Of a stretch of 64,000 nt of DNA, positions 1-64,000 are shown piece after piece. This DNA comes from Heloderma charlesbogerti (lineage: Eukaryota; Chordata; Lepidosauria; Squamata; Helodermatidae). The DNA lies in the NCBI GenBank assembly GCA_026122225.1, contig JANEZZ010002668.1, positions 868,001 to 932,000 of the forward strand. The letters run 5' to 3'. Under the pieces are notes generated by a model. That model saw only the letters and a list, made by a program, of their open reading frames with translations, did no database searches and was not told the origin of the DNA. A program made the position numbers and the translations under genes. Each line of letters begins with the position of its first letter. Positions within the stretch are counted from its first letter, which is position 1.

Positions 1-2840
1 ACTCGTTACGTTTTAGAGGGGTCGCGGAAAGTTATGGCAGCACAGAACCTGACCTCAGAACGGAATAGGTAAAGACTATAGCAGCCTTTTTGAGTAAAGA
101 AGAGAAAATAATGGAAATGGAACTAGATCAAGCTTATAGACTGAATTCAACATATGCAAAAACAAAAGGTCTACCCAGAGATATTATTGTCCATTTTGTA
201 AAGAAAACTACAAGGGAGTCAATTCTCCAGCAGCACTATAAAACTAAATTGAAGATGGTGGGCAAAGAGATTATCGTCATGAAAGAAATTCCTGGAAGAT
301 TTCTGAGGAAAAGGAGAGATTATGTATTTTTAATAACAATCCTCAAACAGAAAAAGATCATGTTTAGATGGGAATTCCCAGATGTGGTCTTCTCTTGCAG
401 GGAACAGAGAATTAAGTTGAACTCAGTTCAAAAAGCAAGAGAGTTCTTTCGAACTTATGGAAAAGACTGGACAGACCTACAACCTGATGTACAGGAAGAG
501 GACAGCACACAGGGTACAACAGGTAGAAATTAAGAATGTGCCTTAATCTTATATTTTTTAAAAAATGGATTATAAATTTTAACTTGGAACATTAATGGAG
601 CGAATACTCCTCAAAAGAGAAATAAAATATTTTACTATTTACAAAAATTGAAACATGATATAATATGCTTACAAGAAACTCATATTAAGAAAGAAGATAC
701 CAAATATTTAATTAATCTGGACTTTGGAGAAAATTTTATAAAATGGGTGAAATCGGTATATACTGATCAAAAGGCTTAAATAATTATAAATGGGTATTTG
801 ACTAAACTTTGTGAGATACAAAGAGGAACAAGACAAGGTTGCCCATTGCCACCGCTATTGTTTATATTGGTTTTAGAACTACCGAAAAGAGATATTAGAC
901 AAGATGATCGAATTACAGGAATAAAGATTAAAAAGGAGAAATATAAGCTGAGGGCCTTTGCAGATGACTTGGTGTTTACCTCGGAAGAACCTTTAAAGGG
1001 AATTGAAATGTAATGAAAAAATTAAAAGAATTTGGTGCAGTGGCAGGGTTCAAAGTTAATAAACAGAAAAGGATATGGATACGACTGGCTTCCAAATTGA
1101 AAAGAAAGTAAAATATTTGGGAGTCTTTTTGACAAATATGAATTGTACGCTTTTTCAAAGTAACTACGTTAAAGTGTGGAATGAAATTAAACAAGACCTA
1201 TTAAAATGGGAAAAATTACAACTATCACTTTTGGGAAGAATTGCAGTGATCAAAATGAATGTATTACCTAGAATGTTATTTTTGTTTCAAATGATACCCA
1301 TTATTACATCGGATTTACCTTTTAAGCAGTAGAAGAGAGATATAACAAAGTTTATATGGCAAGCAAAAAAACCCAAGAGTTAAAATAAAAATTTTACAAG
1401 ATGCAAAGGAAAGAGGTGGCTTGGGATTACCAGATTTTAAAACTTATTTTTCTGCCTGCTGCTTGATGTGGATGAAGGAATAGATGACGTTGAAAAATAG
1501 AAAACTTTTAGAACTAGAAGAACATAAATTGAGATATGGGTGGCATGGTTATTTGTGGTATGGTAAAACAAAAGTGAATGTAGATTTTAATAATCATTAT
1601 ATAAGAAGGGCTGTATGAAGAATTTGGAATAAATATAAATTAAGGCTCTATCAAAAAACACCACGATGGGTATCTTCACAAGAAGCAATGCATTTAAGAG
1701 AATTTGATAGCATGCATAAATGGATAAGATATAATGATTTGCTGGAACTGTCACAAGGGGAATATAAGTTAAAATCAAGGGAAAACTTATTGGAAGAAGG
1801 TCATGTATGTCAGTGGTTTTCATATTTGCAAATTAAAGAAAGGTTTAAAATAGATGAGAAAAATGGCGGATTTGAACAAACAGAATCTGAGTTTGAAACA
1901 GCACTGTGTACAAATGATGAACATGTTATTGCTAAACTGCATAAATTACTGTTAAGGTATGAGACAGAGGATGAACAAGTAAAAGATTGTATGATAAAAT
2001 GGGCACAAAATGTTGGTCATAATATATCAATGGAAGAGTGGGAAAGTATGTGGGGAAAAGATTTAAGATTTACTTTATGTACAAATCTTAAAGAGAATTT
2101 TTATAAGATGATGTATAGATGGAATATGTCACCGTTTAAATTGTCTAAAATGTATAAAGGTGTTTCTGGAAAATGTTAGAAATGTGAAGATCAAGAGGGA
2201 ACATTTTATCATTTATGGTGGACTTGTAAAAAAGCTAAAACATTTTGGAAATGAATATAGTCTTTAGCTCAAAGAATATTAAAGTCTACTACAGAATTAA
2301 AGCCAGAAACTTTTTTATTGGGACTAACAGATAAACACGTAAAAGAGAAGGGGGGAACCCTCTTTCTCTACATAACGGCTGCAAGGTTATTGCATGCACA
2401 AAAGTGGAAGAATGAAACAATACCAACTGTGAGCGAGTGGATCATGAAATGATGGAGCTGGTAGAGATGGCAAAACTTACTATTATAATTAAAGAAGGAT
2501 CAACAACTAAATTTATGTTTGATTGGAAACCTTTTATAGAATTTTTACAAGAAATAGAGAAAAATGATATCTCTGTATATGGATTTTGAACTTTGAGATG
2601 GTTAATTCTCTTTTTTGTTAAAATTAGGAGAGAAATGAGATAATGTCTGTGAACTCAATGTATGATATACAACTAAGATAAGAACTAGAGAATAATAATG
2701 AACATTTGTTGTGTAAGGGGAGCCAAAGGTAGATATCTTACAATCTTAAGAGATATTTTGGTGTATGTGTATTGTGTGTTTATATTGTTGTTGTGTTTTT
2801 TCTTTCTCTTTAAAAAAATAAAATTATATATAAAAAAAGG
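1..2840 (+). mobile_element. L1 LINE, internally deleted and mutated (5' part beyond or at the window edge)
   Basis: Positions 90-533 read as the C-terminal half of an L1 ORF1 protein (PRDIIVHF early, then KRRDY and a WEFPDVVF segment). At about 575-700 a second frame reads WNINGANTPQKRNKI followed by LQETHIKKED, the start of an L1 ORF2 endonuclease. The frame then jumps to reverse transcriptase (QRGTRQGCPL, FADD near 957), so most of the endonuclease and the N-terminal RT are deleted. Pieces of the RT thumb and C-terminal region continue at 1,075-1,332 and 1,688-2,179 with stops and frameshifts. The A-rich end near 2,810-2,840 looks like the 3' end. It lies in a PNPLA8 intron, antisense to the gene. 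It cannot be active. Confidence 0.85.
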
Positions 2841-2944
2841 AATATGTTCAGTACTGTAAGATCTGCAGATCCCATGCCAGAGGAATACTGTTCTTCTAAA
2901 CAGTAGTCTGCCCAATACTGCAAGCTTCTTAAAATTACGAATTG

Positions 2945-3335
2945 GTGCATGTAGCTAGGAGGCTCACTGGGGTATCTAGTTATGGACACACTGCACCTGT
3001 ATTAAAAGACTGGCTGCCTATTAGCTACTGACTCATTTTCAAGATTTTGTTGTTGACTTTCAAAGCCCCTAAATAACTCGGGATCAGTATAACTAGCAGA
3101 CAGCCTTCCACTATATACACCAAGTCGACTTTTAAGAACTTCAGAGGAGGCCTTGTTCGCTGTTCCATGGCCAACAGAATGTCACCATGTAACATCACAA
3201 GAGTGGTCCCTCCCAGTAGTGGTGGCCACCCTCTGGAACCCCCTCCAGTGTGCAGTTCAGAAGGGAGAAAATGTGGTGAGTTTTAAATGCCTTCTGAAAA
3301 CTTACTTGTTTGTGCAGGATTTCTCTGGCTTCTAA
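2945..3335 (+). mobile_element. L2/CR1-like non-LTR retrotransposon 3' fragment
   Basis: The stretch reads, with breaks, as the C-terminus of a non-LTR ORF2: a DWLPI-like start near 3,010, then an ATLWNPL segment and FKCLLKTYLF near 3,290. The same end-of-ORF pattern (LWNxLP...F..LKT) recurs at 24,320 and 60,330. The family name is inferred from the protein pattern only. Confidence 0.55.
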
Positions 3336-3514
3336 TTGATTATGCTGTTTTATTGTTTCTTTTTACATATTTGTTTCTCTGTTGTAAGTTGTAACTCTTT
3401 AATTATACACACATGCATGTGTGTGTGTGTATATGTGTGCGTGCATGTGCATGTGAACAATTACCAGTGGTTTTTATGTTTATATGTAAACTGCTTAAAG
3501 ATAAGAAGAGTCAT

Positions 3515-3725
3515 AAGAATATAAGAAGAGCCCTGCTGGATCAAACCAAGGGTCCATCTAGTCCAGCATTCTGTTCACATTGTGGCCAACCAGCTGTCGA
3601 CCAGAAACCCACAAGTAGGACATGAACGAAACAGCACCCTCCTGCTCATGTTCCCCAGCAACTGGTGTACATAGGCTCACTGCCTCTGTTACTGGAGGTA
3701 GCACATAACCATCAGGACTAGTAGC
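3515..3725 (+). repeat. CR1-like interspersed repeat fragment
   Basis: The segment opens with a phrase typical of reptile and bird genomic repeats (AGAGCCCTGCTGGATCAAAC, then a 'TCTAGTCCAGCATTCTGTT' segment) and ends near a 'CTAGTAGCCA' motif. These are characteristic of CR1-related sequences. It has no coding capacity. Confidence 0.5.
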
Positions 3726-3920
3726 CAAGATATTATATTCAGTGCTATATAATGAATAAATAAAATATAAATAGTAAGTAAATGTCTGTGGGGGAAGGGG
3801 CACTGCCCAGGCTACTGTTTAAAATACAGAAGCACTGCTTGCCAAACTGGTCTTCTGCACTTACACACAGCAAAGGGGTCTGTGTATCATGAACATGACA
3901 TTTTTCTCAGGAATATTTAC

Positions 3921-4015
3921 CTGTACTCACTCCACAAATGTAATCAAAAAGATGGTGAATGGGCTTTCCAGTGAGCTCTTCTAGTTTACGAAGAGTCTGA
4001 AGTGCCACTAATCCC
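3921..4015 (-). CDS. PNPLA8: PNPLA8 coding exon 4 (of those visible): catalytic serine exon
   Basis: The 95-nt exon has its acceptor AG at 4,016-4,017 and its donor GT at 3,919-3,920. It completes the Arg codon begun in the previous exon and reads on as [17 protein letters not shown]...DYICGVST. This is the start of the patatin-like phospholipase fold. The GVSTG motif (residues about 493-497 of the predicted protein, the last Gly completed by the next exon) carries the nucleophilic serine, equivalent to Ser483 of human iPLA2-gamma. The preceding Gly-rich DGGGTRG forms the oxyanion hole across the exon junction. The remaining exons, with the catalytic Asp and the C-terminus, are not in the window and should lie to the left. 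Confidence 0.93.
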
Positions 4016-4099
4016 CTGCAACATATGAAAAACAAGTCATTTTATACAAGGTATCGGGCGTTAAGTAAAAACCAAGTAAGGACACTAATTCATTATTGT

Positions 4100-4210
4100 T
4101 TAAGGCACTGTTATATTATATTTATTTATTTACAACATTTGTATGCTGCCCCATAACAAAGTTCTGTGGGCAGCTTACAAAAACAAACTTATATACAAAC
4201 AAAACCAGAA
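4100..4210 (-). repeat. L2/CR1-like 3'-UTR fragment
   Basis: TTTATTTATTTACAACATTT followed by a 'GCTGCCCCATAACAAAG...GTGGGCAGCTTAC' segment is the reverse complement of the 3' end seen at 24,660-24,710 and 60,775-60,840 (GTGAACCGCCCAAAGAGCTT followed by an AT-rich tail). It is a short non-coding remnant in a PNPLA8 intron. Confidence 0.5.
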
Positions 4211-7200
4211 AGTACTGCAGCCAAACAAAACTCACAGCCAGCCCCCCAATTGAACTGCTTTCAAGTTTTATAGTTTGAAGTGTTGAAAGGAACCCCAATA
4301 GTGAGGATTTATCAAACTTTTGGCATCGTCCATTGTGATATCATGAAAAACGTGGCATATTTAAAACCAAACACCACATTCAAAACAAGTTTAGTTCTAC
4401 CATTTTATATGCTTTAAGGACTCCTTTCTGTACAACTAATAGAAAAAGTACTTTCTAGGAACGGAAAAAATAGGCTTCCAAAGATGGGACAGGCAATTTC
4501 TATACTTTAGGACTGGAACAATTTTCCTCCTATATCATCCACTGAGCACTGAAACATTCCTTTTGCTTCCAACCTCCTGCAAGAGATAATAGGATAGGAA
4601 CTACAGGCCATAAAGTTTTGTACAGATCAACAGGGCTCCATGATCAAAACATAGAAGTTACAAAACTGCATCAGTCTTAGCAGCCCGACTGCAGGAAGCA
4701 CAACAAACAAACAAACATGTTTTGTGATTTATTTACTGTTGTGATGAAGACTGAACTGCATGACATCCTGGCAACCTTACAGTAGTATGCAAGGCTTTTT
4801 GAGAAATTTAAAAAATGACAGCGCAATGCTATGCATGTTTACTTAGAAGGCAGTCCCACTGTGTTCAATGGGCCCGAGTCTTAGTGTGCATAGGATTGGT
4901 GCCTGACCTACAAATCAGAATGTCCTTAGTTGATATATTCGCCTTGCCATGAACTCATTAGTTACGCTCAGCCTCAGGGCCATACTGACCTACTTTGCAA
5001 CACTGTTGCAGAATTACAAGAAGATTGTGGATATGAAGCACTCTGAACATTCTAGATGGGCTCTCTTTATTATTAGAAAATTGAATACTCGCTTTTCCCA
5101 CCAAGAGGCAATAGTGGATTCAAAGGTTCCCTTTCTTGGTCCCATGGATTCCTGACAGACGAAAGGAACTTTTGGATGCACCCAGTGGGCAGTATCCAAT
5201 AGCATCATTCTGCAAACTTAAAAAGCACTAGCGGAGCTCCGCCAAATGTTTCCGTTGTTCAAGCAATTCCACATTACGCTTGCACAACTGGTTGCACAAT
5301 GGATTGCGCAAGTTTAATGCACAATAGGGTGTGGAGCCACACTTGCACAAACATAACTTTAGTTGGATTCTCCTCTTGTACATAGTTCAAAACCTAGTTT
5401 CTACTAGTGAAATTTCATTTGTGCTAGCAGAATGATATAACTGGAAACTGCCGAGTACCTTATTTTTAATTACATGGTGAAGAGTGTAAGTATGCATAAG
5501 AGTTTACTGCAAAGCTTGGAAAAAAATAACTCTATAGTGCAGAAATCTAGGAAATAAGTGCCTTCACAGATAAAAAGTGCTGAGGTCATAAACTGTGCAG
5601 AAACTGAAATAATGGCATTTGAAGAAAATGTGCTAGTAAGAGCTCCAATACGGAGAAGATACCAAGCAAGAAAGCAATTGCTTAGGAAACCAGAATACAT
5701 TACCACATACCTTCACAGCTCACTGATTCAAAACAAGACAGAATGATAGTGATTACAAGTAATTAATGTTTTCAGGTGATCTGTAGCTTATGAGCAATTA
5801 ATTGCTTAGTGTCGAATTTATCTTATAGTCGACAGTTGTTGAATTTAGTCCAAAATCTCCCTATAACTGGCAATCTGAGCATTGGACTGAAAGAAATGAG
5901 GAAGAACTGTGTTTTACAGGGGAAGTCAGAAGAAAATCGATGATCAAGGAGAATAATTTGTACAACATCTCCCTTCTAAACCAAATGTGGCTTTTTATTC
6001 CAGTATTAGTTAGGATAGTCCATTAAATGTTACACAATTGTCAAAGATTCCTCAAAAGTGAGAATAAAAATAGTTGTTCTGAAGGACATATTAAAGTATT
6101 ATTTCCTGTATCTAATGAAAATTTCTTTTAATCTATACAGGAGATCTAATATGAAAACGTATCAACTTATGATAGTAGATGCTAGGTGAATATGTGCTAA
6201 ACACTGGAAACTACCTAAAATACAGGATATAAACAAATGGACAGATAAATTATGGGGCTTCACAGCAATTGCCAAACTGGCCTTTTTTATATGAAAGAGT
6301 GTCATTAAAAATGATGCAAGTGTATGAATAACTGGCCACCATTTTCTTTTTTTATAAATAGATTAATGCCAAGACTAAGTTAGAGCACTGGTCATTTTCT
6401 TATGTATTTTGTAGCCTTTATAAATCTTAAATTTATATTTCTCTGTAAAATGTAAATACCCTCTTTTGTTGTGCTTCCTTTTTGTGCAATGATTTGAGAA
6501 AATAATACATCTACCCCCAAAATGAGAGGAATTGATTGGAAAGTTTCTGGAATGTTTGCCACAGCAAATAAGGTGACTGAACAAAATGTTTTAACTTCAT
6601 GTATAACTTTCACATGCACCCTTCCCACATATTTTATGATCTGGCTCTGGATGACTACTTTTGGAATGGAAACACACTTATGGTCTTGGCCAGTCCAGAA
6701 ACATTAGCTAAATTAAACAGAGCTGCCAAAGGCCACTATGTCTTGCTGCATGATTCTTTCATTCTCTCTTTAAATGTTCAATCTAAGCATAAAAAGGACT
6801 ATTCAACTTGCTCATCTGATGATCATCAACACAAAAGCATATTTTATAGCAAATTTGCTTGCCAAGTTTCACACTCAATTTGCCAAACTACCCATCCCAA
6901 GAGTTGCTAGCTTGCTACGAATTTGCCAATACATTAATTCTTGTAAAGTTATGCCAGCACTGCAAAGGTATTAGGATGACACAACAGTTAGATATGCTGA
7001 TTTAATTGTATAGATTCAGTTACTGGTCATCAGTAGAGGCTAAGGCATGTCACGATAAAAGAAATGCAGATTTACAAATAAATTGAAACAGAAGTGTTTG
7101 TTAAAACCGTTACACGTCTGTTACAGTAGATACTGCGTTGACGATGCAAGCAATTAGACAGAGAGCACACGGAGCACACTCTCAAGTCTTTCAGCCCAAA

Positions 7201-7325
7201 GGCCAAATTCAATTCTGGAGAAGGTCTTGGGGGCTGCATTCCAGTGGCGGATGGGGCAAAAGGCAAGGGGCAATCAATCAATCAATAAAACCTGTAGCTT
7301 ACAGGTTTCACTGCCACTAACAAAG
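4210..7325. other. Intronic DNA of PNPLA8 with no recognised gene
   Basis: AT-rich sequence. Short open frames here (for example 4,949-5,155 and 6,599-6,910) resemble no family I recognise and lack splice context. A degenerate copy of the short 'GCAATCCTATGCATG' palindromic repeat lies at about 4,827-4,905. Nothing else could be supported. Confidence 0.5.
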
Positions 7326-7329
7326 CCTT

Positions 7330-7490
7330 AGGAAAGGCATTTCGACCTTTTATAATGGAGAAAAATGGCACAAAAGATGGGAAAACACCAGTGGTTGGGG
7401 GAAAGGCCAACTGGGGAACCCGAAAGGACCAGATTCGAACCTCAGATGGGCTGGATCTGGCCCCTGGGCCTGGGGTTCCCCACGCCTGTC
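7330..7490. repeat. hAT-like non-autonomous fragment
   Basis: The end of this stretch (GGGTTCCCCACGCCTG, about 7,471-7,487) is the typical terminus of short hAT-derived reptile repeats whose other end reads CAGGCGTGGGGAACC. The left part contains a weak inverted counterpart (CTGGGGAACCC). Target duplications were not resolved. Confidence 0.35.
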
Positions 7491-7717
7491 ATATATACTT
7501 CAATTAGGAATTTGACTTGAAAATACATCCCATTCAAGACGAATTAAAGCTTGGGCAAAGGCAGTCAAATCCCCTCCAGTCAAGGATCCACAAATATTTT
7601 CCAGCCCATAACCTTGTCACTCTTCCATTTTTGGAAAGAGCTTCCTATTTATCATGGTTGTGGATAAATGCACAACAATGTGGACTATGTTTTAGGGTTG
7701 GTTCACATATAACTACC

Positions 7718-7935
7718 AGTGTAGCGTAGTGGGTTGGACTGTGGGACTAAGACTGGGGAGACCCAGGTTCAAATCTGTACTCTCCAACAACACTCTCTGG
7801 GTTATCTTTGGCCAGTCACTATCTCCCAGCCTAGCCTATCTCACAAGGCTGCTGTGAAGATAAAATGGAGGGAAAAGGACCACATATGTTAGCTTGAGCT
7901 CCTTGGGGAGATGTCAGCATATAAATGCAATCAAC
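7718..7935 (+). mobile_element. tRNA-derived SINE
   Basis: The start has an A-box-like 'GTAGTGGGTTGGACTGTGGG' region and a B-box-like GGTTCAAATCT at about 7,769. A 'TTGGCCAGTCACT' body and an 'AAGATAAAATGGAGG' segment follow, ending in an 'ATATAAATGCAATCAA' tail. The same order occurs at 18,040 and 61,805, so this is one SINE family present three times in the window. The tail lacks a perfect simple repeat. Confidence 0.7.
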
Positions 7936-8052
7936 AGACAAGTAACACTGATCTGTGATCTGGTATTCCATTAATGAGACTGGTGCTTCCTGCTCCTTTG
8001 TACATAGTGCTTTGTTTAGTTACTTCCACTTTTGCAGAAACCTAAATCTAAT

Positions 8053-11000
8053 CTCTTCAGCAAAGGAGATCGTTACCTTATCGTGGTGCCGGAGCTTGAG
8101 CACCTCAATGACGTCATGAACTAAACCGTGAAGGGACACCCAAGACGGTAAGGTCATGGCAGAGAGATCACACTAAATATGATCCCTGGGGAAGGAAACA
8201 GCAACCCACCCCAGTATTCTTGCCATGAAAACTAAATGGATCAGTACAACCAGAGATATGTCGGTATACCATCGGAAGATGGGACTCCCAGGTCGGAAGA
8301 TGGTCAAAATGCTACTGGGGAGGAACAGAGGATAAGTTCAACTAGCCCCAGATGTGATGACGCAGCTAGCTCAAAGCCGAAAGGACGGCTAGCAGCCGAT
8401 GGTGCTGGTGGTGAACGACGAATCCGATGTTCTAAAGATCAACACACCATAGGAACCTGGAATGTAAGATCTATGAGCCAGGGCAAATTGGATGTGGTTA
8501 TTGGGGAGATGTCAAGATTAAATATAGACATTTTGGGTGTCAGTGAACTGAAACGGACTGGAATGGGCCACTTCACATCAAATGACCACCAGATCTACTA
8601 CTGTGGACAAGAGGACCACAAAAGAAATGGAGTAGCCTTCATAATTAATAATAAAGTGGCTAAAGCAGTGCTTGGATACAATCCAAAAAATGACAGAATG
8701 ATCTCAATTCGAATTCAGGGTAAGCCATTTAACGTCACAGTGATCCAAATATACGCCCCAACCACAGATGCTGAAGAAGCAGAAGTAGATCAGTTCTATG
8801 AGGATCTGCAGCACCTACTGGATAGTACACCAAAAAAATGTTATTTTCATTAAAAGAGACTGGAATGCTAAGGTGGGTAGTCAAACAACACCGGGAATTA
8901 CAGGCAAGCATGGTCTGGGAGAACAAAATGAAGCAGGACATAGGCTGATAGAATTTTGCCAAGACAACTCACTGTGCATAACAAACACTCTCTTCCAACA
9001 ACCTAAGAGACGACTTTATACATGGACTTCACCAGACGGTCGACACCGAAATCAGATTGACTACATCCTTTGTAGCCAAAGGCGGCGGACATCTATGCAG
9101 TCGGTAAAAACAAGACCTGGAGCTGACTGTAGTTCAGATCATGAACTTCTTATTGCACAATTTAGAATCAGACTAAAGAGAATAGGGAAGACCCACAGAT
9201 CAGTTAGATATGCAATCACTAATATTCCTAATGAATATGCAGTGGAGGTGAAGAATAGATTTAAGGGACTAGATTTCGTAGATAGGGTCCCGGAAGAACT
9301 ATGGACAGAAGTTCGCAACATTGTTCAGGAGGCGGCAACAAAAAACGTCCCAAAGAAAAAGAAAACCAAGCAGGCAAGATGGCTGTCTGCTGAGACACTG
9401 GAAGCAGCCCAAGAAAGAAGGAAAGCAAAAGGCAACAGTGATAGGGGGAGATATGCCCAATTAAATGCAAAATTCCAGAGGTTAGCCAGAAGAGATAAGG
9501 AATTATTTTTAAACAAGCAATGCGCCGAAGTGGAAGAAGATCATAGAATAGGAAGGACAAGAGACCTCTTCCAGAAAATTAGAAACATCGGAGGTAAATT
9601 CCAGGCAAAAATGGGTATGATCAAAAACAAAGACAGCAAGGACCTAACAGAAGAGATCAAGAAAAGGTGGCAAGAATATACGGAAGATCTGTATAGGAAG
9701 GATAATAATATCACGGATAGATTTGACGGTGTGGTCAGTGAGCTAGAGCCAGACATCCTGAAGAGTGAGGTTGAATGGGCCTTAAGAAGCATTGCTAATA
9801 ACAAGGCAGCAGGAGATGACGGTATCCCAGCTGAACTGTTTAAAATCTTGCAAGATGATGCTGTCAAGGTGATGCATGCCATATGCTAGCAAATTTGGAA
9901 AACACAAGAATGGCCAACAGATTGGAAAAAATCAACTTATATCCCCATACCAAAAATGGGAAGCACCAAAGAATGTTCAAACTATCGAACAGTGGCACTT
10001 ATTTTACATGCCAGTAAGGTAATGCTCAAGATCTTGCAAGGTAGACTCCAGCAATTCATGGAACGAGAACTGCCAGATGTACAAGCTGGGTTTAGAAAAG
10101 GCAGAGGAGGAACTAGAGACCAAATTGCCAATATCTGCTGGATAATGGAGAAAGCCAGGGAGTTTCAGAAAAACATCTATTTCTCTTTTATTGACTATTC
10201 TAAAGCCTTTGACTGTGTGGATCATAATAAATTGTGGCAAGTTCTTGGTGGGATGGGGATACCAAGTCATCTGGTCTGCCTCCTGAGGAATCTGTATAAC
10301 GACCAAGTAGCAACGGTAAGAACAGACCACGGAACAACGGACTGGTTTAAGATTGGGCAAGGAGTACGGCAGGGTTGTATACTCTCACCCTACCTATTCA
10401 AACTGTATGCAGAACACATCATGCGATGTGCTGAGCTTGATGAAGCCAAGGCTGGAGTTAAAATTGCTGGAAGAAACATTAATAATCTCAGATATGCAGA
10501 TGATACCACTTGGATGGTTGAAAGCGAGGAGGAGCTGAGGAACCTCATGACGAAGGTGAAAGAAGAAAGTGCAAAAGCTGGCTTGCAGTTAAACCTCAAA
10601 AAAACCAAGATTATAGCAACCAGCTCGATTGATAACTGGCAAATAGAGGGAGAAAACGTGGAGGCAGTGACAGACGTTGTCTTTCTAGGCGTAAAGATTA
10701 CTGCAGACGCTGACTGCAGCCAGGAAATCAGAAGACGTTTACTTCTTGGGAGGACAGCAATGACAAATCTTGATAAAATAGTTAAGAGCAGAGACATCAC
10801 ACTGACAACGAAGTCCGCATAGTTAAAGCAATGGTATTCCCCGTAGTAACCTATGGCTGCGAGAGCTGGACCATAAGGAAGGCTGAGAGATGGAAGATAG
10901 ATGCTTTTGAACTGTGGTGTTGGAGGAAAATTCTGAGAGTGCCTTGGACTGCGAGAAGATCAAACCAGTCCATACTCCAGGAAATAAAGCCAGACTGCTC

Positions 11001-11275
11001 ACTTGAGGGAATGACATTAAAGGCAAAACTGAAGTACTTTGGCTACATAATGAGAAGACAGGATACCCTGGAGAAGATGCTGATGCTAGAGAAAGTGGAA
11101 GGCAAAAGGAAGAGGGGCCGACCAAGGGCAAGATGGATGGATGATATTCTGGAGGTTGACGGACTCGACCTTGGGGATGCTGGGGGTGGCGACGGCCGAC
11201 AGGAAGCTCTGTCGTGGGCTGGTCCATGAAGTCACGAAGAGTCGGAAGCGACTGACCGAATAAACAACAACAACC
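8053..11275 (+). mobile_element. Bov-B / RTE-type LINE, nearly full length, inactive
   Basis: The 3.2-kb element is bounded by a 9-bp direct repeat AAATCTAAT (8,044-8,052 and 11,276-11,284). Its ORF is in pieces. 8,236-8,853 carries the start of the endonuclease (TWNVRSM, VSELKRTGMGH). 8,798-9,889 carries the rest (WNAKVG, RNQIDYIL, SSDHELL). 9,956-10,822 is reverse transcriptase (FIDYSKAFDCVDH, QGVRQGC, RYADD). 10,831-11,229 is the C-terminal region (VTYGCESWT, ELWCWRKILRVPWTARRSN). The 3' end contains GAAGAGTCGGAAGCGACTG, a Bov-B hallmark, followed by an ACAACAACAA-like tail. Frameshifts near 8,850 and 10,825 and an in-frame stop at about 9,887 make it non-autonomous. It lies in a PNPLA8 intron, antisense to that gene. 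Confidence 0.93.
8236..11229 (+). pseudogene. Broken Bov-B ORF (AP endonuclease plus reverse transcriptase)
   Basis: This is the coding part of the Bov-B copy, now in four frame segments (8,236-8,853; 8,798-9,889; 9,956-10,822; 10,831-11,229). The first two overlap in different frames, so one indel lies near 8,850. An in-frame stop at about 9,887 separates segments two and three, and another indel at about 10,825 separates three and four. Domain order is apurinic-like endonuclease, linker, reverse transcriptase with catalytic YADD (near 10,494), and a C-terminal Cys-rich region. Most of the expected RTE motifs can still be read, so the decay is moderate rather than ancient. Confidence 0.88.
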
Positions 11276-11289
11276 AAATCTAATTTGAA

Positions 11290-11977
11290 TTTCCCAAACC
11301 GTATTTGCACAAGCCCTCCAAATTATGATTGCAAAGCAGGATGCAATCCATTTGGATGATTTCCAAGAGCAAAATATACTGTGCTAGTTCAAATGTATTA
11401 ACAGTTCAGGTTTCTACAGGAGATGGGAACACACAAAGCAATTAGGGGTGTAATCCTATGTATGTTTAAACAGAAACCCCCCCCACAACTCACAGCATCC
11501 CTGCAGCCATCTACGCTAGGAAGCTCATACACACCGTTTGTTCAAATAATGACAAACCTTGGTTTATCATGACATACAACCCTACCCTTAGCTTAAGAGT
11601 TTTCTATGACACTCTCCAGTGCTTTTCTAAAAGGATGGAGCCCTATTACAGCCCAAAGGCATAAATGTAAGCATACCAATGTGACATACTGAAACATACA
11701 CAGTTCTGTTTTTAATCTCCAAGAGTTGCATTATATTTTTCTTAACTTATGTTTCGTAAGGAGAGGCCTACCTCTGCCAGCCATCATGAAAAACTTTTTG
11801 TTTGAAGAAGGGTGGGGTAGAAGTTAATAAAATAAGTTGTTAAAAACATCCCACCATCATCTCAATTTAGCTCTGGTCATAGATTTAACACTTTCTAAGC
11901 CCTACCCTATGTAAGACACTCTGGAAACCTTTTCAGCTGAAGAGTGGGATAAAAATATTTGAAAGAAAAAATAATAC
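11290..11977. other. PNPLA8 intron, no gene seen
   Basis: Non-coding sequence between the Bov-B and the next PNPLA8 exon. A degenerate 'GTAATCCTATGTATGTTT' motif at about 11,450 resembles one arm of the short Harbinger-like repeat described elsewhere. Nothing else is recognisable. Confidence 0.5.
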
Positions 11978-12129
11978 CTTGTTCCCCCACCATCAATAGT
12001 GAGAACTCGAATGCCCCACCCTTTTACAGGGTCTGCATATCCAAGTACAGCCAAAGCCGCTCTAGCAGCAGCCTGGAGAGCTTCATCATTTGCCTGTCTT
12101 AGCCGCAACAAGCATGGAATGACTTTTTC
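11978..12129 (-). CDS. PNPLA8: PNPLA8 coding exon 3 (of those visible): start of the patatin domain, DGGGTR
   Basis: The 152-nt exon has its acceptor AG at 12,130-12,131 and its donor GT at 11,976-11,977. It reads EKVIPCLLRLRQANDEALQ, then GYADPVKGWGIRVL and TIDGGGT plus two bases of an Arg codon (predicted residues 415-465). It matches the segment of human iPLA2-gamma that leads into the patatin domain. The DGGGTRG nucleotide-binding-like loop and oxyanion hole is completed by the exon at 4,015. One difference from the human protein is Trp in place of Arg in VKG(W/R)GIR. Phases agree with both neighbouring exons (0 on entry, 2 on exit). Confidence 0.95.
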
Positions 12130-13298
12130 CTAGAAAACAAAATAAATATTTTAAATGCAACAAAAAGCAGTAATTTAGTTAATTATTCCTACTATAAACT
12201 ACAACGGAAACTATTAGATACAACAGATACGCTTGTATTAAAATGAAAGTACTGATGTTATTAAAACTTCTCTCACATGTACTATACTTTGACACAGTTT
12301 GCACATAACATTACTTAACCCAGAAATGACGTGGCTGAGTGGGAGCGAGCAAACTGGCTCCCACATGCTCATCTCTTCTGCTTTCAATCAAAATATTCCT
12401 CGTTTGTTATTGTGATGTCCAATCCCAGGAACTCTGGGTAGTTTACAGGTTAAACAACCCAAAGCTAACCCAACAACACAGCATGGGCAATTCCTGGGTT
12501 AAATAACGTGTGAATCGGGTCTTGGTCTAAAATCCTAAGCACATTTTTCAGGAAACAAATCCCACTGAAATCAGTTGGACTCTCTTCTGAGTAAACATGT
12601 TCAGGATCATGCTGTTAGAAATCTCTCGCTTACACAAAATATAAATACAGATAGTTCTTCAAGCTGCAGATCAATAATGAAAGATTACTACATGTGTAGT
12701 AGCTATAACAGTATATAGCTCAGACCCTATTATCAGACAGAAATGAAAATGGTGATCTCCAGATAGCCCATGAGTTTACTATATATCACAGTCATATGCT
12801 CTTGAAATATAATGTAATGCTGCTGGTTCTGCAGCAGATGTATTTATTGGTGAGGAACCAATATGGTGAGGAACAATTTTTTATGTCAAAGGCTGCATTT
12901 CCTCCAGGGTAATCTGTTGGTGGCTACAAGCTGGCATTGGGTGGGGCTGAAGACAGCAGCTGGTGGGGCCAGAGTGAAAAGTGGATGGGGACACCTTCAT
13001 GGTCTCTCTCTTCTTCCACCTTCCAACCCATGCAGTGGATTGCCAGGCAATGGACTGATTACATATGGCCCTTGGCAAGCAAACAGGAAATCGGCTACAG
13101 GTTACCCATCCCTGATATAAAAGCCACTGATCCTTGTGGACTCATGTCTTGATATCAAGTGGCATATATGCTTGGCTTTTGGATATAACTGTATGCGTAA
13201 GGTGCAATATTCCCAATTATTTCCTGTGCTAGGCCAATTTTTTGCACAACTGTGATTCTATTCCCTATTCATGGTCAGGTGATGGAACTGATTTGTAC

Positions 13299-13448
13299 CT
13301 TAATAGCAACTCCTCTGCTGTCTGGAAATTCCAACAGATGGTACATCAATTCTTCAACTCTGTTGATACAGACTCTTCTGTTAGATGATCTTCTTAATGC
13401 CTGAGCCAAAGCCCGGGTTCTGTTATCTATACTCACCTTTGCAATAAT
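13299..13448 (-). CDS. PNPLA8: PNPLA8 coding exon 2 (of those visible): helical linker exon
   Basis: The 150-nt, 50-codon exon has its acceptor AG at 13,449-13,450 and its donor GT at 13,297-13,298. It reads IIAKVSIDNRTRALAQALRR, then VCINRVEELMYHLLEFP and ends in GVAIK. Human iPLA2-gamma has the near-identical IIARVSIDNRTRALVQALRR followed by RVEELTFHLLEFPEGKG, so the assignment is secure. Both ends are phase 0. The segment is an armadillo-like helical stretch just before the catalytic domain. It was not an obvious long ORF and was found by reading the minus strand between the flanking exons. Confidence 0.95.
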
Positions 13449-13649
13449 CTAAGAAAATAATTTTTATTAAACATTTCATAAATATCAAGGGGCCTTGCAT
13501 CACCTTAAAGTAACAAATTGATTCTGACATAAGCTTTTCATAGGCTCACTTAGTCCTTTTCTTCTCTGTATGAGTGACATATAAATACCTAGCCAATTAG
13601 ATAACCAATTTGAGCATCTGATGAACTGAGCTCTAGCTCATAAAAGCTT

Positions 13650-13737
13650 TTGCCACACTACACGTGTCTACTCAGAAGTCAGTTCTATTGACTTTAACCG
13701 TGATTACTCCCAGGTAAGTGTGTATAGGATTTCAGCC
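13650..13737. repeat. Short Harbinger-like palindromic repeat (degenerate copy)
   Basis: This copy has GTGTCTACTCAGAAGTCAG, then TTGACTTTAAC, and ends GTGTGTATAGGATTTCAGCC before TTA. It is the same unit as the clean copy at 40,603-40,690. The left end has decayed. Confidence 0.5.
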
Positions 13738-15059
13738 TTAATCTTTAAGGAACTAGAAGATTTCTTGTTTTTTTGCTCCAAAAATAAGCCTACTCCACTT
13801 AAGGCATTATCCCATGGGATGCACCCTTGTTAGATGGAAGCCTCTGATCTTGGAGGCTTCCAAGTATCCAATGCCCTACCAGATAGGAGGAAATTTTCAC
13901 CTCTGTTCTCCTTTTTGTAATTTAGGCTTGAGAGTAGTAGTTGAGGCCACAGGATTTCTTGTATCCTGGCATCTCTGCTCCCTGCCCACTGCAACACCCC
14001 CTTTCAGACCTCTCTAAAGCTGCTTTTGCAACCTCAAAATGCAGGCGCCGCAGTTCTTTCTGCTGCGGCTGGAAGGAGTAAGGAAAGAGGGCAGGTTTGG
14101 ATTCCAGAGTCTTCTTCTAAGGCTGCAGCAGTGTCTATGGCTTCAGAGGGAACTCTCTGAAAAATCCTGTGGTCCCTGGAACACTCTCCATGACCACAGG
14201 ATTCGTCTCTGAATTTCATTAAAAAAATGTATTTAAAAAACAAATAGCTATTTCTCTTTCCTCCTGTCACCCGAAAATCTGCTCTGGAGGGTTTTTCTAG
14301 ACTTCTGGAACACATTTTGAGGGCACATGACGGAGCGGGGGGGAAGAGGGAAATTGCCCCCTCCTGGTTCCACTGAAGGAACAGTTTCCATCAGCAGAAA
14401 GACAACACTGGATACAACCCATTGTATTTATACAGCACTTTATAGTGTTTAACATCTAAGTATATACACACTATGTGTATTAATGTTCAGATTTCAGATA
14501 TTATTCCACATTACATTTTACAACAGCCCTGAAGGTCAATATTATTCAGGTTTATGATCAGCACTTATCTGTGGTGACTAAAGACTACCTTCAAGTAAGC
14601 AGGTAGGGCTGGCTTTATATGTTAGATGGTAATGGATCATCTTCAGCCCCCAGTCTATTGATGTGCCACCACTGACTTGTGTTAGGTATGCATGGGCAGC
14701 ACCTTTTGTGGACTTGACTGAAATGCTGCACCAAACTACATTAAATAGAAAACCACTTCATAAAAATTATAATCAGTTCTTACTTTATTGTAAGATCTCA
14801 CAATAAATCACGCATCTCTATGTGTACTTTACCATAAGCATTTCCATACAACTGTGACTGAAGTTTTGCAACTTTAAATAGTCTCTACACTGGGTAAAAT
14901 GACTCCCCCTTAAAACCATTGGGGGGTAGGGGGTTTGCAATTTGCTTCCATTAGATGCAACCTTGCTAATCTGTATCTGCCCCCTAATGACATAGCCACA
15001 ACATCTGGCCTGAACTTTGTACTTCTTTGGTTTTTTCAACCCACCCCCTGCTTTTAGTA

Positions 15060-15165
15060 CCACCTAGCCTGATGAGTTCTGGAGAACTCACAACCTTGCA
15101 CTCTGTGGCATTTTGGATGATACTAATGAAGGTATCGCCCAACTGTGGAACTGGATAGTTTTTTC
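15060..15165 (+). repeat. Interspersed repeat fragment ('CTGATGAG(A)GTTCTGGAGAAC' family)
   Basis: CCTAGCCTGATGAGTTCTGG, then GCACTCTGTGG and CGCCCAACTGTGGA. The same order occurs at 28,545-28,640 and 29,595-29,700. I do not recognise the family name. The copies are 95-110 bp and non-coding. Confidence 0.55.
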
Positions 15166-15237
15166 TCATGTCTATCTTTGAGTTTTTCCCTCCCAATGAA
15201 ACAACTTAATAAGGTGATAGTTAAAAAAAATACTTGC

Positions 15238-16329
15238 CTTTTCCCTTTGAAGAGACAATCTCTTTTCTTTCTCTTCCGCACGTTTAGTTTCCTTGTCATC
15301 TTTCAACATCTCCTCATGTTCTTGTACTTTGCTCTTTTCTTGCAAGGCAGATTTTGTATCAGACCGTAACTTGGGCATTAGGCCACCAATATAACTATCC
15401 ACAAAGGCCTGTACACTATTACTAGGGTAAGAAAGAAAACTTGCAATGCTTTTTTTGCTGGAAACTGTAGAACTGGCACTGGCCTTTTCAGCATCTGGAG
15501 ACTGTGCTGAAGGTATTAAAGCAGATACTGCATTCATCCGGTTTTCGTTACTTAATATGTCATCTTCTGCTGAATCAAGTGTTTCTCCTCCTTGATTCTG
15601 TGGCTTAGGTGGGAAAGCATTCCCCTTTTTCTCTTGATCCATACCACCAGTGCCAAAGTACCAGTTGATGTGACTGGCTAGAAAGTTGTAGGTTTCCCCA
15701 AAGTTTGTAGCAAAATAGCTAACATGAAAAAGACTATTCTTGAGATCTGCAAGATCTTTCAAAGAACATTGGCTAGTACCACTAGGACTCAAGGCTCCAC
15801 CTGCAGACACAGGATTCTTGTCATCTAAGCCATTGTCACGGCCTTCCTGACTTCTGTTGTTTGTGGCTTGCCTGTCAGTTTCTGGGTTTATAAGAAAACT
15901 ATTTTCCTTCCCATTATTTTCGACTGATTTATTCAATATACCAGAATGTGGCTTTAGCCAAGCTATCCGTGAAATCAGTTCACTGTGAGTACCAGACACG
16001 GCTTTTGAGACAGATTCTAAAGTGTTCTTAAATCGTGACATGCGACTGTTTGTTTTTGTCAATTCCTTACAAGTGCTAAGTTCAGAAACTTTGTAAAGGA
16101 TAAAGTCACAACAATAGAGATACTTGTTATACCACAGTGTTTTGTCTCTGGTCCATTTACAATATGGTTTGCTTGTGTGTAATATTCTAAGAGGAATAGC
16201 ATGACTTATCCTCCAAAAACGTTTAGGTCTATGCAAGTAGTACAGTTGCCTGGTCCTCTGTTTACCCCAAAGACATTTTGTACTAATTACTAAATACACA
16301 CATGTATCAAAATGCAACCGAACTGACAT
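15238..16329 (-). CDS. PNPLA8: PNPLA8 first coding exon (N-terminal 364 residues), calcium-independent phospholipase A2-gamma
   Basis: The exon encodes 364 residues from the first Met. PNPLA8 releases fatty acids from phospholipids and acts at mitochondria, peroxisomes and ER. The N-terminus (MSVRLHFDTCVYLVISTKCL, then GKQRTRQLYYL and RFWRISH) aligns with human iPLA2-gamma (MSINLTVDIYIYLL..., GKQRSKQLYFL, YWRISH), which supports this start. Arg-rich stretches at residues 24-58 fit mitochondrial targeting. Met97 (MSRFKNTLESVSKAV) corresponds to an internal human initiator region (MSRIKSTLNSVSKAV). Residues 115-310 are low-conservation and polar. The exon ends with EKRLSLQREK. The donor is AAAAG|GCAAGT, a GC-AG intron; the exon ends in phase 0 and joins cleanly to the exon at 13,448. 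The catalytic patatin domain is on later exons. Confidence 0.96.
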
Positions 16330-16414
16330 TACTTATAATTACTGAGGCTGTCCATAAATTCTTTCCCTCCAGGAATCCTTTCTTAAAAAGAAACATCACA
16401 CTTCATGACATTAC
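16327..16414 (-). promoter_or_regulatory. PNPLA8: PNPLA8 5' leader with three short upstream ORFs
   Basis: A pyrimidine-rich acceptor (TTTTTTCTATTTCAG, AG at 16,415-16,416) probably starts the exon at 16,414. Between it and the start codon are three tiny frames. ATG at 16,411 is followed by one codon and a stop. ATG at 16,406 gives 7 codons ending at 16,383. ATG at 16,355 gives 8 codons whose TAA (16,331-16,329) overlaps the main ATG by one base (TAATG). That arrangement would allow termination-reinitiation. The acceptor position is inferred. Confidence 0.5.
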
Positions 16415-16520
16415 CTGAAATAGAAAAAATAATGAGCATTAGTCTGACCAAAGCATGCTTGCCATACATGCAAATAAGCGTTTTCCCCAAAGAAATACTA
16501 TACTTGTTCTTCACCTAGAA

Positions 16521-16771
16521 TAGGGGCGGGCAACAGATTTTTTGGCCTACAACTCCCATTACCCATCATCATTGGCCTCACAAGTAATTCAAAACATGAA
16601 ATGTTAGTAAGATTTCTCAAAATATATGAGGAGAAAGATAAGTGGCCCCCCGAGAAAAGAAATCTTTCTGAAATGTGTTGGGCTTATTCAGGCATTTTCA
16701 GGCACCTGGGAATATCTTCTCTCCTGTTTTTTTGACAAAACATCTAGAGGGCCACAAGTTGCCCACCCCTG
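16521..16771. mobile_element. hAT-type non-autonomous element (MITE)
   Basis: It begins TAGGGGCGGGCAAC and ends GTTGCCCACCCCTG, an inverted repeat of about 14 bp. The 8-bp flanks ACCTAGAA (16,513-16,520) and GTCTAGAA (16,772-16,779) agree at 6 of 8 positions. Next to the left end is a 'CTACAACTCCCATTAC' stretch common in this family. It lies in the first PNPLA8 intron. Confidence 0.7.
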
Positions 16772-16779
16772 GTCTAGAA

Positions 16780-18035
16780 GGTAGTTCACTAAATTTAAAG
16801 TTGTGACGTCCTAAGAAGCCGCTTCTTAAAAATAAGCTGATAATTTCTAGTGACTAATGTTATGAAAAATAAGTTAACATCAGAGGATGCCCTGCGTAGG
16901 AAGGGAATTAAATATTCTCAGATCCATTGCCATGCGCTAAAGCAAGATACATCACACCCCAAACATTCCTATAGATTAAGCAACAGAATAGAGCAAAAAA
17001 AAATTATGAGCACCAAAAGCGTAGAGGATGAGACACTATGCCATTAAGTGCCTGCAAAGAACAGGAGTGAAACTAATTAGATAAACACATTTCCCCACAA
17101 ATAGGGGAAGAAAATGCCCTCTTAATATAATACCTCTCTACTGAAAAATCATTAAAAATCAGATTGTATGTGTCTCGGTACCCCTTGTTGTATTTCACAT
17201 TTTGGGTTGTCCACGCATTTTAAGAATGGAAAACCTGTATACAGACAGCTGTGTACATAGTCAAATTGTTTTTATTTTTAAGTGAGAGACCAACTGAACA
17301 AAAGAGGATGATAACTAGCTGACAAGAGAGCATGTGACAGTTTGTGTGACCTGTTCCCTGTGCCAGTATTTTATAGGAAAGATTAATGCTTCCAAGGCAC
17401 TACTCATACTGACAAAATGCATGCTTGCATAGAGGAGGAAGAGCACTTTCTAGGCAATGAGTGTATTTAGTTACAAGTTTCAGTGAGTCATACATAGCTA
17501 GATGTTATTGCTCACTGCCACTCTAAGAAAGATTAGCAAGCATTACGTATGTTTTCAGGACACAAGACTGAAACAAAACAGTAGAAATACAAACATGTCC
17601 CATAGCAGAATGTGACTGGGTTCAGACAATCGTCAGTAGAAGAAGTCATGGCTTCTCTGCATGCTATGCACATTTACATAGTTCCCTGCAATGCAGTACA
17701 GGTTGGCATGTTGTTCAAATGCAGCGTGCAGCGCAAGCTTTATACCTACCCTACAACCCACGACTCGCATTAGAGGTTGTAGGGTGGTAACAGCCACCAT
17801 CACCGTGCACTGGGTTCAGACAACACGTGAACTCACGCTACATCATGGTTTCCTGAGGAATCCTACAACTGTCAGTACCCCACATTGCCCCAAGCTCAGC
17901 TTTGTATTTCTATATCCAGCTCATTTCCAAATGCCCTGTTAAATGCCTTCAGAACAGCTTGAGGGGGAAGGGGCCTCATAGAAAATGTCTGGAATGGGGG
18001 AGAATTGTAAATAAGAATGTAGCATGAAGGGAAAG
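16780..18035. other. PNPLA8 5' intron, no gene seen
   Basis: Non-coding. Two copies of a 'GGGTTCAGACAA' motif (about 17,619 and 17,813) suggest the ends of a small decayed DNA transposon, but no target duplication was found. Confidence 0.4.
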
Positions 18036-18039
18036 ATTA

Positions 18040-18278
18040 GCAAGCCAGCATGGTATAGTGGTGAGAGTGTTGGACTGGGTGCCGGGAGATCCGGGTTCTA
18101 GTCCCCACTCGGCCATGGAAGCTCACTGGGTGACTTTGGGCCTGTCACAGACTCTCAGCCCAGCCTACCTCACTGGGTTATTGTTGTGAGAATAAAATGG
18201 AGAGGAGGAGGAGAACGTAAGCCGCCTTGGGTTCCTTGCAAGAGGAAAAAAGACGCGATATAAAAGCAATAAATAAAT
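18040..18278 (+). mobile_element. tRNA-derived SINE
   Basis: The A-box region is TAGTGGTGAGAGTGTTGGAC and the B-box is GGTTCTAGTCC (about 18,096). The body has TGGGTGACTTTGGGCC, CTCAGCCCAGCCTACC and AATAAAATGGAGAGG, with an AATAAATAAAT tail. It is the same family as 61,805-62,040, which it matches closely. Confidence 0.8.
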
Positions 18279-18544
18279 TTGTTTGAATAAGAAGCACATG
18301 CTGTACATGCTCAGTGAATGACAAAATGAGGAATAAACATACTAGGCAAGATGACTTACATTCATCCATTATATGTTTGTATGAGGTGGAGCCCACTCCC
18401 TCCCCCGCCCCACCAAGAACCATTAGGGCAACAGAGTGGGGGGTTGGCTTCACCCCCACTCTGGCCATTTTTCTGGAAGCTCTCTGCCCCATTGCTCTGG
18501 AAACCATCAGATCAAGAAGTGATTTTGACTGTGTGTGTAGTTGA

Positions 18545-18640
18545 GACTGCAATCTTATACACACTTACCTGAAAGTAAGTCCCATTGAACTATGTAGGAC
18601 TTACTTTTGAGTAGACATGCACAGACCTGTGCTCTAAATC
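18545..18640. repeat. Short Harbinger-like palindromic repeat
   Basis: The left arm is GACTGCAATCTTATACACAC followed by TTACCTGAAAGTAAGTCCC. The right arm is GGACTTACTTTTGAGTAGAC followed by ATGCACAGACCTGTGCTC. This is the same near-palindrome as 40,603-40,690. A second partial copy follows at about 18,660-18,730. Confidence 0.6.
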
Positions 18641-19351
18641 AGTTAAATATCCCCAGGGCTTCTTCAAGATCCCACTGAACACAGCAATGTTTATTTCTGA
18701 GTAAGTACATACAGAAACGTGGCTGTAAAGCCAGTAAGAGAACTACAGCCTATCACTGCTTTTGTTGTAGTTGTTTTTAAATAGAAATTTCACTATGCTG
18801 GAGTAGTGCAATCTAAACCTGTGCAAGAGCTATTTTTTTTTTTGTTAAGGGCACAGGGACTTCTTGTCTTTTTCAGCAAGCAGTTTCTTTACTGCTCCAG
18901 TCCTCAGAGAGTTTAGGATACAGTGTCAGGTCTAACTTCAACAGGATGCAAATCAACTTCAGAAGAGGGGCTTTGACTGAACTGAGTTGTGGATCGCACT
19001 GTAATGCAGGACCCAGAGAGTGACTTTATATATACACACACATGACCTTATACTCTTCTGGGAGTGCCATTGAACACATGGGGCTGGCTTCTGAGTCGGT
19101 TTGCACTGTACGTCTGCTAAGAGTAGCAGCCTTAACCTCCCACATTCCCAATCTTCAATGCATTTACCTGGAACCTCCTCCCCCCACCCCACTGACTTCA
19201 GTGGAGTTTATTTCTATGTCAGGAAAGTAAGGGCTCCTAAGATCATGCTGGCAGAAGCAGAGACATGGAGGGTACAATGGACAACTCTGCCCACCCTCAT
19301 CCCTTTGCTCTTGCAGAAGGACACTGAGGCTTTGGAGGAGAATTGCCATCC

Positions 19352-19795
19352 TTAGAATCATAGAATAGTAGGGTTGGAAGGGTCCTACAAGGCCATCGAG
19401 TCCATCCCCCTGCTCAATGCAGGAATCCAAGCCAGAGCATGCCTGACAGATGGCTGTCCAGCCTCATCTGGAATGCCTCCAGTGTGGGAGAGCCCACCAC
19501 CTCCCTAGGGAATTGGTTCCATTGTCGTATTGCTCTAACAGTCAGGAAGTTTTTCCTGATGTTCAGCTGGAATCTGGCTTCCTGTAACTTGAGCCCATGA
19601 TTCCGTGTCCTGCACTCTGGGATGATGAAGAAGAGATCCTGGCCTTCCTCTCTGTGACAACCTTTCAAGTACTTGAAGAGCGCTATCATAGCTCCCCTCA
19701 GTCTTCTCTTCTCAAGGCTAAACATGCCCAGTTCCTTAGCCCTTGCCTGGTTCTTCTGTTTTCTCACATTGTCTGTCATCAGTGCGATCTTTGCT
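19352..19795 (-). mobile_element. CR1 LINE 3' end (ORF2 C-terminus and terminal octamers)
   Basis: On the plus strand it starts AGAATCATAGAATAG, the reverse complement of the CR1 ATTCTATG terminal repeats. The minus strand reads the CR1 ORF2 C-terminus over about 19,414-19,790 (LFKYLKGCHREEGQDLFF, then LNIRKNFLTVRAIRQWNQFP and REVVGSPTLEAFQMRLD). It is a 5'-truncated copy, as is usual for CR1. It lies in the 5' region of PNPLA8 and in the same orientation as that gene. Confidence 0.9.
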
Positions 19796-20059
19796 TTCAA
19801 GGGTTTTTTTCTTCCCTGGGTGGATGGGGGACACTCCCTTTTCAGCAGAGCAGGAAGAAGCCTTGAAAGCTAGGATTCACTGGCTATTTAAAGAGCTCCC
19901 CCCCCCCACGAATAAATTCATCATACAGAGCTCCGAGAAGTGGCACAACCATTTTAAAAATGCTTTTTAAAGAAGATGTTGCCTTAAACCAATTATTTGT
20001 CTTTCAGGCACACTTCTGACAGTTCCCCAATGCTCTGCCTTCTCCTGGAAAGCCCCTAG

Positions 20060-21060
20060 GAGGAAGCTTAGCTGCCGATTGTAAATGCAGCAGCCCTGGA
20101 GGCCTGGGGCTCCGGGACAAGTTGCGTAAAGGAAGAACACGAACACACACCTCGCCCGTCCCTCTGCAGTTCCTCATAAGGTAAGCGCCAAACCTCCCTA
20201 TCACAGGGAATTTCACCTAGATTCTCCACCGCTCGCCAAGCATTCCGGAAGAATTTCGTTTTCCCACCCTCGAGAATGCCCCCCCAAAGGCGGGAGATAG
20301 CGAAAGTTTCGGCACGGCACCAGCTGAAACATACGTGACGGGGCGCGATGCCCCCCAAAGCCACCGGCAGGTCTAGGTCGCACAGTCTCGGTCACGCAAA
20401 GGCGAGGGAAAGAGCGACTCGCCCGCCCGCGGAACTTCCAGATTTCCCCACTGAGAACACACTCCAGCGATGATTCCTGGCTCAAAGGGGTATTACGAGA
20501 GGGCGAGCCCAGAGCGCCGAGCCACAGGCAGGCGCAACAATCCTGTAACCAAGGAAAACGGAACAACAACAATCCAGGGAGACCCACAAAAACGGCGACT
20601 TCACGCGAGGCAGGCCGCACGCGCGACCACCACACCGGACGAGGCGAGAGACCTCAGCGGGACGCCGGAACTACCGCTCACCCCAAGCAGGGCTGCCCAC
20701 AGGCCGGCGCTTTACGCCCCGGGCCACTTGCCGGAACGCCCAGCCCGCGACCCGGAACAGCAGGCTCAGCGGCCATTTCCTTTCGAGTTGCTGAGCATGC
20801 GCAAGTCGGGCACGGCGCACGCACGCGCAGAGAAGAATTGCCGGAGACGCGATCGGATCCTCCCCTCTCTCTAGGCGACAGCACGCCTCCGCGGTTGGAG
20901 TTGGCGCGCATGCGCGCTAGCTGGGCCGCTCGGACCAGCGCCGGGGGGGAGACGGAGCAGCGTCTTCTCAGCTTCTCTTTGAACTAGGCGGACCTCTTCT
21001 AAGGGGCCGCTGAGAGAAGAAGCATTTCAAGGGTCGCATCTCCTTGTCTAGGCAGGGAGT
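20060..21060. promoter_or_regulatory. PNPLA8: CpG-rich block, probable PNPLA8 promoter and first non-coding exon
   Basis: This is the most CpG-dense 1 kb of the left half and lies about 4 kb upstream of the PNPLA8 start codon. It holds a perfect NRF1-type palindrome GCGCATGCGC at 20,906-20,915, a second partial one (GCATGCGC, about 20,795) and three ETS/GABP-type CCGGAA cores at 20,665, 20,731 and 20,752. NRF1 and GABP are known activators of genes for mitochondrial proteins, which suits PNPLA8. A possible minus-strand donor (CTTGGG|GTGAGC, GT at 20,679-20,680) could end the first exon. The transcription start is not determinable here, and the block could also serve a divergent transcript. 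Confidence 0.65.
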
Positions 21061-24000
21061 TCCGAACTGTTCTTTCGTTGTACATCACCCAGAGAGGCTG
21101 AGTGACCAGCCAGGGGGGCGATTAATAAATAAAAATAAAATAAATAAATTCGTGTTGGAAATGCCGTTTTTATGTCTCAGCCGCCCCCCGGGGCAGAAGT
21201 GAGAGGTACCCCGAAGGAATTAATGCAATAATCCGAGGTTGTAATTTTGCAGGGCTTGGGCACCAGCGTGCGTGCATCTAGAAACCACAGGTAGCGGTAA
21301 AGAAAGGAGTGGGTGCTCTCTTTCTAACGCAGGCCTACTTTTGTGTGGGGAAAGCCCTCCTTTTTTGGCGCGGGAGGCGCCGGGGGAGTTTTTAAAGATT
21401 TGAAGAACAGCCTCGCCGGTGCAAATGCAGCCCTTTATTCCCATATTGTAGGCTGAAATCATGGCTCAGGACAGGCAGTCCTGCGATGTAGTCCACTGTT
21501 GTTATTGCAAGTTGGGGGGCTGAATGGTTTATTGCATACGCTATGTCGGGGTCGGGGTCGGGGTGGGCTGAGGATGAGATAATGCCTATGTAGTCCACTG
21601 TTAATATCCACGGCCAGAGGTGGGACCGAGGCTGTTTTGGTCTTCCCTACAAAACATCCTAATGTTGAAGCAAAGCTCAAATCTATTTACATTGTTTCCT
21701 CAGGCTTTCTTCTGGCCCCAGTCCTCTGCTCAGTTGCATACGAAAAACCTTATGTCCAAGCCACTTGCATGCAGACGTGGTGCAGTTGTAAACGTTTAAT
21801 AATTAAATAATGTCCACACAAAAGAAAGAGTTGAGTTAAACACAGGAACTCTTGTATTTGCTGTTACCTTTTGTTTGGGGGTGGGGGGAACACTGCTGCT
21901 AGCTACCAATGCTTGCTTTTTCCATTAATCTCTATAGGTAGCTCTCACTTCTCCTCTGGGGAAATAAAAATAATTTTAAAGCTCTATTGAAACCAGATGT
22001 TCCTGATGTGTGTTGTTCCATGCTAATCTCTTTGTGTATGGGATCCCCTCACTGCGATAGAGGGGGTTCACATTTTGATCTAAAAAGATGTAGGTGGAAG
22101 AATGGAGGAGCCATGTTCCAGAGTAGCTCATATGAAACTTATTTGCCATTTTACACTTAAGTGTTGGTGCTGCTTTGCCCAACTCAGGCTTGAGCTCCCT
22201 CCCCAAACCCTGTGGCAGCAGGAGTTACTAGGTCTTGCCCACACTCTATTCCTTGCCTGATTTGTCTTCTTAAGGTGGGATGACAGCAGAGGTGGCTGTG
22301 GGTCTATCCCTCTCATCTTTTCCCTTTCCTGGAAGAAACCCAGATTCCTCAGCCACTCCAGACAAAGGGTCATTTCCTTCCCTTCCAGGAAGGGTGCTTT
22401 TCCAGGTTTTTGGCTGGTCTAGACACAATTTTTGTCCGTGCTGGTTTAGTTGGACTTTGAATTGTGTGAGGCAAAGGCAGTTGCTCTGTGGAAACTAGAA
22501 AGAGGGAGAGAAGGCAATGATGGGATTGATCCACAACAGCCTTTGTTTACTCCTGACTTCCACAGGGCCGTGTGGAGGGTTTATGGGGGTTGGGACAGGC
22601 ATGACATTACCTGTGTCTGTGTGAGGCTGGTATCTGTGTAAAGATGAATAGGATTGTGCTATATGTTTGAGCTTCATGGCTGAGGAATCTGGGTTTCTTC
22701 CCCCTCCATAGCAAACACTATCACTACAGAAGTCTGGTGCTCTTTGATAAAGGATTTAGAAATCTGCTTAGCCATATTTTTAAATATTATATACTTACGC
22801 AGTGCCTTCAAGAAAAAGCATAAAAACTGGTACTGAGCACAGAATTCATTTTCCTGAAAACCAGCTATTGTTTTAAAAAATAAGTTTCTATACCTCATGA
22901 TTGTGTATACATGGTTGAAAGGGGGTAGGCAAGGCCTGGTGAACTATCACAAATCAGATGGATTGGTGAAAGATTTCTAGGGGAAAAGGCATCAGTGCCC
23001 TTCATAGCTCCTTGCTCTTGCCCCCAACTAGCAGAATAAATTGTGTAAAATAGTTAACACTGCAGAATAAATTATGCAATATGAGTGAGATTATTTGCTT
23101 GATGTGCATGATTTATATTGGCTTTTCTTGGTTCTGAATTTTGTTTAACGATTAAAAGGGATTTTAAAATAGTATGTGTAGCCCAAACATTTTGTAGATA
23201 ATGCGTGGAAAAAGTTTTCCTGAATTTAAAAAGCGTGCAAAGAATTCAACAGTAAGGCTTAATTCCTGTGCATCCTATAAACTCCAAAATCGAGAGGTTT
23301 ATCTGATGCCGTTCACTGTTAATTGTATCAACACCACTAAGATTCTTTAATCCACTACCCAACTGAAATATTGTGGGGAAAACATTTGCTCTTTGTGGTA
23401 AATCATGCATACTTGTTGGCAGAAACAGTTGAAGACGATATTCTTAAAACACTTCTTTGCATTCAAACACTAGATGGCAGCCCAAATATCCAAAATTTAG
23501 GAATGAAGAGTACTGGCCAGAAATAAACGTTATTGTCCTTGTGATTTATGAATTTCTCTACACAAACACTTTTGCCATAATTTTAAGCATACTTTCTTCA
23601 GTACAACTGTTGCCTATTCACTTTGGCAAAATTGACCATAGAAACTGCAAGGGTTGGTACGCATATAGATTTGCAAAGAGGCACCCATTCCAAAGGTCTC
23701 AGTTTGCTTGCTTTTTCAACCTCCCGCCAAACTTCTACATAATCCATGGCCTTTTTCAGCTCCAAACACGTATTAATTTGGGATGGCAGCAATACTCAGC
23801 AATGCTTACTAATCTGACTCAGTTTGGGACAGTTGGGAAAACATGGTAATCTGGGCTGCTTGATAAATAACGAGCCTATGTAGCTTTCAAAAGACTCCTC
23901 CCTAAACATTGGCTCAATGCTGACTATGGCTCTGATCCTAATGAGAGTATGTTATCATTAAGCCAGTGTAGGGAGCTTGGTCCTAAACTGAGTAGCTAGG

Positions 24001-24310
24001 CTGTAGTGGTAAGACAGAGGTTATTGACCCCTGTAAAAGTGTTTAATGGCATTTTAAAAAAAGGAAAGCAAGGGTCACTTGCAGATGAAGCTCAGAATAG
24101 CTTGTGGAGCCAGGTGTAGGGAGAAGCAAATGGTTTTGGTGATAATAGGACTTCTGCTTGCCAGACATAAAATGGTGTCAACTGCTCCAGGTGAGCCAAT
24201 ACACTTCTCACACCTAGTCCACGCTCTGAATATTACAGAACGGGAACAAGCTAACACCACTACTGGCACTGTTGGCCATCTCACAAGGAGGGGTGAAGCC
24301 AATGAGATCA
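21060..24310. other. Intergenic DNA with no recognised gene
   Basis: No coding match could be made. In human, THAP5 and DNAJB9 lie upstream of PNPLA8; neither protein is readable here. A G-rich run GGGGTCGGGGTCGGGGTGGG (about 21,548-21,567) could form a G-quadruplex. It sits between two copies of a 15-bp direct repeat ATGTAGTCCACTGTT (21,486 and 21,588). Confidence 0.5.
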
Positions 24311-24319
24311 CATTATGCC

Positions 24320-24895
24320 AGTACTTTTCCAGCTGCATTGGCTGCCAGCCCATGTCCAAACCTGATTCAGAGTGTTAGTATTAACATGCAAAACCTTAAA
24401 CAGCTTAGGGCCAGGTTATCTGAAGGATCTCCTCCTCCGGTATGTACCTGCCCGGACCCTAAGATCATCTCCAGGGGTCCTTCTCCAGGAGCCCCTGCCA
24501 AAGGAAGTGAGGCAGGTGGCTCCCAGGAAGAGGGCCTTTTCTGCTGCGGCACCCTGGCTGTGGAATGAGCTCCCTAGAGAGGTGTGCCTGGTGCCTACAT
24601 TGTACTCCTTTCACTGCCAGGTGAAGACCTTTTAATTTTCCCAGCATTTCAGCATTCTAGTGGGGTTTTTTGTGAACCGCCCAAAGAGCTTCGGCTATTG
24701 GGCGGTATATAGATAGATAGATAGAGTTTTAGCTCTGCTGTTTTAAATCTGTATTTTAAATCTCTGCATTACTGCTAGGTTTTATTCTGGTTGTACTTTT
24801 ATATTGTAGTTTTAAGCTTTCATATTTTATATTGTTTTATACTGTACCTTGTGGTTTTAATTTTTGTGAACTGCCCAGAGAGCTTCAGCTAAATC
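24320..24895 (+). mobile_element. L2/CR1-like non-LTR retrotransposon 3' end
   Basis: The frame from about 24,372 reads YVPARTLRSSPGVLLQEPLP, then KRAFSAAAPWLWNELPREV and a FHCQVKTF end. This is the standard end of ORF2 in L2/CR1/Rex-like elements. The 3' UTR follows (GAACCGCCCAAAGAGCTTCG at about 24,673), interrupted by a GATA microsatellite at 24,709-24,725, and continues to 24,895. It is a sister copy of 60,330-60,845. There is no 5' part. Confidence 0.75.
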
Positions 24896-25289
24896 AACCC
24901 ATCCTCCACCTCAGACGGCAGAGCAGGAATCGCGCACTCCCCACCCCTGGCCAGGAGGACCTGCACCCATAGGCTGCCAGCCCATCTGCCCCTTTGCCAC
25001 CACCGCATTTTCCACCCGTTCCCTACCCCATTGCCGCTACTGCCTGCGCGAGAGATCTTCCCAGAGCGAATGGTGAGCAGGCGACCTCTGACAAGCCATC
25101 TCAGCAAGAAAAGCAGTTGGTGTGGCCCTTCAGAGAGCTGGCCAGGCCCAAATTCCTGGCTCTGAGGGGTCCTTAGAGCTAGGCATTGTGGGAGGGGTGT
25201 CCCTGGAGAATGCCTGCGGTACCATTTTTCTGGCTGATGCAGCTCTTCACCTACCTGCTGCTTGCTCTTAGAGGACTGAAGAGTGAACA

Positions 25290-25445
25290 GCAGCAATGGC
25301 GGGGCGGGGGAAGAGACAGACAGACAGATGTGGCAGGGGGGAGGGAGAGAGGGAGACACAACAGAAGGCCAGAGGAAAGGAGGGAGAGAGGCAGACACTG
25401 CATAGGGCGGGGGGAAAGGAGGGAGACAGTGGCCGTGGGAGGGGC
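25290..25445 (+). repeat. Purine-rich low-complexity tract
   Basis: About 150 bp of G/A-rich sequence made of AGGGAGAGAGGGAGACA-like words. It gives long meaningless open frames on both strands. Confidence 0.8.
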
Positions 25446-25564
25446 ACAGTGGTGGCAATGATGGGCGGTGGCATGTGTGCGCTCTCTGGCCTCGGGCGGT
25501 GGGAGAGCTTGTGGCAGCACTGACTACCAGTGTTAATCAGTCTGTAATACAAAAATCCTGGCAT

Positions 25565-25760
25565 TGATAATCTTCCAAAGGGGTAGTCATGTTAATCTGT
25601 TTGAGCAAAAACAACAAAGAGTCTTTTGGCATATTAGAGACTAACAAATTTATTATGGCATAAATTTTAGTGGGCACAGCCCACTTCATCAGGTAGATGA
25701 GGTGTTATCTTCGGGTGGCAGGTTTATATACACATTGTGGGGTGGAGAGAATGGTAAACA
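25565..25760 (-). repeat. Interspersed repeat fragment with 'TTAGAGACTAACAAATTTATT' core
   Basis: It contains AAAGAGTCTTTTGGCATATT, AGAGACTAACAAATTTATTA and GCCCACTTCATCAGGTAGAT. This is a repeat seen widely in reptiles. Its arrangement relates it to the 'CTGATGAAG...' fragments at 28,545 and 29,595 in the opposite direction. Family not named. Confidence 0.5.
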
Positions 25761-25799
25761 GTGAGATTGGATGGAACTGAAATGCAGAAACTACATTAA

Positions 25800-25935
25800 G
25801 GGTGCAATTCTATGCATGTTTAGGCAGGAAAAGAGTACTACAACTCCCAGCATCCTTCAGCTAGCATGGCTGGCTGGGGAATGTTGAGAGTTGTAGGATT
25901 GTTTTCCCTGTCTAAACATGTATAGGACTGTGCTC
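25800..25935. mobile_element. PIF/Harbinger-like MITE
   Basis: The 136-bp element begins GGGTGCAATTCTATGCATG and ends ACATGTATAGGACTGTGCTC, imperfect inverted termini. It is flanked by TAA on both sides (25,797-25,799 and 25,936-25,938), the 3-bp TWA duplication of PIF/Harbinger elements. The middle carries a second inverted stretch (CTACAACTCCCAGCATCC and GAGAGTTGTAGG). Confidence 0.65.
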
Positions 25936-26209
25936 TAATTATCTTAATACTTGCCATTCATAAAAGAGTTGTTGGGTGATTAGATAGACACCCTTTCATT
26001 GATGAGCTGATTAATATGTACACTATGATAAAACAACAAGTCTATCTTTTGTTCAAATAGCAGGAGTTAAGACTTGAACCTCTTGATGAATTGTAGTTCC
26101 ACAGTTTCACACTGAAATCTATGTGAAATCTTTGAAGTTCCACAGGTTTTGACTTACCCTGGGAAATAAGTTTAAACAAAAGAACATATTTGTTTTAAAA
26201 AACAGTTTA

Positions 26210-26289
26210 CAGTGCAACAGTATACATTTCTACTCAGTTCTATTGAATCAATAGGTTTTACTCCTAGGTAAGTGTGTATAGAATTGCAG
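26210..26289. mobile_element. Short Harbinger-like palindromic MITE
   Basis: The 80-bp copy starts CAGTGCAACAGTATACATTT and ends GTGTGTATAGAATTGCAG. It is flanked by TTA at 26,207-26,209 and 26,290-26,292. The centre ATTGAATCAAT is palindromic. Confidence 0.6.
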
Positions 26290-27439
26290 TTATTGTCTCA
26301 TACGAAGATAATATTTACAGTACAGTTCAACATTCATTTATCCTTAAAACCATCTACCAGATGACTATCCAGATCAGTTTTAAAGGTTTATTTAGGAAAA
26401 ACAGAAGAAAACATGAATATATAAGAAAACTTTAAAACTTACATTCTACCTTAGTGACATTTAGCTTTAGAAACTGAAAATGTCAAAATCACAGATGATA
26501 CTATTTACACCTAAGTAGATAAAGATGAATGTTTAATAGAGAAATATCTAAAAGATTTGTAAAGTCTACAACCCTTTTCCTGTTTCCAGTTGCAATTCCA
26601 AGATTTTTTCATTTGTTATATATCATACCAAACTACCAAAAGATTGACAAAGTTACAAAGTTCAGGAACTGGAGTTCAGTTGGACAGGAGAGTTAGAGTT
26701 TCAGGAGCAAAATCCTTGTTTAAATAGGGCTTCCCCTGAAGTAAGTAATGCTTTTGTAGGTAGTGAAAGAAGCCATTCACATAAATAAGAATCCAGGGTT
26801 AACCTATAACCCCAATGTACAATACCGCTGCAGGTTTCATTGAAAGCAGGTTGAAAGATTAGTATTATAGATACAATCTCCCAGGGGATAAAAGGAGTCA
26901 TGTAATGATCTCCTGTTGTGCTGCCAGACCTACTCCTTTAGTAGACTCAGGTTCAAGTTCAATAACTTGATTTCTAGGTTGTGACCTGCAGGAAGAGAGG
27001 AGGTGTATTCTAGAGGAAGCACTATAGGGTTTTGTTCCTTTGGAACACTGGAGACATATGGTTTCTTTGTTGAATTCGCTTTAATTGCAAATACCCAAGC
27101 AGAAAATAAAAGAAGGCAAACAGCATGCACTTCTACAGTAGGCAGCAGATCCCAAGACAACATTTCTGCGGCCCCTCCAAAGCTGCGCTCCTAGTTCTAG
27201 GTAACTGTAGCTAGAAGCACTCCACTCTCTCTACTTCGGCCTCTTCCATCCAAAACTCCAAAGTAGTTTCAGATAGATAGACAGGTGCGCATGTGGACAC
27301 GCGCGCACGCACACACAATCTGTGTGTGATCTAAGACCCCACAGTTGCAAGGAATTACCTATCCATAGAACACCCACATCCATTAAAACGGGTGGGCCAG
27401 GTATGGGCAGCATGCGGCTCCCCTGGCCTTTTTGTAGTG

Positions 27440-27830
27440 GTGGGGGCGGCACCAAAAAGAGACTATGGGCGTCATCACTCGGAGCTTTTATCCTGCAATT
27501 GAGATTGCTCCTTCTTGGAAGTTTGTGGGCTCTTTACATGCCGCTGTGACCCTGCCGTGACCCTCCTGCACTAAATGCCCTTTGTTCAGTTTTTAAATAG
27601 ATTAATGAGCTATCAAATTACCCGTTGTGTTCCGCTTCAGTTTCCTCCATGAAAAGACTTAAAGCGGCAAGAAGAGGAGCGAGATCAATGAAAGACTCAG
27701 ACACGGGGAGAAGGGGAGGGGGGAAGGAAGCGCATGTAAAGGGAGTCAGTGGTGATGCTGCATTTAAAATGGAAGCAGAAAGCCCCGTTTTAAATGCAGG
27801 ATTTTAGGCTGGTGTAGAGATGCCCTATTC
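27440..27830 (+). mobile_element. Unnamed DNA-transposon-like repeat, copy 1
   Basis: About 390 bp with CGGAGCTTTTATCCTGCAAT near the left end and GGCTGGTGTAGAGATGCC at the right end. The reverse complement recurs at 29,955-30,350, including the internal pair TTTAAAATGGAAGCAGAAAG and GTTTTAAATGCAGGAT. The outer ends of the two copies look like imperfect inverted repeats (GGGC-TCT-CACA). No ORF. Confidence 0.55.
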
Positions 27831-28544
27831 TAAAGCAAAAGAACCCCCTTTTGCCATCACCACGATTTCGGCAGTAAACTCCAACTTTACCCTTTAAAAG
27901 GGGGGGTCTATTTTGCAGCTTCCCCCCTGCTGCTGCAAATTCAACAATGGGGCAGGGATGTAGCCCCTAGTGGGGCCCAGGGCGGCAGTGTGGCCCCCTG
28001 ACTCCCAGAAGTTTCATTAAAGGAACCCTGCTATGGCTCTGAACTACTGCAGACTACTGCAACTACTGCCTGTAATGGAACACAAAATAGACTGAACAAA
28101 CTCCTTTTTTGAAATTCTATGCTATACGTGCATGTTATATGTAAGAACATTTGTGAGTAAAACGATTTTACCTTTCCTTCACTAAAGAAGGGTGTGGCTT
28201 CCTTTTATTCTAAGATAGCCTTGTGTGCATGTGGGACTGGTGAATGCCCATTCTGTTTTTTCTTTGCTAATTGCCTAACAGGTGGCATCATTACAAAATA
28301 ATCCTGTCAATTAAATTAACGAAGGTCATTCCCTGCATCCAGGGAAAACATGGAAATGCCTGCATTATTGTCATTATACCACCCAGCCAACTAACCCAGG
28401 AGGTGACCTTTGTATTGGCCAGTCAAAAGCTCTGGCAGGAAAAATGGTCCAGTCCTGAAGCAACTCTATCTCCAAACAGATCAGCTAGGTCAAGCACTAT
28501 CTAAGTATCCTTCATGAAACCCGCATTCCTTGCTTTTTGTACCA

Positions 28545-28645
28545 TCTAGCCTGATGAAGAGTTCTGGAGAACTTGAAAGCTTGCACATCTTTGTGGAATA
28601 TTGGTTGGTCCTAATAAATGTATTGTCCAACTGTGGATTTCAGAT
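28545..28645 (+). repeat. Interspersed repeat fragment ('CTGATGAAGAGTTCTGGAGA' family)
   Basis: CATCTAGCCTGATGAAGAGT, CTTGAAAGCTTGCACA and TGTCCAACTGTGGA. A close sister at 29,590-29,700 shares the same ends. Non-coding. Confidence 0.6.
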
Positions 28646-28689
28646 TCCCCCGGCCCCCCATTAACCACCATGGCTACCTTTACTTTTTT

Positions 28690-29100
28690 AGGGTGCAATG
28701 CTGTCAAGATTGGTGGCCTCTGGACTCGGAGGCGACCACCTATCCAAAGCAGGGCAGGAGAAGCATGGAGGGGATCGTTCCCTCCGCACTTCTCCTGCCC
28801 TGCATTCTTGGCTAGACAGCCAATTGTGGCTGTGTAGCCGTGGGAGCATGGAGCGGGGAAGGAGGCTGCTGTACGACACACTGGATGTGTTGTACACGCA
28901 GCTACGCCCTCCCTCCCCTGGAACCCCCCCAGCCATGCCCCTTTCTGGCTGCTCCGTGCTCCTCTTGCGAGTGCGGAGGATGGGGCCATTCCATGCTGCC
29001 TCAGAGGCAGCGTGGAATTGGGGGGGGGCAGTCAGTTTCCGGAAAAGGGCATATCCTATGGCGGTCTAGCTGTTGTCTAGCGGCCATAGGATTGCTTCCT
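28690..29100 (-). repeat. Harbinger-like element related to 60,986-61,323
   Basis: The left end is GGGTGCAATGCTGTCAAG and the right end carries CTAGCGGCCATAGGATTGC. The copy at 60,986 begins GGGTGCAATCCTATGGCC, so this one appears inverted relative to it. The middle is GC-rich and gives long spurious frames on both strands. Exact right end and target duplication not resolved. Confidence 0.45.
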
Positions 29101-29589
29101 GCATGTGCTTTGAAAAATGTCGTATTTGGCCATTCAGGGTAGAATCTACCACCAGAGGAGAAGCACTGTCTACCACTTGAAGAGGGACTTTGAACTGAGG
29201 GTTCTGTCCCATCCAACCACTAGGTAATTCTCACAATTTGGCCTTAATTGACTTTTTTTTTTTTAACCTAGTACACCACCTAACATTAATATCTGTGTTC
29301 GCTGATATTAGGACTGTCATGTTTCTCTGCACTTCTGCTCTATGCCAGCTGAGGAAGATGTGTTTTTCACCCAAGGCTAGAGGCAGATCAGAGTTACAGG
29401 CACACTTTGTGTTTTCAGAAATGCAGATCAACCATTGCTGCTTCTCTCTCTCCAAATGCCTTTCTTGCTATTATCTGATACCTACAACCTGGTACTGACT
29501 CATTCATTCAGTCTGCAATCTCCATTTTGAGGCTGGGTCTGTCTAAACTACAGACCTCATAGCCACCGCATTTGGCCACATTTTTGGTC

Positions 29590-29705
29590 TTTTTGTACCA
29601 TCTAGCCTGATGAAGAATTCTGGCAAACTTGAAAGCTTGCATATTCTTGTGGAATTTTTATTGGCCCTAATAAAAGTATTGCTCAGCTGTGGATATGGAT
29701 TTTCG
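29590..29705 (+). repeat. Interspersed repeat fragment ('CTGATGAAGAGTTCTGGAGA' family)
   Basis: GTACCATCTAGCCTGATGAA, CTTGAAAGCTTGCATATT and GCTCAGCTGTGGATATGG. It is a near-identical sister of 28,545-28,645, about 1 kb away. Confidence 0.6.
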
Positions 29706-29954
29706 TCTTTTGTATATCTTTTCAAATTGTCAGTATGGTGAGTATACTAACCAAGCCAATTTTTTCCTCTGCAATGAATGTGCATCTGTGTGTTTTTGAG
29801 AACAAAATTCTATAAATATGAAGTTCCTGTTCTTGGACTTTTAATGAGTGTTTGAGCTAATTTCCCCATTTGAGTTCTAGTAATTAATAAAAGCACAGAG
29901 CCTGCAACACTATACCTCTGGTTAAAACACCCCCTAAGACCCATATTAATCATT

Positions 29955-30350
29955 ACAACAGCATCTCTACACCAGCCTAAAATCCCACATTTAAAATGGG
30001 CTTTCTGCTTCTGTTTTAAATGCAGGATCACGACAGACTGCCTTTACATGTGCTTCCTTTCCCCCCTTATCTGAGTCTTCTGTATGTTTCATTATACAGT
30101 TGCCGGATGGCGCTGTGATCTAGCTCCTCTTATAGTGCATTTTCCTCTTTTCATGAGGGAACTCAAGTGGAACACAAACACTGTAATTTGATTGCTCATC
30201 TCTGATCTTTCAGAAAAAATGGAATAAAAGTCCATTTAGTGCGGGAGACGCCCTGGAGGTTGACGACTTCATCTAAAGGACCCACAAACTTCTGTGAGTA
30301 AGCAATCTCAATAGCAGGATAAAAGCGCCATGTGAAGAAGCCCCAGGTGT
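29955..30350 (-). mobile_element. Unnamed DNA-transposon-like repeat, copy 2 (inverted relative to copy 1)
   Basis: It begins GCATCTCTACACCAGCCTAA and ends GCGCCATGTGAAGAAGCC, the reverse complement of 27,440-27,830 over most of its length. It makes a 2.1-kb-spaced inverted pair. A third, shorter member is at 31,999-32,245. Confidence 0.6.
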
Positions 30351-31998
30351 ATACATAGCAATAACAAGTCTGTGTGAACAAGCATGTGTGACAACAACCT
30401 AGGTTGTACACACGTACCTGGGAGGAAGCTCTATTAAATAACAGTGGGACATGCTCTAAGTAGACATGCATAGGATTGCACTGTTAATTACTTTGCCAAT
30501 CTGTATTTCATATGTAGGAATCTCCGAATGTTACAAGGGACATCATATTTTAGGGTAAGCAGGTGCAAGAATCACAAGCATCCACTCTAATATGGATGTG
30601 AAATAAAATGACTGCAAAAAAATGCATCACATAATTTGAAACCATCCTAGGTTTATCAAAGAATTTGTAGCTAATAAGTGAGAAACCTAGAGTTTTGTGA
30701 AATTTTACAGAATCTCTAAAACTCTCTCTTCATATCTGTGCCCACTGAGGCTAATATTTCTTTTATACATCTGCTAGCAATCATTCTGTTTGTAGAAAGA
30801 ACTCAGTTTATATTTATGTTACCATAATTACATTGAGCTATCCCGGATATCTCACAGCCTATTTTTAGCCAAACTATGAAGTAAGTTTCATCTGTTTTTC
30901 GATAGCTTGGCTTTTGTAAGTAAAGGTTGTGAGATACATTTTGTGATTGATATAACCACTGTCCTAGGCTATTTGCTATGCAGTTGCAAGGCATTTCAAC
31001 AACACTAGTGCTTTTAAAAGTCAATTCATAAAGTCAGAGAAGTATTCCCCCTGAGTTTAACTGAGCAAAATCACCTAATTTATATGAATGTTCTCAACAA
31101 TTGTATTGATACTGCAATATGCATTGCAATTTGATGAGTTGGCTCAAAATATTTTTAACTGGTTGATAGCCCCACTTTCACCACAGCACAAACTAAGAGT
31201 CAAAGCTAGTGCAATGTTGTCTTCTCTAAAGTAAACTTTCAAGGATCTTGGTTTTGTTCTTTTTCCTGTCAAGACAAACAGAATTCCTTTCCCCTCATCA
31301 GGGGATGTCAAATGTCCATCCAAACTAAGCAAAAGCTTTCTGGATTTCTTCCAGGCTCCCAGAGTCTGCACAGACTCTGCTTCACAAAGCCAGCAACTGA
31401 GACAGAACTCCTCAAGAAAAACACCATAACGGGCAAGATGTACCTCATGTCATAAACTAAGGGAAATAATGGCAGCAGTGCCAAATTATGTTTTGTATTA
31501 GCTGAGTGATGCAAGGACTGTGGTCTAACTCACCAGCTTAGCATTTTTGGTTTGTGTGTTTCTTTTTAACATAATTCTCTTAAATATTTAAATATCAGAA
31601 TGGTATTTGATATGTATGCTCAGGACATAATCCTACATTTCAAATTCAAATATTGGCTCGGTTCTAGGCGCCCAATACCAAATTTAATTGACAAGAGAAA
31701 AAAAGCAAAATATGTTTTGTAAATTAATATATTGGAATGAAAGTTGGTGTGCACATTCATGACATGATTCCATATTTCAAAATGTAACCCTGGCTTAACC
31801 TCTACCCCATTTTTGAGGGCTGGGGAGACATACATTGTAATGCGATATATCTCTTGAGTGAACAGCGAGCATAATGACAGTTAATATATGTTTATGATAT
31901 CATTCTCCATTTTAAGTGTGAACATCTGTTTCATCTCCACACCTGTTTTCAAGAGAAGAAAAGATGTAAAAAAAATTGTACTGTAATATTCACCTTGA

Positions 31999-32245
31999 AG
32001 ACATAGATCAGGGATGTCTTTACACTAAAGAAAAACCCCTTTAATTAATTACACTGTTTTAATTGCTTAACATTCTGAGTTTAAAAGGTGGTTCATTAGT
32101 TCTGGATCTTTTTGAGACGAAATAACCAGGAAATACCTCTGGATGTGCCCTGGAGGGTAATGATGTCATGAAAAGGATCCGCAAACTTCTGCAAGTGAGC
32201 AATCTCAATAGCAGGATGAAAGCTCCATGTGAAGGAGCCCCAGGG
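31999..32245 (-). mobile_element. Unnamed DNA-transposon-like repeat, copy 3 (short form)
   Basis: It starts CAGGGATGTCTTTACAC and ends CCATGTGAAGGAGCCCCAG. The right 110 bp (GGATCCGCAAACTTCTGCAA, GCAATCTCAATAGCAGGAT) match copy 2 at about 30,275-30,345. The ends resemble imperfect hAT termini, but I could not find a matching 8-bp duplication. Confidence 0.5.
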
Positions 32246-32374
32246 GTGGGCAACTTGCAGCCCTAGCTCCACAAGTGGCCTTCTTAGCCTAATTTCAAAA
32301 GCCCTCAGCATGCAATCAGTTCTGCCAGGGAAGGGAGCGATCTGTCCCTTCCCTGGCAGCCCGCTGTGCAGGAA

Positions 32375-32510
32375 GGAAGGGGGAGAGAGGGAAAAGAGGG
32401 TGTCAGAAAGAGAGAGAAGAGGGTGTCAGAAAGAGATAGGGGGGTTGTCAGAAAGAGAGAGAGAGAAAAGGGGGTGTCAGAGAGAGAGAGAGAGAAAGGG
32501 TGACCCACCC
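32375..32510 (+). repeat. Tandem repeat of GGGTGTCAGAAAGAGAGAGA-like units
   Basis: About four imperfect units of 25-35 bp, each GGTGTCAG plus a GA run. It creates the Arg/Glu-rich part of a 279-codon open frame that is not a gene. Confidence 0.85.
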
Positions 32511-33968
32511 ATATTTGTCTCTGGCCCTGCCCACTGCTGGCTTCAGCCCTGCTCACTCTCAACTTGTCGCCCTGACAGATTACCCACAAGGGCCATAGAT
32601 GGTGGAATAAAATGTTGTTGCACATGCCACAAATGTTTCTGTGTTTCAAGTTCAAACACTGGGTCAACTCCTTCATCTGTTTTCAAGGTTGCCAGGAAAG
32701 ATGCAAAACACATTGTAAAGCCCTGCTTCGAGGTCCCTCAAACACTGTGCTTCCCAAGTTTTATTTTATTCAGACACAGAAAGGGGATGGGGGAGCTTCA
32801 TGGACTTGCACAGCTCCCTGAATTTTGGAATTCCATCCCAGTAATGGAGCTGAGTGGTGGGGAAATTGGTGTCCAGGTATTACTTTTTGGCAGATATTGG
32901 AGAAATGCTCATGTAGTAGCATCCACTAGCATGGGTCACTTGGGGTTTCACCTGGGAATGCAGGTATATAAAGGGTGTGGATGGGCATACTCCCTGCCAC
33001 AGAAAACTGGAGAACAAGTTCTCGGTTGCTCAAGTAGGGGTCTTTCCCAGGGCTGGTGTCAAGAGTAGGCATGATTGGGCACGTCCTAAGGCCCCACACC
33101 CCATCATGGGCCCACTGATAAAAGCCCCCTGGAATTCCTCTTCACCATTGTAACCTGCTTGCTCACCTGCCTCTTGCGCTGGCCTAAACAATAGTTCTGG
33201 TGAGAAAGGATCAACAGATGCTACTGTCTGCTTGTTGCCTGTCTCTCTGCCTGGCTGGCAAGCAAGCAAGTGATAACAATGATGGGAAAGTAGATGAGAA
33301 GCAATACTGGCTGGTGGCAATGGTGGTTACAAGGTAGACTCACTGAGGGGAGAGGCCCATTCGGGATGTCTTGCTCAAGGGCCTGCAAAAACCTGCAGCC
33401 GGCACTGGTCCTTCCGGATACAAAACTCCTCTTTATGACTCTCATGTGTCTGCATCCATACGTAAATGTAACATGGGGACCGGGAGAACATGGATTTGAC
33501 CCATGGCCAGACATATGAAATTTAAAATGGACTTGGACCTTGATAAGCTGTGTTGGAGTGTGGTCCAATGTGCAGGTTTGGCTTAGGGCCTCTGATTAGC
33601 AACAGAATAAGCAAGTGGGACCTGTAACAAAATGTTGCAGTGTGGAATGCTCCTTTTAAGTGTTTCAGGAAGTCAGCCATCCCCCCGCCCACTTCCAACA
33701 GTCAGTCAGAACTCTGTGGCCACCGAGCATGCCCAGTCCTCATTGGCCTCAGAAGTCCCCCTCCCCCCCCAGACTTTTTAGTTCTTCTGCAAAACCTGGG
33801 GTTCCCCAAGCCTGCTGATACCTCCCTTTTGTGTGTGGGTGGTGCAGTTTTGGCTACATAAGCAACAGTCTGAACTCTGGAAAGAGAGGGAATGATACAT
33901 GGGTAAGTGGGACTTGTTTTGGTCTCAATGACTGTGAAGCTGTGAAAACAGAAGCTAGAAGGATTGTG

Positions 33969-34524
33969 TGTCAGTGTTGGAACTGAGCCCATAGAGCCCC
34001 AAAGCATCTCTGATTCTGAGGAAGAGCTACAACCCGTGGGAGAGGAGCCCACTCGTCTCTCAGAGGCGCAGCTGCAGGGAGAGGCCCCCCCCCTGCTTGC
34101 ATTCCTGAGAGAGATAGTGACCCTGGCAGCGAAAGAGCGGGAGAGCAGTTGTTGCTAGATGCAAGGTGCCGGGGCAGAGAGAGGCGCGAGGTGGAGGGCG
34201 CCGAGAGGAGGCGCTCAGCCCACTTGGCGCTACGGCAACGGCTGCACCCCGATGCCCCACGGGTAAGGGGGAGAGCCTCCCCTCCTAGCCCATAGGCTTC
34301 AGAGCTTTCCCGCCCTTCTCCTCAAAATGGGGACCAACTGCATAGATGGAGCTTAGGTTAACTTGTTAGAATACCCTTTGCAGTTCCTTGCTTAGTCGCT
34401 GGCAATTAGCATCTGAAAGAGTCATTAAGCTGTAAAGGAATAAAGCCTTGGAGAGAATCCCTTTTGTCTGTCTTGTTTGGGCTACTGGAGGGGACTTTAA
34501 GAGGCAGCTAGGACGCTCCTGACA
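33969..34524 (+). mobile_element. Candidate solo LTR
   Basis: The 556-bp block begins TGTCAGTGTTGGAACTG and ends GGACGCTCCTGACA, giving the TG...CA ends of an LTR with 6-bp inverted termini (TGTCAG/CTGACA). The flanking 5-mers are TTGTG and CTGTG (4 of 5 match). A polyadenylation-like AATAAA lies near 34,440, about 80 bp before the end. No primer-binding site or internal region follows, as expected of a solo LTR. Retroviral versus Gypsy origin cannot be decided. Confidence 0.55.
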
Positions 34525-34690
34525 CTGTGTGCCTCCCGGAAATATTTCAAGAAAAGCCTGTTAAAAAGGTATTGCAATGTGTCGTAGAACTACAACCTGT
34601 AAACATGAGAAATTCAGGACATTATGTGTGGCATGCCATTCTCCTGCCAAGCCTACAGTCTTTTTCTAATACAGGCGCTTTAGTTTAAGC

Positions 34691-34900
34691 CAGTGGCAGC
34701 TGGTGGCTCTGTTTTTGGTGGGGTTGTGAATCCATTCTGAGTTTCAGTCAGAATCATCCAGAACTCTAAAGGTGCTATCCAAGGTGCTGAACCTATTTTG
34801 GAGGCACCTTGGATGGTTCTTTTAGAGTTCTGGCTGATTCTGACTGAAACCCAGAATGGATTTACAGCCCTACCAAAATCAAAGTCACCAGCCTCCACTG
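34691..34900. mobile_element. Fold-back hAT-like MITE with ~90-bp arms
   Basis: The arms run inward from CAGTGGCAGCTGGTGGC and its complement GTCACCAGCCTCCACTG. They include TCCATTCTGAGTTTCAGTCA opposite TGACTGAAACCCAGAATGGA. The 8-bp flanks are GTTTAAGC and GTTTAAAC (7 of 8). The whole 210 bp would form one long hairpin. Confidence 0.8.
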
Positions 34901-34909
34901 GTTTAAACA

Positions 34910-36610
34910 ACATTAATATTGAACACACCATAAAACAGAGCTGTAAAACAGTGTTATGTTTTATGTTAAAGGTAAATTCATTAAATCCTTCCCTTGAATG
35001 CAAAACATAGTGTTACGATTTATGTTAAAGGGAAGAATGTAGTGAATTTGCAGGAATATCATGTACTTTAGCAGTTGCTCTTAAAAATCACATAAATACA
35101 AACCAAATGTTAGCTGTGGAATAATTTTAACCCATCAAGAGCCAAAGTGAAATAGTGTTCATGACAACTGGTGCAAGGACATCCCCCTTCTCCCCTGCCC
35201 CGAACGAAAGCTGGAGAAACAGTTTTTTGCCACTCAGTTATTGCTATGCCGCTTTAAGCAGCCAGGGGGGTGATTATTTTTGAGGACTCGGTGGATTCAT
35301 CTTGCCTTTTGCACACTGATTAACTGGACGTAACAACAGCTGCAAGATAAGTAAGTATTGTGGCTCTTTTTCATAAATATGGAAAGAATATTTGAACCAT
35401 TAGTTGGTGGAAATAAGAAAGAAGGGAGCATGTCTATTCTGTCTATGTGATGTTTATGACAGTGGGGGGAAAGCTAAGAGAGGAATATTCCAGGAATTTA
35501 CACCCAAATCTTACACACAGTTAGCTGATAACAAACAATCCACATGTTTAGGATTTTACATTTTAGCCATGCTATGGGCTGCTTTATACAATACATGGCA
35601 AAACATCCCTGTGGTTATTTCTGAGTGTCTCCTCACTGAGAAACAATCTATACAAACCTGCTAACTGTAACTATATAAAATATACACTTGCTAGCACATT
35701 TTTCTTGTCTTCATACATTACAGTTTTTAGCTGCAAACTGAAACATTTTGTGGGTACATCTTAAAAACGTAAATGTCTGAAGTATCCATGTCCCCCCCAA
35801 AACAAATATTAGTTTCTCTAATAGAAAATAATGTAGCCCACCCCAAGGAAAGAAAAAGACAGGACCACTTTCTAGGGATTTTACAAGCTGTAGCTATTAA
35901 AATAGCATCTGTAGTTTTCAGATCTGCATTCCCTTTTTCCCAAGTGAAAAATAAAAAAGTGTGATTTTAGGATATACAGTCTATTTCACATGCATTTGCT
36001 TTGTGACTGGGGATGACTGGAGTGTGGAGAAGGATTGTTTTTAGAGACATTTTCTCATCTCATAGTAAATGCACTCAGTTTTGGGAAAACCCAGAATTAA
36101 TTAGAAAATATGGTATCCTCTTTGAATACACTTAATTTAGCCAATTTATATTGTCTTGGGGTCCAAGAATGCTGAAAAATCCATTCCTAGGGGTACAGCT
36201 TTTCCACGTACAGATGTAGAAACATTTGTCATTAGTCGACCATAAGTATTAAAGTACACAGTTGTCACGTAGATACTAGGCAACAGTCCCATACGTAAAT
36301 ACATAGGCATGGATGTCACTGCTATTGTTTTGGGATTTTGATGCCAATGGGGGAGGGTCACTTTCTTTAAGCCAACGCGTTTCTTTAGTTGTATACATTT
36401 AACTGTATTGTCCCCCCCCCCAATTTTCATCTTGGCTAAAGCAGCTACAGCCTCTCAAGTTACATATAGCTCTACTGGTTGAGAATAAAGGGGTTTTCCC
36501 ACCCCTTGGAGGATGAAAGAGAGTTCAAGTTCATGGGTGTATGAATCCATACGTTTCAAGAAACATTAAAACCTGAACAACTGGCAGTGTATTTACTAGC
36601 TTGTCCTCCA
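34910..36610. other. Upstream region of the vasotocin receptor gene
   Basis: No coding sequence is seen. A donor-like GTAAGTAT at about 35,350 could belong to a 5' non-coding exon, and a pyrimidine-rich acceptor TGTCCTCCACAG ends at about 36,612, 40 bp before the receptor start codon. Neither is proven. Confidence 0.35.
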
Positions 36611-36652
36611 CAGCTGCCAACCTAGGTGACAGTCTCAGAAAGTAGCTCCACA

Positions 36653-37535
36653 ATGAAGAATTTCTCATTTTCTCAAGACAGTGTCTATGCGTCTGGAACA
36701 AATGCATCTGAACTTCCTGAAAGACAACCAAGAGATGAAAAATTAGCTCAAATAGAGATCGCTGTGTTAGGAGTACTATTTATGGCAGCATCTGTGGGCA
36801 ACTTCATCCTCATACTGGTGTTATGGAGGAGAATGAAACTGTCTAGGATCTATGTGTTCCTGCTTCACCTCAGCATTGCAGACCTGATGGTTGCATTCTT
36901 TCAAGTCCTTCCTCAGCTCTTTTGGAAAATTACAGATGTTTTCCTGGGTCCAGACATCTTGTGCAGAACCATCAGTTATCTCCAGCTGTTGAGCATGTTT
37001 GCCTCCACTTATATGATAGTAGTTATGGCAATGGACAGATTCCAAGCTGTATGTTACCCCATGGCCTCTTTCCAAAAGAAAGGGGCTCTTTGGAATGCTT
37101 CCATCTGCACCAGCTGGTTTATCTCTTTGGTCTTTAGTGTTCCTCAAGTATTCATCTTTCGGAAGAATGAGGTATCTCCAGGCCTATTTGACTGCCAAGC
37201 TGACTTCATTGAACCCTGGGGCACAAAGGTGTATGTGACTTGGATTTCTGTGGCTATTTTCTTTCTCCCTGCAGCTATCCTCACCATATGCCATGTTAGG
37301 ATTTGCAGAGCAATCCACATGAATATGCATTTGAAAAGCTACAATGATTTTCAAGTAACACATCAGAAGCAAATACTGCCGTCCCAGGCAAGCAATGCAA
37401 ACTGTATGTCAAAGGCTATGATCAAAACAATAAAGATGACAGTGGTGATAGTTGTTGCTTATGTATGTTGCTGGTCACCTTTCTTCATTGCACAGTTGTG
37501 GACTGCCTGGCACCCCGGTGATGCTAGGACTGAAG
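36653..37535 (+). CDS. AVPR2-like: V2-type vasotocin/vasopressin receptor, exon 1 (TM1-TM6)
   Basis: A class A G-protein-coupled receptor for vasotocin; V2-type members couple to Gs and raise cAMP. Exon 1 gives residues 1-294 plus one base; exon 2 at 38,009 completes 360 residues. Sequons lie at N3 and N17. TM1 is about 34-58, with Asn50 and Asp77 at the conserved TM1 and TM2 sites. Cys104 and Cys181 form the usual disulphide. TM6 has CCWSPFFIAQLWTAW. V2-like signatures are LPQLFWKITD, the ALWNASICTSW loop and EPWGTKVYVTWI, close to human V2 (EPWGRRTYVTWI). Odd: the TM3 motif is DRF (128-130), not DRY or DRH. The start ATG has A at -3; no in-frame ATG precedes it. Which V2 paralogue it is needs a tree. 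Confidence 0.94.
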
Positions 37536-38008
37536 GTAAGACAGCCCTTTTTTGATGAATGATTTCATGTGTTTTTATGTTGAACTTTTAAAGTACTGTT
37601 TTCTTTAACTTAATAGAACTTTTGTTCAAAACATGTTATTAAATATCCATCTTGAAATATATCTAGATAGTTGCTGTATGTTGCTGTTAAAGAATTATGT
37701 TTTATGAACAACTGGGATAGATTAAAGCACTTACGCCATAATGCACTAACGATTTGAGACATTCCCAATTAATTTTAAAAATAATCTATAATGCATGTGA
37801 AAAGCTACATTGATCTGATTCTAAAACATTTAAAATGCATTTTGAAAATGTGACAAAATATTTTTAAAGACATTTGAAAAACCCTCCTTGCTGGGAAACA
37901 AACCTACCGTTCAATAATTGGTTGAAGATCAATGGAACAAAAAAGATCAATTTTTTCAATGTATTTATATGTCTTCTATGAATGACTTGTAAATTCTTTT
38001 CCTTTCAG
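37536..38008 (+). other. AVPR2-like: Intron of the vasotocin receptor gene
   Basis: A 473-bp GT-AG intron: donor GAAG|GTAAGA and acceptor CCTTTCAG|GTCC. It splits a Gly codon (phase 1) between TM6 and TM7, the position expected in the vasopressin/oxytocin receptor family. Confidence 0.92.
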
Positions 38009-38208
38009 GTCCAGTAATAGCCATTCTTATGCTCCTAGGGAATCTTAATAGCTGTGTTAATCCATGGATTTATATGTACTTTTGTGGCCAAATACCACAT
38101 TGTTCAAAAAACAAATTGGACAACACTGCAGCTCATGAAGAGTCTACAGTTACAGGCAGTGTTAACTTGGGAGATAAAGAAGCTGAAGACAATATCACGG
38201 CTGTGTAA
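38009..38208 (+). CDS. AVPR2-like: V2-type vasotocin/vasopressin receptor, exon 2 (TM7 and tail)
   Basis: The 200-nt exon encodes residues 295-360: PVIAILMLLGNLNSCVNPWI, then YMYFCGQIPHCSKNK and a short acidic tail. NPWIY (312-316) is the TM7 NPxxY motif, and LNSCVNPWIY is almost the human V2 LNSCTNPWIY. The tail is only about 40 residues. Cys320 and Cys326 are possible palmitoylation sites, in place of the paired cysteines of mammalian V2. The last residues are ITAV, which fits a class I PDZ-ligand pattern (T-x-V). The stop is TAA at 38,206-38,208. The exon is too short to stand out as an ORF and was assigned from the splice site and TM7. Confidence 0.93.
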
Positions 38209-38209
38209 T

Positions 38210-40595
38210 TATAAACTGGCTTTATAGCTCATGTTTATTTGTGCCATTCAAATTTCATTGAATAATTTTTCTAATTTGGGTAAGTACGTGTGTGGTAGAA
38301 AAGGTTGCTTTCAGAATATACATCTTTTCTTTAATTTTGAAGCAAATATCTACAAAAGGATTTTTAAAATCTCAGCACAATGTAAGAGACAAACTAGTAT
38401 TGTGCCCAAAATTTCTTCCACCTTTTTCTCCGACCATCTCAATGAATTTGATAGAAGGGAAATTTCTTTCGAAAAGAAATTCAATGGAGAAGAAAATTTT
38501 GGATAAATTCTCATGGGTTGGGTTCGGTGTTCTTGTGCTTACCTTACTTATTAGGTGGCTGAGGAATGTGTGTGAGTGTCCTGTCTTTCACTGCACAACA
38601 ATCTTTCTGGCGACTTGTACCCTCCCCAGCTTCCTACACCGATTAAAGCCCAGGGGACAACATCATGAGGTAATTCCTCCCATAGCGCTTTTTCAGATCA
38701 GGAAGCGCGGGCAGCCGAGGAGGCTGCAAAGCAATGGGAAGGTGTAAAACAGATAGAATACACATGAGCGCGTGCGCGCACAAACACACACAGACAGACA
38801 CACACACACCGCAATGCCCTTGAATGAAACTAGGTATGGGGCATGGTGACGGATGCAAAGTAGTGACCAGGCTGCCAACTCATTTGCTGCTGTTAATAGT
38901 GAGTTCCACATCCAAGAAACTGAGAATTTCTCCTTGCCCTTGAGAAATGCAGGGAAATTGTCCCCTCATTTTTTTCTGCCCACAAATAGGGTAGAGAATT
39001 TCCAGAGGTCATTTGTGCACAGCTCTATCTAAAACCATTTTGACCACGCAGACCCTATACCCCAAACTTTGCTAGTTGTTTTGTATGCATAGTGCTGAAT
39101 TCCACGCTGACAAAGGAACCTGTCAAACTACATATATTTGCAGACACCCCTGAGTTCTGTATCATTTTCCAGTAATTTTGGTGTGCAAAATAATAATCTA
39201 AGAAAACCTGGGCATGATGAATGCATATCTGAACTCTCCTAAGGCTTTTTTTCACAAATTTTATTAAGCACACTTTTGGGTGATATAATAATACTTGGCA
39301 TTTGTATTATGCTTTAGAGCAGCACATGGGAAGATTTCAGGCTTTCCTAGAAGGTCCACCAACTGGAGGACCACCAACCTGAGCCAGGTGCAAGATAATG
39401 TCAGGAAGGGGTGGGGAGGCAGGTAACATGGTGCCTCAGAGGATGGAACTGATTATCTACAGTACCCATGAGTTATTTACAGTACCCAGTACCCATACAC
39501 TGGGTTAAGCTGAATATAAACGTTCTAATCTACGTTTAAATTACTATAGATCAGAGTTTCTAGCATTCTAATTTAGGGTGGTGGAGAGGCAGGGAAACTT
39601 TTGCTGCTGTTAATTGGTCTAGTAGTAGATACAGATCTACCATCTGCCCACCCCTGCTTTAGAGTCAAAGTGAACAACATTATTGTTAGGCAGGTCAGTA
39701 TTATGTGTCATTCACATTTTGCAGGTAGGAAGCTTAGCCTGAGAAGATAGTCAGTCACCACTTCAGAATGTAGTTTAGCACACACAGAAAATTCAAATGC
39801 AGTTCTCAGAGTCACTTCTGAGAAATTCTAAGAAATAAAACTGTGGCTACAAGAGCTTGAGCTAGCACACTTTGTCATGTACGATCCATGTGTGCATGAA
39901 AGTGAATGATGAAAAAGAATTCGAGGGAGGGGGCGTAACAGAGATAACCGAAAAGAACAAAGGAATTCTAGTTTTCCTTGTTTCAGTTTATATCAAGGGA
40001 AATCAGGTACTTAAAATTTTCTTGGGATCTTTTGCAAATGTTATTAACTCCCTTTCCTAAATAACTGCTTTAGGACTGAGCAATACCTTTGCCTCTATTT
40101 GTTAAAATTGTAGACATTTTCCATGATTTCAGCCAATATGTAAGAGTGCACAGATTTTAATGCTGTTAGAGAGATGAAGCATGAATGATGATCTCATTAC
40201 ATTTTAGCAAATAATGTGGTATATAAGTCTTAATAAATAATAATATGTAAATATACTTAACATCAACCCATAGAGGTAATTCCTATCAGTTTACATGGTC
40301 AAAAAAAATTGTGGAGCCATTCTACAAATGTTACCATAGCAGTCCTTGAGCATTGCCACTTAGGATTCAGTATGAATTGATTGGCATTGTTCATGCTGAT
40401 TTTGTGATCTGAGATACTGTGGGAGTAAACTGTGTTGGCAATTTCTCTTGTATAAATTATCCAGCAGGCCTCAGACTGTTTCCAGGTATGTGATTCTGTT
40501 CATGACATAGATCCTCTGCCCTGTGCGGTCTTGATGAAAACCTTGTTTTCAGGAGCAGAACTAAGTGGAGACTAAAGTTTGTCTCACCCATTAAT
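38210..40595. other. Receptor 3' flank, no further gene seen
   Basis: This presumably holds the receptor 3' UTR. The nearest clean AATAAA is at about 39,834, so the polyadenylation site is unclear. A CA-rich tract lies at about 38,765-38,810. Confidence 0.4.
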
Positions 40596-40602
40596 TATTT
40601 TA

Positions 40603-40690
40603 GTGCAATCCTATGCATGTCTACTCAGAAGTAAGTTCCATTGAATTAAATGGGTCTGGCCCCTAGGTAAATGTGTATAGGGTTGCAGCC
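40603..40690. mobile_element. Short Harbinger-like palindromic MITE (best-preserved copy)
   Basis: The 88-bp element starts GTGCAATCCTATGCATGTCT and ends GTGTATAGGGTTGCAGCC, flanked by TTA at 40,600-40,602 and 40,691-40,693. The inner arms are AGAAGTAAGTTCCATTGAAT and its weaker complement. More decayed relatives are at about 4,827, 12,535, 13,650, 18,545, 18,660, 26,210, 30,420 and 62,140. Confidence 0.7.
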
Positions 40691-40884
40691 TTAATAGATA
40701 AGGCTCATGTTTTCTGCCTATTAAATCCTATAATGTTTGAAGCATGTACACACCTTGAAAAAAGAAATCTACACAGCTGAAATACACTGAAGAGCTGCAA
40801 TTGGCCCTGGCATATATTTGCATTGTTTTGGATCTTACATCCCTTCTCTGATCACATAAGGGAGGGAAGACACAATTTCCAGCA

Positions 40885-40977
40885 GCTCTGAGTTGGATTC
40901 CTGCATTGAGCAGGGGGTTGGACTCGATGGCCTTGGAGGCCCCTTCCAACCCTACTATTCTATGATTCTATGATTCC
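40885..40977 (+). mobile_element. CR1 LINE 3' end
   Basis: GGATTCCTGCATTGAGCAGG, GACTCGATGGCCTTGGAGGC and the terminal ATTCTATGATTCTATGATTC (ATTCTATG-type octamer repeats) mark the CR1 3' end. Only about 90 bp remain. Confidence 0.9.
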
Positions 40978-40979
40978 CC

Positions 40980-42490
40980 CTCCATCTGCAGTCCTCTTGC
41001 AGGATATGCCACACCAGTTGTTCCCTCCCAACTCTCAGGAGCAGATTATCAGGGGTGCAGGGGCCTGCAGAGAGACAAGAAGGTGGGAAAGCCTCGTTCT
41101 GTTCTGGTTGCAGAAGGGAAGTTAGAATCCAAGCCCTCGTGTCTATATATGTTTAAACAAAGATTAATATAGGCTTCAAATATTACTGTTTCAGAGAGTA
41201 CCCAGTGCGGGTGCTGGTTTGAAATGTATATCCTTTAAAAATGGCAACAATTGAAGCAGCCTTAAGTCAAGGTGTAGAAATAGATCCCTGACTTATTCCT
41301 CCAAGGAGTGGGGAGTCACTTAAGTCTTGGATGTAATGAAAGCAAAATAGGATAAAGGATTGCTGAACAGACGGAATCAAAGGGGTCGAAAGGGTGAACA
41401 TGGATATGCAAAGTGCTAGATGGGATCAGAAGTGAACTGTTGAGTAATCCAAAAGCATTTCCTGTGCTCTTCTTGTTGGCTGGAGCCAGCACTCAGGTAA
41501 ACATAGTTACCAAGTATGTGTTCCCCATGAACAAAGGCACAGTTATGCATAGTGGTCCAGGAGTAGCCATTTACAGAGTCAATTTCCTTGTGAAGGAGGT
41601 GTACTTCAGACATATGGTGGTGGTCTTCTCTCCTTGGTTTTGTCTATAAATATATAAGATGAGCACTGAGTAGCAAGCAGGCACCCCAAACTGGTAATGC
41701 TGAGCTTTAAAGAAGCATCACACCCACAGCTAGCAGCACATCTCAGCATCCCTTCCAGAAAGGCTGCTTCTTGTCAACCAGCTTCAAAGTCCAGATTTGT
41801 GTCTTTTCCACCAGGTGTTAGCAAAAGGCAGCTCTCCAGTGATTTTGGACTTTAACTCCCAGTAGTCTGAACAACAACAGTCCCTGTTAGAATGGCCAGT
41901 GGTCAGGAATGCTGGGAGCTGAAGTCCAAAACATCTGGAAGTCTTCTTTCTGCTTACCTGACTACATTCAAACTGTCAAAAAAATGTCTCAGCCTGTAAA
42001 AGCAAGCATCTGTATAAAATCCTAGATAGTCTTTCCTCACTTGGCACAACATAACAAGATGCTGAATAAATTTGAGTTTCTTGTTGCACGTATGCCTTAT
42101 AACACGTGACCCATCCAGTGGTGCTCTGCCGCAACTCATGTTCCCACTTTCACTCGCCCCATTACCATTTCTGTGGCTTAGTGGAAGCTCTGGATTTAAG
42201 AGGAAGAAGCTGGCTCCCATTAGTGATGATATGAGCTAATTGCCCTGTGTGTGTATATGTCCCACACTGCATATTCCGGTCATCTAGCGCTGTGGGCTAC
42301 ATTCAGTGTAGCATGAGTTGAATCATAGGTAGCCATCAACTAGGAGGAGCCAGAGGTCAGAACAAGAGCCACTAAGGAATATCATTTCCCAACCTGAACA
42401 GGAAGATTTTACAGTTCTTTGTGATACGAGAAGTGAAGAGCTACCTTGAGTGAACAGAGTCACTCCAGAACCAGGAGCCTTTTAGCGTTA
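40980..42490. other. Intergenic DNA, no gene seen
   Basis: A small inverted repeat at about 41,848-41,940 (TTTGGACTTTAACTCCCAG and CTGGGAGCTGAAGTCCAAAA) looks like a decayed MITE. Nothing else is recognisable. Confidence 0.4.
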
Positions 42491-42493
42491 GGG

Positions 42494-42613
42494 CAGGGAT
42501 GGGCAACTTATTGGACTGCAACTGCCATCATACCTCACCATTGGCTATGCTAGCTAGGCTGATGGCACTTGCGGTCCAACAACATCTGGAGAGCCACCAG
42601 TTGCCCACCCCTG
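42494..42613. mobile_element. hAT-type MITE
   Basis: The 120-bp element has inverted ends CAGGGATGGGCAACT and AGTTGCCCACCCCTG. The 8-bp flanks CGTTAGGG and CTTTAGGT match at 6 of 8. It has the same terminus family as 16,521-16,771. Confidence 0.75.
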
Positions 42614-42874
42614 CTTTAGGTAAATGCTCCAGTTTGTAGCTCTGGCAGCTCCCTGCATGGCTTAGCTGAGCACAATGCCACATGTTCCTGCCAGCTCCTG
42701 ACATCTCCCCAATCCAGAGATAGAGTCAATGAAGAAGAAGCTTCCCTCCTGTTGTAGAGGTTGGAAGAGCTCCGTAAGTTCAGTTCTGAGCAAACGTGTC
42801 TGAGCTAATTCCATGCTCTGTGAGTGGTCTCGGTCAAATCACAAACTTCCCAGCCTCACATGTGAATCATCTAT

Positions 42875-42950
42875 TTTGTGAACCTCAGAGCGAGCTTTGG
42901 CTATTGGGTGGCATAGTCATGGAGTTAATAAATAAATAAAATAAATAAAT
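42875..42950 (+). repeat. L2/CR1-like 3'-UTR tip
   Basis: TTTTGTGAACCTCAGAGCGA, GGCTATTGGGTGGCATAG and an AATAAATAAAT tail match the end of the copies at 24,660 and 60,775. Confidence 0.6.
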
Positions 42951-43274
42951 ACAAAGGTGAAGAATAGTGATGTTTGTTATGTGGAGAAATAAGACTGACT
43001 GATGAAGAACTCTGCCCATTAAAATTGCTTTGTAAAGTTTTGTTTCTCCTACTTCTATCTCCTCTTGACTGGAGTACTAGTAGAAGTGTAAGTCTGGGTA
43101 GAATAGTAACAGATTAAAGCTCATTGGTGGCTTCTGTGAAGTGTTGCAGAGCTGTGAAAGAAATATTCACTAATCTCACTGTCAGAGATGCAGTCCCTGG
43201 TCCACCTGACCAGTTACCCTATAGCAGGCATATTGAAACTTCAGGCCATTGGTCCATCAAGCTCAGTATAGTCT

Positions 43275-43412
43275 ACACCACCCTTCCCCAAAGGGGCGCC
43301 CTCCAGATGTTTTAGACTACAACTCCCATCAACCTTAACCATTGCTATGCTGGCTGGGGCTGATGGGAATTGTAGTCAACACCTGGAGGGCCCCACCTTG
43401 TGGAAGGCTGGT
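43275..43412. mobile_element. hAT-like MITE, palindromic
   Basis: Complementary arms are CTTCCCCAAAGGGGCGCCCT with CCAGATG, and CCTGGAGGGCCCCACCTTGT with GGAAGG. The inner arms are TAGACTACAACTCCCATCA and TGATGGGAATTGTAGTC. A related fragment is at about 61,330-61,420. Confidence 0.6.
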
Positions 43413-43414
43413 CT

Positions 43415-46044
43415 ACACTGACTAGCCATGACTCTCTCCAGAGTTTTAGACAGGGGTCTTTCCCAGCCCTACCTAGAGATGTCAGGAATTGAACCTTGGA
43501 CCTTCTGCATGCAAAACACATCCTCCATCAAAATACAGCCCTTCCCTGAACTAACATCAGTTGCATGCATATGGCTTTTGCTCATATATGGACATATGAT
43601 GAGGGATGTTTCTTTAGCAGAGCATTAGAGGAGGCCTACATGGTGTCTAGCTATATTATGTCAACATTAAATCAATGTCATGAATTTTTCAATTTTCAAA
43701 TGTGACCTTTACAAAATATATACAACCATATAGGATGTTTTTAATATGTTAATTTGTAGAAAAAATAATGTATCATGCAGTTATCTTTAATGCTGTGCAT
43801 TTTTAAAGCTGTAACATATTAAACACCGGTTCCATCTCCAGAAAAGTCCTGATATGTGTTGCTTAAGGCTAAGAAACCTCCTATGGCTGCATTTTCCATG
43901 GTGGGTATAAGCATTGCTCCTGGTCTTTTCCTTATTCATGTCTAGAAATGTTTCCTTTCTCCTAAATGATGCATGTTCTATCTTCTTGATCCAAATGGGC
44001 CTAACTCGGTGCCAATGCCATCCTATCTACAATTGTGGTAATTTTGAAACAGAAACATGACTAGTCTCTTTGGGCTACATATCTTGTTTTTACTGAATTA
44101 TCACAGATGTGTGTGTGTGTGTGTGTATGTGTTCCTTACCAGGAATTCAGCACAGGAAGAGGGGAGGGTTATCTCTTCCCAATGCAATTGGAACCAAAAT
44201 TGCTGCCTGCATGGCTTGAAGCCTTGGGGAAAAAAATTAGCAACTTTCCCCCTAAGCTTTCTAGGCGGGGGGGGGGGGATTTTGGTTCTGATTATGCTGG
44301 GGAGGGAAAAGATAATCCTCCTCCCCCTACATACTGTGTTCCTACTAAGGACCTTCCACCCCTGAACTGACAATTAATAAAATTAAAAAAGGAAGACCTA
44401 ACTACATGCTAACACATTAAGCATGATGTGTAGTTTGGCCACCAGTGTACTAGAATCCTAAAGTGTGTCTTGTTGGCCACAGTTCTGCTTCTTCTCTTCT
44501 TGTCCACCCTGTGGACATGAGTCTACTCATCTTCAGTGAGTGTCTACCACCACTGCTTTTCCTATGGCTAATGGAGGAATGATAAGGAAATATGTACACT
44601 TCTGTGCCATTTTGTTTCTTTCCTCATCCATTTCTAGATGTCAAACGATTCATTTCAGAAAAAGCAAATAAATAAATAAGCAGCATGGAAAAAGTTAAAT
44701 CTAAGCCAACTGTACCTCAACACTTTTAATATTCATATTCTGAGTAAACTTATACAATTAGTTTATTTCTTTTTCTACAACTTTCCAACCCACCAAAACA
44801 AATCTAGGGTTTGTTGAAGCATTGGTTTTAAAACAGTGCCTCCTCTATTCCAGTAGGGTGGGGCCTATTGTAGTTTAACCCTTCAGTTGGAAATCTTCTG
44901 TTATTTCAGTGTGGGTTTGTTTTTTTTACTTTTGTTAAACTTTAGGATATGTCAGTCTTTCAACGGGAATGTATACGTGTATATATTACACATGTTAAAT
45001 TAATGTGGTTTTGGTTCTGAAAAAGGCTGGACAAAGCAGTATGTGGCATATCAGTGGGAAGATAAGGTTAGGCTATCAGTTGTCCAAACTCTTAGCAGCA
45101 TGGCTAACCCAGAATAACGTATGTTACGCACAGTTAATACTGACTTGTGGCGTAATATGTATTTCCAATTTTATGGCAGAGTTTTGACAGAAAAATTATG
45201 AGTTGGATCCAGACTTAGTCATGCATGGAGAAGCAAGACTGAAATCAATGGGACTTCAGTTAGTCATCACTAGCTTGTCCAATTGATTTTAATGGGTCTT
45301 TTCTAAGCATGGCAAGTCAGGATCCAACTCAGTGTGTATAACAACCTCAACATTCTGTTTAAATAAGTCTTGTCTATTAATATACACCAGACTATATATA
45401 GCTCCAACCTCCGCTTTGGCTACAACAAAAAGTGCATAAATACACAGATAGTTAATTTACCTTTTTGATCCAAATTCAAAGTTACATCTGGTTTCCTGGG
45501 TAACGTAGGGTATTAGTTCAAAGGATGTATTATCACTTTGGCTAACACATTGGAACCCTGTAGGTAGCAGAGCATATAAAGGATGAATAAAAGTGTTTGC
45601 ATACAGAAGACATGGCTGCCCCCTTACTATTAGAAATACTAAAATCAGACTATGGCTGCTTCCACATTAGACATTTAGTGTGGAATCGTTGTTCCCCATT
45701 AACTCATGCTTTAAGGGGGGTCCATATGACACTGTCATCCTTTTGTAATCCTCTCGTGTTTTCCCACTGCTTCTTCTGTCCTTTTCCTTGCCACAGAAAG
45801 TCTGACATTTTTGAGATGGTCTGAAAGGTAGCACAATTTCTACAGGTGTAGATGCCTGTAGTGCTTCTCTCAGTTCTCTGATCTTTTTCAAGAAGCTTGG
45901 TTTTGATATAGGCAGTGACATATCAGGAAGATATCTATCATATCTCAGCACACATTCACTATAACCTTTGCAGGAGGCATTCTCTTATAACTCTAATATT
46001 TTTAAATTAGAGTTAATTTAATCCTTTAATTAGTATTAAAATGC

Positions 46045-46081
<37 letters not shown>

Positions 46082-47525
46082 AAAGATATCAGCAAAATAA
46101 GGCTTAAATGAAAGAGTGCTATAGCACCATAGCACTATAATGCTAATTCAAAAAATTAAGGAAATAAACCTTTCAGGCCACCAGCATTTTGGCAATGTGT
46201 TTTTCCCCCAATGTGTTTTTTTCCCCCCTAATTAAACACTTCCAGTCTACACTTAAGATCCAAAACAAGCATTAAACATTTTGTTTTTTGCCATTTCATG
46301 GGTGGTAATGGGCGATCACACTTAAATTAATAAGTGCTTAGTGCTAAATTAATAATATATTTTTTTTTAAAAAGGATCACTTCTTCTTTTCAAATGGCCA
46401 CTCAGGTGAATTGAATTTTGCCATCTTTACCCACAGCAGCTATGTCACACCCACTATTGTGGATAGAACATAGTGGGATGAACATACTGAAAGTGTGCAA
46501 TATTCCTGATAGTGTGTAAAGTCAATTGCAATTCCTTTTGTAGTTTATATTGGAAGAGCAATGATTCATTAGTACAAGGAGCCACCTATCTGGAAGCCAG
46601 CCTATCATAAACATGTGTCGCACAGACCCATAAATGTTCAGTAACACCCTTTTTATTTCCAGCACTGCTAAAAATCTTAGCAAGGTTCAGTTCATCCAGA
46701 TGACAATCGCTGTGTAGCATTCCATGTCTTGTAAAACTTCCAGTCCTCCTTATTTATTTGTGTAAGAAAAAAAAATCTATTGATTCCAGCTGTGAGTAAA
46801 GTTTGCAGAGTGTTCTTCTTGTCTCCCCTACCTTCTCTTCTGCAAGCCAAAACAATTTTATTTATAAAAGAGGCCTTGGCCAAGCCAGTCAACGAAATGA
46901 AACATATTGGCTTCGATCCAAGGACCCTGCTGCGCAAGTCAAAGACACTTCCTCTTGCTCAAGGGAGCTGCCAATTTCTCCCCATCTGCAGCCCACTGTG
47001 CCAGCCCCCCCCATCCCCAAATAACCTTCTTTGGAGCGTATCTTCTACTAGAGCCAGTTGTCACAGGGTTGCAGATGGAAGAAGAAATTGGCAGCCTCCT
47101 CTGCTGTGTAAGTGCCTTCATGCTGTGAGATCTTTGAAGCCAAGCCATTGTCATTACTGCTTTCAGTTCCAGAACAATTATTTTTTGAATTGGTGAAACT
47201 TGACTCAGATGCAGCCTATCATTTCTAATGAGAGGCACTGCAAGAGGCATAACAAGAGGCTACAGACCAAGTGAGATTTGTCATTATTAGGGATGGGTGA
47301 ACATGCCCCAACAGAGATCATATTTTGCTCATCAAGTTACACATTCTTCTGTCCAATCTCAGGTGAATGTTCTTCATTATTTCAAGATGGTTGTGCATAT
47401 ACCAATTGTTGTGCATGCACATCAAAGTGCATCTTGGGAACTGTAGTATTGAACCATGCCATGCATCATGATATCATGCATCACTACGTAATGTTCTTCT
47501 TTCTGATTGGCTGTTTTCACATGCC
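43415..47525. other. Intergenic DNA with simple repeats, no gene seen
   Basis: A (TG)n run at about 44,107-44,128, a G12 run near 44,266-44,278 and an (AC)n run at 46,049-46,079 are clear. No reading frame here resembles a known protein. Confidence 0.55.
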
Positions 47526-47536
47526 CTAGTTGTTTA

Positions 47537-47875
47537 AGGTAAAGGTAAAGGTGTCCCAAACAGTCATGCCCGACTCTAGGGTGCGGTGCTCATCTCCATT
47601 TCTAAGCCGAAGAGCCAGTGCTGTCCGAAGATGCTTCCGTGGTCGTGTGGCCGGCATGACTAAACACCGAAGTGCACGGAACGCTGTTACCTTTCCCGCC
47701 GAAGCAGTACCTATTTATCTACTTGCAATTTCTTGCTTTCGAACTGCTAGGTTGGCAGAAGCTGGGACTGAAGACGGGAGCTCACTCCGTCACGCAGCAC
47801 TCGGGTCTTGAACTGCTGTCCTGCCGACCTTCCGGTCTGCAGTTCAGCATCTTAACCACTAAGTTACCGCGGTCC
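47537..47875 (-). mobile_element. Sauria SINE with intact 10-bp target duplication
   Basis: On the minus strand it starts GGACCGCGGTAACTTAGTGG (tRNA-like head with B-box), passes through a TTCTGCCAACCTAGCAGTTC segment and GAAATGGAGATGAGCACCG, and ends in an ACCTTTACCTTTACCTT tail like the Bov-B/RTE 3' end. TAGTTGTTTA lies on both sides (47,527-47,536 and 47,876-47,885). Sauria SINEs are restricted to squamates and are thought to use Bov-B machinery for movement. Confidence 0.92.
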
Positions 47876-47889
47876 TAGTTGTTTACCCT

Positions 47890-50800
47890 ACAGTTAGTAT
47901 GAAGCCTCTGGAGCTCATGCAAGTAGGAGCTGCAGAAGATGTACCTCCATCTGCCAAAGCCCAGAACTCCTCTTGACCTGCCAGCTAGCCCAGACTGCAC
48001 TGCTCCCCTCCTGGCCTCCTCCTTCTTGGATTCCCTTTCCAGTATCCCCTCATAGTGCCACCCACCAGTGCCTGGGTCTAAAGTAAATGTTTATTTATCA
48101 GACAAGGACAATAATTTCTCCTCTACTAGAATGAAATGGCCTTGATTGTCTCTCTGGGTATGGAAAGGAAATGATGCCAGGAGTGAGAAAGAAACCTTGA
48201 ACAAGGGATGGATACTAACCTGCATAGCTGTTTCTTCAAATGCAACTGGTGTGTTGAAAGATTTCACATCCACTGTTTGATTTGGAAAACAGTAACTAAA
48301 GGGTTAAGTGACACCATTCCATGGGCCTGAGCATTGCAAATGGGAAATTTACATTTCCTTCAGAAAGGAAAGGGTTCAACCAACCAACATCAGGACATGG
48401 ACAGAAATGGCAGAGTCATGCAGTCTGCACACTTCAGTCATGCAGACTGTGCAGGCGCTCATAATCAATCTTAGTTTAAATAACAAAAATGCTAAAGTTC
48501 ATTAGATAGCGATCCACACTCAGTACACATATGGATATTACAAACATAATAGATTCTAACAACAAACCTCCTAATTTTGGGTTTTAGCAGTATCCCTAGT
48601 CATTACTGATGGACATCATTTTTTGAGAATGGGAATTGTAAATACTTCTCCTCCCTCACTCTCTTACCTTTTCAAACATACTTCTTCACCCCACACAGTC
48701 TAGAAATGAACCATCCAGCAAAATTGTAACTTTGAATTTTTTTATTCATTGAATAGTCACAATTGTGGCCAACTGATTTTTTATCCTGTCTTTCCTCTGA
48801 AGATGCTAGAGCAGTATGAAGTAAGTTAGACTAAGAGAAAGATGTGTTTTCTTCAGCCATTCATTGAGAAGGGATTTGAACCTCAGTTGCTCATTAACGA
48901 ATGCCAACCCCAACACTTTAGCCACCGCCTCATACTAGATATAGTTTTATATCTAGTGTCAGCTACTTGTAAATACAGATTTCTGATATTGGCATCATGA
49001 TCTACTACTATAGACTAGGCAACCTGAGCTACTAGGGCACTACTCTACCCCTTCTGAATTTTATACCCCAACCCCACTCCCTAGATGTAGTTTCTTCAAT
49101 CCCTGAAGCCCTGTCTGATTTCTGTTAGTTCCTTCCTTTTATAAGAATCCTCACACACCCCAAGCCCCTCCCACCTTTCACTCCCCGCCTAACCCTCTGT
49201 TAACCCTATCTTCCCTGGGCCACATTTAACAATGCAAACATGTTCATTAATATAATGAGCATATGTTACAATAACCTTTATAGATGAACACTTATGAGAG
49301 GTATTGAAGGAGAAAAGGCTACATTTGTAAATCTGAGCCTATGAAATGAATTCTGTAATAATTGGGAGGGGTGGAGGTGGAAATAAATGAGCTTAGCAAC
49401 AAAGTACAGCCCTCTGTGAAGTGAACGAAACATGATGCAAATAACTTTATAATTGTTGAATGATATTGTACATATAGTATTTATGCATATGATGTCTTGT
49501 AATTGGTCTGTAAGTGGTGATATTGTAGTTTTGGTGGATGATTATGTAATAAATTAGTAAAATTAATGTATTAATAAAAAGGAAATTAATACATGCAAAG
49601 AGAACCTATGAGGCATAAGCAGGGTCTTGCTGCAAGTAAGCACAGAATGCTTCCAGATGGGCAGTTCCTAAAGCTACTGAGAAAAAGCCATTGTGCAACT
49701 ATTCTGTCTTTCTTCCCTAATGGATCTTTTGTGGAAAGACAAATGATGGAAGAAGTAGTGGGGAAACACAGGAGGGTTACAAGTGGAAGACGACTTTGTT
49801 TAGGTGCACACCCACCCTGTATAAAATTCTGTGTCAGGCAGGGTAATTGCATGATAAACAACCTCCCCTGGAAGCATCCACAACCGTCACCCTTGATGAC
49901 CAGTATCCAGAGCTATACGCTCAAGCATCACATGTTCTGGCAAGATGGCTCAACCTTTAAATGACAGCACAGGACCCAGCAAGAGCCTGTATTAAGAGGT
50001 GAGGGGTGTTCCCTAGAGAATGCAACTAGAAGAGAAGCCAGTAAAGCAATTTGATTTGAATGATTCATAGAAATTAGGGCCAGTTCTACACCTTGTGTTA
50101 TTATGATTCTGTCATGGTAATGTTATATCCCCCTTGCATATTTATAGCTCATAGGACACACAATGACATTTGGTGTGGTATTTTGGATAATGTGGAATAA
50201 AAAGCAGGAAGTAACACTACAAAAATGGTATATCGAATGTGTAATGTGCCCTGACAGTTATCGGCGCACTTCAGTACTGCTATAAAGCAGTAGTGTAGAT
50301 CTAGCCTATGTTTGAGAAATAGAATGTAACTGGATCTTCCAGAATTTCAGTAACACATTACGAAGGAACTAGGAAAAAAGAGATTCACTGAGAGGTATGA
50401 AAACTGCAATTGCTTCTGTCTAAAGTTCCCAAAGGTCTCCTCTCCTCCCCTCTCAAAGGACTCCACCTTCCTCCTTTGCTGCTGCATACAATTGGAACCA
50501 ACTCCCAGAACACCTGTGAAATGCCACTTCTTTTCTTTCCTTCAAGAAGAGGCTTTTTCATGGAGGCCTTTGGCTCATTGCCCTAGTTCACATGCACTGC
50601 CACAACTAAACCTGTAATCAAGTCTACACATGTAACTGGAACAACCACACATTCCTTTTCCTGTTTACCCCTGCCTCCAACCCCTTTTGTCTGTTGTTCC
50701 CCTTGTGACAAATTCCATATTGTAAACTCTTTGAGATAGGGATCTGATGGTGGACTGAAGACACTATATAAACAGCTACCTAATGTATCTGGCTTTGCAT

Positions 50801-52765
50801 GGGTTGGAATAGCACTTTGTTTGATACAGTGAAGCATTCAAGCAAATTTACACAGATGTCAGAGTTGGACACATGTATCTGCTTTGTTACATCAGGGGAA
50901 CCAAGATGTCTGCAGAGGAAGAAAGAAAAAGAGTTTGCAGGAGACCCAACTGAAGGTCAGAGGAAGAGCTTAGGAAATGGATTTAGGGCAAAATTGAATC
51001 TCTCTCTCCCCCCACCCCCCTGGATTGGTTGTAACTGGGGAGAGAAAATAACTAATGTTAAGACAAAAAGCCTTAGGTGGAAGAAGAGAAACAGAAAGAA
51101 GAAAAGAGAAGGAAGGAAAGAAGACTAGAAAGAGACAGAGCTTCTGGAAATGGAGAAATGGTTGAAAGAATGCTGGCCCAATGACAGTAAGATTTTTCTG
51201 GAATAAGGGACCTGGATAAAATAAGGACACAGTCTAGTTAGATTAACTGGATGTGGTTATCCTTGGTTGTTTTTATTACTGTATCACTCATATGTTTTTT
51301 TGTGTGGTGTGTGTATCCATTCAGATTTTAAAACTTTTTCCTATTTACATTTTTCTTCAGTAAAATTTTTGTTTTGTTTTTTGAAACTTTGTAGTCTCTT
51401 TTAAGTTTGCATTAGCCACCCCGCATCTCATAACCATGCTACCTAAAGTACATTACTGAGACTTGGAGAATTTTAAGGTTGGTTTGGTGAAGGCAGCCAG
51501 AGAAAAAGATAGCAGTGGAAAATGCCATAGGAGGCGAAAAGGAGTGAGCCACATTGTTTTTCCTGTTCTCTCTGTTCTACTCATGTTACAGGGCATTGCT
51601 GGTCCATCACAGTCCGTCATATGTCCGACTTGCAAAGATGGAGCTGAATGTTCTTTGCAGTATTTTGAAACTTATTAGGGTGTCCCAGAAGCAAGGGAGG
51701 CTAAGGATCTCAATCACTTTAACAATCATGCAAAAGAGGAAATTTTTGCAAATGCAGCTTTTCCGGTGCCTGCTTCTCCAATTTCACTTGCTGAAGTACA
51801 GCACTGGTGGTTGGCAGAGCCAGGCAGGCCCACAGACCAGTTAAAAGCTTGCAGCAATCTTTAATCAATCTTCCTGAAATTTTCAGGTTATATAAAATAG
51901 ACATTTCTGTCTGGCACATGCGATTTTTAGGAAGATTGGTGAAACCCTTTTGATTTTATTAAGGTTAGAACAACCCACCCCCTTGATTTTCATTTTACAT
52001 TTCAGAACCCTTTTTGGACTGATTGCCTTCTCAACTGTGCCTCCAATAATTAGCGTTCACAAAAAAAGCAGGAGTGATTCAGCTATTAGCTCTCCATTCA
52101 AGAATTGGAGCCACCTGGGGAACTTCTGAAATACAAAATAATACCAAAAGTGAATCCACCTTCACACATGGTAACTAAGAAGGTTCAGATTCACCATTAA
52201 TGAAGGTGTTCATTCTATAGTTCAAACTGGAATATCTAAAAGCAGAATGAACATAATTCCATTCCTTTTAAATACATAATGAGGCCACTGGGAAAGATTG
52301 AGTTCATTGGGCTAAAACAAATAATTGTCTTGAAACACTGGCTACATGCTCTGCACAACACAGCTGGAGGCAGACTCTGTTCTTTAGAAAACGTATTGTT
52401 TTGGAATGGTTTGGAGCAGTCTCTACACAAACAGGCTTCAGGATATAAAAGTAAGAAATGATTAACAGCGTCACCAGAAGCCAAAAATGTAATTTATCAA
52501 TTCATTCGCTCATGTGTCTGGTGGCAATATTGTTGTTTACTGCATATGTGGCTGAGAAACCTGGCACTGTTATAAGCAAAAAGCTGTATTTAAGGAAGTA
52601 CACAATGTGAAAATAATCAAGCAAGCAAACGGTCTGTCACCGAGGCTTCTGTGGGTGGATGGAAGTGTTTCACTGAGTGTATCTGATTGCAGACACACTA
52701 AAACATAGCTTTTGAGCCTTTCTGCACAAGGTATTCACTATGTGCTCATGATTCCGCACTCAGGG
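47890..52765. other. Intergenic DNA, no gene seen
   Basis: No protein match. A weak LWNxLP-like fragment (AYNWNQLPEHL) at about 50,480-50,570 may be an old non-LTR remnant. The Lys/Arg-rich frame at 50,990-51,128 is low complexity. Confidence 0.45.
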
Positions 52766-52776
52766 TAGTTTGCGGG

Positions 52777-53687
52777 TAGGGATGTACAAAAGACACTTAC
52801 CTTTTCGAAAGGTGACATTCGCGGTGGGGGGGAGGCGCTCTGTCCCTGCCCCTGAAATTCTCTCCAGCCAGCTGCGCTCCGCGAAGATTCTGCAAAGCTG
52901 TCAGCCGGGGCCACCTGCAGCCAGACATACGGCCGCTGGGCAGCCTGAAGGGACGCAAATGGCGGCTGCCGTAGCCACCGCCATTTGCGTCCCTGTATTT
53001 TGCCATGATACAATATACCACGCCATTTACGTTCCTTTTTTTTTTGGTCATAATAGGCTACGTAAATATTTACGTAGCCTATCACGGCAAAAAACAACAA
53101 CAGCGAATGCAAATGGTGGCGGCTACGGCCGCCACCATTTGCATCCCCTTTTTTTTGCCGTGATAGGTTATGTAAATATTTATGTAGCCTATTACGACAA
53201 AAAAAAAAAAAGGGAACGCAAATGGCAGCCACTACGCCATTTGTATTCCCCCCCTTTTTTGTGTGGCCGTAATAGCCTATGTAAATATTTACGGAGGCTC
53301 TCACGGCAAAAAAAAAAGGGAACGCAAATGGCCGCCACCGTAGCCGCCGCCATTTGCATTCCCTTAGTTTTGCCGTGATAGGCTACGTAAATACTTACGT
53401 AGCCTATCACGGCTTCCGCAGGGACGCAAATAGCATCCCTGCGTTAGCTGTCACAGGCTACGTAAGTATTTACGTAGCCTATCATGGCTATATGGAAGAA
53501 GGGAATGGTGGCTGCAGACACGGCCGCCATTCGCAATGCAGCACGGACGGCAGCAGGTAGGTGCTCCGTTCCAGGCCCATTTCGTGGGGGGGGAGGGGGG
53601 GCTTCGTTCCGCCATGGATTTCGGGGGGCCAAATGCACTGGCATTTGGCCTCACTGAGACCCATGGCAGAATTCTCTGACATCCCTA
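52777..53687 (-). mobile_element. Palindrome-array hAT MITE, copy 1 (911 bp)
   Basis: The ends are TAGGGATGTACAAAAG and CTCTGACATCCCTA. Perfect 8-bp duplications TTTGCGGG flank it at 52,769-52,776 and 53,688-53,695. Inside are five type-A palindromes centred on GTAAATATTTAC: 53,053-53,082 (a perfect 30-bp palindrome), 53,163-53,192, 53,272-53,301, 53,372-53,413 and about 53,450-53,488. Between them are type-B inverted repeats such as GGGACGCAAATGGCGG with its complement at 52,950-52,993. It is in the opposite orientation to copies 2 and 3. No transposase is encoded. Confidence 0.9.
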
Positions 53688-53754
53688 TTTGCGGGTCCTT
53701 GCGATGACGGCAACGTCCTCCAGGGCCGCTCCCGTGCTTTGCAACCATTATAGC

Positions 53755-53775
53755 ATATGTGTGTGTGTGTGTGTT
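53755..53775 (+). repeat. (TG)n microsatellite
   Basis: Ten TG units, about 20 bp, just outside palindrome-array copy 1. Confidence 0.85.
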
Positions 53776-54029
53776 TCCTAACAAAGGAAGTCTGGTACTT
53801 TTGTGAATGGCAGCATGAAACTCTGGTGTATTTGCACAATTCCGCTATACCACAGCACCACCTAGTGGTTGCGCACTGGAACATACAGAAATGCAGAGAA
53901 AGAAAGAAAAGAAAACCCAGAAAAAACATGTGTAAAGGAGCCAATCTTAATCTCACGAAGTATCCAGAAGCAGAAGCCTTGCTAAAGTGGCAGGTTAAAA
54001 GTAGGACTGTATACCGCCTTGTCACAAAG

Positions 54030-54165
54030 CCCAAATAACATCCCTGAAAGGATGTGTTGGGATATCAGAGCAGAGAATGGGGTCGGGGCAAGAACATGAA
54101 GGGCTTTGAAGGTAAGGACAAGGCGCTTGTGCAAGGTTCAGAAGTGGACAGGAAGCCAGCGTAAG
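54030..54165 (-). repeat. L2/CR1-like ORF2 3' fragment
   Basis: The minus strand reads a 'LASCPLLNLAQAPCPYLQSP' frame followed by non-coding sequence. The plus-strand words GAAGGGCTTTGAAGGTAAGG and GGACAGGAAGCCAGCGTAAG are the antisense of the common 'TGGCTGCC...TTTAAAGCCCT' motif of these elements (compare about 24,340-24,410). Confidence 0.45.
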
Positions 54166-54174
54166 GGTTTTAGG

Positions 54175-54998
54175 TAGGGATGTCAGAGAATTCCGCAACG
54201 AATCTCAGTGAGGCTGAATGCCAGTGCATTCAGCCCCCCGAAATCCGTCGCGGAATGAAACCCCCGCCCCCCCAACCCACGAAAGGCGCGCGGGATGAAG
54301 TTCCAGCCGCCCCCGTCCCACAAAAGGCGTGCGAAACGGAGCACTTACCTGCTTCTGTCCGTACTGCTTTCTGAATGGCGGCCGTCTTGCGGCCACCATT
54401 CGCTTCCTCCTCTTCATAGCCATGATAGGCTATGTAAATACTTACATAGCCTATCACGGCTAACGCAGGGACGCCATTGGCGTCCCTGCAGAGGCCGTGA
54501 TAGGCTACGTAAGTATTTACGTAGCCTATCAGGGTGGTGGTGGGGGGGAACCCAGCGTATGCAAATGGCGGCGGCTACCGCCATTTGCGTACGCTGGGCT
54601 TTTTCCCCCCTGCCGTGATAGGTTACATAAGTATTTACGTAGCCTATCACGGCAGGGGGAAAAAACCCAGCGTACGCAAATGGCGGCGGCTACCGCCATT
54701 TGCGTATGCTGGGGTTTTCCCCCCTGCCGTGATAGGCTACGTAAATATTTACGTAGCCTATCATGGCTCAATACAGGGATGCAAATGGTGGTGGCTATGA
54801 CAGCCGCCATTTGTGTCCCTGCAGAGCTGCCCAGCAGCTGGATGTCTGGCTGTGGGCGGCTGGAGCCAGCCGGGCAGGATTCTGGGGGGAGGACCGGATC
54901 GTCTCCCCCCCATCGAAGATTCTGGGGGAGGGATGGAGTTTTTCCCCCCACCACGGATTGCCCGGCTTGGAGCCAGGTAGGTGTTTCGTACATCCCTA
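54175..54998 (+). mobile_element. Palindrome-array hAT MITE, copy 2 (824 bp)
   Basis: The ends are TAGGGATGTCAGAGAATTCC and GTGTTTCGTACATCCCTA, flanked by perfect 8-bp duplications GTTTTAGG at 54,167-54,174 and 54,999-55,006. Type-A palindromes are at 54,417-54,462, 54,498-54,531, 54,612-54,653 and 54,726-54,767. Type-B inverted repeats (CCCAGCGTATGCAAATGGCG and complement, 6-bp loop) are at 54,551-54,598 and 54,666-54,713. The A and B units abut, so any part of about 54,550-54,770 can pair with its left or right neighbour. The right duplication is the base immediately before the large element at 55,007. Confidence 0.92.
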
Positions 54999-55380
54999 GT
55001 TTTAGGTAGGGCTGTGCACCACCTCATCACGAAGCCCAAATAGGGAGGCAAACTGGGCTTATTCGGATCAAAATGCTCATGATACGAAGCGGGTCTGAGC
55101 AGTACCGAGGTGCCCCTGGGCTAAGCGCCCCTCCCCCACAAAGCACCTCCTCTGCCTCGTATATTCAGAGCTCTAGTTCATGCCTTAGCAGTCCAGACAG
55201 GCTGTATCCAAAAAGTATCAGCTTCTGAATGCTCACGTGGAGGGGCGGAAGGAGGGAGGTGGGAGGGAGAAGGTGAGCGGATGTGGGAAGGTGGGGGAAG
55301 GTGGGAAGGCAAGTGCAGGAGGAGGAGGGAGTGTGCTTTGGTAAACAGGAACTCTCGGCCAGAACCGACGCTAGCAGTTT

Positions 55381-55420
55381 CCAATCAGAGAGAGTGGGTG
55401 GAGGAAGGGGGTATATATAC
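55381..55420 (+). promoter_or_regulatory. CCAAT and TATA boxes, probable promoter of the large hAT-like element
   Basis: CCAATCAG at 55,381-55,388 matches the NF-Y box and GTATATATAC at 55,411-55,420 is a TATA box, with normal spacing. They lie about 400 bp inside the left terminus and read toward the transposase remnant. Confidence 0.45.
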
Positions 55421-55429
55421 TTTGGTGAA

Positions 55430-56540
55430 AGGCTGCGTTTGGTTATTGTGCTAGCTGTGTCTTTCAGAGAGGGCTGGTGTATGGGCAGATGATCGTATGT
55501 GCCCGTGTGCACGCGCACGCATGCATTCCTTGGAGTTGTTCCTTCTATTTCTTCATTTTTGATCACCATTAGGCTTTCCTCAATATTTAGGAAATAAATT
55601 TCCTAAATATTGGCTGTAGTTTGGCTGTAGTGGGATTGTTCCCTCGCTCCGTGCTCAACTGTCCCCTTTGGGATGGTGTCTTTTGCAGCACCCCTTCCAG
55701 ACGCCTTCTCCTATTTCTTTCTACCTCCACTCACTTGTTATTTGTATTAGATATATTAATCTCTCCTTTCTATATTTTTTTCAGACTAACGTAGCTTTTC
55801 CTTGCTCATTGCTGCTATGCTCCCCCTCCCCCGCCACTCCTGTGTTTGTTTATGTCGCTTTTGGACTCTGAAGAAGGCTGTGTTTGTTGTTTAAGGACGA
55901 TCCTCACTTCTGCTTCCTCCATTGTATTTCCTTGTTAATTTTGTCTGTCAACTCTGACTCTTTTAAATATTTAAAACCCCAGTCTTATTTTGAACTTTAA
56001 AAGCAAACTTTGAATTCTGGGCATGTTCCTCCTCCCCGTTTTTAAGTCATGTTCAAGCATTTAGTTTTTTCTTGCTTTCTAAATTCTTAAAGAAAGGCAT
56101 ATTATAGCAGCCTATGTGTGTAGTGTTTGGTCCCACCGACCCCCATGCTGAAGTGAACCGTCTGTGTCTTCTCTGTATTGATCCCTCCAAAACAGAAATT
56201 AAAGAAGGTTTTTTTAAAATTATTGTTTGCTTGCTCTTGGCTCTTATCTTATCGTCTGCACTGTTGTCCTGTATTTTTTGAAGTTAACTTGCCTTCCATA
56301 AAAGAACACGAAATATAAAACAATAAATTAAGGACACCCATCATTTGCTTAGGTAGTTCTGCTTTTCTTTATCTCTTGTGTGTCTGTGTCCACATGTGTG
56401 TGTGTGTGCTAGGTTGTTGTTCCACCAACACTATATGTCCACATTTCAAGACAGTGTGGAAAAAGCACGAGACACATAGTATTTATACTGATTACCTTCT
56501 TATTCCAGTAACACTCCACTGTGTGGCAAAGCAATCCAGC
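55430..56540 (+). other. Non-coding interior of the large hAT-like element
   Basis: T-rich sequence with no coding match. It may be the leader and first intron of the transposase gene. A short (TG)n lies at 56,395-56,408. Confidence 0.35.
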
Positions 56541-56542
56541 GC

Positions 56543-57316
56543 TAGGGATGTCAGAGAATTCCGCCACGGATCTCAGTGAGGCCGAATGCACTGGCCCCCG
56601 AAATCCATGGCAGAACGAAGCCCCCGCCCCCCCAACCCACGAAAGGCGCGCGAAACGGAGCACTTACCTGCTGCCGCCCGTGCTGACTTGCAAATGGCAG
56701 CCGCCATTCGCTTCTTCATCATAGCCGTGATAGGCTACGTAAGTATTTACGTAGCCTATCACGGCAATCCCCCCAAAAAACAGCGTACACAAATGGCGGC
56801 GGCTATGGCGGCCGCCATTTGCGTTCCCTATTTTTAGCCATTTTAGCCTACATAAATGTTTACGTAAGCTATTACGGCGAAAAAAAAAAAGGAATGCAAA
56901 TAGCGCCCACTACGCTATTTGCATTCCCCTTTTTTTCGCCATAATAGCCTATGTAAATATTTACATAGGCTAAAATGGCTAAAAATAGGGAACGCAAATG
57001 GCGGCCGCCGTAGCCGCCACCATTTGCGTACGCTTTTTTTTTTTGGCTTGCCGTGATAGGCTACATAAATACTTACGTAGCCTATCATGCCAGCTTCGCT
57101 GGACACAAATGGCGGCTGCTACGGCGGCCACAATTTGCGTCCGCAGCAGCCTGTCCGCAGCTGGAACTCCGGCTGCGGATGATCCTGGCCAGCGGCTCCA
57201 TGGAGCCTCTGCGGAGCGGAGCCAGCCCAGGGAGGATTCTGGGGGGAGGGATGGAGCGCCTCCCCCCCACCGCAAATCCAAGCTGCGAAAAGGTAAGTCA
57301 CTTTTGTACATCCCTA
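56543..57316 (+). mobile_element. Palindrome-array hAT MITE, copy 3 (774 bp), nested
   Basis: The ends are TAGGGATGTCAGAGAATTCC and CACTTTTGTACATCCCTA, flanked by TCCAGCGC (56,535-56,542) and TCCAGTGC (57,317-57,324), 7 of 8 identical. Type-A palindromes are at 56,724-56,765, 56,837-56,878, 56,938-56,979 and 57,050-57,091, at 101-113 bp intervals. GCAAATGGCGGC-type inverted repeats lie between them. Its left 150 bp match copy 2 (54,175) almost base for base; its right end matches the left end of copy 1 in reverse. Confidence 0.9.
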
Positions 57317-57435
57317 TCCAGTGCAATATGAGGCATCTTGGGGCATTGGCTGGGGCAGAGGTGGGTGAGGTGCTGCTGTCACTAGCAGCACCATTAGGCC
57401 AGCTGTCTGTCCCCTAGTGCAGATAGTGCGTCCTG

Positions 57436-58011
57436 GTGGAGAAAGGGCAGCAGAGTGTGGAGAGCAGTTGCAGTGCGTGGAGGTCACTGTTCGAGGAGAC
57501 TGGTGTGAGCAGGTGCAGTAGTTGCACTCTTGCCCAAGGTGGAGTAGCATCTCCTTCTGCAGTGGAAGATGGGAGCCCGCTGATGGATGTTAGGTCAGAG
57601 GTGTCTGACATCCTCAGCATGGTGGAGGGCGAGGAGGAGGAGATCCTCCAGGGTGTGTTGAAGGAGGAGCAGCAGGAAGAGGCTCCAGCACCCGACCCCT
57701 CTTACATTGTTCCCCCCGCTCATGTGGTGCATCTCCTCCTCCCCTGAAACAGCAGGGCAGCATTGTGTGGGACCACTGAGTTGGGAGCTGATCCCAGCAG
57801 TGCCATGTGCCGCCACTGCAAGGAGTCTCTGAGCAGGGGAAACAGCCGGGGCAGTACAGCCCCAGCAGCTGCTCCTGCACAAGGAGGCAGCACCAGTTGG
57901 TCTTGCTTGGGGGAGAGGCCCCCACGTCCCAGCAGGCCAGCAGCGAGGGCAAGCATGAGGCTGGTAGTGCTGCCAGAACTCCTGCGAGCTCTCCATCTCT
58001 CGCCCCCATGA
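57436..58011 (+). pseudogene. Broken hAT transposase N-terminus with BED-type zinc finger
   Basis: One frame reads an acidic stretch (VEGEEEEILQGVLKEEQQEE) to a stop at 57,745-57,747. Just after it SIVWDH appears in another frame, and ELGADPSSAMCRHCKESLSRG follows in the first frame. VWDHF...C-x2-C...SRG is the beginning of a BED zinc finger as in hAT/ZBED transposases; a small deletion near 57,775 breaks it. The His pair expected downstream is not visible, as the sequence becomes Ala/Pro/Gly-rich. No catalytic (RNase H-like) region follows. The overlapping minus-strand frames at 57,595-58,115 are artefacts of GC-rich sequence. Confidence 0.6.
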
Positions 58012-58379
58012 GGCTTGGGCAGGCCGCCATGGAGGACATGGGGTGGGGGAAGTCTGGGTCCACCAGGTGGAGGTTTCCAGCATTCAAAAATCACTGGCCC
58101 TTCTGGGCTAGGCACTGACTGTGTTCATTCAAGTTACATTGAAAATACTCATCTAGTGTGTGCTAGAGATAAAGGAGATAAAAAATAACCTCTTCCAGCC
58201 TGGCTGCCAGGTAATGTGGGTATTCAGCCACAGAGAGGCTGAGCCGCTGATTCTCCTGAATAAGGGCTGTTGTGCTCTCTAAAGAAACCTGCAGCAGAGA
58301 TTAGGGACAGTGACCTCTGCTCCAACACATTTTCCCTTCTGAGTTTGGTCTGAGTTCCTGGGAATATCGCATTCAATCT

Positions 58380-58672
58380 GCGCCTAGCACACAAGCCAGT
58401 GGGCCAAAATGCCTGGGCTTTGGGGGGTGGGATTCTCTCGAGGGGGGCCAGGAGGGGCCCAGGTTTCACATGCATGCATGGAAACAGTGAGAAGTTACAG
58501 CTCTTTGCTTTGGGAGTTTTGGTGGAAAAAATCAAATTTCACCAGCACCTTGCACACAAGCCAGTGGGCCAAACTGCCTGGGATTTGGGGGGGTGCAATG
58601 CCCTTGAGGGGGGCTGGGAGAGGCCATGGTGTCACGTGCATGTGTGGAAACAGGGAGAAGTTACATCTTTTA
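58380..58672 (+). repeat. Tandem ~160-bp direct repeats at the 3' part of the large hAT-like element
   Basis: The unit starts AGCACACAAGCCAGTGGGCC, continues with a CTGCCTGGGATTTGGGGGG-like run and ends CAGGGAGAAGTTACA. Two full units lie at 58,386 and 58,552. A third divergent one (AGCACAAAAACCACCAGGTC) begins at 59,345 after the copy-4 insertion, so that insertion split the array. Confidence 0.75.
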
Positions 58673-58674
58673 AC

Positions 58675-59314
58675 TAGGGATGGATGAAAGTCCCTTACCT
58701 GTCCTCGAAGCTTGCTTCGCGGTGGGGGGGAGGCACTTTGCTTCTCCCCCTGAAGTTCATGCGAGGGGGGGGAGGCGCCCCTCCTCGCCCAGCCGAAATT
58801 CAGGCCGGGGGGGAGGCGCCCCATCCCTCGCCGGCGAAATTCAGGCCGGGTAGAAGCGCCCCGTCTACCCGGCCGCGAAAAAAAAACAAAAACAAAAACC
58901 ACCCCCGTGATAGGCTACATAACGATTTACATAGCCTATCACGGCTAGATTTCCAAAGTCAGGCGTGATAGGCTACGTCGTCACGTAGCCTATCACGGGT
59001 GACTTTGAAAAAAAAAAAAAGCGCGTACGCAAATGGCAGCCCCCATAGGGCGCCGCCATTTGCGTTCCTTATTTGGTCCCTGTAGTCTATGTAAAGATTT
59101 ACGTAAACTACAGCGAAAATAAGGGCAACGCCCCCGCCCCTGACGAAGACCCGACGAACCGCCGCCAGGACCCGCCGCCGGGAAGGACATTCGTGAAAGG
59201 TAAGTCCCATCCTGGGGGGGGGGTGGCGGAGAATTTCACCGCCGATTTTGGGGGGCCGAATGCGTTGGCACTCGGCCCCCCGAAGTTTTGGGGAGAAATT
59301 CTCCCCCATCCCTA
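58675..59314 (-). mobile_element. Palindrome-array hAT MITE, copy 4 (640 bp), nested
   Basis: The ends are TAGGGATGGATGAAAG and CTCCCCCATCCCTA, flanked by perfect CTTTTAAC duplications (58,667-58,674 and 59,315-59,322). Type-A palindromes are at 58,905-58,944, about 58,955-59,008 (arms extended by AAAGTCA/TGACTTT) and 59,081-59,112. A GCAAATGGC inverted repeat lies at about 59,028-59,066. It is the most diverged copy: the centre of its second palindrome is ACGTCGTCACGT instead of GTAAATATTTAC. Confidence 0.9.
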
Positions 59315-59639
59315 CTTTTAACTACATCAGATTTTAACTCCACCTAGCACAAAAACCACCAGGTCAAACTGTCTGAAATTTTGCAGGTGGCCTCTTCTCC
59401 AGGGACGTGGAGAGCTGTCCAAATTTCATGACTGTATCCTAAAAATATTATGACCATTTGTGTTTTCCCATGCAAGTCAATGGGAAAATGCCCCAAATGG
59501 GCGATCCGGATATCTGAATCTTGCTTCGGATTTGGATCTGAATCAAAGTGGAGGGGGTCCAAATTGACTCAAGGCAGATAGGGGTCTGAAGCAGCATCCG
59601 AAGTGGATCAGGGGGTCCGTGCACAGCCCTAGTTAAAAG

Positions 59640-60325
59640 CCTCATGCAGAAAGGCCCCTAATGTGCTGTAAACCCCTTAGATAGCCATGTAGCCAGTTTG
59701 CCATGTGGAAGGAATGTCCCCATTTTAGAACTTACCCTAATGACAGGTGGCCTGCTGATGGCAGATCAGTCAAAGCAACAGTTTGCTTTATGCCATTATT
59801 ATTTCCCAAACAGTGGTGTGAATCACCCCAGATTTGGTGGTTAGGATAGGAAAAAAAGGGGAAATGCTTCCACCAAGGTGCTATATTCCATAGTAATATG
59901 TTAGTGATTGTTCCCTCTTTTTATTTCCGAGCACCTGGTCTAGGTAGTACAGGGGTGCAGAACCTTAGGCCCAGGGGCCAAATCTGGCCCTCCTGGAGTC
60001 CCCAGATGGTGATGCACCTTCCCCCTGCCACACACACACTTTTCCCCTAGCCACCAATCGTTTCCTGGCTTTGATGCAGTCTTTTTTCCCAGACGAAAAG
60101 ATTGAAGTGCCTCTCCTAAGGCTTTGTTACCAGCAGACAGAACTTAAAGCTATAATATGCTGGTATTTTTGGTATTCTGGAGCCACCCCTTTTGCATTTG
60201 TCACCACTTCTTTCCCTTAAATCCCACTCACCCCTGGAATAAGGCCCCTGACAGCTTCTCTGAAATGGAATTCAGTCCTCAGGCTGAGAGGTTCAACATC
60301 ACTGATGGAGAGGGAAGGCAACCCA
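59640..60325. other. Intergenic DNA, mostly unrecognised
   Basis: CAGGGGTGCAGAACCTTAGG at about 59,950 resembles one end of a hAT-type repeat. No gene is seen. Confidence 0.4.
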
Positions 60326-60329
60326 ACCC

Positions 60330-60845
60330 ACTACCTGTGCATGTGTCAGTCCATGTCCAGGCCTGATTCAAGGTGCTGGTATTAACATTCAAAGCCCTAA
60401 ATGGCTTGGGTCCAGGTTATCCTCCAGTATGTACCTGCCTGGACTCTAAGATAATCTTCAGGGGTTCCTTTCCAGGAGCCCCTGCCAAAGGAAGTGAGGT
60501 GGGTGGCTACTCGGAAGAGGGCATTTTTTGCTGTGGCTGTGGAATAAGCTCCCTAGAGAGGTTCGCCTGGTGCCTGCGCCATACTCCTTTCAGTGCCAGT
60601 AAAGACGTTTTTATTCTCCCAGCATTTTAGCACTCTAGTCTTTTAGTTCTGCTATTTTAAATCTGTATTTTAAACCTCTTCATTGCTGCTAGGTTTTATT
60701 CTGGTTGTACTTTTATATTGCAGTTTTAAGCTTTGATATTTTATATTGTTTTATGCTGTACTTTGTGGTTTGAATTTTTGTGAACTGCCCAGAGGGTTTT
60801 GGCTATTGGGTGGCATAGAAATGTAATACATAAATAAATAAAGTG
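60330..60845 (+). mobile_element. L2/CR1-like non-LTR retrotransposon 3' end
   Basis: It runs parallel to 24,320-24,895: TTCAAGGTGCTGGTATTAAC, GTACCTGCCTGGACTCTAAG, CTCCCTAGAGAGGTTCGCCT, then the 3' UTR GTGAACTGCCCAGAGGGTTT and an AATAAATAAA tail at about 60,830-60,842. The protein frame (FKALNGLGPGYPPVCTCLDS) is broken by small indels. Confidence 0.75.
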
Positions 60846-60985
60846 TCTTCCCCTCTTGCTGCAGCCTCCTGCATGAGAAGTGTAAACAAGCATTTTAATT
60901 TCGTAATTCAAATACAGTTTTCCACCAGCTCAGGGACACTGATATGACCACGTGTAATGGTGCTGTTAAGACTAAGAGGGACTAA

Positions 60986-61323
60986 GGGTGCAATCCTATG
61001 GCCACTAGACAGCAGCTAGATGGCCATAGGATTTTTCAGTTTTTGGGAACTGACCTCGAAGCCAGCAGAAAAATGCCTCCCCAAGTCCCCTCTCCTCCCC
61101 TGCCGCCTCATAGGAGGCATGGTTCATCCCCTGTTCTGTGCTTGAAAGAGCAGCGTGGAGCGGGGGGACGGGGGGCATTCCTGGGAGCAGAGCGGGGACA
61201 GCGGAAGCGCAAATGCAGGGCAGCCTGAGCATGGAAGAGAAGATCCCCTCGACACTCTGCCCACCCTGCACTGGATTGCCTCAGAGTTCGGAGTTGGATG
61301 ACTATCCCCATTGGATTGCGCCC
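60986..61323 (+). mobile_element. PIF/Harbinger-like non-autonomous element
   Basis: The left end is GGGTGCAATCCTATGGCC and the right end is CCCATTGGATTGCGCCC, an 11-bp inverted pair (one mismatch). TAA flanks both sides (60,983-60,985 and 61,324-61,326). A subterminal hairpin, TATGGCCACTAGACAGCAGC with TAGATGGCCATA, sits at the left. Relative at 28,690-29,100. Confidence 0.7.
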
Positions 61324-61802
61324 TAAATCAGCCCTCCCCAAGCTGGTGCCCTCTAGATGTGTTGGACTACAACTCCCATCCTACCCAGTGGCCTTGGTGG
61401 CTGAGGATGATGAGAGTTATTGTGTCTGAAAGTAAAAAAAAAAAAGCTCTGCTAGACAGTACACTGTTATCATATTGTCTAGTTCAGCATCTAGGGTTAT
61501 AGCTGCAAATAGAAATAGTCATTGTTTTTCTTATGGCAGAATTTCCTCCAATATATTTCACCAATCATAATCATCTTATGGCCATAAACCAGTGAAGAGA
61601 TAGGAGTGCTCAAGCTTCTTTATTTCAATGGCCTTCAGTGAAGTTAAATTTGTGCAGGTTTTTGGCCAGCGTCCTATGGTCCTTTTTGGTAACCCATGTT
61701 CTCAGAATGCTGTGCCTTTGTAATTTTAAAATGCTGGTCTCTTTTAATGAACCAGGTTGCTTGCTGTCAGTCTTCTCATCTTTTCTGGAGTTTGTCCAAA
61801 TG

Positions 61803-62037
61803 ACCTGTGGTGTGGTGGCTAGAGTGTTGGACTGGGAGCCGGGAGATCCAGGTTCTAGTCCCCACTTGGCCATGGAAGCTCACTGGGTGACTTTGGGCCA
61901 GTCACACACTCTCAGCCCAGCCTACCTCACAGGGTGGTTGTTGTGAGGATAAAATGGAGAGGAGGAGGAAAATGTAAGTCGCCTTGGGTTCCTTGCAAGA
62001 GGAAAAAAAGGCAGGATATAAATGTAATAAATAATAA

Positions 62038-62068
<31 letters not shown>
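61803..62068 (+). mobile_element. tRNA-derived SINE with (TAA)n tail
   Basis: GGTGGCTAGAGTGTTGGACT (A-box region), GGTTCTAGTCC (B-box, about 61,852), TGGGTGACTTTGGGCCAGTC, GTTGTTGTGAGGATAAAATG and a (TAA)n tail at 62,038-62,068. It is the best preserved of the three copies. Confidence 0.85.
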
Positions 62069-62134
62069 GGAATAAGTAAAGGGAAGCTACCCAGATCATT
62101 ATTGAATTATGATGTTTTCTAGATATATGTTATA

Positions 62135-62240
62135 TGTCTAAGGCTACAATCCTACATCTACTTACCTGGGAGTAAGGCCCATTTGGTCTGTTGGTGAGTC
62201 CATTTCTTATAAGATACAGACTTACTTCCTTAAAAATATA
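62135..62240. repeat. Short Harbinger-like palindromic repeat (partial)
   Basis: TAAGGCTACAATCCTACATC and TACTTACCTGGGAGTAAGGC give the left arm after a TAA. The right arm is lost or decayed. Confidence 0.45.
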
Positions 62241-62531
62241 TTCAGTTGTATAAGTAAGACTACAGTGAACATGAATGGTCATAGTATCTCCTATTTTAAC
62301 CCTGTGTTTGAGCATAGACATCTGAGGTACTGCAACTGTTCACACTTGCTGTGGTGTCACCCATTGTGAAACACACTATTTTACCAGCATTGGTCTTGTA
62401 AAAAGGGCCTTTAGGGACTACTCATCAACAAATGTCACCATCTCACAAAGCTGTCACCAGCTGAAGAAGCCTATTTATTATTTCAAATTTTATAAGTGCT
62501 CAGATAATAAACCGCAAAGTATAGATAGAGT

Positions 62532-62871
62532 GGGGCCGCGGTGGCTTAGCGGTTAAGACGCCGAACTGCAGACTGGAAGGTCGGCAGGACAGCAGTTCGA
62601 GACCCGAGTGCTGCATGACGGAGTGAGCTCCTGTCTTCAGTCCCAGCTTCTGCCAACCTAGCAGTTTGAAAGCAAGAAATTGCAAGTAGATAAATAGGTG
62701 CCGCTTCGGCGGGAAAGGTAACAGCGTTCTGTGTGCCTCGGTGTTCAGTCATGCCGGCCACATGACCACGGAAGCATCTTCGGACAGTGCTGGCTCTTCG
62801 GCTTAGAAATGGAGATGAGCACCACACCCTAGAGTCGGACATGACTGGTTGGGGACACCTTTACCTTTACC
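62532..62871 (+). mobile_element. Sauria SINE with intact 13-bp target duplication
   Basis: It starts GGGGCCGCGGTGGCTTAGCG, has a B-box-like GCAGTTCGAGACC, a TTCTGCCAACCTAGCAGTTT segment and TCGGCTTAGAAATGGAGATG, and ends ACACCTTTACCTTTACC. GTATAGATAGAGT is on both sides (62,519-62,531 and 62,872-62,884). It is in the opposite orientation to the copy at 47,537. The perfect duplication suggests a fairly young insertion. Confidence 0.93.
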
Positions 62872-62889
62872 GTATAGATAGAGTAGACA

Positions 62890-64000
62890 ATTGGGCACAA
62901 TGATGGTGACTGAAGAATAAAGCCTTGTGGTAAAAAGTGTTACAGGGAAAGCCTGTCATTTTGGACTATTACTGTGATTATACTCCCTGTGTAGCAGCAG
63001 GATCAGTTTCATTTTCTAGATTGTTTTGTTTATACATCTTGAGCATACCAGCTAGATGTTTGGATATTCTAGAACAGTACTCAGCCTGGAAAGGGTCAAA
63101 GGGAAGAGAAGAAGTGCTCAAGAAGGAAATGTATCAGTTTTCTTCCATGCCTCAACTTATCTTATTTTATCTTATTTTATATATATTTAAAGTATTTGTT
63201 TTTATTTTGTCCGCCATCTTGAAACAAAATGGCAGCCATTCAATTTTTTTAAAGATGTACTGCTTTAATACCATTTGATTGATTTCAACCAAAGTACACA
63301 TCATGATTCAGCATTGCAGTGAGCAGATTTTAACTATATAGAATTGTGTCCGCCATCTTGAAACAAAATGGTGGCCAATCAAAACTTTCACTCTCTCACG
63401 GTCTTTATACCATTTGAGAGAAATAATTTAGCATCAAATATTCATCAATTCATGTTTTTCATGTTTTTAGACCTTTTAAAAAAATAATCAAGCCCCAAAT
63501 ATTGAAGTAAAAAAACCCACTGTTCAAGTATGAAAAAAAGAACAAAAAAAATCAGTTCTATGTAATTAACAACAAACAAACCTTCACATCACACTAATGC
63601 GAAAACAAGGACCATGATGATCCCACAGAGGTGGCAGGATCAAGACACTCCCCACTCCAGTGTAGCAGGGTTGGTTACCACCAGGGAGACATGTTTCGTG
63701 CTGTTCTTTTTTCCCACTCTTTATTCCCGCCTTGCTTTTTTGGACAGCCCTTTCAACCGGCAGTCTGACAGCCAACATGGTGTATAAAGAAGCTCTCTAA
63801 ATTTTAATGTGTTTGTAGGGATCCAAAAAAGAGAATAGACTGTTAAATGCTGGGCACTTCTGCTAGTATTTCTATAAGACTAGTTTATCTGAATAAACTC
63901 AAACAACCTCCAGAATTTTCTCAGTCATGTTGGCTTGTCATGTAAGACAGGACTGAGTCTCAGTTTATTTTGTTTGGTGGTTCACACATTATTTTTAAGT
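62890..64000. other. Intergenic DNA with a twice-occurring CCGCCATCTTGAAACAAAATGG motif
   Basis: No gene is seen. The motif lies at 63,211 and 63,350, each followed by GGCAGCCATT or GGTGGCCAAT. Its CCGCCATCTT part fits a YY1-binding consensus. A T-rich low-complexity stretch lies around 63,160-63,200. Confidence 0.45.

Follow-up and report, generated by a model that had tools for sequence, protein, structure and literature searches.

A very abundant family of small hAT-type MITEs in Heloderma charlesbogerti with a nested palindromic core and outward donor-like motifs

Four insertions and their genome-wide family

Four similar insertions lie close together in a 64,000-nucleotide stretch of Heloderma charlesbogerti DNA (GCA_026122225.1, contig JANEZZ010002668.1; hereafter the window), which raises the question of what kind of element they represent and why their interior consists of palindromes. 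An 8-bp target site duplication (TSD) together with a short terminal inverted repeat (TIR) starting with YARNG is the hallmark of hAT transposons. The original prediction of TAGGGATG ends and 8-bp TSDs, three perfect and one matching at 7/8 bases, was confirmed exactly (Table 1). TAGGG ends were present on all four elements; elements 2 and 3 are inverted relative to element 1, and element 4 represents a diverged subfamily with 59-62% identity to elements 1-3. When the window was scanned for end pairs at most 6 kb apart, with one mismatch allowed per end, 153 candidate pairs were obtained, and a TSD match of at least 7 bases was found for the four elements and one unrelated pair (7/8). For element 1, a gap-free paralogous empty site is present at 30242-30307 (49/66 positions identical over the junction).

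Table 1. Features of the window (positions are those of the whole stretch)
Feature	Position	Strand	Details
Element 1	52777..53687	+	911 bp, 5 A units; TSD TTTGCGGG at 52769-52776 / 53688-53695
Element 2	54175..54998	-	824 bp, 4 A units; TSD GTTTTAGG at 54167-54174 / 54999-55006
Element 3	56543..57316	-	774 bp, 4 A units; TSD TCCAGCGC/TCCAGTGC, 7/8, at 56535-56542 / 57317-57324
Element 4	58675..59314	+	640 bp, 3 A units; TSD CTTTTAAC at 58667-58674 / 59315-59322
A palindrome, example	53373..53414		CCGTGATAGGCTACGTAAATACTTACGTAGCCTATCACGGCT
B palindrome, example	52949..52994		AGGGACGCAAATGGCGGC...GCCATTTGCGTCCCT
Element 1, long palindromic core	53053..53407		best self-complementary stretch, 78% identical; element positions 277-631
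Element 2, long palindromic core	54474..54788		82%; 211-525 of reversed element
Element 3, long palindromic core	56697..57119		84%; 198-620 of reversed element
Element 4, palindromic core	58904..58999		76%; element positions 230-325
Element 1, left outward donor-like motif	52795..52803	-	AAGGTAAGT, 19 bp from tip
Element 1, right outward donor-like motif	53554..53562	+	CAGGTAGGT
Element 2, left (element orientation) outward donor-like motif	54974..54982	+	CAGGTAGGT
Element 2, right outward donor-like motif	54343..54351	-	CAGGTAAGT
Element 3, left outward donor-like motif	57290..57298	+	AAGGTAAGT
Element 3, right outward donor-like motif	56662..56670	-	CAGGTAAGT
Element 4, left outward donor-like motif	58693..58701	-	CAGGTAAGG
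Element 4, right outward donor-like motif	59197..59205	+	AAGGTAAGT
Older hAT-like element holding elements 2-4	54002..59631		ends TAGGACTGTATA / TGCACAGCCCTA; TSD GTTAAAAG at 53994-54001 / 59632-59639
Weak BED zinc-finger remnant of older element	57796..57849	+	PF02892, E 0.0084, 16.6 bits, below cut-off 20.6

Exact matches to the palindrome core number 31,410 in the 2.3-Gb genome, and those to one left end 32,121, against 4 and 0, respectively, for reversed-pattern controls. A sample of 40 loci from one contig (C1), picked for an exact core, yielded 39 further complete elements, 7 of the 40 loci being without one; their TSDs match at 8/8 bases in 29, 7/8 in nine and 6/8 in one, where 6/8 was the selection floor and near-TAGGGATG ends were required by the search. 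T is commonest at TSD position 2 (18/43) and A at position 7 (21/43), a moderate fit to the preference nTnnnnAn. Of 42 joined flanks tested, 21 had a matching copy that spans the junction, and in four of these the match is gap-free over 235-300 bp. Size lies between 492 and 1005 bp in 40 of the 43 elements; the three elements above 1300 bp were excluded from the counts of palindrome length, unit position, both-arm changes, mirrored units, A/B recurrence, arm versus nearest element and CpG in arms.

The TSDs and gap-free paralogous empty sites confirm precise insertion and the predicted mobility as transposons, and the proposed layout recurs in other copies with varying unit number. An origin of the TSDs and palindromes from assembly errors or from a local satellite is practically excluded, since the cores are spread over the genome, the TSDs are distinct and the empty sites are gap-free. 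The family is short, non-coding and of high copy number, as is typical of MITEs, and its 8-bp TSD, nTnnnnAn preference and short YARNG-type TIR place it in the hAT superfamily; its members are small, non-autonomous DNA transposons present in very large numbers. As had been claimed, the interior is not recognisable as a deleted transposase. Two element ORFs that were tried matched no Pfam family above cut-off, the single ORF of element 1 that was tried had no protein relatives, and Rfam gave no match at gathering threshold.

Structure and evolution of the palindromic core

The predicted unit numbers (5, 4, 4 and 3) were right, as was the spacing of about 110 bp, although some spacings are 75-118 bp. 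Within the window, the core TACGTAAATATTTACGTA has 14 matches with at most 3 mismatches against 0.02 expected, and 19 palindromes exceed a fixed score, 14 of them inside the elements; none was obtained in 30 first-order simulations of element sequence. The apparent array of units is mostly one long nested palindrome. Its best self-complementary stretch has a median of 370 bp (range 92-544 bp, n=40 elements), and in one of the 40 (L023_5984) this stretch lies near the right end, outside the core. A and B palindromes recur together in 37/40 elements; their strict alternation holds by eye in elements 1-3, but in many of the 40 an automatic scan found it broken or B undetected. A Foldback element was rejected as an identity, as the inverted repeat is internal and the two ends show no evident relation outside the short TIR. 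The palindrome core was absent from the viral and prokaryote contigs searched.

Multiplication of the units by unequal exchange, as originally proposed, is contradicted by the fact that units keep their position and asymmetric variants are mirrored, not direct. For 105 of 156 units, the closest counterpart in a different element holds an identical index counted from the left (32.6 expected). A mirror-image partner within the same element exists for 18 of the 22 asymmetric units and a direct one, at equal tolerance, for two; in a random other element, a mean of 1.9 have a mirror partner. The compensating changes named as a check in the original prediction exist as symmetric changes of both arms: at position -11, both arms are changed in 57 of 152 A units (14.8 expected; four of 156 units were dropped beforehand), although few of these changes are independent, because the shuffle control leaves relatedness in. 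In the window copies alone, covariation of the arms was not significant (13 A units; permutation 0.19 and 0.12), a result overturned with the 152 units. Arm likeness is weaker in B palindromes (own 0.709 vs shuffled 0.680; 0/2000). In 30/40 elements the arms resemble each other more than they resemble the nearest sampled element, which is not the true nearest, since the sample is tiny compared with the genome. Because units hold their position and variants come as mirror images, we infer that the core would grow and stay symmetric by duplicating in inverted orientation or by copying one arm onto the other through hairpins (template switching). The mirrored variants also make the expansion and mending of a palindrome countable in a vertebrate.

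Outward donor-like motifs and a possible function

Both ends of all four window elements carry one outward motif, (A/C)AG|GTAAGT, a near-optimal match to a 5' splice donor (MAG|GTRAGT) when scored with a donor matrix. These motifs, the CpG richness of the elements and the older element around elements 2-4 were absent from the original prediction. Shuffled window elements reached the observed eight sites in 12/500 cases at a score of at least 8 and in 0/500 at a score of at least 10. At the latter score, 38 elements that could be oriented without the motif (the remaining 5/43 are reported apart here and keep a motif-based orientation in the other counts) have an outward motif at the left end in 34, at the right end in 34 and at both in 33, with none inward, although 33/38 does not amount to 38 independent tests, as the copies are related; flank controls gave 3/172 and 13/~172 zone-strands. 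With motif-based orientation, the left motif lies 17-20 bp from the tip in 39/43 elements. Left ends found by their 14 terminal bases (n=62, two of which carry a right-type interior) show ACTT in 42 and the AG|GTA core in 54; in 52 of the latter, position -3 is occupied by A or C. Right ends found by a 19-base search have outward motifs in 50/57 and inward motifs in none, with C (35), A (11) or G (4) at -3, and the motif lies 64-169 bp from the right tip. Genome-wide, only 233 of 32,121 left ends have a base other than A or C at -3.

CpG observed/expected was 0.81-1.00 in the window elements versus 0.27 outside, with a median of 0.95 over 43 elements. In the A arms, CpG positions deviate from the consensus in 242/1248 cases versus 131/3120 for other positions; because of this 4.6-fold excess, the copies probably became subject to germ-line methylation once inserted and are presumably not live CpG islands. 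Exact ATGGCGGC sites, which resemble YY1/start-codon elements, number 14 in the four elements and 0 in the window outside 52-59.7 kb. In 16/37 right-donor elements, a MAAAAAGRKT-like ATG precedes the donor by a multiple of three (60-117 nt), and 13 of these 16 frames are open. In 8/37 an ATG of this type lies in another phase than in those 16 (three with a stop), and 13/37 lack one, so that there is no conserved first-exon frame; a conserved coding first exon is at most suggestive.

From these sequence features we propose, with a probability of about 0.5, that the element serves as a mobile cassette supplying a promoter and a first exon in both directions, mobilised in trans, with the palindromic body between outward donor-like motifs. 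The symmetric core, with its ATGGCGGC sites, would start transcription in both directions, the first exon of each transcript would end at the outward donor, and splicing would join it to a downstream host exon; since the end motifs match outward donors, RNA started inside the element would likely be spliced onto neighbouring genes. U1-type sites protect transcripts from early cleavage, and the outward sites would also confer such protection on element transcripts. As the palindromic core would serve both directions equally, the orientation of insertion would not matter. The probable germ-line methylation of the copies, the lack of a common first-exon frame and the position of the left motif close to the tip speak against this reading.

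It is possible, if doubtful, that AGGTAAGT at both ends is instead a subterminal site for a hAT transposase with a BED zinc finger, the donor likeness being coincidental and the palindromes further binding or synapsis sites. The motif is inverted between the two ends and its left copy keeps a near-constant distance from the tip, as expected of a transposase site. Moreover, the left end of the main subfamily has a quasi-palindrome AAGTCACTT at ~14-22, continued by the motif, similar to the left end of Hermes, where an AAGT quasi-palindrome at bases 11-27 is described as bound by two BED domains (PMC10368747). For Herves, the transposase is described as recognising a short subterminal motif that recurs at each end, and three 100-bp tandem repeats begin 146 bp inward from the left end (PMC3143072). 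However, TACCT occurs without ACTT in 17/62 left ends and ACTT without TACCT in 5; the restriction to A or C at -3 is donor-like, the right motif lies far and variably from its tip, and there is mostly a single motif per end, whereas Herves, as described there, repeats its motif.

The core could also have arisen without function, as hairpin-prone DNA repaired by template switching during transposition or replication, which would both make and mend inverted repeats. The mirrored asymmetric units and the closeness of arms within an element are in line with this, but it leaves the conserved outward motifs, the constant ends and the joint recurrence of A and B unexplained, and we regard it as rather improbable. 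Retention of the core for long-hairpin transcripts, which would either supply small-RNA pathways or shield the element from them, appears unlikely. Predicted folds of eight elements on both strands were far more stable than shuffled sequences (z -12 to -69, rough values from six shuffles each), and symmetric changes occur at some stem positions, the central four bases showing nearly only one-arm changes. Yet any palindrome would fold equally well, symmetry would also result from inverted duplication without selection, and one-arm differences are common at CpG positions.

Under the promoter and first-exon cassette reading, a further and tentative suggestion is that a DNA transposon has turned into an orientation-independent dispenser of exons and promoters, which may have seeded more than 30,000 insertions in one lizard lineage, each as a possible alternative first exon of the gene on either side, with inverted duplication keeping its halves alike. 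One element combines a self-symmetric core evolving by mirror-image duplication, more than 30,000 ends and conserved outward donor-like motifs; if the donors work, it would act as a natural gene trap in both directions, able to rewire the first exons of genes throughout a vertebrate genome.

Related systems, the older host element and hAT genes

The family is of a known kind, a hAT MITE, but its layout is without counterpart in the literature searched, in agreement with the original remark that no described family was known to have it. The hAT MITEs Mar of Drosophila (PMC3517528) and BniHAT of Brassica nigra (PMC7385995) are likewise short and non-autonomous, and BniHAT also reaches high copy number. 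An 8-bp TSD and a short TIR are shared with them as hallmarks of hAT elements. The lizard family differs in its nested palindrome of 92-544 bp, flanked by donor-like motifs that point outward; neither feature is known to have been described for Mar or BniHAT. Maize Ac/Ds has a TIR of the TAGGGATG type and an 8-bp TSD; the string also occurs in PMC3260210. Splice sites lie near the Ds termini, and Ds is described as biased towards supplying donors (PMC5432752). The donors of Ds1 lie at most 35 bp from the terminus and, as outlined there, end exons entering from outside, whereas those of the lizard element would end exons coming from inside the element or crossing it. Herves of Anopheles, whose repeats are imperfect and ~100 bp long, is autonomous, and PMC3143072 describes the repeats as tandem, with no mention of palindromes. 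Housefly Hermes shares the nTnnnnAn preference and, as described, is without a long palindromic core. Galileo of Drosophila, from the P superfamily, has variable internal repeats in non-autonomous copies and foldback-like ends, but these are described as direct repeats within long TIRs (PMC4168063). Mouse L1 5'UTR monomers are variable-number tandem promoter units that carry a putative YY1 motif and are also active in antisense (PMC9022269); L1 is a retrotransposon, and the analogy is one of function only.

Elements 2-4 lie within an older hAT-like element, which has another end of its own type at 55007 and a CpG observed/expected of 0.30 in its remaining sequence. The family itself is likely moved in trans by the transposase of another element. 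For the hAT dimerisation domain, 150 matches of 871 candidates were scored, with open frames of up to 908 aa. Around hAT genes with frames of 589-908 aa, the downstream sequence of eight (0.4-0.6 kb, lengthened to 1.5 kb for three) and the 1 kb preceding one gene revealed neither a family boundary nor an autonomous partner, and a regular expression for the hAT C-terminal motif had no match in 342 kb of sequence. The element L015 (3559 bp) was rejected as an autonomous copy owing to reverse-transcriptase-type sequence in its middle (ORFs judged by eye, hAT domain checked by the motif expression). The reversed left tip of the family, GTACATCCCTA, was found behind three of eight hAT genes (L054, L055 and L059) and with one mismatch at L053 and L056; it was rejected as a boundary behind the former three, as the sequence beyond it continues alike between them. 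One member of the palindrome-core family had inserted behind one hAT gene.

Family identity, copy number and composition

The original prediction of four hAT-type insertions with 8-bp target duplications (three perfect, one with 7/8) was borne out, and all four elements have exact TAGGGATG/CATCCCTA ends at the coordinates tabulated below. The core TACGTAAATATTTACGTA, around which the A palindromes are built, gave 14 matches in the window when up to three mismatches were allowed, against 0.02 expected. The predicted alternation of A with a second palindrome type, B, held in part: by eye, elements 1-3 read B-A-B-...-B, while element 4, which belongs to a diverged subfamily, carries three A and one B. 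For element 1, a gap-free paralogous empty site was found within the window (30242-30307; 49/66 bases identical).

The genome (2.302 Gb, 3246 contigs) was searched and yielded 31,410 exact cores (4 for the reversed-pattern control), and the left end TAGGGATGTACGAAANNNACTTACCT occurred 32,121 times (control 0); at about 0.87 kb per copy, the family would take up ~1.2% of the genome. From 40 further loci 39 complete elements were recovered, with target duplications of 8/8 in 29, 7/8 in nine and 6/8 in one, and together with the four of the window (43 elements) they contain between one and six A units. Joined flanks matched a copy across the junction in 21/42 cases, four of them gap-free over 235-300 bp; several of the 21 matches were gapped, and some were other family copies where elements are nested. 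We regard it as near certain that the elements form a hAT family that is non-autonomous, has a core symmetric to itself and carries donor-like motifs pointing outward. Recombinant ends were seen at two sampled loci (L047 782-1526 and L044 1668), where left tip sequence is joined to right-type subterminal sequence.

The CpG observed/expected ratio is 0.81-1.00 in the window elements versus 0.27 outside. In A arms, mismatches to the consensus amount to 19.4% at CpG positions versus 4.2% elsewhere. Therefore, the CpG richness appears to be a property of the source copies that decays after insertion, and family copies are probably methylated.

Growth of the palindromic interior

In 40 elements of at most 1300 bp, the best self-complementary stretch measured 92-544 bp (median 370 bp), with a median identity of 85% and a best of 94%; only in L023_5984 was it located near the right end. 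This long self-complementarity is owed in part to the small palindromes themselves; the unit variants show more. Arms differing at marker positions were found in 22 A units from 13 elements, and 18 of these have a partner with swapped arms in the same element, whereas two have a direct partner at equal tolerance. Because mirrored units come in pairs, the 18 correspond to about nine cases. When random other elements served as control (500 draws), a mirror partner was found for 1.9 of those units on average and for seven at most.

Units hold their position: the nearest unit in other elements had the same index from the left in 105/156 cases versus 32.6 expected. When units on either strand were compared, the closest one was situated in another element in 125/156 cases; where it was in the same element, it was on the opposite strand in 24 cases and on the same strand in seven. 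The suggested multiplication of units by unequal exchange is disfavoured by the excess of mirrored (18/22) over direct (2/22) partners and by the constancy of unit position. The core would instead grow and be maintained through inverted duplication or copying from arm to arm. Local arm likeness was 0.812 versus 0.754 by chance (0/2000 shuffles). The changes on both arms for which a larger copy sample had been proposed were indeed seen there, at -11, -16 and -15, and the central four bases showed nearly only one-arm changes. Independent events are few, because subfamilies share ancestry.

Outward donor-like motifs at the element ends

Each window element harbors one strong 5' splice-site-like 9-mer per strand, both pointing outward, and no other scoring at least 8. 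Shuffled window elements gave 0.6 sites at a score of at least 10 (0/500 reached eight sites) and 3.1 sites at a score of at least 8 (12/500). Among 38 elements oriented without the motif, it was present on the left in 34, on the right in 34 and on both sides in 33, and was never directed inward; flanking-DNA controls gave 3/172 for 60-bp zones and 13/about 172 for 230-bp zones. Five ambiguously oriented elements had five left and two right motifs (both in two) and one inward site. In left ends located by their first 14 bases only, two of which carry a right-type interior, the AG/GTA core was found in 54/62 and ACTT in 42/62. The third base before GT (-3) was A or C in 52 of those 54, and differed from A/C in 233/32,121 left ends genome-wide. 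Right ends located by their last 19 bases were outward in 50/57 and inward in none, with C (35), A (11) or G (4) at -3.

5' splice donors tolerate variation of the kind seen around (A/C)AG/GTRAGT, and as a sequence pattern the motif fits such a donor. To the right, the sequence partly resembles a first exon, since it combines a ATGGCGGC-type start within one half of a B palindrome with a stretch rich in GCC and the donor. An ATG of this type placed a multiple of three before the right donor, at varying distance, occurs in 16/37 elements with a right donor (13 open), compared with 8/37 having a same-type ATG in another phase (five open) and 13/37 having none; this phase could be kept by GCC-type triplet repeats alone. 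The motif would also fit a transposase site, as the left motif is fixed in position and the AAGTCACTT quasi-palindrome recalls the BED-bound site of the hAT transposon Hermes (PMC10368747). However, TACCT is kept without ACTT in 17/62 left ends versus five showing the reverse, a loss pattern that favours the donor without settling the question. A promoter/first-exon mechanism is the best-supported reading, with a probability of about 0.5.

In searches of papers, largely open-access ones, no element recognisable as having such a layout was found.

Candidate partners and surroundings

Candidate hAT dimerisation domains were detected at 871 places; scores were obtained for 150 of them, and many of these lie within open frames, which reach up to 908 aa. 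One hAT family has many apparently open 879-908-aa frames around this domain (e.g. on contigs C1330, C235 and C3039 of genome G000), and judged from these frames it is possibly recently active. The ends of the family, which would flank an autonomous partner, did not occur as a boundary in the downstream pieces of eight hAT genes. GTACATCCCTA, the family left tip reversed, is present in 3/8 of these pieces and was rejected as an element boundary, since the sequence beyond it runs on alike between copies; it may be there by chance or represent an old end. Downstream of one of the eight genes a family member is inserted.

Features of the window
Feature	Position	Strand	Remarks
LINE remnant	8236-10822	+	endonuclease and reverse transcriptase domains
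160-bp palindrome	34716-34875		TAGGGCTGTAAATCC-type end
Mesotocin/vasotocin-type receptor gene, open stretch	36626-37555	+	309 aa, vs Elgaria 371 aa
TAGGGATG...CATCCCTA-like pair, one mismatch	47288-48598		7/8 duplication GTCATTAT/GTCATTAC
Element 1	52777-53687		
Element 2	54175-54998		
Element 3	56543-57316		
Element 4	58675-59314		

The closest match of the GPCR gene, at 90% identity, is to a mesotocin receptor-like protein from Elgaria multicarinata, and the named ones among the best 16 of 299 matches are squamate, so that the sequenced animal is probably an anguimorph lizard. Given the length of the Elgaria protein, the receptor frame may be one exon or truncated. Elements 2-4 are nested in an older element whose ends are of the TAGGGCTGTGCA type and which is flanked by the duplicated 8 bp GTTAAAAG, at 53994 and at 59632. 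It has a CpG observed/expected ratio of 0.30 and a weak BED zinc-finger remnant scoring under the Pfam cut-off. Element 2 directly adjoins a second TAGGGCTGTGCA-type end at 55007 (54999-55007), and the flanking 8 bp of that hAT-type element served as its target. The 160-bp palindrome is perhaps another foldback MITE-like insertion. The TAGGGATG...CATCCCTA-like pair lacks the core palindrome and encloses, near 47540, a SINE-like stretch that we take to be Squam1-like.
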